Assembly (NCBI GenBank): GCA_016779425.1
Contig: JADHNQ010000003.1
Span: forward strand, 1 to 36,941
Direction: 5' to 3'
DNA length: 36,941 bases
DNA from: Pseudomonadales bacterium
GTDB lineage: Bacteria; Pseudomonadota; Gammaproteobacteria; Pseudomonadales; Azotimanducaceae
The notes below the pieces were generated by a model, which had not been told where the DNA came from, did no database searches, and was given only the letters and a program-made list of their open reading frames with translations. Positions within the stretch are counted from its first letter, which is position 1, and each line of letters starts with the position of its first letter. Of the stretch, positions 1 through 36,941 are shown piece by piece. The position numbers and the translations under genes were made by a program.

Positions 1-1
1 C

Positions 2-142
2 GGCTTATGGGTGTATGCGCTACCCGATTACTTTTCCGCAGTTGACGGCATCACTGCACAAGGGTACCCCGTAGGCTCATTAGCTTATGTGCTGTGTTGC
101 AGCGGCTTCGCCGCTTTTTTCCTTTTGCGCGAAAGGCGGTAG
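2..142 (+). CDS. C-terminal part of a small hydrophobic protein, paralogous to the ORF at 15002-15319; 5' end outside the window
   Basis: Frame 2 reads GLWVYALPDYFSAVDGITAQGYPVGSLAYVLCCSGFAAFFLLRERR*, nearly identical to the C-terminus of the 15002-15319 product. Confidence 0.7.
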   Translation, partial: GLWVYALPDYFSAVDGITAQGYPVGSLAYVLCCSGFAAFFLLRERR

Positions 143-289
143 TCTCCCCACCTGCCTATACCTCTTGCTGGTCTTTTTCCTGTGGAATTCTTCAAATTCA
201 AAATGCCTACAGCGAATGGCAACCTGGGTCAGATAAACCGGCGGTCATGGTGTGTGATCAATTGTTCTCTTCACTCGACAACCCCCACA

Positions 290-1333
290 TTATGAAACCA
301 TGCGTCTGACAGAGTCGACATCGCCGTCGATGTAGTGATGCTTCAACGCACCAACAACATGCCCGAATATTATTAGGTAGAACAAGTACGGCAGCAAAAC
401 TTTATGCAATAGCCCAAAGGGCCTAACAATCTCCATACTGGGCTCAAACAACAGCGGTGTGTCCACAAAAAAGAAATGAGACCATTTTCCGGCACCGGTA
501 GACATCATGTAGCCCGTAATCGGGAAAGCGAATAACACTACATATAGCGAGATATGAACAATATGCGCCAGCTTCGACTCCCAGGGATTAAGCGAACGCG
601 AGAGCGCTGGCCTGGGGCTGACGTGATTCCAGATAAGGCGTACAAAAACCAGAATCAATAAGGTGAAGCCCAGGGCTTTGTGTATTACGTACATGTATTG
701 CAGCAAGCCAATATCGTGGGATAACGCCGACATTAGTACACCCATGGGCATGAGCAAAAGGAAGATAAACGCTGTCACCCAGTGCAGATAGCGAGAATAC
801 TGTCCGTACCGCGCCTCTTCATTGGCGTTGGCAAAAGTTTTGTCTGGCTCTCCATTGGCTGTTGCGCCCAGCCACAACATATACAAGCCGCCCACAATCG
901 CGAGGAGAGCCTGAAATGTAAGCAAAAAGGGCTTCGCGACATCCGGTGGCAACGCCGCTTCTTCAAAGTTCGCAAACACACCGTTAAAGCGCATCAGTAA
1001 CAAACCGCCGCCTATACCCAGTAGCACCAGCGCGCAGCTGAAATAACCGATTCGTCGCGTCGCCCCACTGGGGTGATTAAGCGCAACCGCAATACCCAAG
1101 GCAGAGAAGAGCATGGCTAATCCTACCCAGCTATCCAGGTGATAGGGTGCGCGATGATCGTTGTTGGCAATACCGAAACCCTCGGGAACATCCTGCTTCT
1201 GTTGCATCACAACGGATTGAGCAGAGACAGGAGCCGCTGGCTCCGATAATTGGACGTCGGCCGCAAGTGCCAGACCAACTTGAGCCAATAGTTCGACTGT
1301 TAATAGAAAAACCAAACACGATAACGTACGCAT
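290..1333 (-). CDS. Cytochrome b561 family membrane protein with signal peptide and extra N-terminal TM region
   Basis: 347 aa; YSRYLHWVTAFIFLLLMPMG, HKALGFTLLILVFVRLIW, HISLYVVLFAFPITGYMMS and LFYLIIFGHVVGALKHHYIDGD are typical of cytochrome b561 (His ligands in TM segments). Confidence 0.8.
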   Translation of the reverse strand: MRTLSCLVFLLTVELLAQVGLALAADVQLSEPAAPVSAQSVVMQQKQDVPEGFGIANNDHRAPYHLDSWVGLAMLFSALGIAVALNHPSGATRRIGYFSCALVLLGIGGGLLLMRFNGVFANFEEAALPPDVAKPFLLTFQALLAIVGGLYMLWLGATANGEPDKTFANANEEARYGQYSRYLHWVTAFIFLLLMPMGVLMSALSHDIGLLQYMYVIHKALGFTLLILVFVRLIWNHVSPRPALSRSLNPWESKLAHIVHISLYVVLFAFPITGYMMSTGAGKWSHFFFVDTPLLFEPSMEIVRPFGLLHKVLLPYLFYLIIFGHVVGALKHHYIDGDVDSVRRMVS

Positions 1334-1358
1334 AGCCTTAACCCGCGTTGTGGCGCAA

Positions 1359-2225
1359 TTACTCGATCACTTGCTCGACAACACCATTCACCAATGTGCC
1401 AATACCGGACACTTCAACTTCAATAGTGTCTCCCTCCACCAAAAATACCCGCGGGTCACGCAGCGCTCCGGCGCCCTCGGCAGAACCCGTCACAACTACA
1501 TCTCCGGGTTCCAACCAGTTGATTTCAGAAATATGCGAAACCATCTGGGCAAAAGAGAAAATGAGATCATCCACTTTCATGGTTTGCCGCTGCTCGCCAT
1601 TAACCCGTGTGGTCAATTCCATGCTTTCGATATCCAGGCTGTCGGCAGTGGCCATGCATGGGCCAAAGCCACCGCTGCGATACGCATTTTTCCCAGTGGT
1701 CACCTGGTTACTGCTGACTTGATAAAAACGCGCCGAGCCATCATTGAAAGGCGCGTAACCCGCGACATAATCCAGCGCGTCTTCCACGCTGACGTTGCGA
1801 CAACGCCTGCCTATGATCAGCGCAATTTCACCCTCATAGTCAAATGCTGGTTCTTTCAGCGGTTTTTCCAACGCTTCGCCAGAGGCGACCAGAGTGTTAG
1901 TAGCACGCAAAAAGAACATCGGCACCTTGGGTATTTCTTTCAATCCCATCGCATCTTTCGCTTCAACGTAGTGAGAGTGCGTATTCATGCCCGCAGCCCA
2001 GACAACGCCGGGATTAGGGATCACAGGCAGAAGCTGCACATCTTCCAGCTTGGTATCGATCGGAGCGTCCTGGACAAAGGCGGCCGCCTCTTCCATACCG
2101 GCTGCCAACAATGATTTTAAATCAGCGAATTGGCCGCCCAGTGGCCCACCGAGGTCGATAATGCCATTGTCGGTCATCACGCCGTATGAGTGGTTTCCGT
2201 TCTTGATATAACTTGCGAGTTTCAT
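1359..2225 (-). CDS. Fumarylacetoacetate hydrolase (FAH) family protein
   Basis: NPGVVWAAGMNTHSHYVEA, FDYEGEIALIIGRRCRNV, WLEPGDVVVTGSAEGAGALRDPRVFLVEGDTIEVEVSGIGTL are FAH-fold motifs. Start placed at MKLASYI (ATG complement 2223-2225). Confidence 0.88.
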   Translation of the reverse strand: MKLASYIKNGNHSYGVMTDNGIIDLGGPLGGQFADLKSLLAAGMEEAAAFVQDAPIDTKLEDVQLLPVIPNPGVVWAAGMNTHSHYVEAKDAMGLKEIPKVPMFFLRATNTLVASGEALEKPLKEPAFDYEGEIALIIGRRCRNVSVEDALDYVAGYAPFNDGSARFYQVSSNQVTTGKNAYRSGGFGPCMATADSLDIESMELTTRVNGEQRQTMKVDDLIFSFAQMVSHISEINWLEPGDVVVTGSAEGAGALRDPRVFLVEGDTIEVEVSGIGTLVNGVVEQVIE

Positions 2226-2281
2226 TTCACTTTTCCTCAATACAAAAAATATAAATGCTCGATACTTTTTTTAAAATCGCT

Positions 2282-5200
2282 TTAGGCAGCGCGACGGCGA
2301 CGCCACCTGCGCCATACCCAAATCACCAACAGCGCAACCGCCACCTTCCCTACCGTACCGTTTTGCACATACCGTAAAATAAATGTGGCCATGCGCGCCC
2401 CAACAGCGGTCGCTGGCTCAAGCTCCAAAATAGTGCCTTGTGGCGTAAGTTCTATGCCACGCAATCCGGGGTGATCTGGGGAAACACGGTAGGAAGTCTG
2501 CATCGGGTGAAACGGATAAGCTAAGGGGCGTTCGAGCGCGCCCAGGGCGCTCACCGGCGAAACATATTCCCACACCACCTCGCCTTGCGGTGTGACCTCA
2601 AAAAGATGCCCGTACTGTCCTGACGTGACATGGGTATTACCATTGGGTAATCGATAGGCACTCCCCATTTTGAAACTGGAGATTGCCTGAGGGTCTGCGG
2701 CTCGGAAGCGCCAGACGACCCTTCCGGTATCAGTATCAATTTCATCAATGGTGGTGTAGTCATCCGTATTGCCCAATACAAGACGCCGCAGGCTCCACAA
2801 CATCGATTCCAATGGATTTTCGGGCTTGGCGCCGCTGCGTCCTACCCCGTTATTGTGAACCAGAAGATTGCCGGCACCGGGCAAACCCGGCGCAACCCAG
2901 TTTGGGCCATGCGCCGCAAAAAAAAGTCTGTCGCCCGGATCTTTCCCCACATGGGGTTTACCTGCTCCATAGTTACCCGGGTTGCCATAGCGGCGCGCAA
3001 TAGCGCCGGCGGGCCCGCGCGCTGCTTCAATACCGGCCTGAGGGTTGTCATAGTTAGCAGTGCTGTGGTCGATGATGTAGACCTCACTGGCAATTCGCGC
3101 CGTCACCATTATCTGGTCGTTGCCCGCGTGATAATCGATGACGCCGCTGTGCGCCATATCTCTGTTCACCTCGGTCAGATTGAGTTCAGTAATATTGATA
3201 TCAACACGCCCGGGGTCATTCTGGTTGCCATGCATCGCGCTGCTAAAATGATCTTGAAAGCGCCACTCCCAAACGATATCGCCCGCTGGGTTTACCTCCA
3301 CCAATTTGTTAGGCCACAGCGTTTCTACACCGTTACCAATACGCTCTTGCGTGGCGCCTAAGGCTATAGCTTCTGCTCGCGTAATCTCTTCAAACGCCAT
3401 AAAGAGCGTATTACCATTTTCCAGACGATAGTAATCATCGCGCAACCGAGTTTGTTGGCCCGGGCTCTTATACTCCCACACCAGTTTGCCCTGCCAATCC
3501 AGCTCTTGAATGATGGTGCCCGGACCGGTTTTGTCTCTTCCTTTGTCAGTTCGCTTAATACCGCGCAGCAAATGTCCGTTATCCAGCAAGCGTGCAACCA
3601 TCGAGACACTCATTTCCTGTGGCAACGGCCAGCTGTGTACTACCTGACCTTCCATGTCTATTAGATAGGTTGCGCTGGCATTCTGGGGTGACAGCAAGAC
3701 GTAGCCGCCATAGGACTTATTTTGCTGGTATTGCTGCACGCCGGTGCTGGCGTCGCCGTCACGATTACGCTGATTGAATACCAGGTCGCCACTGACAGTA
3801 ACCGACTCCCTCTGCAGTGCTTCAGCGTAGGGAGTGAAACGAATATTCCCGGTGGCACTGATCATTTGGAGCGCCAGCATTTTAATTGGGTTCACCTTAA
3901 AGCCTTCCCCTGCCGCCGCGTCAAATGCGTCAATATGGGGTTGCAGCCGCGCCACAATCTCGGGGTGCGCTGCCGAGAGGTCACTGTTCTCCAGGGGATC
4001 ATCGACAATGCGAAACAGTTCCGTCGTAGGGTCTACCCACGGCAGCGGAGGACCATCGAGACGAACTAGTTTCCAGTCATCGTCTATGACGCCGGCACCC
4101 GCCAGCGGCATTCCAAACACGAAGGGCGGGCGGCGGTCTGCGGCATCTCCCAGCATCACATTCCAGCGACTAATGCCATCCAACTTGCGATTTTCATCCC
4201 TTGTTATTTCAGGTGTGTGCAACGCGGCAACAGGGAGACCGGCGGCTTCAAATACCGTGGGCAGAATATCTTCTACCGTTATCATCTGTTCAATTTTGTC
4301 TTTACTGTGCAGAACTCCAGGCCACCAGGCCGCTGCTGGAACACGTATCCCACCCTCCAGCGGAAACGTCTTGCCGCTGCGCAAGGGGTCGTTGTTTCCA
4401 GCGGAAGAATGCGAAACAGCACTCGCGGGAAACTCTGAAGAACCGCCGTTGTCGCTCATAAAGACAATCAGGGTGTTGTGTGCAATATCTTCAGCTTGTA
4501 GCGCCTTTAGAACTTCGCCGATACCCACATCCATGTTATCTACCATGGCTGCATAGACGCGCCGTTCCTCTTTTTCGATCTTCGAATAAAGATCAATCGA
4601 GCTTTGTGGTGCCGCCTGCGGCCCATGCGGAGCGTTATAGGCCAACAGCATAAACAGCGGACGGGACTTATCCCTATGTTGCAACAACTTAATCGCTTCA
4701 GCGGTGATTAGCTCGGTAGAGTAGCCGTCCTCGTGCACAGTAACGCCGTTGCGCTGCCAATCGACGGCACCCATCAAACCGTGATCGTAGTAGTCGATGA
4801 AACCGCCCAGATGACCGTAGAAATGATCGAAGCCGCGGTTGTGCGGAAAATATGCTGGCGTCGCGCTCCCTAGATGCCATTTTCCTACTAGAGACGTTTG
4901 GTAACCTACCTCGCCTAGCCACTGCGGCAACAGTTTCGTGTACAAAGGCAGACCAGGCGAATCGAACGATGAAATTGGCTGTGTCATGCCAGTACGCAGC
5001 GCCGACTGCCCGGTCAACAATGCGGCTCTGGTGGGAGTACAGCTCGGATAGACATAGAAACGATCCAACTCCACACCTTCACGTGCAAGTCGATCAATAT
5101 TGGGCGTGCGTATCTCACTGCCGTGATACCCAACGTCGTTCCAGCCCAGATCATCGGCCAGTATTAGAATAATGTTTGGTCTTTGGTCTGTATCTGAAAC

Positions 5201-5335
5201 ATCACCATCAGAGCTAGCGAAAGCGACGGACGAAAACATTAGCAGCCAGTAGGTGACGGCCAAGAAGGCCAGGGTCAGGCTGGGTGCGTTGAGCTGTGGA
5301 ATCGTATCGTCCTGAAGTATTGAGCGAGCAGCCAT
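2282..5335 (-). CDS. Sulfatase fused to a C-terminal arylsulfotransferase (ASST)-like beta-propeller domain, with C-terminal TM anchor
   Basis: 1017 aa. N-terminal RPNIILILADDLGWNDVGYHGSEIRTPNIDRLA and YPSCTPTRAALLTG (Cys-type sulfatase C-X-P-X-R). C-terminal GGYVLLSPQNASATYLIDMEGQVVHSWPL, AMHGNQNDPGRVDINITELNLTEVNRDMAHSGVIDY, YRLPNGNTHVTSGQYGHLFEVTPQGEVVWEY are ASST-like. Ends VAVALLVIWVWRRWRRRRAA. Confidence 0.88.
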   Translation of the reverse strand: MAARSILQDDTIPQLNAPSLTLAFLAVTYWLLMFSSVAFASSDGDVSDTDQRPNIILILADDLGWNDVGYHGSEIRTPNIDRLAREGVELDRFYVYPSCTPTRAALLTGQSALRTGMTQPISSFDSPGLPLYTKLLPQWLGEVGYQTSLVGKWHLGSATPAYFPHNRGFDHFYGHLGGFIDYYDHGLMGAVDWQRNGVTVHEDGYSTELITAEAIKLLQHRDKSRPLFMLLAYNAPHGPQAAPQSSIDLYSKIEKEERRVYAAMVDNMDVGIGEVLKALQAEDIAHNTLIVFMSDNGGSSEFPASAVSHSSAGNNDPLRSGKTFPLEGGIRVPAAAWWPGVLHSKDKIEQMITVEDILPTVFEAAGLPVAALHTPEITRDENRKLDGISRWNVMLGDAADRRPPFVFGMPLAGAGVIDDDWKLVRLDGPPLPWVDPTTELFRIVDDPLENSDLSAAHPEIVARLQPHIDAFDAAAGEGFKVNPIKMLALQMISATGNIRFTPYAEALQRESVTVSGDLVFNQRNRDGDASTGVQQYQQNKSYGGYVLLSPQNASATYLIDMEGQVVHSWPLPQEMSVSMVARLLDNGHLLRGIKRTDKGRDKTGPGTIIQELDWQGKLVWEYKSPGQQTRLRDDYYRLENGNTLFMAFEEITRAEAIALGATQERIGNGVETLWPNKLVEVNPAGDIVWEWRFQDHFSSAMHGNQNDPGRVDINITELNLTEVNRDMAHSGVIDYHAGNDQIMVTARIASEVYIIDHSTANYDNPQAGIEAARGPAGAIARRYGNPGNYGAGKPHVGKDPGDRLFFAAHGPNWVAPGLPGAGNLLVHNNGVGRSGAKPENPLESMLWSLRRLVLGNTDDYTTIDEIDTDTGRVVWRFRAADPQAISSFKMGSAYRLPNGNTHVTSGQYGHLFEVTPQGEVVWEYVSPVSALGALERPLAYPFHPMQTSYRVSPDHPGLRGIELTPQGTILELEPATAVGARMATFILRYVQNGTVGKVAVALLVIWVWRRWRRRRAA

Positions 5336-5373
5336 AGTGATCTTTTAGTTTGGGCGTGGACGTCACAAACGAT

Positions 5374-5437
5374 AATTTAATACTTGACAGTATACAAGTT
5401 AATAACAATTATACTTGTTAGTTACTAGTTTATTGTG
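5374..5437. promoter_or_regulatory. Divergent promoter/operator region (operator A) between the sulfatase operon and the VOC-monooxygenase operon
   Basis: AATACTTGACAGTATACAAGTT (5379-5400) plus TTATACTTGTTA. Whole 64-nt stretch aligns without gaps, 53/64 identical, to the reverse complement of 13875-13938. Confidence 0.7.
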
Positions 5438-5533
5438 CCCAAAGAGTACTCGAACTGCCCTAGAAATGAACGAAGACTCGCCGGACGATGTCAGCGAGGC
5501 TATTGCCAACTGCGGTTTAGGAGACCAGACCTC

Positions 5534-6151
5534 ATGAGCGAAGCAATTCCAGTCCCCAGCAAGTTTGCTCATCTGGTGCTCAAGACCAGCCGCTTCAAGG
5601 AACAGCGCAAGTTCTATCAGGATCTTTTAGGCGCGCGCATTGTGCACGAGGCACCCGGCATCGTTTTCTTGAGCTACGACGACGAGCATCACCGTCTGGC
5701 GATCATGGAGCGCCCGGGGATTTTGCCAAAGCTACATAACATGGCCGGTGTCGATCATCATGCATACACCTATGACACTCTCGAAAACCTGCTCATTACC
5801 TGGCAGCGCATGAAGGCCGATGGACACGAACCAGTATGGTGCGTTCACCACGGCGGTACCATCTCGATCTATTATCAGGATCGAGACAAAAACGTCATCG
5901 AAACCCAGGTTGATGTTTTCAACTCTGTCGAGGAAACCAACGAGTTTCTTCTTGGAGATGATTTTCAATCGAACCCGATTGGCGTTGACTTCGACCCCGA
6001 AGACCTCTGGCAGCGTCTCGAGGAGGGTGAGGCGTGGGAGACGCTAAAGCTGCGCACACCCAGCGGACCTCGCGACCCGGCCACCATTCCACGCGCATAC
6101 CTCGGGGGCTTTGCGTGGACTATGCTGCAATTGAGGAGTCGCCTAAGATGA
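5534..6151 (+). CDS. VOC (vicinal oxygen chelate) family protein, glyoxalase/extradiol dioxygenase-like
   Basis: FAHLVLKTSRFKEQRKFYQDLLGARIVHE, AGVDHHAYTYDTLENL, SIYYQDRDKNVIETQVD give a VOC His/His/Glu pattern. Start ATG 5534 chosen over the longer ORF. Confidence 0.82.
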   Translation: MSEAIPVPSKFAHLVLKTSRFKEQRKFYQDLLGARIVHEAPGIVFLSYDDEHHRLAIMERPGILPKLHNMAGVDHHAYTYDTLENLLITWQRMKADGHEPVWCVHHGGTISIYYQDRDKNVIETQVDVFNSVEETNEFLLGDDFQSNPIGVDFDPEDLWQRLEEGEAWETLKLRTPSGPRDPATIPRAYLGGFAWTMLQLRSRLR

Positions 6152-7863
6152 GCGTAAAGTTGGAGCATGTTCCCGTTGCTATTGTAGGTGCGGGGCCAAT
6201 CGGCCTTACTGCTTCCTGCTTACTGTCGCAGGCCGGTATAAAACACATCTTGCTGGAACAAAGCCCAGGCTTACATCAATGGCCCCAGGCTCATGTTGTC
6301 AGCGCGCGCACCATGGAAATACTGCGTGCAGCTGGCATCAGCGAACCGGCACTGCGGGCCAAAGCAGCGCCCCTGGCCGACATGAGCTATCTCAGCTGCT
6401 GGGTACACACACTGGCGAAGGAGCCCTGGGGCGGCTTCGCACTGCTAAGCCCCGAGAATGCTGATTACCTCGTTCAGGTACTGCAAACCACACCCACACC
6501 AAATGCAAATATCCCACAGGATAAGCTTGAGCAGATACTGTACCAACATGCGCAGGCAGCACCGGTTGTCGACATCCGCTTTGGGCACCAACTGAAAAGC
6601 CATGTGCAGAGTGCCAAAGGGGTGATCGCCAGCGTTTGCAATCGTGAAGACGACACGCTCTACGAGATAAACGCAGACTTTCTGATTGCCTGCGATGGTG
6701 CCGGGAGTGCCGTCCGCCACCAATGTGGGATTGAGATGCGCGGACCGAGAAGCTTACAGCACTGGGTTACCGTGGTACTGCAGGCTGATTTTCGACACCT
6801 CGTCAAAGCGCATCCCGGCTTACTCTACTGGACTTACGGGGCCGAGCGAACCGGACTTTTTATCGCCTACGACATCGACGACCGATGGGTCTACATGCAT
6901 GCCTGCGAAGAAGGACAAGAGATAACAGATGAGCAACCTAAGCAATGGGTAAGGAGCGCGATAGGCGACGACACTCCCTTTAAGATAGTGCACACAGATC
7001 GCTGGAGTATGTCTGCACAGGTAGCGCAACACTTTCGCGACGGGAGGATATTCCTGGCTGGCGATGCCGCCCATCGCTTTCCACCTACCGGTGGCATGGG
7101 TATGAACACGGGCATGCAGGATGTGTTCAACCTGTGCTGGAAAATCGCTCGAGTTGTTAACGGCACCAGTGCAGTAGCGTTATTGGACAGCTACGAACAC
7201 GAGCGCCGTCCCTCGGTTGAGAGAAACTGCGAGCAAAGCAGGGTAAATTTCCAAAAGATGAGCCAGGTCGAGGAAGCTATCGGCATTAGCAGTAATGTCG
7301 AAAAAACCCGTGAAAACTTGAACCTGCTAGACATCGACGACACCCATTCGCAACAGCGGCGTGAAAGGATTCAACAATCTATTGATGCGCAAAGAGACCA
7401 CTTCTTTATGTTGGGCATGGACCTGGGCGTTTGTTACGACGGTGCCCTGATACAAACATGCCCGGAAGAAGCACCGCAGAACAACTACCGAGCCAGCGAA
7501 TACAACCCCAGCTCAGCCGCTGGCAATCGTTTACCCCACTGCTGGCTCCAGGAAGGCGACAAGCAGCTGTCCACCCACGATATTGTGGCCAGCGTGAAGC
7601 TCACGCTGCTGACCACCAGCGACGGCTATCAGCAATGGGCGCAGGCCTTGACCGATACAGGTACTGACAATATCGAGATGCAAATAATTGGAAGCGCACA
7701 CCTTGCGCCTGCTGATGATGGATGGGATACATTGATCGGAATCAAACAATACGGCGCGCTGCTGATAAGACCAGACCGGCACATCGCGTTCAGTACGGAC
7801 AAATTTAGTGAAGACGCTTGGGTGGAACTTTCGCAGTTGCTGAAAAACTATCAGGTGGGATAA
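6148..7863 (+). CDS. FAD-dependent monooxygenase (class A, phenol/aromatic hydroxylase-like)
   Basis: VAIVGAGPIGLTASCLLSQAGIKHILLEQ (GXGXXG), GDAAHRFPPTGGMGMNTGMQDVFNLCWKIARV. ATGA overlap with the upstream gene at 6148-6151. Confidence 0.9.
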   Translation: MSVKLEHVPVAIVGAGPIGLTASCLLSQAGIKHILLEQSPGLHQWPQAHVVSARTMEILRAAGISEPALRAKAAPLADMSYLSCWVHTLAKEPWGGFALLSPENADYLVQVLQTTPTPNANIPQDKLEQILYQHAQAAPVVDIRFGHQLKSHVQSAKGVIASVCNREDDTLYEINADFLIACDGAGSAVRHQCGIEMRGPRSLQHWVTVVLQADFRHLVKAHPGLLYWTYGAERTGLFIAYDIDDRWVYMHACEEGQEITDEQPKQWVRSAIGDDTPFKIVHTDRWSMSAQVAQHFRDGRIFLAGDAAHRFPPTGGMGMNTGMQDVFNLCWKIARVVNGTSAVALLDSYEHERRPSVERNCEQSRVNFQKMSQVEEAIGISSNVEKTRENLNLLDIDDTHSQQRRERIQQSIDAQRDHFFMLGMDLGVCYDGALIQTCPEEAPQNNYRASEYNPSSAAGNRLPHCWLQEGDKQLSTHDIVASVKLTLLTTSDGYQQWAQALTDTGTDNIEMQIIGSAHLAPADDGWDTLIGIKQYGALLIRPDRHIAFSTDKFSEDAWVELSQLLKNYQVG

Positions 7864-7967
7864 GGAATGAGAAACCCTGTAAGCCTTCCCTGGGTACTGA
7901 AAAGGTAACGCCGCCAGATCAGCGAAATTCAACCTGATGAACATAAGCAACAAGAACAATCTGGTCA

Positions 7968-8007
7968 GATTTATTTCTAGCTACCTCTCCTTTAGCTAGA
8001 ATAAATC
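7968..8007. terminator. Candidate bidirectional terminator hairpin between convergent genes
   Basis: GATTTATTTCTAGCT ... AGCTAGAATAAATC: 14-bp inverted repeat with one bulged T, between the FAD monooxygenase (+) and tetR (-) stop codons. Confidence 0.55.
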
Positions 8008-8051
8008 GGTCCCAGAATTGCGGCCCTGGAATTGCGCGGCCGAGCTGAACA

Positions 8052-8756
8052 CTACTTTGCAGTCTCGCCGCCAATTCGGGTCAACAGAAATTCCGTCGTG
8101 AGGGCAACATGTCGATCAATCATCTTTTCTTCCATCACGTCTACTCCGAACAGTAGCTTGGATTCAGGTGCCATACTGTAAACAGTCGTACTGCTGCCCA
8201 GAAACATGTAATACCAATAGAGAAATTCGTCTTGTTCTATTGGCAGCGCTTCCATCGCAGTGTGTTGCAGCCATTCCATTATCGGACGAACGTAGGTGTC
8301 AACGATATAGTGTAAACGGGGCGTATCGCTCTTAGCCTCCTGCATCATCAACTGATTGAGCTCAGGATGTGCGGCATTAAAACGCACCTGACTGCGTATG
8401 ACATACGCAATTCTCTCTTTCGGAGGCAAGTCCCTATAGAGCTCTGCACGATCCTTTGTGTGAGTTTCAAGTAGGCCAAACACTTGGTCTAGCGCAGCCT
8501 TCCAGAGTGCCTCTTTATTGTCGAAGTGGTAATTGACCAGGCCTCGGTTTACACCGGCAACATTTTCTACTTCTCGGATGCTTGTGCCATCGTATCCCCG
8601 CTCGGCAAAAAGTCGTATCGCGGCCACGCGGATTTTCTCAATAGTGATTTCTGCGCGTTCCTGAACAGCGCGCTGGCGGGGCCTGGCCGCGGCTTTGATC
8701 TTCGACTCTATCTGGGCCTTCGCGCTAGCCCTAGTTTTGGTTGGTTTCTGTGCCAT
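8052..8756 (-). CDS. TetR/AcrR family transcriptional regulator
   Basis: AAIRLFAERGYDGTSIREVENVAGVNRGLVNYHFDNKEALWKAALD is a TetR helix-turn-helix. Confidence 0.92.
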   Translation of the reverse strand: MAQKPTKTRASAKAQIESKIKAAARPRQRAVQERAEITIEKIRVAAIRLFAERGYDGTSIREVENVAGVNRGLVNYHFDNKEALWKAALDQVFGLLETHTKDRAELYRDLPPKERIAYVIRSQVRFNAAHPELNQLMMQEAKSDTPRLHYIVDTYVRPIMEWLQHTAMEALPIEQDEFLYWYYMFLGSSTTVYSMAPESKLLFGVDVMEEKMIDRHVALTTEFLLTRIGGETAK

Positions 8757-8838
8757 CGAATACCTGCATATTGGTTGCGAAAAACTTGTGCGCCATGACA
8801 GCTGGCTTTTACTGTCACGCCGAAGGAAGCCAGAACAT

Positions 8839-8862
8839 TATACTTGACATAAAGCAAGTATA
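8839..8862. promoter_or_regulatory. Palindromic operator B upstream of tetR (probable autoregulation)
   Basis: TATACTTG-ACATAAAG-CAAGTATA: perfect 8-bp arms, 8-nt spacer; shares ATACTTGAC...CAAGT with operators A and C. Confidence 0.75.
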
Positions 8863-8936
8863 GTTAAATACTAATTTTTATCGAAATTTTTCAATTGCTT
8901 AAGCTTAAATAAGTGCCATTCGGGTCCGAGTAAAAG

Positions 8937-9200
8937 CTAATCATCACCATCCTGCAAGCCCTGCATCATCCGCGTGGACGCATCACCGGCAGTCAGTATT
9001 TTCTGGCAGTGCTGGTATAGCAGCTTGCCTTGTTTAGTGAGTTTGAGCGCGCGTGTAGTGCGCTGGATAAGGCGGACGCCCAGTTGCTCTTCAAGCTAGC
9101 GGAGTCTCAGGCTGACGCTAGAGTTTGGCAGCTCCGGCTGCCTTCTCGCCCCGGTGATACTTCCTTCTCGGGTAATGCAAAAAGATTTTGCGATAGGGTT
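8937..9200 (-). pseudogene. LysR-type transcriptional regulator remnant (N-terminal HTH region only)
   Basis: Minus strand reads ...REGSITGARRQPELPNSSVSLRLR*LEEQLGVRLIQRTTRALKLTKQGKLLYQHCQKILTAGDASTRMMQGLQDGDD*: LysR HTH with an internal TAG and truncation at about 90 aa. Confidence 0.8.
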
Positions 9201-9209
9201 GTAGCAAAA

Positions 9210-9237
9210 ACAGTGTCTACCGTCGTGTAAACACTGT
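9210..9237. promoter_or_regulatory. Inverted repeat between the LysR remnant and the divergent GST gene, possible LysR-type operator
   Basis: ACAGTGT (9210-9216) ... ACACTGT (9231-9237), perfect 7-bp arms. Confidence 0.4.
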
Positions 9238-9302
9238 CCATATTAGCAAATTAGCAGGATTGGAGTGAGCGCCAATTCTAGAAACTTGATAGGCAAAGAT
9301 TG

Positions 9303-10037
9303 ATGGCAATGGAATTATGGACTTGGGGTACACCCAATGGCTGGAAGGTCAGCATCATGTTGGAAGAGTTAAAGGAGGCCGGTGTCGCTTTACCTCCGGT
9401 TGACGTTCGACATGTGAACTTGATGAATCGCGAGCAGTTTTCCGAAGCATTCACTGCGATCAACCCTAACCAGAAGATACCTGGTCTCGTTGACGGGGAC
9501 AGCAAGCTGATGGAGAGCTGCGCTATCCTGCTGTACCTCGCAGAGAAATACCCGACGTTCCTGCTACCCTCAGATGAATCCCGCTGGGAAGTTATCCAGT
9601 GGCTGTTCTGGCAGGCAGCCGGTCTTGGACCCAGCTTCGGCAACAAGCTTTCCTATACCCGCTATATGGACGATATTCCGGCAGAACAGAAGGTGCACCC
9701 TCTAGAGCGTTTCAGCACGGAGGCCCAGCGCTTGCTTCGCGTGCTGGATAAACAACTAGGAGGGCGGGACTACATTTGTGGAGAGACGTTCACAGTCGCT
9801 GATATCGCTTGTTACCCTTGGGTTCGCGGTTGGAAATGGAGCAAGGTTGATATTTCCGGCCACGCCAACGTAGTTGCCTGGGTGGGAAGGGTCAGAGCGC
9901 GTCCTGCTGTTGAACGCGGGCTTGCCTATGGAACCCCCAAAGATGAAATCGATGGGTGGAGTGAAGAAACCAAGCGGCGCTATGCCGCACTAGGCAACTC
10001 GATTGCCTCGAACGATAGCATTGCCTCGAATAACTGA
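9303..10037 (+). CDS. Glutathione S-transferase family protein (YfcG/YghU-like)
   Basis: MELWTWGTPNGWKVSIMLEELK, AINPNQKIPGLVDGDSKLMESCAILLYLAEKY, WLFWQAAGLGPSFGN, YICGETFTVADIACYPWVRGW. Confidence 0.88.
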   Translation: MAMELWTWGTPNGWKVSIMLEELKEAGVALPPVDVRHVNLMNREQFSEAFTAINPNQKIPGLVDGDSKLMESCAILLYLAEKYPTFLLPSDESRWEVIQWLFWQAAGLGPSFGNKLSYTRYMDDIPAEQKVHPLERFSTEAQRLLRVLDKQLGGRDYICGETFTVADIACYPWVRGWKWSKVDISGHANVVAWVGRVRARPAVERGLAYGTPKDEIDGWSEETKRRYAALGNSIASNDSIASNN

Positions 10038-10301
10038 GCCGTTATTCCACAAGAGCTGGACTGAAGTTTGCTTAGATAATGACAGGAACAAATGACTGCG
10101 AACGTGCGCTAGAGGTTTATGACGGGATGACTACAATTAAGTTACCAAAAGCGCTGGTGTACCACAGCCGGGCGGCGGGGAGTCTATAAAAAATAGTTGA
10201 GCGTGAATTTGACTAGGGCGAAGTATTCAAGGCTATTGAAATTGAAGTTCAAACCTATTTTTTTCCTGTGCTACGGCGTATTGATTCGGGTACGTTATTT
10301 T

Positions 10302-11336
10302 CTATTGTCTTTGTCCTTCGAGAGACGCTGTAAACGCTGGATTATTTCGCTTGTGGGATTTAAGCCTCTGTATGGCGGCATCCATCACCGTTGACTGAAA
10401 TTCCAGGATACCAATCTTATACCCCTGGGTTTGCTGAAGATATTGCCAGTAACGTTGGACGTTGGGACGTTGGTCGCCGCGCAGGAAAAACTCCATCCAA
10501 TCGGCTTCCACCAATCGTTCCAAGATGACCAGCCAACTGATATCGGCGAGCGTGAGTTGGTTGCCGATAATATGGGGTCCATTACCCAGGAGATGTTCAT
10601 CCAGCGCGTCCAAATGCAATTCCATATTATTGCGTGCCTCTCCGAGTGCGTTCATGAGTGGCTTTATTTTGGTGAAGCCACTCAAACCTCTGAGTTTCAT
10701 TATCATGAAAATGGCCGCACGAGATCGAATCCTGTGGAACAGCAGTCCTTCAAAAATGAGTCGTAGCGGGATGTCTTGCAGAGCGGAGACCATCAACGGT
10801 GTCGTTAATAAACCGGCGCAGTTTGCTGCACTGCGTTTGATGTTAGTGGTTGGGTCATCACCGGTGAGGGAGGCCTTATCTATCCAGGTTTGCATTGCTG
10901 CCCTATCTGCTTCATCGGCTGGAACCAGGGTATTGCCGCCAGCCCCCTCTTTTAGTTTGGCTAAATAGGCGATGATCGCATGTGATTCGTAGACGGGGTG
11001 ACCATTGTGAACAAGTGTGGGCACCAGCCCGCCCGGGTTGACTGTCAGGTAGTCCCGGCCAATATTCTCGTAGCTGCCAGTTTCAATCAGCTCAATAGGG
11101 TGGGACTTATAGTCAATGTCCAGCTCCGCCATACAGGCACGCACTTTTTTGGAGCACAGTGAAAGGTTGTTGTGGTAGAGCTCATATTCCTGCGTAAAAG
11201 GCAGAGAAATATCCTTATGAAGACCGGCGGGCATATCACGGGTTTTTCGGTGACTCTTTTCCCAGAGAAACCAGCTCACAAGTCCGACCAGTAGGGTCGA
11301 TGAAAAAATCATTGGAATCATTTCAGTTCTCAGCAT
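10302..11336 (-). CDS. Glutathione S-transferase family protein with N-terminal membrane anchor
   Basis: N-terminal MIPMIFSSTLLVGLVSWFLWEKSHRK TM helix, then YELYHNNLSLCSKKVRACMAELDIDYKSHPIEL, NPGGLVPTLVHNGHPVYESHAIIAYLAK, GNQLTLADISWLVILERL. Confidence 0.85.
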   Translation of the reverse strand: MLRTEMIPMIFSSTLLVGLVSWFLWEKSHRKTRDMPAGLHKDISLPFTQEYELYHNNLSLCSKKVRACMAELDIDYKSHPIELIETGSYENIGRDYLTVNPGGLVPTLVHNGHPVYESHAIIAYLAKLKEGAGGNTLVPADEADRAAMQTWIDKASLTGDDPTTNIKRSAANCAGLLTTPLMVSALQDIPLRLIFEGLLFHRIRSRAAIFMIMKLRGLSGFTKIKPLMNALGEARNNMELHLDALDEHLLGNGPHIIGNQLTLADISWLVILERLVEADWMEFFLRGDQRPNVQRYWQYLQQTQGYKIGILEFQSTVMDAAIQRLKSHKRNNPAFTASLEGQRQ

Positions 11337-11339
11337 CCT

Positions 11340-12209
11340 TCATTTTGGTTCGAAGCCAGCAACGTCACACAGAGTCTCTTTTTTCAGGCGCTGCTTCAGA
11401 TGCAGCGCTGCGGTTATTAGCTTTGGTGGCAGCGGTGATTGCACTTCGTTGGCGAACTCCGGTTTAGCCAGTAAACCCTGATACCATGTGGTGACTCGCG
11501 GATGCTGCTGTGCAAACGGATAGCCAGCTTCCTTTAGCCTGTGTGTGTAAATAAACCATGCGATGTCCAGCAAGGTTATTTCAGAACCGCACAGGTAAGG
11601 CTGGCTGGCCAGCTGTTGCTCAAACCTTTGGTAAACAGCATGAAACTTTCTGGCACTTTCCCGGGCGCCGGTATCAGTAATTCCTTGCTTTGCGTAGTCG
11701 TGCCAGAAATTGAGCTCGATTGCTTTTTGTGTATCTTGTTGCCCTTTGATGGTGCCCGCCTTGCTTTCCATTGCCGCCAGCGATTGGGGCTTCTTCTGTG
11801 CCAGAAATTTTGGTACGACAAAGCGCATCGTCAGTGCGCGTAAATCTAGGTGCAGATTGTCTTCTTCTTGCAGGCTGGCAATTATCTCGTCGCGCAAAGC
11901 TGCGGGAATCAAGTTTGGCTCGGGAAAACTCTCGTCCAGGTACTGCAAAATGTCGTTGCTCTCAATGTGCACAACACCGTCATGTACTAACACTGGCACC
12001 AGACCGCGTGGATTGATGCCCAGAAACCAGGGTTTAAAGTTTTCCTGTGTTGCCAGGTTCAGCGGACGCGGCGCCCAGTCGATACCCTTGAGGTTCAAAA
12101 AAATACGCGTTTTCTGCGAGCAGGCGGAGCCCTGGAAATGAATCAGGTGAATACCTCGCCACTTTAGAACCTCTTTGGTTTCTATGTCCGATTCCAGCAA
12201 TTGCACCAT
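11340..12209 (-). CDS. Glutathione S-transferase family protein
   Basis: IHLIHFQGSACSQKTRIFLNLKGIDW, NPRGLVPVLVHDGVVHIESNDILQYLDESFPEP, LCGSEITLLDIAWFIYTHRL. Confidence 0.87.
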   Translation of the reverse strand: MVQLLESDIETKEVLKWRGIHLIHFQGSACSQKTRIFLNLKGIDWAPRPLNLATQENFKPWFLGINPRGLVPVLVHDGVVHIESNDILQYLDESFPEPNLIPAALRDEIIASLQEEDNLHLDLRALTMRFVVPKFLAQKKPQSLAAMESKAGTIKGQQDTQKAIELNFWHDYAKQGITDTGARESARKFHAVYQRFEQQLASQPYLCGSEITLLDIAWFIYTHRLKEAGYPFAQQHPRVTTWYQGLLAKPEFANEVQSPLPPKLITAALHLKQRLKKETLCDVAGFEPK

Positions 12210-12225
12210 TGTTTTTTACATCCTC

Positions 12226-13371
12226 CTAAAACCAGGGGCGAGCAGGGAGTTCCATTGCTTTCTTCAGCATGCCTAGTGTTTTCGGTTCGATCTTCCCTGA
12301 CTTAATAGCGCGAAAAGCCGCGATCATACGTTTCAGGCTGAAGTGCGGACGCATAGCAGGCGGTACATCATCGCCCCAGGCCCACAGACTACCCATATCA
12401 AGTGGGTGGTAACGCGTTTCGAATTCGGCGTCGAACACATCGCCGTCCGCGTAGTGCTCCAGCTCATCACCGGTAGGGTCAAGCCAGTAGTCAAACACCT
12501 GACTGCCGAGAATATGCCGACCGATACCCCAAAAATGGTTCCAGCCGTTGAGCTTCAGGTGTTGCTGCCCCTGGCCAATGCTGTCGATGTCCAGTGTTTC
12601 GTATGCGCTGTGCATGTATTCTGCGGCCGCATTCTGCACTAAGACAACAGTGTGGTGATCAGCCGGTGTGGCACCCTTGTCTAGGCGATTGAACGCCAGC
12701 GCGGGTGTGCCATCTTCCAGGCACTGCACATCTGTTGGGATAATGCCGAGATGGCGCATATACCAATGGATAGATTCTTCGAAGTTGGACACCGACAGTA
12801 CATAGTGGCCCAGGCGATGTACCGGGGAAGGCCCAGTCTTTGTTCTAATCCCCGTGTTGACCCGGACTTTCTCCGTGGGCGTGTTAACGGCAGGACGTTG
12901 GCGCTGCGGCAATTCGTCGACCAGCTCGCGGCCCCAAACCAAATCTACAATGAAGCCGTCCGGATCGTGCAGGCGGACTCTTTGGCCACCGCCGGGTCCA
13001 TCAATGGCGCTGATGGGCTGCGCACAAATTTCGCTGACGCGATGCAGTTCTTCTTCGCTGTTGACGCTATAACCTGCGCCGAAAAAACCGTTGAGCTTGC
13101 CAATTTTATGCGCAACGTAAAAATAAGGCAGGGCTCCTGTGCCGCGCATATAGAGCGCGTCAGGTGTCTCTTGTGCTACCTGAAAACCGAAATCGACAAG
13201 GAACGCCTTTTGTAACTGCAGGTCGGTTTTGTTGAATAGTATGTACGCTATATCGCTGGCCTTAACTATAGGCTCAGCCTTGTTAATTGAAATGCGGCCG
13301 ATTTTTTCGCGCGCTTGCTGCGAGTGGAGTTCAGAGCCTGGGTAGTTTAAGTCGTTATAAAAATCAGTCAT
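12226..13371 (-). CDS. Two-module VOC protein, extradiol (catechol-2,3-dioxygenase-like) dioxygenase family
   Basis: VKASDIAYILFNKTDLQLQKAFLVDFGF (module 1) and VHRLGHYVLSVSNFEESIHWYMRHLGIIPTD ... LNGWNHFWGIGRHILGSQVFDYWLDPTGDELEHYADGD (module 2, His/His/Glu pattern). Confidence 0.85.
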   Translation of the reverse strand: MTDFYNDLNYPGSELHSQQAREKIGRISINKAEPIVKASDIAYILFNKTDLQLQKAFLVDFGFQVAQETPDALYMRGTGALPYFYVAHKIGKLNGFFGAGYSVNSEEELHRVSEICAQPISAIDGPGGGQRVRLHDPDGFIVDLVWGRELVDELPQRQRPAVNTPTEKVRVNTGIRTKTGPSPVHRLGHYVLSVSNFEESIHWYMRHLGIIPTDVQCLEDGTPALAFNRLDKGATPADHHTVVLVQNAAAEYMHSAYETLDIDSIGQGQQHLKLNGWNHFWGIGRHILGSQVFDYWLDPTGDELEHYADGDVFDAEFETRYHPLDMGSLWAWGDDVPPAMRPHFSLKRMIAAFRAIKSGKIEPKTLGMLKKAMELPARPWF

Positions 13372-13846
13372 GGCGTCGCCATATCAGTTGATCCTGCATA
13401 TCTCGCGTAGTCGCAGTTAGGGTGAGCCTATCTTCGACAAACTGATACTTGCGAGTAAGGGTGGTATCAATCATTTGCGGTATGAGCGCTTCACGAACCC
13501 GGTGGTGCACCTCACCATCAGCAACATCAAAGGGGCCGCAGTAGGCGACATAACCTGTGCATGCCAGGTAGAACTGTCTCATCAAGTCCATTTGGTCACT
13601 ATCCAATGGGCCAGCGGGATGCTCGAGTATGCTGCGTTTAAGTGCCTGGATGGTATTACGGTCATCTGAAACGGCTTTGCGTCCTGTTTCCATCAATGTG
13701 GCTGATACCCAGCCATCGGCGGTATACATAATGTGGCCGACAGCATTTCCGCCGTAGGCGTGGCGCTTCTTTCCTGAGCCTACGTTCACTACGCTCCATG
13801 CCTGTAGCTCCCATGTGCCGACAAATTGTTTTGTTTCTTCGTTCAT
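13364..13846 (-). CDS. Lipocalin-like domain protein
   Basis: MNEETKQFVGTWELQAWSVVNVGSGKKRHAYGGNAVGHIMYTADGWVSATLM resembles bacterial lipocalin-like (PF13924-type) proteins. Overlaps the downstream dioxygenase start. Confidence 0.7.
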   Translation of the reverse strand: MNEETKQFVGTWELQAWSVVNVGSGKKRHAYGGNAVGHIMYTADGWVSATLMETGRKAVSDDRNTIQALKRSILEHPAGPLDSDQMDLMRQFYLACTGYVAYCGPFDVADGEVHHRVREALIPQMIDTTLTRKYQFVEDRLTLTATTRDMQDQLIWRRHD

Positions 13847-13874
13847 TTCTGGGGTTTTTCGAGCGCTCTTTGGA

Positions 13875-13938
13875 CGCAATAAACTAGCGGATAACAAGTA
13901 TAATTTATAATAACTTGTATTTGGTCAAGTATTAAATT
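13875..13938. promoter_or_regulatory. Promoter/operator region C upstream of the lipocalin-dioxygenase-GST-GST operon
   Basis: Reverse complement AATTTAATACTTGACCAAATACAAGTTATTATAAATTATACTTGTTATCCGCTAGTTTATTGCG is 53/64 identical to 5374-5437. Confidence 0.7.
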
Positions 13939-13975
13939 GCCGTGTGTCACGGCTACACCCAAACTAAAAGATCAA

Positions 13976-14054
13976 TACGGGGCTTTAGAAATGTAGCTGG
14001 ACGCCACGAGATTTTAATTTGGTGGAGGCGGCGGCAGTTTGAGTCTTCGCTATC
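13976..14054. repeat. Attachment-like direct repeat, copy 1 (tmRNA/tRNA 3'-end-like core)
   Basis: TACGGGG...GTAGCTGGACGCCACGAGATTTTAATTTGGTGGAGGCGGCGGCAGTTTGAGTCTTCGCTATC, near-identical to 14531-14609. Confidence 0.75.
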
Positions 14055-14412
14055 AGGCGCACCGATGAGGACCTTGCCTTTGCCCGCTATGCCACTCGCG
14101 AGCAATCCCTTCAAAGGTATTGGCGCTATCCGTGCGCGCCGTCGCCTTCATGAGTTTTTTGTACTCGCTAGGATCAGTTCCCGCGGCGAGTTGCGTTCTC
14201 GCTGCATCGCGAGTGGCGCGCGCATCCTTTAGTGAGATTTCGGGGTAGGGGCCGATGGCAAGTCGTTTCTCTTTTCCGCCGAATCGATACTTCAATCGCC
14301 AGAGTTTGCCACCTGCTTTGGTCACCTCGAGTTAGAGTCCTTTCTCGTCATAGAGCCCGTAAGTCTTGTCCTTGGGCTTGGCGTGATTAATGGCAACGAT
14401 GGTCAGCGACAT
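14053..14412 (-). pseudogene. Tyrosine recombinase/phage integrase remnant (DUF4102-type N-terminal domain)
   Basis: MSLTIVAINHAKPKDKTYGLYDEKGL*LEVTKAGGKLWRLKYRFGGKEKRLAIGPYPEISLKDARATRDAARTQLAAGTDPSEYKK...FEGIAREWH. In-frame TAA at 14332-14334 and C-terminal catalytic domain missing. Confidence 0.9.
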
Positions 14413-14518
14413 GTGGGGGCATTTTCAGGAGTTTAATTGGATATGCCCCCAGGTGCCCCCAGATGCCCCCAGATGTCACGAGACGGCTTTGGATTGTCTT
14501 GGATCATTGAGGTATAAA

Positions 14519-14540
14519 AAACCCCGTAGATACGGGGTTT
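14519..14540. terminator. Strong hairpin at the integrase/attachment module
   Basis: AAACCCCGTA GA TACGGGGTTT, perfect 10-bp arms. Confidence 0.6.
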
Positions 14541-14609
14541 ATGAGATGTAGCTGGACGCTACGAGATTTTAATTTGGTGGAGGCGGCGGGAGTTTGAGTC
14601 TTCGCTATC
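14531..14609. repeat. Attachment-like direct repeat, copy 2
   Basis: 79-nt copy of 13976-14054. Contains TTGGTGGAGGCGGCGGGAGTTTGA, resembling the reverse complement of a tmRNA 3' end (cf. E. coli TGGTGGAGCTGGCGGGAGTTGAACCC). Confidence 0.75.
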
Positions 14610-14691
14610 GCTCGACAGACCTCCGCTTCGCTCCGGCCACCCGCGCCGCAACGGCGCGAGTTCAGTCTTTCACCAGTTCCATTAAACGCAA

Positions 14692-14719
14692 AAAGGGCAG
14701 TCTTTACAGACTACCCTTT
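14692..14719. terminator. Candidate terminator hairpin
   Basis: AAAGGGCAGTCT TTAC AGACTACCCTTT: 12-bp stem with one mismatch. Confidence 0.55.
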
Positions 14720-14755
14720 CCGCGTTTGGTGGACGCGGCGGGAGTCTATAAATAG
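14720..14755. repeat. Attachment-like core, copy 3
   Basis: CGCGTTTGGTGGACGCGGCGGGAGTCTATAAATAG; similar core at 10171-10196. Confidence 0.5.
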
Positions 14756-15001
14756 CTTTAAAATATTGATTTTAATGAATAAAAAATTAAATAAATTTTA
14801 ATATGCCCCCTGTCGTCACGCTGGTAACGTCGACCTAGAGAGCATGCGGGACAATTAGGTATGACACCATTTAGAGTTTTTTGTTATTTGGGAGGTTTCT
14901 TTGCATGAGTCGTAAACAGTGTTTTGTATGCCAAAATGTATACATATAAGGTGGCTGGTAGACTGTTGACGCGATCGTTATTGCGATTGAGAAGCCAATA
15001 G

Positions 15002-15319
15002 TTGTGCCTGCTCGGCATTGAGTTGACCCCTCGCTCGGAGATGGTGGCCTCGGTGGCGACGGTTGGGACGGCGTTACTCCTAACCGTGGTTCAATTGTTG
15101 CGCCTGACCACTTTTTCGAGCCGGGGCTTGTGGGCGTATTCCAAAGCCTATCTTGTTCTGTTTCTGGGTGTTTTCATCGGCTTATGGTTGTATGCGCTAC
15201 CCGATTACTTTTCCGCAGCTGACGGCATCAGTTCACAAGGGTACCCCGTAGGCTCATTACCTTATGTGCTGGGTTGCAGCGGCTTCGCCGCATTTTTCCT
15301 TTTGCGAGAAAGGCACTAA
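15002..15319 (+). CDS. Small hydrophobic protein of unknown function (start TTG 15002 or ATG 15041)
   Basis: VASVATVGTALLLTVVQLLRLTTF, LVLFLGVFIGLWLYALPDYF; conserved C-terminus shared with the partial copy at 2-142. Confidence 0.65.
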   Translation: MCLLGIELTPRSEMVASVATVGTALLLTVVQLLRLTTFSSRGLWAYSKAYLVLFLGVFIGLWLYALPDYFSAADGISSQGYPVGSLPYVLGCSGFAAFFLLRERH

Positions 15320-15349
15320 TGTTGCACGGAAACCTTGGAAGACTGCTCG

Positions 15350-15720
15350 AGTTGTCTTATTAGTCTAGAACCTGCCGTGGCGCTCAATGTGAGCACCCTT
15401 AGGTCCCCACACGCGCTCAACCCATTTGTCCTCGGGTGTTTAAGGTGTCGTCAGTTTTACTTGCATGTACATCTCGTCAAAGTCGCGCTCACGTCATACG
15501 CTGTACGCGCGTTTTAGAGCATCGCTGCCACTAACACCCAAGTGGTTGGCAAAACCGCAAAGACGAGTATTCACAGGAAGTAAGAGAACGGCCAGCGCGC
15601 AAACGCTGCAGCGACGCGCCTTGGCATTGACAGCATACGCGGGTAGTCGGCAAAGGACTTAATTCCTGACACTCTAGCAATCACTGCCTTAAATCTGGTC
15701 GTTCGCGACTCTTTTTGCCT
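15350..15720 (-). pseudogene. Decayed CDS of unknown family
   Basis: Minus strand: RVSGIKSFADYPRMLSMPRRVAAAFARWPFSYF / LPVNTRLCGFANHLGVSGSDALKRAYSV*RERDFDEMYMQVKLTTP*TPEDKWVERVWGPKGAHIERHGRF*. Protein-like text interrupted by a frameshift and two stops. Confidence 0.5.
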
Positions 15721-15988
15721 TCAATTTTTTGCCTTCAATTTTTTGTCCACAATTTGTCCGTAAATTCTCATAATGTGCCCCAGAAATTGATCGCATCGGG
15801 CTGAACGTGGTGCGAATCTGCGCCGGCTCACCAGCTTGGTATTCAAAGAGGTTACGTGCATGTACAAAACGTCGTGATGTCTACCAACGGTTGGTGGATA
15901 GAGGCAGTCCATGCGGGCCAATAATTCAAAAAAGTCTCGCGCCTTCTTACAGCGGTAGCGGGTAAAAAAACACTCAGCAGGCACATCC

Positions 15989-17281
15989 ATTAAGTCAACA
16001 CCACAAGCAGAATTCGGTTTCGGTACACAAATACGTAAATCCCCCTTTTTTGACGCAACGGTGCGCTGGGGTGCGCGGGACTTTTCGGTTTATAACCATA
16101 TGTATATTCCGAGGGACTTTGGGGATCCTGAGCAGAATTTTTGGAACTTGGTCAACGAAGCTATTTTGTGCGACGTAGCCGCAGAGCGTCAGGTGGAGAT
16201 TACGGGGCCCGATGCTGCGCGCTTTGTGCAAATACTGACGCCACGAGACCTGAGCCAATGCGCTGTGGGGCAATGCAAATATGTGCTTATCACCAATGCC
16301 GACGGCGGTATTCTTAACGATCCCGTATTGCTTCGATTGGCAGAGAACCATTTTTGGTTGTCTTTAGCCGACAGCGATATCCTGCTCTGGGCGCAGGGTG
16401 TCGCCGTTCACTCGGGGCTGGACGTCACGATCTGTGAGCCTGATGTATCGCCGTTGCAACTCCAAGGCCCTCGGTCAGGCGATATTATGGAAGCGCTGTT
16501 TGGTGAAGAGATTGCTGACCTTAAATACTATTGGTTACGACATTACACCCTAGACGGTATTCCCCTCGTGGTTTCTCGCACAGGCTGGTCTAGCGAGCTG
16601 GGATATGAGATTTACCTGCGAAATGGTGCACACGGGGATGCCCTTTGGGAAAAGATTATGGCGGCCGGGGCGCCGTTTGGGCTAAAGCCTGGACATACAT
16701 CGACTATCCGGCGCGTAGAAGGTGGCATGTTGTCGTATCACGCCGACATGGATATTCACACTAATCCTTTTGAGCTGGGCCTTGATCGACTCGTTAATCT
16801 CGATATGGAGGCCGACTTTATAGGGAAGCGAGCGCTGACGGCGATTCGAGCGACGGGTATTACGCGAAAGCAGGTGGGTGTTGTGATTGCAGGCGAGCCA
16901 CTCGCCGCGCCGAACACGCGCGCCTGGTCTGTTTGCAGCGGCGCGGGTCAAGTAGGCTACGTTACCTCGGCTGTTTACTCTCCTCGTTTAGGCAAGAACG
17001 TTGCACTGGCCATGGTGGATATGGATTACGTGGAGTTGGGAACAGAGCTCACAGTGAGTCTGTCGGGCGAGGACCGCAGTGCGACCGTTGTTGAAAAGCC
17101 ATTTTACGATCCTAAAAAGCGCCTCGCCTCAGTTAGTTCGGTAACCGCCCAGTCAACGGACATTGAGGTGCCCCAGGTAAGTAATGTTGCTACTGAGGTC
17201 GATATCCCGGAGCGCACTTTGGACGCTTTTACACCCGTCAATGACGCCGCCCACGCTGAATCAAGTGCTACCATCGGCTAG
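15989..17281 (+). CDS. GcvT/DmdA-like aminomethyltransferase-fold protein (dimethylsulfoniopropionate demethylase-like); start uncertain (ATT 15989 or GTG 16061)
   Basis: Reads EFGFGTQIRKSPFFDATVRWGARDFSVYNHMYIPRDFGDPEQNFW...AERQVEITGPDAARFVQILTPRDLSQCAVGQCKYVLITNADGGILNDPVLLRLAENHFWLSLADSD...RVEGGMLSY, strongly DmdA/GcvT-like. Conserved N-terminus extends upstream of the called GTG start. Confidence 0.8.
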   Translation: MKSTPQAEFGFGTQIRKSPFFDATVRWGARDFSVYNHMYIPRDFGDPEQNFWNLVNEAILCDVAAERQVEITGPDAARFVQILTPRDLSQCAVGQCKYVLITNADGGILNDPVLLRLAENHFWLSLADSDILLWAQGVAVHSGLDVTICEPDVSPLQLQGPRSGDIMEALFGEEIADLKYYWLRHYTLDGIPLVVSRTGWSSELGYEIYLRNGAHGDALWEKIMAAGAPFGLKPGHTSTIRRVEGGMLSYHADMDIHTNPFELGLDRLVNLDMEADFIGKRALTAIRATGITRKQVGVVIAGEPLAAPNTRAWSVCSGAGQVGYVTSAVYSPRLGKNVALAMVDMDYVELGTELTVSLSGEDRSATVVEKPFYDPKKRLASVSSVTAQSTDIEVPQVSNVATEVDIPERTLDAFTPVNDAAHAESSATIG

Positions 17282-17541
17282 GAACTTAAAGATCGTTACA
17301 TTCTAAATCTCTGGTGCCGCCGGAGCGCACCGAGAGTATGCTTTCCCATTGTCAGGTTAGCCCGTTGGTTATCCCTGCCCTGCAGACAGCGGACGTCTGG
17401 CTGACCTGATAATGGGTGAGGTTCGTAATTAGGCGCGGCGGGTCGCAAGGTCGCCCAAAATGGATAAGAGAATGTCGAAGCAAAATAGTTTTGTAGCACC
17501 GGAGGGCAGCTCGCTTAAGTGCTCTGACAAGGAGCATGGTT

Positions 17542-18342
17542 ATGTTAACCAATGAACTGGTTCCTCGTCATGACGAGGGCGGTATTACAACTCTCACCCT
17601 CAACGCTCCTAACACCATTAATGCCCTGTCAGAGACGATGATGGCGGCGCTTGGGTCGCAACTCGATCGTATCGTCGCCGATGACGCTGTCCGTGTGGTG
17701 GTTATCCGGGGTGCCGGAGCACATTTTTGCGCTGGCCATAATCTTAAGGAAATGGCTGCGCGCCGGAGCGATGCAGACGGTGGGCTAGGGTACTTCCGTG
17801 CTCTGTTTCAAACGTGTTCTGAAGTGATGTTGCGTATAACGCAGTTGCCGCAACCGGTTATCGCGGAGGTCAGCGGCATTGCGACAGCCGCAGGTTGCCA
17901 GCTGGTAGCCGCCTGTGACCTGGCCGTTGCCTCGAACGATGCGCGTTTCGCCACGTCGGGTGTCAATATTGGGTTGTTTTGCTCGACACCCCTTGTTGCC
18001 TTGTCGCGCACTGTTGCGCGTAAGCACGCGATGGAAATGCTGTTAACGGGTGGTTTTATCGATGCTCAGCAAGCTGTTGGTATGGGGCTCGTTAATCGTG
18101 CCGTCCCGGGGGCTGAGCTTGCCGACGCGACTCGCCAACTAGCGGTGGACATTGCAAGTAAAACGCCCGCCGCAATCAAGGTAGGCAAGCGTCTCTTTTA
18201 CGAGCAGGCCACGCTGAGCATGGAAGAGGCTTATGCGATGGCAGGTGAGGTCATGGCTTGCAATATGATGGCGGACGACACAACAGCAGGCATTGATGCT
18301 TTTATTAACAAGCGGCCAATGCCCGAGTGGTGTGGCAAATGA
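17542..18342 (+). CDS. Enoyl-CoA hydratase/isomerase family protein (DmdD-like possible)
   Basis: VVVIRGAGAHFCAGHNLKEM, QPVIAEVSGIATAAGCQLVAACDLAVAS, crotonase motifs. Start at ATG 17542 gives better spacing from AAGGAG than 17536. Confidence 0.9.
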   Translation: MLTNELVPRHDEGGITTLTLNAPNTINALSETMMAALGSQLDRIVADDAVRVVVIRGAGAHFCAGHNLKEMAARRSDADGGLGYFRALFQTCSEVMLRITQLPQPVIAEVSGIATAAGCQLVAACDLAVASNDARFATSGVNIGLFCSTPLVALSRTVARKHAMEMLLTGGFIDAQQAVGMGLVNRAVPGAELADATRQLAVDIASKTPAAIKVGKRLFYEQATLSMEEAYAMAGEVMACNMMADDTTAGIDAFINKRPMPEWCGK

Positions 18343-19955
18343 CATTTCAGGGACCGGAGCTCGACAAAACACCTGCGAACTTCACGGCAATGTCCCCAGT
18401 GACAATGCTCAAGAGAGTTGAACGTGTACACCCCGAGTTACCAGCGCAAATTCATGGGAATATTTGTCGAGACTGGGGCGAGGTAGCCTTACGTTGCCGC
18501 CGGCTTGCGTCTGCGCTTGCAAACCGCGGTGTAAAAAAAAGCGACACGGTTGCACTCATCGCGCCAAATATCCCGGAAGCGCTCGAGTGTGCTCTGGCCG
18601 TGCCGATGATTGGAGCGGTTCTAAACGCAAACAATATCCGCCTGGATGCTCGCACGCTCGGTTACATCCTTGAACACGGTGAGGCCTCGGTGTTGTTGGT
18701 TGATACCGAGTTTTCGCAACTGGCGCGTGAGGCAGTGGCCCTGTCGGGTAGGCGTCTCCTTATAATCGATATTGAGGACAGCGAAGGTCCGGGCGGTGAT
18801 CGCATCGGTGAGTTGACGTACGAGGCTCTGCTGGCCGAGGGCACCGATGATTTTCCTTACACCCTGCCTGATGATGAATGGGATGCATTGGCGCTGAACT
18901 ATACCTCGGGCACAACGGGGCAGCCGAAAGGTGTAGTTTATTCTCATCGGGGTGCGTGGACTAACGCCGTTAATAACGTCATCACCTGGTCAATGCCGCA
19001 CCACCCTATTTATTTGTGGACGCTACCACTATTTCACTGCAATGGTTGGTGCTTCCCTTGGACGATTACCATGCTAGCGGGTACGCATGTATTCATGCGA
19101 AGCCCAACAGCCGAGGGAATCTATCATGCGCTGGGTGAGCACGGTGTAACACATTTGTGCGGTGCACCGATCATTATGTCGATGATTGCACAAGCACCTG
19201 AGCGCCAACGACGGGCCTTCGAGCAAAAGGTCAAACTTATGACCGCCGCAGCCCCACCGCCTGCCTCTGTCATCTCAGCAATGGAATCCATGGGGATTAG
19301 TGTGACCCATGTTTATGGCTTAACCGAGGTTTATGGACCCGCTGTCGTCTGCGCTGAAAAAGAAACGTGGCAGGCACTTCCGCTGGATGAACAAGCCAAG
19401 TTGAAATCTCGCCAAGGTGTGGCTTACGAGCTCGAGGAGGACGTTCTAGTCCTTGATCCTGAGACGGCCCAACCTGTGCCTTGGGATGGCGCAACTCAGG
19501 GCGAAGTGGCGTTTCGCGGAAACATCGTGATGAGGGGGTACCTCAAGAGACCTGAGGATACGGCAAACGCGTTTAGAGAAGGATGGTTTTGGTCGGGAGA
19601 CTTAGCGGTACAACATCCTGATGGCTACATTGAAATAAAAGATCGCGCCAAAGATATCATTATTTCAGGTGGGGAGAATATCTCCTCCATCGAAGTGGAA
19701 AATGCGCTTTATAGTCACCCGGCAGTCAGTCTAGTTGCGGTGGTGGCTATGTCGGATGAGACCTGGGGTGAGGTTCCCTGTGCCTTTGTCGAATTGACTG
19801 ACGATGATTCTAATATTACCGAGGCAGAGCTCATCGCTCATGCGCGGACATCGCTAGCGGGTTTTCAGCGTCCCAAGAAAATTATTTTTGGCGAACTTCC
19901 GAAAACATCGACAGGGAAAATACGCAAGAACGAACTTCGAGACCGTCTTCGGTAG
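18339..19955 (+). CDS. Acyl-CoA synthetase / AMP-dependent ligase (DmdB-like possible)
   Basis: LNYTSGTTGQPKGVVYSHRGAW, YGLTEVYGPAVV, GWFWSGDLAVQHPDGYIEIKDRAKDIIISGGENISSIEVENAL, PKTSTGKIRKNELR. ATGA overlap with the hydratase. Confidence 0.95.
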   Translation: MTFQGPELDKTPANFTAMSPVTMLKRVERVHPELPAQIHGNICRDWGEVALRCRRLASALANRGVKKSDTVALIAPNIPEALECALAVPMIGAVLNANNIRLDARTLGYILEHGEASVLLVDTEFSQLAREAVALSGRRLLIIDIEDSEGPGGDRIGELTYEALLAEGTDDFPYTLPDDEWDALALNYTSGTTGQPKGVVYSHRGAWTNAVNNVITWSMPHHPIYLWTLPLFHCNGWCFPWTITMLAGTHVFMRSPTAEGIYHALGEHGVTHLCGAPIIMSMIAQAPERQRRAFEQKVKLMTAAAPPPASVISAMESMGISVTHVYGLTEVYGPAVVCAEKETWQALPLDEQAKLKSRQGVAYELEEDVLVLDPETAQPVPWDGATQGEVAFRGNIVMRGYLKRPEDTANAFREGWFWSGDLAVQHPDGYIEIKDRAKDIIISGGENISSIEVENALYSHPAVSLVAVVAMSDETWGEVPCAFVELTDDDSNITEAELIAHARTSLAGFQRPKKIIFGELPKTSTGKIRKNELRDRLR

Positions 19956-20042
19956 TTTCGGACGCTGAGTTCCTATCGCGTGGCGTTATGGAAAGATCTC
20001 GAGTAATGGGTTACTGCGATTGTTTATCCGGAGGAGTTCAAC

Positions 20043-20105
20043 GAGGCGGCGGGAGTTTGAGTCTTCGCTGTCGCTCGACAGACCTCCGCTGCGCTACGGC
20101 CACCC
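20043..20105. repeat. Attachment-like direct repeat, copy 4
   Basis: GAGGCGGCGGGAGTTTGAGTCTTCGCTGTCGCTCGACAGACCTCCGCTGCGCTACGGCCACCC; 60/63 identical to 14580-14642. Confidence 0.8.
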
Positions 20106-20189
20106 TTCCCTTCGGGCGCGGTTTCAGCTGTCACAGCCGCCAAAACAAATAAGAGCGAACTAAAGGTGGTGCTGATCTCTTTGTGCTGG

Positions 20190-20355
20190 AAGTGGCGGCA
20201 GTTTGATGGAGTATGTCCCCATAAATACCCCTCCTTGCCCCTAAATGTGACGACAGGCGTATGGACTTGGATTGATGACAAGTGCATAAGAAGCCCCTTA
20301 GATAAGGGGCTTTGTAGAGCCAGCCGGACATCGCCGGACTTTAGTTTGGCCAAGG
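20190..20355. repeat. Diverged integrase-upstream/attachment module without an integrase
   Basis: Order GGCGGCAGTTTGA - GTATGTCCCC..CCTTGCCCC..TGTGACGA - AAGCCCCTTAGATAAGGGGCTT - GCCGGACATCGCCGGACTTTAGTTTGGCCAAGGC parallels 14022-14590. Confidence 0.6.
20291..20312. terminator. Hairpin paralogous to 14519-14540
   Basis: AAGCCCCTTA GA TAAGGGGCTT, perfect 10-bp arms. Confidence 0.6.
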
Positions 20356-20362
20356 CACGGAA

Positions 20363-20890
20363 TCATCCTTCATTGCTAAGCGCCGCTATTACGTCATCGA
20401 CGATCGCATCAGCTTTCTCACGAATCTGGTCACCTGTCGCGTCCTGAATAGGATGCGATACTAGTAGGTACCTCGCATCAGCCATACCCAGAGCCTTCGC
20501 CTGGATTTTTGCGGCGTCCCCAAATTCTGTCGAGGCAATGGCCACAGCAGGCTTTTTCTCGATTTCAAAATAAACGGTGTCATGCAAACTGCACGACGTA
20601 CAGGAACCTCAGTCGGCAAGACCTATGACAACAAAGTCATTGATTTTTTTGATCTCCCTGCGCAGATCAGCCGGCGCCGGTTTTGAAAAGGTGGGTTTTT
20701 GATACCGATTAACTTCAACTTGAGGAAGTCGCCGTTCCATCGCTTCCTGAAGACGGTCTAAAAACTCATCGCTCCGCCTTTTAGCAATATCAAGCAGGGC
20801 GACCTTGCCTACGATCGCCTCCGGTCTTGGTGTTATCTGTCGAGCAACCGGTACCTCTTCGTTGGTCGGATCTAGCAATGTCACTGACAT
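20363..20890 (-). CDS. UGSC family selenoprotein (Sec encoded by in-frame UGA at 20609-20611)
   Basis: Reading through TGA gives MSVTLLDPTNEEVPVARQITPRPEAIVGKVALLDIAKRRSDEF...KKINDFVVIGLADUGSCTSCSLHDTVYFEIEKKPAVAIASTEFGDAAKIQAKALGMADARYLLVSHPIQDATGDQIREKADAIVDDVIAALSNEG*. ORF track splits it at 20609 and 20587. RBS AAGGAGAG upstream. Confidence 0.88.
20579..20597 (-). promoter_or_regulatory. Candidate bacterial SECIS hairpin
   Basis: GUCGUGCA-GUU-UGCAUGAC on the minus strand: 8-bp stem with one G-U pair; loop starts 20 nt after the UGA with G first. Confidence 0.7.
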
Positions 20891-20910
20891 ATCACTCTCC
20901 TTTGCCTCAT

Positions 20911-22482
20911 TTACATATAGTCGTCTATTTTTCTGGAAACCGGAATAGAGCCCATGCTTCTGGGGATCCAGCCGTGAAAGAATGCGGTGCATTTACCAGC
21001 CTCGCTGCCTGCCACAACAATTTCAATGTGATCTTCCGCACCGAATTTTCCGATTCGCCTATCGGCCGGTAGCTGAGCCAGGCCGGCAAGCTGTTCCGGT
21101 GATGCACTCGGGCCTTGAATAAGCTCTTGCACGGACTTTTCACTGGCTTTCTGAATGTCTCTGCGCAAGGCGGATTTGCTAACCTTGTCACGTTTAAAAA
21201 CATCGTTGTGCTCTGGAGAAACAACCATCAGGCAGTTTGAAGAAGCGTACCAGTTGGCATTGAACATGCCTTTAGTAGCTTCGCCGATGGCTGCGGCCAG
21301 CACAGGTGCTTCGGTGGTTGTTTCATCAAGAATCAAAGTTGGACCTGCCGACATGGCAAGCGTTGTAACCACCGAATCGTTGGCGTCAAACCCGCGATCA
21401 ACATGAAACGGATCCCAGCAGGACCTCTCTTCCCACTCGGCAAAACACATGGTGAATTTCATGGGGTTTGAAAATGTCGAACGCTCTGTGCCGCCTGGCT
21501 TTGCGCCACCAACGTTGCGGATGACCAGCCTGAGTGCGCGGCCAATCGTCGCATTGGCGCGATTTCCCTGGCCTAGCGCGCCTAGCCCCATGTTCATCTT
21601 CAGAAGATGGCGAATTGGACCGTTGACAATCATGACTGGACTAGCACCCATAGTCGTTGCCATGACGCCATGGATATTAAATTCATCGGTGCACACGGCA
21701 TCAACTGCCGCCATGACGACTGGCAGGTACTCAGGTCTGCATCCAGCCATGACAGCGTTGATGGCAACTTTCTCGACGGTCACCTTCGCCATGTTCGGCG
21801 GCATGATGGCGATCACCTCCTGCGGATCTAGACTTGTACCCTGCAGCATGCTGAGCACTCTTTGAGGCGTTGGTGGAATAACCGGCAGGCCGTCAGTGAA
21901 TCCTTGATCAAACATGAACTCGAATTCGTCGTCTTGGCTGCCCATCTCTATTCGTCGCGCTCTTATCGGACTGTTTTCTGCCTCAGCCTGAAGCCGTTCA
22001 GCATGCAGCGGATCGACTGAAAGTGAACCACAACCTGGGCGCCAGCTGGGGAGTGAGTCCCATTCAACCGTATGTTGAGTAATAGCGTGTTGTTCGAAAA
22101 GTTCAGCGACCAACTCTTGCCATTCCTCACGGACAAAACCGCTGCGTTCGACCAGTACGTGGCCCCCGGAGTCGGTCAGAAATACCTGGGGTACGATTTC
22201 AATGTCATTGATAAACGATACTTTTAGTGCACTGTCATCGAGCAGATTGAAGGGGGGGTCAAACTCACTCATTAACCGGGAGTTACCACTACTGGTCTGA
22301 CCGATAATAAAAAAGTCGAGTTCACTGGATAGCGAATCATTTATGGCCGCTAGTACGGGTAGGACGAGCCTGCAAGTAGGGCAGTCCTCTTTGATAAAAC
22401 AGACAAGAGATCGGCGCGCACTGGGGAAGCTGCGCTTTATGCCCGTGGAGTCTTCCAGTGTGAATGGGGTGATAACTGACAC
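20911..22482 (-). CDS. Thioredoxin-like domain (CPTC) fused to a large UGSC-associated domain
   Basis: N-terminal SARRSLVCFIKEDCPTCRLVLPVLAAINDSL is thioredoxin/peroxiredoxin-like; long C-terminal region FMFDQGFTDGLPVIPPTPQRVLSML...HIEIVVAGSEAGKCTAFFHGWIPRSMGSIPVSRKID. Confidence 0.8.
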   Translation of the reverse strand: MSVITPFTLEDSTGIKRSFPSARRSLVCFIKEDCPTCRLVLPVLAAINDSLSSELDFFIIGQTSSGNSRLMSEFDPPFNLLDDSALKVSFINDIEIVPQVFLTDSGGHVLVERSGFVREEWQELVAELFEQHAITQHTVEWDSLPSWRPGCGSLSVDPLHAERLQAEAENSPIRARRIEMGSQDDEFEFMFDQGFTDGLPVIPPTPQRVLSMLQGTSLDPQEVIAIMPPNMAKVTVEKVAINAVMAGCRPEYLPVVMAAVDAVCTDEFNIHGVMATTMGASPVMIVNGPIRHLLKMNMGLGALGQGNRANATIGRALRLVIRNVGGAKPGGTERSTFSNPMKFTMCFAEWEERSCWDPFHVDRGFDANDSVVTTLAMSAGPTLILDETTTEAPVLAAAIGEATKGMFNANWYASSNCLMVVSPEHNDVFKRDKVSKSALRRDIQKASEKSVQELIQGPSASPEQLAGLAQLPADRRIGKFGAEDHIEIVVAGSEAGKCTAFFHGWIPRSMGSIPVSRKIDDYM

Positions 22483-22485
22483 TGG

Positions 22486-22695
22486 CTATAGTTCCACTGG
22501 GATGTTGACGCAGGGTTGCTCACTGCGGTTTCGATGTTCAATCAGGGTCGGGTGTATGTCTCCCTTAAAATCGTCGAGTCCCTGGTGCTCCATCATGGCC
22601 TTTGCCGGCAGTCTCCGCGTACTGGCATCGCCACGTGCCAGGGCGTTTTGTAACCCATCGGATTTAAAAATTTCTTGGCTTGCCGTGTGTTGCAT
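22486..22695 (-). CDS. Small conserved-looking protein, first gene of the probable UGSC operon
   Basis: 69-aa ORF MQHTASQEIFKSDGLQNALARGDASTRRLPAKAMMEHQGLDDFKGDIHPTLIEHRNRSEQPCVNIPVEL; stop abuts the next start; AGGCAGG upstream. Confidence 0.55.
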   Translation of the reverse strand: MQHTASQEIFKSDGLQNALARGDASTRRLPAKAMMEHQGLDDFKGDIHPTLIEHRNRSEQPCVNIPVEL

Positions 22696-22710
22696 TACCT
22701 GCCTCAGTTT

Positions 22711-23289
22711 CTAGTACTGAACCTTATGACCACGCATTACGGTGCTACGTAGGTCCAGAGAGTCGAGACTCATAGTCTCGGGAGCATTGATATCGTTAAG
22801 TTTCAAGTATGGCTCGTAGGACGCTAGTTTGCTGGAGCCATTACTGATCGCGGTGAGCGTACCACGGAATATTGCATGATCTGTCACCGCGTAAAAGTTG
22901 AGAGGTTGACGCAGTTGCACATCAAACCCACCAGAATGTCTGATTTTTTCACCTTTCGCATAGCGATAGGCATCGCCTAGTGTTGCCAGGGTGCCGTAAG
23001 CGAATGCATCAAGGTAATAGGCGGTGTGAACGTGCAGATCTCCAAAGTAGGCCTTTCGCGAAGTCTGTTTGTCCGGTTGGAGAGTCAATGAGTCTCCGGG
23101 GATTTCATAGCGAGGGTCGAATGCTGCTGATGCGGGATTTACCGGGGTAGGGTCAGTTGATGAAGATTGATTCGGCGGTACTTCAGACCAACCAACGGAC
23201 AGGCAAAGTAACACTAAAAGGAAATCAACTCGCGTGATCCGAGAGTTGGTTTTATCTAATGTAACTGGCGTAAGTATTTTCGATATCAT
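22711..23289 (-). pseudogene. N-terminal fragment of a DUF3604 (PHP-like) protein
   Basis: RKAYFGDLHVHTAYYLDAFAYGTLATLGDAYRYAKGEKI...FYAVTDHAIFRG. DUF3604 proteins are usually several hundred aa; this ends at about 190 aa. Confidence 0.65.
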
Positions 23290-23881
23290 CTACGACGCTC
23301 AGGCTTTCCTTGACGATTGCGGCAGCATCGTCAAGGACGTCTTCACCTGTATCCAAGCCCGCGCAGCGTTTCAAGGCAATTTCATTGCCAGCCCACAATA
23401 GGGAGGCCACGAGCCTGGGCAAGTGATTTGTTTTCGGATCTATCTGAAAGTCTGCTGCTAGGTGCTCTGTCAAAACATCTTCGTAGCCCGCATAAACAAC
23501 CAACAGGAAATTGTCATTCATCAGAGAGGAGGCAGCGCGCAGTTGTTCCCGCTTGTGCTCGCCGATACCCATGGGCAGTAAGCCAGCCAATGAGTCGGTA
23601 ATAAAAGTCCGCCAGACATCAAAGGTTGATTGTCCGTCGCTGGCTGCATCGAAGTGTTCCTTTAGATGAGCAATGGCATTCGATGCGGACGCAATTGCCA
23701 GTTCCTCCTTGTTCTTGAAATGTTTGTAGAGAGTCTGGTCATGCAAGCCCGCTTTTTCAGCCACGTCACTCAAGGTTGTGTGTTGGTAGCCTTTCGTTGC
23801 AAACAGGCGCTCGGCAGCATCAACAAGCTGTTCACGATTCTTGTTTTTCGTCTCTGTGCGCTTGGGGTATGCGATAGCCAA
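23252..23881 (-). CDS. TetR family transcriptional regulator
   Basis: QLVDAAERLFATKGYQHTTLSDVAEKAGLHDQTLYKHFKNKEELAIAS. Confidence 0.92.
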   Translation of the reverse strand: MAIAYPKRTETKNKNREQLVDAAERLFATKGYQHTTLSDVAEKAGLHDQTLYKHFKNKEELAIASASNAIAHLKEHFDAASDGQSTFDVWRTFITDSLAGLLPMGIGEHKREQLRAASSLMNDNFLLVVYAGYEDVLTEHLAADFQIDPKTNHLPRLVASLLWAGNEIALKRCAGLDTGEDVLDDAAAIVKESLSVVDDIENTYASYIR

Positions 23882-24017
23882 TTTCAGATCCCTAAAAAAT
23901 CTGGTAGATCACCTTAATTGAACGCTTTGATTTGAACAAGACAGCAATTGGTGGGAGTATCCCACATATGTATAGTCAAGTATATTAAAGTCATCTGGTC
24001 TCGCTAGGAGTGCCTCT

Positions 24018-25361
24018 ATGACCCGTACAGTGCAAGGCGAGGTCGCATCAGTTCGAGGTCGGGATGTCGGGTTCTTGTTGTTTCTGACCTTCCTCAATGT
24101 CATCAACTATATTGACCGTCAGCTGCTGGCAGGCTTCGCCAACTGGATTGTGCCCGAACTGGAACTGAGTAATACGCAATTTGGTCTGCTTACGGGGCTT
24201 ATCTTCATATTTTTCTACGCGATTATGGGGCTGTTTATGGGGGCCTTGGCGGATCGCGTCAATCGTACTCGTCTGATTGCTTTTGGTTTAGGGCTTTGGA
24301 GCCTATTGACAGCGGTATCTGGCGCGGCCCGCGGTTTTGTTTCCCTTGCTATTCCGCGCATGTTCATCGGCGTTGGCGAATCGATTCTGACGCCGGCCAG
24401 CATCTCGCTTATTGGTGATCGATTTCCAGAGCACTGGCGTGGTCTGGCAGTGGGAGTTTTCGGTACCGGTGTGCCGATTGGCATCGCCGGTAGTATGTTT
24501 ATTGTGGCTTACCTTGAACCCTATCTAGGGTGGCGCGGCTGTTTTTATGCGCTTGGCGGACTTGGTGTTGCTTTGGCAGCAATAATGTTGCTGATCAAGG
24601 AGACACCTCGCCATCAGGTCATAACGCACACAGTGGAAACAGGCATATCGCTGCCAGCCATCATTAAGACATTGAAGACCTTGATTGCGGCCTCACCCGC
24701 GCTCGGCTACACGGTGCTCGGGTCTATTATTTTCGCCTTTGTGCTCGGTGCGGGTACCTTCGAACAGCTTTGGTTCGTAGAGGAGCGAGGCTTCGACCGG
24801 ACTGAGGTGGCCCGGATCACAGCGTGGATGGCGATTTCAGGAGGTGTGATCGGCAACTTTATCGGCGGTGTCGGCGGCGATCTCTTTTTACGTTGGACTG
24901 GTATTGGTCGACCCACTTTTTTGGCGTTGGTTATGATTATTCTTGCGCCAATTAATATTGCCTATCGACTTGTTGATGGCGATAGCATCTGGTTTCTCAT
25001 TGGAATTTTCAGTGTCTTCTTCCAGTTGGGCTGTTTCTACGGCCCAGCGTTCGCCACCATTCAGGATCTTGTTCCTGCCAACGCACGTGGAATGATGACG
25101 GGTTTTCTTGTCCTGATGATTCAACTCGCAGGAGTCGGGATAGGCGTGACCAGTGGCGGGGTGCTCATCGACTGGCTGCAGTCCTCAGGTAGTGATTCAC
25201 CTTACTCTACTGCGCTATTCATATTTACGCTGATTTCACTTCTTTCAATTCCCCTTTTCTTAATGGCCGGCCACCGCTTTGAGCGGGACAGACAGGCTGT
25301 CCAGGCGAAGTATTCTGAAAAGCTTGATTTAAATATAGTTAGCTATAATATAAAAATATAG
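24018..25361 (+). CDS. MFS transporter (spinster-like family)
   Basis: FLTFLNVINYIDRQLLAGFANWIVPELELSNTQFGLLTGLIFIFFYAIMGLFMGALADRVNRTRLIAFGLGLWS; 12-TM pattern. Confidence 0.92.
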   Translation: MTRTVQGEVASVRGRDVGFLLFLTFLNVINYIDRQLLAGFANWIVPELELSNTQFGLLTGLIFIFFYAIMGLFMGALADRVNRTRLIAFGLGLWSLLTAVSGAARGFVSLAIPRMFIGVGESILTPASISLIGDRFPEHWRGLAVGVFGTGVPIGIAGSMFIVAYLEPYLGWRGCFYALGGLGVALAAIMLLIKETPRHQVITHTVETGISLPAIIKTLKTLIAASPALGYTVLGSIIFAFVLGAGTFEQLWFVEERGFDRTEVARITAWMAISGGVIGNFIGGVGGDLFLRWTGIGRPTFLALVMIILAPINIAYRLVDGDSIWFLIGIFSVFFQLGCFYGPAFATIQDLVPANARGMMTGFLVLMIQLAGVGIGVTSGGVLIDWLQSSGSDSPYSTALFIFTLISLLSIPLFLMAGHRFERDRQAVQAKYSEKLDLNIVSYNIKI

Positions 25362-25370
25362 ATAACTATA
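25334..25370. repeat. Long imperfect palindrome between the MFS and TonB-receptor genes
   Basis: TATAGTTA-gc-TATA-atataaaaa-TATA-ga-TAACTATA. Confidence 0.6.
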
Positions 25371-25417
25371 ACTATGTTCTGCTGGGCTTAAGTCATGAGC
25401 TCGTAAGGAGACGTTTA

Positions 25418-27628
25418 ATGAAAAGCTTCAAGGTTGTTGTTTGTGCGTCAATATTTGCATCAGTATTTTTCATACCTGTTGTTAGTGCCGCGGAAGAAGG
25501 TGCCTCAGCGATTGAAGAGGTGGTTGTTACGGGTCTTAGGCGCGCTGAAACCGTGCTCGAAACGCCGGCATCTATAACAGCACTGGGTATGGAAGAGCTG
25601 AGTGATAAAGGCATCACAGATATAAGAGATATTCAGTACCTCGTGCCCAGTCTGCAGTTTGGCGAGTTTCTTGGTCTACGACAGGTTGCTATTAGGGGTA
25701 TCGGCCAGTTCTTAGATGCACCAGGAGTGATGGTAAGTGTTGATGGAGTCGTTCAATCCGTCGGCTCGAGCGCCGGATTGTCACAACTTGACCTAGAGAG
25801 AGTCGAAGTTCTTCGAGGCCCGCAGGGTACCTTGTATGGAAGGAATTCAACGGGCGGAGCCGTGAACTACATTACGGCGAAACCGACTGATGAAGTCGAG
25901 GGTTATGTTAAAGCAGGCTTTGCCGAGTTCGATCATTCAACGGTCGAGGGTGTCATTAGTGGCCCTATAGGGGACAGCGTTAGGTTCCGTCTGGCTGCCA
26001 ATCATCTTGATGCTGGGGAGGGTTGGATTGAAAACCTTCAGCCCGGTGAAGATGACCTGATGCAGGGTGAAAAATCGAACCTTCGCCTGACAATTGAGGC
26101 TGACCTGACAGATGATCTTTCTGCAATTCTCTCTCACGGGCGAAGTAAACAAGATGGTGTCTGGGATCACCATGCTATGGCGGTGTCACACTTCGACTTG
26201 GGTGTTGCCAGTGGTCTGCCAGCGCTAGATACTAGAACTGATCCGCCATCTACGCCCCTTTTCACGACCGAGCCTTGGAAAATGTACAGCCGTGGCCCCG
26301 TCGCAACCGATCGGGAGTATGAAAGCACCAGTCTAACGCTGATGTGGGACGTCGGTGATATTTCTATCAAGTCGATCACAGCACAGCAGGATTTCGACAA
26401 CTACTTCTTCACTTCGGCAGATGCGACCAGTATCGGACTGTTCCAGCGAAGGGCTGACCAGAAAACTCAGACCTTTACCCAAGAATTTACTGTTTCGGGT
26501 ACTAGCGGGAATTTGGATTGGATTTCTGGCCTCTACTACATGGACGACGATCGGGCGAACTACATGTTTTTTGACTTTCCGATACCAGCGCTGTTTCCAC
26601 TGCCTGTTCCAATCCAGCTTGATTTCCAGGAGCCTTACTACGACACCGAATCGCGCTCGGCTTTCTTAGACTTTACCTGGACAGCGTCAGATCGTTTGCG
26701 CTTAGGCGCAGGTATCCGCCGTACAGAGGAGGAAAAAAAGGAGGGGCACTCCTTTACGATACTAGCGCAATTTCCGGGTGGTCCGGTCCCGATTGCCCAA
26801 GTGTGCGGACCAGACTTATTTGAACAAGAGTTTGATGAGTCTGAAAACACGATCAGAACTTCAGTTGAATATGACTTGAGCGAGAGCAGCATGGGCTATG
26901 TCACATATTCTGAGGGTTTCAAAGTTGGTGGTGTAAATGGTTCAGACTGTAATCCGCCTTGGGATCCTGAAACTGTTGACGCTTATGAAATCGGCTACAA
27001 AGCTAGCTTTGGCAATGGATCAAGCAATCTGCGGATGGCGTTGTTCCATTACGACTACAGCGACTTCCAGGTTGCACAGGTCATCGGCATTCAGGGGGTT
27101 ATTACCAATGCCGGTGATGCCGAGATTGATGGCCTCGAGCTTGAGTACACTAGCGCGTTGAATGAAAACTGGAGTCTAAACGCTGCAGTGACACTACTTG
27201 ACCATCAGTACGGAACGTTCCTGAATACCGATACATTGAACGCAGGTCTTGGTGTGCAGGACAACAAAGGTAATCCACTCAGTTATGCGCCGGATACCAG
27301 CACTAATCTGGGTATTTCTTACAGCACAGTGTTGAGTGGCGGTAGTAGCGTATCCGCAAGCCTGGACGCCAGCTATCGCTCTCGGGTCTATTACCGAGAG
27401 TTTGGCAACAAGGACGACTCCACTGATCCGTATACGATCATGAATCTGAATGTGAACTGGAACAGCGCTGATGATATGTGGGGTGTTCGACTCTTTGTGC
27501 GCAATCTGACCGACGAGGATTACATCACGAATCTACAAGGGTCTAACACGACCTATGGCCGCCAAGGGTCCTGGAATATGCCAAGGCAGGCAGGCTTTGA
27601 AATCACTCGTTTCTTTGGAAGCCGATAG
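25418..27628 (+). CDS. TonB-dependent receptor
   Basis: Signal peptide, TonB box IEEVVVTGLRR, plug VEVLRGPQGTLYGRNSTGGAVNYITAKP, C-terminal FVRNLTDEDYITN...GFEITRFFGSR. Confidence 0.95.
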   Translation: MKSFKVVVCASIFASVFFIPVVSAAEEGASAIEEVVVTGLRRAETVLETPASITALGMEELSDKGITDIRDIQYLVPSLQFGEFLGLRQVAIRGIGQFLDAPGVMVSVDGVVQSVGSSAGLSQLDLERVEVLRGPQGTLYGRNSTGGAVNYITAKPTDEVEGYVKAGFAEFDHSTVEGVISGPIGDSVRFRLAANHLDAGEGWIENLQPGEDDLMQGEKSNLRLTIEADLTDDLSAILSHGRSKQDGVWDHHAMAVSHFDLGVASGLPALDTRTDPPSTPLFTTEPWKMYSRGPVATDREYESTSLTLMWDVGDISIKSITAQQDFDNYFFTSADATSIGLFQRRADQKTQTFTQEFTVSGTSGNLDWISGLYYMDDDRANYMFFDFPIPALFPLPVPIQLDFQEPYYDTESRSAFLDFTWTASDRLRLGAGIRRTEEEKKEGHSFTILAQFPGGPVPIAQVCGPDLFEQEFDESENTIRTSVEYDLSESSMGYVTYSEGFKVGGVNGSDCNPPWDPETVDAYEIGYKASFGNGSSNLRMALFHYDYSDFQVAQVIGIQGVITNAGDAEIDGLELEYTSALNENWSLNAAVTLLDHQYGTFLNTDTLNAGLGVQDNKGNPLSYAPDTSTNLGISYSTVLSGGSSVSASLDASYRSRVYYREFGNKDDSTDPYTIMNLNVNWNSADDMWGVRLFVRNLTDEDYITNLQGSNTTYGRQGSWNMPRQAGFEITRFFGSR

Positions 27629-28829
27629 TGGGTTGTCGGGTCGCCGTCAGTTCTTTAAACGTTCCGGCCAAACCCTGTTGGCGGCGGGAGCAGCGTTCCA
27701 TTCTGCTCTTGCCTTTGGGCAGCCTACGGTGAGTTCAAAATCTGACCCGCATCTTAATGTGTCCTGTCCCGGTAGGCTCGGCACTCCTGGAATGACCATG
27801 CTTGACGACAAGAGGCTTGATCCTCGGGTTCGAAAGGCCATGTCCGGAATGCCTGCTGGTGATCCCGCGGCCCTGTTGCCACAAGTGACCCTGTCATCGT
27901 CTTACGAGGAGTGCCTGCAATGGGTTGCGGCGATGGAAGAGCTGCAGAACGTGCAGAACTCAGCAATGCTCGCTGCCATGCCGGATTTCAGTGATGTCAT
28001 AACTGAAAAAAAGAGCATTACGGGCCCTGAGGGTCACGTGATTGATCTTTATATAGAAAAACCAAAAGGTGCCGACGGAACTTTACCCTGCGTTGTACAT
28101 ATACACGGTGGCGGGATGGCCTTTACGACAACACAGGCGGCAGGTGCAACCCGGTGGCGTAAAACCCTGGTTCGGCAAGGGCTAACGGTTGTTGCGGTTG
28201 AATTCAGAAATTCCGGCGGTGAACTTGGTAATCATCCGTTTCCCGCTGGTCTTGACGATTGCGCTACCGCCGTTCAATGGGTCAACAAGAACAGGTCTGT
28301 TCTCAATATTTCGTCACTTGTGTTAGCCGGGGAGTCTGGGGGCGGTAACCTTGCCATTGCTGCGGCCGTTAAGGCGAATATCGAGGGTTGGGTTGATGCC
28401 ATCGATGGTGTTTACGCAATGGCGCCCATGCTCCTTGGCTTTTACACATCTGTTCCAAGTGAGCTTTTATCCTGGCGAGAAAACGAAGGTTACCAGGGCA
28501 CGCGTGAGGTCATGCGTGCCATGACAAGGGTTTACGATCCAAATAATGAACATGAAAATAATCCAATGGCTTGGCCGTTTCACGCCAGCCTAGAAGTGCT
28601 GCAAGGATTACCGCCGCATATCATTATCAACTACGAGATGGATCTGATTCGCGATGATGGTGCGGTTTTCGCGAGGAATTTGCAGGCGGCTGGTGTAGCT
28701 GCCATTTCACGAACTGTCACGGGCGCGCCCCATGTCGCTGAGATAGCGATGCCTGATCTTATGCCTGAGCTGGTTGATGACACGATCGGTTCTATCGTTG
28801 GTTTCGCGGAAAAATTAGCACGCAGTTAA
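27555..28829 (+). CDS. Alpha/beta hydrolase fold (HSL family) with Tat-type signal; true start may be a TTG near 27618-27633
   Basis: RRQFFKRSGQTLLAAGAAFHSALA (twin-arginine-like), VVHIHGGGMAFT, LVLAGESGGGNLAIAAA. Confidence 0.87.
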   Translation: MAAKGPGICQGRQALKSLVSLEADSGLSGRRQFFKRSGQTLLAAGAAFHSALAFGQPTVSSKSDPHLNVSCPGRLGTPGMTMLDDKRLDPRVRKAMSGMPAGDPAALLPQVTLSSSYEECLQWVAAMEELQNVQNSAMLAAMPDFSDVITEKKSITGPEGHVIDLYIEKPKGADGTLPCVVHIHGGGMAFTTTQAAGATRWRKTLVRQGLTVVAVEFRNSGGELGNHPFPAGLDDCATAVQWVNKNRSVLNISSLVLAGESGGGNLAIAAAVKANIEGWVDAIDGVYAMAPMLLGFYTSVPSELLSWRENEGYQGTREVMRAMTRVYDPNNEHENNPMAWPFHASLEVLQGLPPHIIINYEMDLIRDDGAVFARNLQAAGVAAISRTVTGAPHVAEIAMPDLMPELVDDTIGSIVGFAEKLARS

Positions 28830-28855
28830 GTCAGAAGATCTGGATGATTAAATTT

Positions 28856-28875
28856 GTCGACCTAATGGGGTCGAC
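28856..28875. terminator. Inverted repeat after the hydrolase gene
   Basis: GTCGACC taatgg GGTCGAC. Confidence 0.35.
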
Positions 28876-28893
28876 CTCTACCGGGGTAATTTT

Positions 28894-28921
28894 CTATGGA
28901 CTATGGACTATGGACTATGGA
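28894..28921. repeat. 7-bp tandem repeat, 4 perfect units
   Basis: (CTATGGA)x4. Confidence 0.95.
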
Positions 28922-29186
28922 AATATCAGGTGGTCATTCCAGCCTGCGGGCGTCTACGCAGGTCGATTGGTCATGACGGTGGTGAGTTCGGCAATGCGCT
29001 TAAAGATGATCCGGAAGGTGGGTATCTGCCGTTCGATGAGCTGTCAGCAACGGTCATACTGAACTGGGGTGGCGCGGCTAACCGGTATGCAGCTGTCAGC
29101 ATCAAATTAGAAACCGACTTCTTCTGCGAGATACTAGGTATGTATGGCAATGAACGTTCATCCCAAGAGATAGAAAAGGATATCTG

Positions 29187-30323
29187 ATGGAACCTATTAC
29201 GTTGTACGGGGCCCCATTTTCTCTCTGGACCGGCAGGGCGCGTAGCTACCTTATCAAGGCAGGCATCCCTTATCGGGAAGAGCCTCATGCCTCACAACAT
29301 TTTTTTGACAAGGTTTTACCAAAGGCAGGTGATCGTCGTGGCATTCCGACCATCGAGCTCCCTACCGGCGATGTCATTCGAGATGGCGTTGCCATTGTCG
29401 ATCACTATGAGGCCCTAAATGGTGACGCCTTCTCGCCGAGGACCCCTCGCCAGCAGATTGCGAGTCTGCTCTTAGACGCAGTGGGGGCTGAAGGTTTCCT
29501 AAGACCCTGCATGCACTACCGGTGGAATTTTGATCAGGACAACCTCGACTTCCTTCTGTTCCACTTCCAGACCATTTTTCAGGAAGAGGATGCGGAACAG
29601 CTGGCGTTAGAGCGTATGGAGAACATCAGAAGGAATGTCAATCCGGAGTGGGGTGTGACGCCAGAGACGTATGCCTTTATTGAGGCTCACCACATGGGAA
29701 CATTAAAGAAGCTCAACGCACACTTCTCCGACCACCCTTACTTTCTAGGGAATAAACCATGCCGTGGTGATTTTGGGATGATTGCACCGCTATACGGGCA
29801 TTTGGGAAGAGATCCCGCTCCCTTGAATTTGATGCAGACGCATGCAGTTCGTTTGTTCCGGTGGGTCGAGAGAATGAATCGTCCGGAGCCGGATGTCGGT
29901 GAGTTTAAAAAGCTTGTCGCTCTGAAAAACGAAGAACTCGATTATCTTCCGAGCGATGAGGTGCCGCAGACGTTGATTGATGCGCTGAAACATTTTGCGA
30001 TTGATTTTGTCCCTGAATCAGGTGCCGCCTGCGATACTATCAATGAGTGGCTAGGCCGGAACAAATCGATTCCAGCGGGTACTGAAGCCGAGCGAACAGT
30101 GGGTTCTTGTCATTTTGAGGTTGAAGGAGTGACTTACAATACGTGGGCCCAGCCGTTTCGCTTTTACGTTCTGAAGCGAATGCAGGATGTCTATGATGGG
30201 CTGTCTGCAACGGATCAATCAAATGTAAGAGACATGCTGGACGCGTGTGACATGACTGCGCTACTTGATATGCGTTTAACCCGAGAAATGGGACGCGCCA
30301 ATAATCTCGAGGTGTGGCTCTGA
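29187..30323 (+). CDS. Extended glutathione S-transferase family protein (378 aa)
   Basis: ITLYGAPFSLWTGRARSYLIKAGIPYREEP, GIPTIELPTGDVIRDGVAIVDHYE, HFSDHPYFLGNKPCRGDFGMIAPLYGHLGRD. Confidence 0.82.
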   Translation: MEPITLYGAPFSLWTGRARSYLIKAGIPYREEPHASQHFFDKVLPKAGDRRGIPTIELPTGDVIRDGVAIVDHYEALNGDAFSPRTPRQQIASLLLDAVGAEGFLRPCMHYRWNFDQDNLDFLLFHFQTIFQEEDAEQLALERMENIRRNVNPEWGVTPETYAFIEAHHMGTLKKLNAHFSDHPYFLGNKPCRGDFGMIAPLYGHLGRDPAPLNLMQTHAVRLFRWVERMNRPEPDVGEFKKLVALKNEELDYLPSDEVPQTLIDALKHFAIDFVPESGAACDTINEWLGRNKSIPAGTEAERTVGSCHFEVEGVTYNTWAQPFRFYVLKRMQDVYDGLSATDQSNVRDMLDACDMTALLDMRLTREMGRANNLEVWL

Positions 30324-30398
30324 TCGGCGATCGACCTGCGCTATCGCGCACATCCATGCCAAGCACACCGTAGTTGATAGTTATTATAGGTTTACACC

Positions 30399-31448
30399 CT
30401 AGATTTGCTTCAATATTTGTGGCTCAGCCAAATAGAAAGTCATGATGTCACTCCCAGCCATGACTGTGTCCATGCAGTCTGATCGTAATATCTCGTCTTG
30501 CACATGTAAGCGGGCTTTTTCCAAACGTTTCATGGAACGAGCAACGAAGGGGCCATGGCCAAGATCTAATTCGAAAAATTTTTGACCTTGGCCAGCGGCG
30601 GCGATGCTTGCTTCAGCGAACACATGATAACGACTGACGATGTAGTCAAAGATGGGCCACAGGGTGTCAGGGAGCTCATCGTTTTCAGTCCACTTCATAT
30701 CTATCTGAGCACCGGCCCATACTCGTGCAACGTAATCCTCGAGAAGCGTTAGGTGATCTCCGAGCCAGCTTCTAGGCTCTGGATCGAGCAGAAAATGTGC
30801 TGCGAATGGTCCCACAAGAGCAAAGTCGGCAATACATGCACGCTCACCCAATAAAAAGTTATGATCGTTGAAGTGAGCGATTAACAGTTCTAGTAGATCA
30901 GCAAAGTCGGCTTTTATGGCATGACTTTGGTCAGGTCCTGCGCCCTGAACTTCGCACGCCTTGGCACCAAATTCATTGAGCATGATTTCGCCAAATCCGG
31001 CGATTTGGCGTTCTTCCTCATGGGTAAGCTCAGTTTCAATATGCTTGCCAAGCAGCACGTTCGCACCAAACCTACGACCTGTTACGGTCACATTATCTGG
31101 ATAACACCATCGAGAGTGCAGGGCGTGCCGTGGGTACCAGTGATTGAAGAAATCTTCCAAAATAAAGCAGCTGCATCTCTGCATGGGGCTGTCTGGAACG
31201 ACGGGACAATCACTAAAACGGTCATTTAATAGAGGTCCAATGCTTATGGTGTCATTAATCATCCAGCCGTCAGGTGTTTTTAGGACCGGTATGAAGTGTG
31301 TACCAGCGCGGGTATTAATACCGTCAGTATTTTGTTGGGACTTTATCTCCCACTGATAGGGGATGTTCTGATAGCGCAATTGAGCCTCGAGCTTTCGTGT
31401 GAACATGCTCATCTCTTGGCCGATTAAAGTGTAAGTGCCTTGATACAT
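30399..31448 (-). CDS. Extended glutathione S-transferase family protein (349 aa)
   Basis: YTLIGQEMSMFTRKLEAQLRYQNIPYQWEIK, FIPVLKTPDGWMINDTISIGPLLNDRF, FLLGERACIADFALVGPFAAHFLLDP. Confidence 0.8.
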   Translation of the reverse strand: MYQGTYTLIGQEMSMFTRKLEAQLRYQNIPYQWEIKSQQNTDGINTRAGTHFIPVLKTPDGWMINDTISIGPLLNDRFSDCPVVPDSPMQRCSCFILEDFFNHWYPRHALHSRWCYPDNVTVTGRRFGANVLLGKHIETELTHEEERQIAGFGEIMLNEFGAKACEVQGAGPDQSHAIKADFADLLELLIAHFNDHNFLLGERACIADFALVGPFAAHFLLDPEPRSWLGDHLTLLEDYVARVWAGAQIDMKWTENDELPDTLWPIFDYIVSRYHVFAEASIAAAGQGQKFFELDLGHGPFVARSMKRLEKARLHVQDEILRSDCMDTVMAGSDIMTFYLAEPQILKQI

Positions 31449-31646
31449 AACTTGCTTTGCCTTGTTGATGCCGCTGTTTTTTGTTCGTGGAATAACTTAA
31501 AACCTTAACATCAATCTTCGCTCCGCCCTGATCGTCATTAATAGAATTGCCTTATCACTTAATACCGAAATGTAGTTAGACCTGAATTTTGAAATAAAGC
31601 TCAATTGCGAGCCAGTACTTGACTTTAACGGTAGAGAATTCCTCCC

Positions 31647-33458
31647 ATGACGGCCCATACACTCAATCAGCGCGACATAGATTTTCTTTTGTATGAGTTT
31701 CTCGATACCGAGTCACTTTTGGAGCGGCCTCGCTACTCTGACCACTCTCGGGAGAGCTTTGACGCCACCATTTCGGGTGTGAGAGACATCGCGGCCAACC
31801 TCTATGCGAACCATTATCAGGAGGGGGATGAACACGAGCCACTGTTTGAAAATGGCGCAGTGGAGCTGATACCTCCAATCAAAGCGGCGTGGGATGCCAC
31901 CGTTGAGTTTGGGCTCCTGGGTGCGAGCTATGACTATGATGAGGGTGGCGTTCAACTTCCAGAAGTCATTTGCAAGGTGGCGGGTGGTCTCATTCAGGCT
32001 GCGAATTCAGGGAGTAGTGGCTATTATTTTGTCACCAACGCGGCGAGTAATCTGATCAGAACGTTCGGTAGTGAGCAGCAGAAATCGCAGTTTCTGGCAC
32101 CCATGATCGATGGCCGATGCACAGGCACTATGGCTTTGACTGAGCCAAGTCAGGGGTCAACGCTTGCTGATATTACAACCTCGGCTCATTTGAATGCGGA
32201 CAATAGTTACCTTATTCGCGGGCAGAAGATCTACATCAGTAATGGCGATCACGATCTCTCCGAAAACATTGTTCACCTGGTCCTTGCCAGAATTGAAGGA
32301 GCGCCCAGCGGAACTCGCGGTATTTCTTTGTTCATCGTACCCAAGTATTTAGTCGACAGGGATGGCAATACCGGAGCCCGAAATGACGTTGCCTTAGCTG
32401 GCTTATTACACAAGATGGGCAACAAAGGTGCGACGTCGACGGTTTTAAATTTTGGAGAAAACCACGGAGCCATTGGTTATCTCGTGGGGGAGCCGAATCA
32501 CGGTCTGCATTGCATGTTTCAGATGATGAATGATTTAAGGATCGGTGTGGGATTAGGCGCCTCTGCACTTGCTTACCGGGGGTACCTTGAGTCGCTGGAC
32601 TATGCACGGGAACGACCTCAAGGTCGTTTGCCGTCGACCAAAGACCCGCAGGCTCCCCAAGTCAAGATTATTGAGCATGCGGACGTGCGCCGAATGCTAC
32701 TAGCACAGAAGTCTTATGCAGAAGGGAGTTTTGCGCTTTGCCTTTACGCCACCTCGCTATTTGAGGATAGTAAGACAGCAGATTTACCTGCTGATCGCAG
32801 AGACGCTGCTTTATTGCTAGATTTCCTAACTCCAATCGTAAAGAGCTTTCCGTCAAAGTATGGATGCGCCAGTAATGATCTCGCGATTCAAGTGCTCGGC
32901 GGAGCCGGCTACATCAGAGATTACCCAGTTGAGCAATTGTATCGCGACCAGCGTTTAAATCCGATTCATGAGGGAACAGAAGGTATTCATGGTTTAGATC
33001 TTCTGGGTCGTAAAGTTTTGCTCAACAACGGCGAAAGCTTTCAGATGTTTTTGACGATGGTTGCTAGGACTGTTGCTGATGCTGAAAACATACCGGAGAT
33101 AGCTCATTTGGCACCCCCGGTGAGAGAGGCAATTGAGAGAACTTCCAGAGTCACTGAGTCACTTTTGCCTAGGGTTGTGGAAGACCCTGACAGTGGTTTG
33201 GCGAATGCGACGATCTATCTCGATATGTTTGGGCAGTTTGTGATGGCTTGGATTTGGTTGCAGCAGGCAGTTGTCGCTGCGCGAAAACTCAGTGCTAGCG
33301 AGCTGGGCCATCATGAACATGAACACGATTTCTATCAGGGTAAGATTTCTGCCGCGCAATATTTTATTGCTAGAGAGCTTCCTCAGACAGTTCAGAAAGC
33401 AGCCTTATTAGAAATAAATGAGAGCACGTGCTTCGACATGCCTGCAGCATATTTTTAG
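31647..33458 (+). CDS. Acyl-CoA dehydrogenase, about 600-aa class (DmdC-like family)
   Basis: GTMALTEPSQGSTLADITTSA, LIRGQKIYISNGDHD, IQVLGGAGYIRDYPVEQLYRDQRLNPIHEGTEGIHGLDLLGRKVL. Confidence 0.92.
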   Translation: MTAHTLNQRDIDFLLYEFLDTESLLERPRYSDHSRESFDATISGVRDIAANLYANHYQEGDEHEPLFENGAVELIPPIKAAWDATVEFGLLGASYDYDEGGVQLPEVICKVAGGLIQAANSGSSGYYFVTNAASNLIRTFGSEQQKSQFLAPMIDGRCTGTMALTEPSQGSTLADITTSAHLNADNSYLIRGQKIYISNGDHDLSENIVHLVLARIEGAPSGTRGISLFIVPKYLVDRDGNTGARNDVALAGLLHKMGNKGATSTVLNFGENHGAIGYLVGEPNHGLHCMFQMMNDLRIGVGLGASALAYRGYLESLDYARERPQGRLPSTKDPQAPQVKIIEHADVRRMLLAQKSYAEGSFALCLYATSLFEDSKTADLPADRRDAALLLDFLTPIVKSFPSKYGCASNDLAIQVLGGAGYIRDYPVEQLYRDQRLNPIHEGTEGIHGLDLLGRKVLLNNGESFQMFLTMVARTVADAENIPEIAHLAPPVREAIERTSRVTESLLPRVVEDPDSGLANATIYLDMFGQFVMAWIWLQQAVVAARKLSASELGHHEHEHDFYQGKISAAQYFIARELPQTVQKAALLEINESTCFDMPAAYF

Positions 33459-33535
33459 ACATCGGAACCGGTTGTCGCTCGAGTATGTCGGCAAACTATT
33501 TGGAAGCCAAAATTTTTCACCAAAAAGGGACCTAC

Positions 33536-34210
33536 ATGAACTTTTCAACATTTGCCCGCTCTAGAAAGAGCACTAGGGGTTTCAAATCAGATCCCATACC
33601 AGTGGAGGTAATCGATGAGATAATCGATACGGCTAAATGGGCCCCATCTTCCTACAATACCCAGACTTGGCATATTCACGCAGTGGCCGGTGAGGTTCTG
33701 GACAGAATCCGTGAGGGGAACACTAAAAATACGCTTGAGGGCAAACCTCATGTTCGTGATTTTCCCTATAAAGAAGAATACGAAGGAGAGCATCGGCAAA
33801 ATCAAGTTGATGTGGCAATCCAGCTCTTCGAGGCGATGGGCATTGAGAGGCAGGACAAAGAAAGGCGCATGGATTGGATGTTGCGGGGCTTTCGACAATT
33901 TGATGCCCCTGTCTCATTAGTTCTCACCTACGACAAGTATCTTGATCCAGCTGCAATTACCCACTTTGGTTTGGGCGCACTCGCCTACGGCATCGTGCTC
34001 GCCGCCTGGGAGCGCGGCATAGGTTGTGTCATTAATGGGCAAGGGATCATGCAGTCAGATGTCGTTCGTGAGCATGCACGGATACCTGACGATCAGAACA
34101 TTATGATCTGCATTGCCATGGGGTATCCCGAAGCGAGTTTCCCGGCCAATGACGTTAGGTCTACACGCGCTCCGAACGCTTCATTTGTGAGCTACAAAGG
34201 ATTCGATTAA
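33536..34210 (+). CDS. Nitroreductase family protein
   Basis: FARSRKSTRGFKSDPIPVEVIDEIIDTAKWAPSSYNTQTWHIHAV, ITHFGLGALAYGIVLAAWERGIGCVINGQ, IAMGYPEASFPAND. Confidence 0.9.
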   Translation: MNFSTFARSRKSTRGFKSDPIPVEVIDEIIDTAKWAPSSYNTQTWHIHAVAGEVLDRIREGNTKNTLEGKPHVRDFPYKEEYEGEHRQNQVDVAIQLFEAMGIERQDKERRMDWMLRGFRQFDAPVSLVLTYDKYLDPAAITHFGLGALAYGIVLAAWERGIGCVINGQGIMQSDVVREHARIPDDQNIMICIAMGYPEASFPANDVRSTRAPNASFVSYKGFD

Positions 34211-34215
34211 CAGCG

Positions 34216-34254
34216 TCAAGTGAGCAGATCAAGCGAGCAGATCAAGTGAGCAGA
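34216..34254. repeat. 13-bp tandem repeat, 3 units
   Basis: TCAAGTGAGCAGA / TCAAGCGAGCAGA / TCAAGTGAGCAGA. Confidence 0.95.
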
Positions 34255-34336
34255 TAGTGCCCTAGCAAAATCACGTTCGGTCGGAGTTAGTCTGCTCTGA
34301 GATGTTGTTTGCCTGTTACCTATCGCTCGCAGACGA

Positions 34337-35641
34337 TCATCCGGATTCCAGCAGCCCTAGGCGCTCTTGGTCTCGCTTGTAGTGCAGACCGGCAAAAAGA
34401 AAGCAAGGCATGGCTAGGAAGGAGAAGACCGTGAACCACAAAAGCGTCACCGAATAGGGTTCATCAACGCCATAAGCAGTCATCAGATCAATTGAGACGC
34501 CCGTTAAGGTAATGCCAATCCCCAGCCCGATGACATTCATCAACAGTATCGAGAACGCTATGACCGTTGAACGGACCTCAGGCGGAATGAGCCCTTGAAC
34601 GCTAGCGAAAAATGGTCCAAAAAAGGCCCCAATTTGAAACATTCCGAGGAAGAGGCCGAGCGGGATCCAAATGGAATCACCCGGCGCCAATCGGAACGCG
34701 ATCATGAAGGGAGCGCAGACTAGTAGGAGCAAAAATAGGAATGCCAATCGGCCATACCCCGTTTTCTGAGTAAACAAGTCGCTGCCCATACCCCCTACGA
34801 ATGTACCGATTACGCCTCCGGTCAGCCCCATAAAACCGGTTAGCTTGGCAATGTCATCTCGTTGGAAACCGCGCTCTTGAACAAACCAAAGTTGATCAAA
34901 GTAACCCGCTCCTATGATGACATGCAGTATCATAGCTCCCGCCATTGCCGCCATGAGTGAGGGAGATTTTGGGATAGCAGTCAATGCAATCTTTGCTATT
35001 TCACTGATACCGGGCTGTTTCTTTGCGCCTCCGGCATTAATTAGGTGGCGCCGGGGCGTCTCCTTGGTCACGAATACTAATATCGCAAGTGCGATGCCAA
35101 CTGTCCCGAGAATGTAAAAGCAAGTGCGCCAACCTATAACTGGACCCAGGTAGCCTGCAAGCAAAAAACTGGCGCCAGCACCTACAGGTGCACCTAAGTA
35201 ATAAAAGCCAGCGGCGAAGCCTAAGCGGGACTGGGGAAAACGATCGGCCAAAAGAGACATCGCACTTGGCGTTAAGATCGACTCACCCACGCCAATGAAC
35301 ACCCTGGGAATAGCCATACTTAAAAAATTCCAAGCGAATCCAGAGGCTGCGGTTAAAGCACTCCATAAACCCACGCCAAAGCTAATGAGGCGCATCCGGT
35401 TGACCGTGTCAGCCAGCATGCCCATGTACAAGCCGGCAATTGAGTAAAATATGAGAAATACCAACCCTGTCAGCAAACCATATTCGGTATTACTAAGGCC
35501 TAGGTCTGGAACAATGTAGTTTGAGAACGCCGACAGGAGATTACGGTCGAGCATATTTAATATGTTGAGGGACGTCATTAGACAGAGGAAGCCCATGTCG
35601 GATGACGAAATTTTTTGTGTTTCTTGAGTCTGTTCAGGCAT
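34337..35641 (-). CDS. MFS transporter, paralog of the 24018-25361 protein
   Basis: LNMLDRNLLSAFSNYIVPDLGLSNTEYGLLTGLVFLIFYSIAGLYMGMLADTVNRMRLISFGVGLWSALTAASG. Confidence 0.92.
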   Translation of the reverse strand: MPEQTQETQKISSSDMGFLCLMTSLNILNMLDRNLLSAFSNYIVPDLGLSNTEYGLLTGLVFLIFYSIAGLYMGMLADTVNRMRLISFGVGLWSALTAASGFAWNFLSMAIPRVFIGVGESILTPSAMSLLADRFPQSRLGFAAGFYYLGAPVGAGASFLLAGYLGPVIGWRTCFYILGTVGIALAILVFVTKETPRRHLINAGGAKKQPGISEIAKIALTAIPKSPSLMAAMAGAMILHVIIGAGYFDQLWFVQERGFQRDDIAKLTGFMGLTGGVIGTFVGGMGSDLFTQKTGYGRLAFLFLLLLVCAPFMIAFRLAPGDSIWIPLGLFLGMFQIGAFFGPFFASVQGLIPPEVRSTVIAFSILLMNVIGLGIGITLTGVSIDLMTAYGVDEPYSVTLLWFTVFSFLAMPCFLFAGLHYKRDQERLGLLESG

Positions 35642-35662
35642 AGGGCTTTACCGTCTCGCGCA

Positions 35663-36397
35663 CTAGGTTTTATAGGAGGGATCGATCTTCTCGATCAGTC
35701 TTGTGAAGGCCTCAAATTCAAGCTGCCCGGCGGGTTCTCCCATCGATTGTATGGCCGCTAAGTGCTCCGACTTCGCTAGTATGGCATCGCTAATTTGAAT
35801 CCCCGGTTGGCCGGTGGAATCTGCAAGTGTTTGAACCTCGCAGGCCCGTTCCATACCCCATAGATTTACGAAGGCTTCTGCAACGCTGCGACCGGTCGAC
35901 AACAGACCGTGATTTTCTAAAATCATCAGACTTTTATTTCCTAAGTTTGACACCAAGCGCTTTTTCTCGTCTTCCATGACGGTGATGCCTTCAAACGCGT
36001 GATAAGCAACGTGGTTGTTTAGCAGTGCTGAGTAAAAATTATCAGCACGCAACCCCCCCTGTGAGCAGGCCACAGCCATGCCCGCAGTTGTATGGGTGTG
36101 AGCGATACAGTGCACGTCAGGGCGCGCGGCGTGAATGGCAGTGTGGATCACGATGCCAGCCCTGTTTACGGGGTAAAGCGCGCTTCCAATGACGTTACCG
36201 TCGAGGTCTACTTTTACGAGTTTGGAGGCTGTGACTTCGCTGTAATGGAGGCCGTAGGGGTTGATTAAAAAATGTTGCTCTGGCCCAGGCAGCTTTACCG
36301 TAATGTGGTTGTAGATCAGTTCACTCCAGCCCAAGTAGTCGAAAATTCTGTAGCACGCCGCTAACTCGACTCGTAGCTTTTGTTCTGTATCTGACAT
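35663..36397 (-). CDS. Class II aldolase/adducin family protein
   Basis: IYNHITVKLPGPEQHFLINPYGLHYSEVTASKLVKVDLDGNVI, VIHTAIHAARPDVHCIAHTHTTAGMAVA, LMILENHGLLSTGRSVAEAF. Confidence 0.92.
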   Translation of the reverse strand: MSDTEQKLRVELAACYRIFDYLGWSELIYNHITVKLPGPEQHFLINPYGLHYSEVTASKLVKVDLDGNVIGSALYPVNRAGIVIHTAIHAARPDVHCIAHTHTTAGMAVACSQGGLRADNFYSALLNNHVAYHAFEGITVMEDEKKRLVSNLGNKSLMILENHGLLSTGRSVAEAFVNLWGMERACEVQTLADSTGQPGIQISDAILAKSEHLAAIQSMGEPAGQLEFEAFTRLIEKIDPSYKT

Positions 36398-36494
36398 TGG
36401 CTACTCCCTTTGAACACGTTTGGCTCAAGAAATATTGGTGCTCTTTTTTTTCTAATTAGTCGGCAAATCTTTCGTGTCGCAGCTAAGCCGCGCC

Positions 36495-36905
36495 TTAAAT
36501 GACTTGCGTACTTGCAATGTTGAGTTGTCCCTTCAACCCTGCGATACGATGGTGGTAGGCGCTCAAGTATTCGCTTGAAGAAACCATATCGATAAACGCT
36601 TGCAACGATGGATATTTGGCAATTGCCATGACGTCCCAAAGCTCCTCGACCTCTCCAACCACCATTCCTTTAAATACACTGGTGAAAATAATATTGCCCC
36701 CCAGCTTCTTTATTAATGGTCCGGTCGCAGCGCCATAGATTTGATACGCTTCGACACCAGAAAGATTGCTCTCCCGCCCATCTTCGTACTCGGCCTTATC
36801 TCTAAATTTCAATAAGTTAACCATGCAGATTGGGCCGCCATCATCGGCTGCTAGCAACGCTTCTATTTGCGCCTCGGTTTTCGTAGTTGCGTTCATGTAA
36901 TTCAT
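36495..36905 (-). CDS. DUF1330 domain-containing protein
   Basis: GPICMVNLLKFRDKAEYEDGRESNLSGVEAYQIYGAATGPLIKKLGGNIIF...DVMAIAKYPSLQAFIDMVSSSEYLSAYHHRIAGL. Confidence 0.82.
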   Translation of the reverse strand: MNYMNATTKTEAQIEALLAADDGGPICMVNLLKFRDKAEYEDGRESNLSGVEAYQIYGAATGPLIKKLGGNIIFTSVFKGMVVGEVEELWDVMAIAKYPSLQAFIDMVSSSEYLSAYHHRIAGLKGQLNIASTQVI

Positions 36906-36941
36906 TTGAGTCTCCGCGGATGAATTTGATGCTCGAGGAGT

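Follow-up and report, generated by a model that had tools for sequence, protein, structure and literature searches.

A UGSC selenoprotein and its near-constant, thioredoxin-fused partner: a candidate two-component selenoenzyme

Thioredoxin is the electron donor of glycine reductase. The GrdB/PrdB proteins of the glycine and proline reductases (PF07355) are UxxC selenoproteins that have a partner subunit, as does the selenoprotein described here. The present system differs from them in that its selenoprotein gives no PF07355 profile match, its partner domain, D, is unrelated by sequence to the known subunits, and its thioredoxin is built in. Thioredoxins of the TlpA/ResA/DsbE type resemble the N-terminal domain of the partner protein (Trx-D) in fold, in the position of the CxxC motif and in a conserved proline. 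In contrast to them, Trx-D has no evident signal or anchor, is fused to D, carries the motif CPTC and would serve a single selenoprotein partner. The selenoprotein itself belongs to the UGSC family (PF24696/NF041046), which is described as being of unknown function; our gene is a full-length representative with the UGSC motif and an in-frame UGA. The passages on this family in the 2008 GOS metagenome study offer the guess of a thioredoxin-like fold and remark on a fusion of UGSC to a domain called Unknown_1 (PMC2398784). Beyond that remark we found no described UGSC partner in the literature, and Unknown_1 may or may not equal D. The UGSC family was thus already known; new here are the near-universal D partner and a predicted flavodoxin-like fold.

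The window is the whole stretch of DNA analysed, 36,941 nucleotides (nt) from a Pseudomonadales bacterium. Its minus strand carries three co-directional ORFs, at 22486-22695, then 20911-22482, then 20363-20890. The gap between the 69-amino-acid (aa) ORF and the 523-aa ORF is 3 nt, and 20 nt separate the latter from the selenoprotein ORF. An earlier, sequence-only reading had placed the selenoprotein within 20911-22695; its real position, 20363-20890, is just outside. The features are as follows.

20911..22482, minus strand: Trx-D gene, 523 aa, GTG start (ORF; start and architecture conserved in relatives)
22078..22482, minus strand: thioredoxin domain, residues ~1-135, TlpA/ResA/DsbE-like (Foldseek, weak profile matches)
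22372..22383, minus strand: CPTC motif, residues 34-37, predicted electron-donating dithiol (near-invariant in relatives)
20914..21945, minus strand: D domain, residues ~180-523, ~345 aa, predicted substrate-binding/catalytic partner of UGSC
20363..20890, minus strand: UGSC selenoprotein gene, 175 aa, Sec94, motif U94-G-S-C97-T-S-C100 (profile matches, AF2 model)
20609..20611, minus strand: UGA read as selenocysteine, residue 94 (stop codon at the same place in homologues)
20579..20597, minus strand: SECIS-like hairpin, 8-bp stem, GUU loop (stem begins 11 nt after the UGA)
22486..22695, minus strand: 69-aa ORF, putative pseudogene, derived from a ~251-aa gene and now short of ~180 internal codons; outside the system

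The 175-aa protein matched PF24696 over its full length (E=9.8e-44, 149.9 bits, cut-off 25) and NF041046 with E=5.7e-42 (143.2 bits, cut-off 125). Together with the in-frame TGA, these profiles confirmed the earlier claim that a UGSC selenoprotein (UGSCTSC) lies directly downstream of the thioredoxin fusion gene. Its AF2 model (pLDDT 94.9) is a five-stranded alpha/beta/alpha structure of flavodoxin-like topology, in which Sec94 opens the helix that follows strand 3. The best PDB matches were flavodoxin/azoreductase (TM 0.45-0.5), a likeness at the level of topology only. The predicted topology is not that of the thioredoxin fold suggested for UGSC in PMC2398784. Inspection by eye revealed no evident signal peptide on Trx-D or UGSC.

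At 140 homologous places, taken from loci that partly overlap, the Sec codon was UGA in 139 and UAG in one. This count used a pattern that seeks stop codons only; Cys forms were sought by profile searches instead. In these searches, nearly every full-length UGSC match had one in-frame stop, and the single full-length match without it had Ser at the Sec position. That homologue (L162:3978-4449, DSECSS) has no adjoining D domain. The UAG codon belongs to Blastococcus massiliensis (L116:11323-11325). Geodermatophilaceae have been reported to possess a tRNA-Sec with a CUA anticodon, and UGSC proteins were named among the affected genes (PMC5330540). Since the Blastococcus codon matches the reported tRNA change, it is good evidence that the stop is read as Sec. 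For GOS metagenomes, the part of PMC2398784 that treats this family gives 21 Cys against 255 Sec homologues of UGSC, so Sec is not absolutely required.

Folded alone, the window hairpin was weak and not significant by itself (z about -1). Of 77 distinct homologous segments, 66 had a GUN loop at this distance from the Sec codon, and the mean z against synonymous-codon shuffles was -1.35. SelB was detected in 44 of 49 near-complete relatives bearing UGSC and in 4 of 33 without UGSC (Fisher p=6e-13, calculated on genomes that are not independent). Neither selB nor tRNA-Sec was found in the window's own genome, which is 81% complete; both presumably lie in the missing part of the assembly. In 14 alphaproteobacterial loci (L076, L082-L087, L091, L093, L094 and L096-L099), a tRNA-Sec gene lies within ~1 kb of Trx-D and UGSC. 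ORFs labelled selA and/or selB accompany them at 13 of these loci, and a selD label was given at four; L093 is the one locus where ORF calling gave no label. UGSC is a single-copy gene in all 14 of these genomes, and a formate dehydrogenase N match over the family cut-off was found in none of them.

The sequence-only reading had described the middle gene as a thioredoxin-like CPTC domain joined to a large domain that it could not assign, and the 523-aa ORF bears this out, with CPTC at residues 34-37 and D at ~180-523. The GTG start lines up with the start codons of homologues. The AF2 model of Trx-D has a pLDDT of 93.4, rising to 96-98 within the thioredoxin domain. This domain gave a best Foldseek E of 1.7e-8 against the PDB (TM by target about 0.83); sequence profiles matched it weakly, with a best E of 7e-5 among members. 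Residues C34, T36 and C37 are nearly invariant in 53 Trx-D proteins, and the conserved P98 occupies the cis-Pro position of thioredoxin folds. When 26 diverse members were searched against each of Pfam and NCBIfam, no match extended beyond the thioredoxin part. D had no match among PDB sequences either, and Foldseek with the full Trx-D model gave, among the matches listed, thioredoxin domains only. A search of viral contigs by means of close peptide patterns detected no D. Conserved residues of D are D197, E237, K238, C248, R308, N310, R315, K342, E349, E351, H425 and W505; C248 and C346 are the only Cys residues conserved across the classes of D described below. The invariant polar residues of D are such as active sites typically contain.

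Whether the two proteins recur together in other genomes was the point on which the sequence-only reading had staked its proposal, and they do. A survey of 98 related genomes yielded 124 D matches and 120 UGSC matches, the latter count leaving out three small or sub-threshold pieces. UGSC adjoined D in 118 of the 120, on the same strand in all but two of these. The two non-adjoining UGSC genes were one cut by a contig end and one with Ser for Sec. Where D lacked a UGSC, the match was either a fragment next to a contig end or break or the second D of a tandem. A scan of GTDB genomes gave more than 570 D relatives, and the best 80 loci were examined; UGSC was downstream on the same strand in 76 of these 80, a set biased toward Trx-fused forms because the query itself is Trx-fused. 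The 80 loci span at least eight phyla, with Gamma- and Alphaproteobacteria, Chloroflexi, Acidobacteria, Actinomycetota, Deltaproteobacteria, Myxococcota and Rokubacteria among the groups represented. In the other four loci, UGSC was on the opposite strand (L134), about 7 kb away (L141), absent from the DNA covered (L137) or cut off (L120). UGSC was found 1.7-3.9 kb from D in L101, L102 and L121.

D and UGSC have also evolved together. A mirror-tree comparison of 125 pairs gave r=0.89 (best of 500 permutations, 0.17), a correlation to which shared species history contributes. One genome (G045) encodes UGSC and D in a single reading frame. Along with the Trx-D fusions, this natural fusion means that fusions link thioredoxin to D and D to UGSC. 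The adjacency in 118 of 120 cases, the matching trees and both kinds of fusion strongly support the earlier proposal of a dedicated partner pair. The pairing, the selenocysteine and the domain anatomy are firm, and the near-constant pairing across phyla points to one undescribed selenium enzyme.

Three classes of D were distinguished: Trx-fused, stand-alone with a C-terminal CIDC motif, and stand-alone with an FCEIP tail. The D gene comes first in the CIDC class; UGSC comes first, with the motif UGSCTTG, in the FCEIP class. Some genomes hold up to five diverged UGSC/D pairs. The window's own genome contains a second Trx-D/UGSC pair (G000:C48:643-2818), 58% identical and located beside an MFS transporter. 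A tandem or flanking second D was observed around one UGSC gene in L100, L104, L108, L109 and L161, and at another locus a ResA-like protein with a WAxxUGC motif (NF041054; L064:119-859) is encoded near Trx-D and UGSC. In raw tallies, neighbours of the stand-alone forms included genes for fumarase, CoA-transferase III, acyl-CoA dehydrogenase, Rieske oxygenase and amidohydrolase. For the Trx-fused form, the only neighbours that recurred often in such tallies were sel genes, selB above all. Since no other gene recurs often beside the Trx-fused form, its neighbourhood gives no pointer to the substrate.

We propose that Trx-D and UGSC are the subunits of one cytosolic selenoenzyme. D would bind a small-molecule substrate and position it at the Sec94 selenol. 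This selenol, at the N-terminal end of a helix of the flavodoxin-like protein UGSC, would attack or reduce the substrate. The oxidised centre would be a Sec94-Cys97 selenenylsulfide; the CPTC thioredoxin domain fused to D would restore it to the reduced state, drawing its own electrons from the thioredoxin reductase of the cell. Where D stands alone, the role of the thioredoxin domain may fall to separate thioredoxins or, in one class, to the C-terminal CIDC. The selenoprotein, the near-obligate pairing, the shared evolution, the fusions and the folds of the thioredoxin domain and UGSC were computed directly; from them we infer the complex, the electron flow and the reaction. On balance, we think it probable that the pair is a cytosolic, thioredoxin-fed selenoenzyme acting as a substrate-specific reductase, with D selecting the substrate. 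The absence of Cys forms from our sample, the diverging paralogues and the catabolic neighbours make a reductive enzyme for a specific substrate plausible, rather than a general antioxidant. We further suggest, tentatively, that UGSC and D could represent a new class of two-component selenoenzymes, separate from the glycine and proline reductases, whose paralogues have diversified for different substrates and which may be the main reason why Alphaproteobacteria keep Sec machinery.

In a general antioxidant role, UGSC would act as a Sec peroxidase or as a disulfide reductase, the fused thioredoxin would regenerate it, and D would serve for scaffolding or oligomerisation. A UxxC motif with a dedicated thioredoxin is indeed what is expected of a peroxidase system, no metabolic gene is constantly found beside the Trx-fused form, and UGSC is a single gene in 14 of 14 alphaproteobacteria. 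However, the predicted fold of UGSC is neither that of a peroxiredoxin nor that of thioredoxin, and D is conserved, many of its invariant residues being charged and polar, as would suit an active site. That a genome can hold as many as five diverged pairs, and that stand-alone forms lie amid varied catabolic genes, also speaks against it, and we regard this role as unlikely. For detoxification or metal(loid) handling, such as the reduction of an organometal or the binding of a soft metal, one would point to Sec and clustered Cys as ligands of soft metals and to the stand-alone cassette with sel genes, which would fit a self-contained resistance function. Metal-resistance genes are missing from the recurrent neighbours, however, and the Cys residues of D other than C248 and C346 vary between classes, which leaves a metal-handling pair, as opposed to a metabolic enzyme, very improbable.

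C-X bond cleavage of the glycine/proline reductase type is a further alternative, in which UGSC would correspond to the Sec domain of GrdB/PrdB in shortened form, and D would take the role of GrdE/PrdA. The UxxC(xxC) motif is shared, and glycine reductase, too, takes electrons from thioredoxin. Profile-profile alignment with PF07355 selenoproteins of relatives placed Sec on Sec and HPIQ on YPLG (pairwise E 0.0016), but the hhalign probability was only 16%. UGSC gave no PF07355 match at E<=1, nor did D match any Pfam family at that threshold, that of the pyruvoyl proprotein GrdE/PrdA included, and neither GrdA nor an acetyl-phosphate-forming partner was seen among the neighbours. Because the register is suggestive but the hhalign probability weak, the link is kept as a rival only. 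A relation of UGSC to GrdB/PrdB is possible but weak as judged by alignment, and a reaction of this type seems distinctly unlikely for the pair. The near-obligate, unannotated partner with its built-in thioredoxin and the natural fusions give the UGSC family a concrete complex to express. The alphaproteobacterial cassette of selA/selB and tRNA-Sec offers a simple genetic system for deleting the UGSC/Trx-D pair. The D domain merits a family entry of its own.

The 69-aa ORF had been counted as the first gene of a three-gene operon. The layout of three same-strand ORFs with gaps of 3-20 nt held, but the small ORF proved not to be a member. No relative of it was present upstream of other Trx-D genes in any locus compared. 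In 58 relatives, better-than-noise matches fell only within ORFs of 270-333 aa. Residues 1-46 match one end of ~251-aa proteins (L156/L157) and the final 23 residues the other, with ~180 codons absent between them; both end alignments beat 2000 shuffles. The lack of conservation upstream of Trx-D and the two-end alignment rule out a conserved third component, and the ORF is read as a pseudogene remnant. The system therefore comprises two genes, not three.

Beside this remnant, a DUF3604 ORF (window 22711-23289) matches the profile of that family, 591 positions long, from 2 to 100 only, and the stretch with both ORFs looks like decayed genes. Several PF07355 (GrdB/PrdB-like) genes with the motif V-U-P-x-C and an in-frame TGA were seen in relatives (L144-L154). 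PF07355 matches number up to seven per genome in relatives, and profile matches were also obtained on two contigs of the window's own genome (G000:C111 and C114). Elsewhere in the window (2282-5335), one 1017-aa ORF joins a sulfatase domain to an arylsulfotransferase-like domain.
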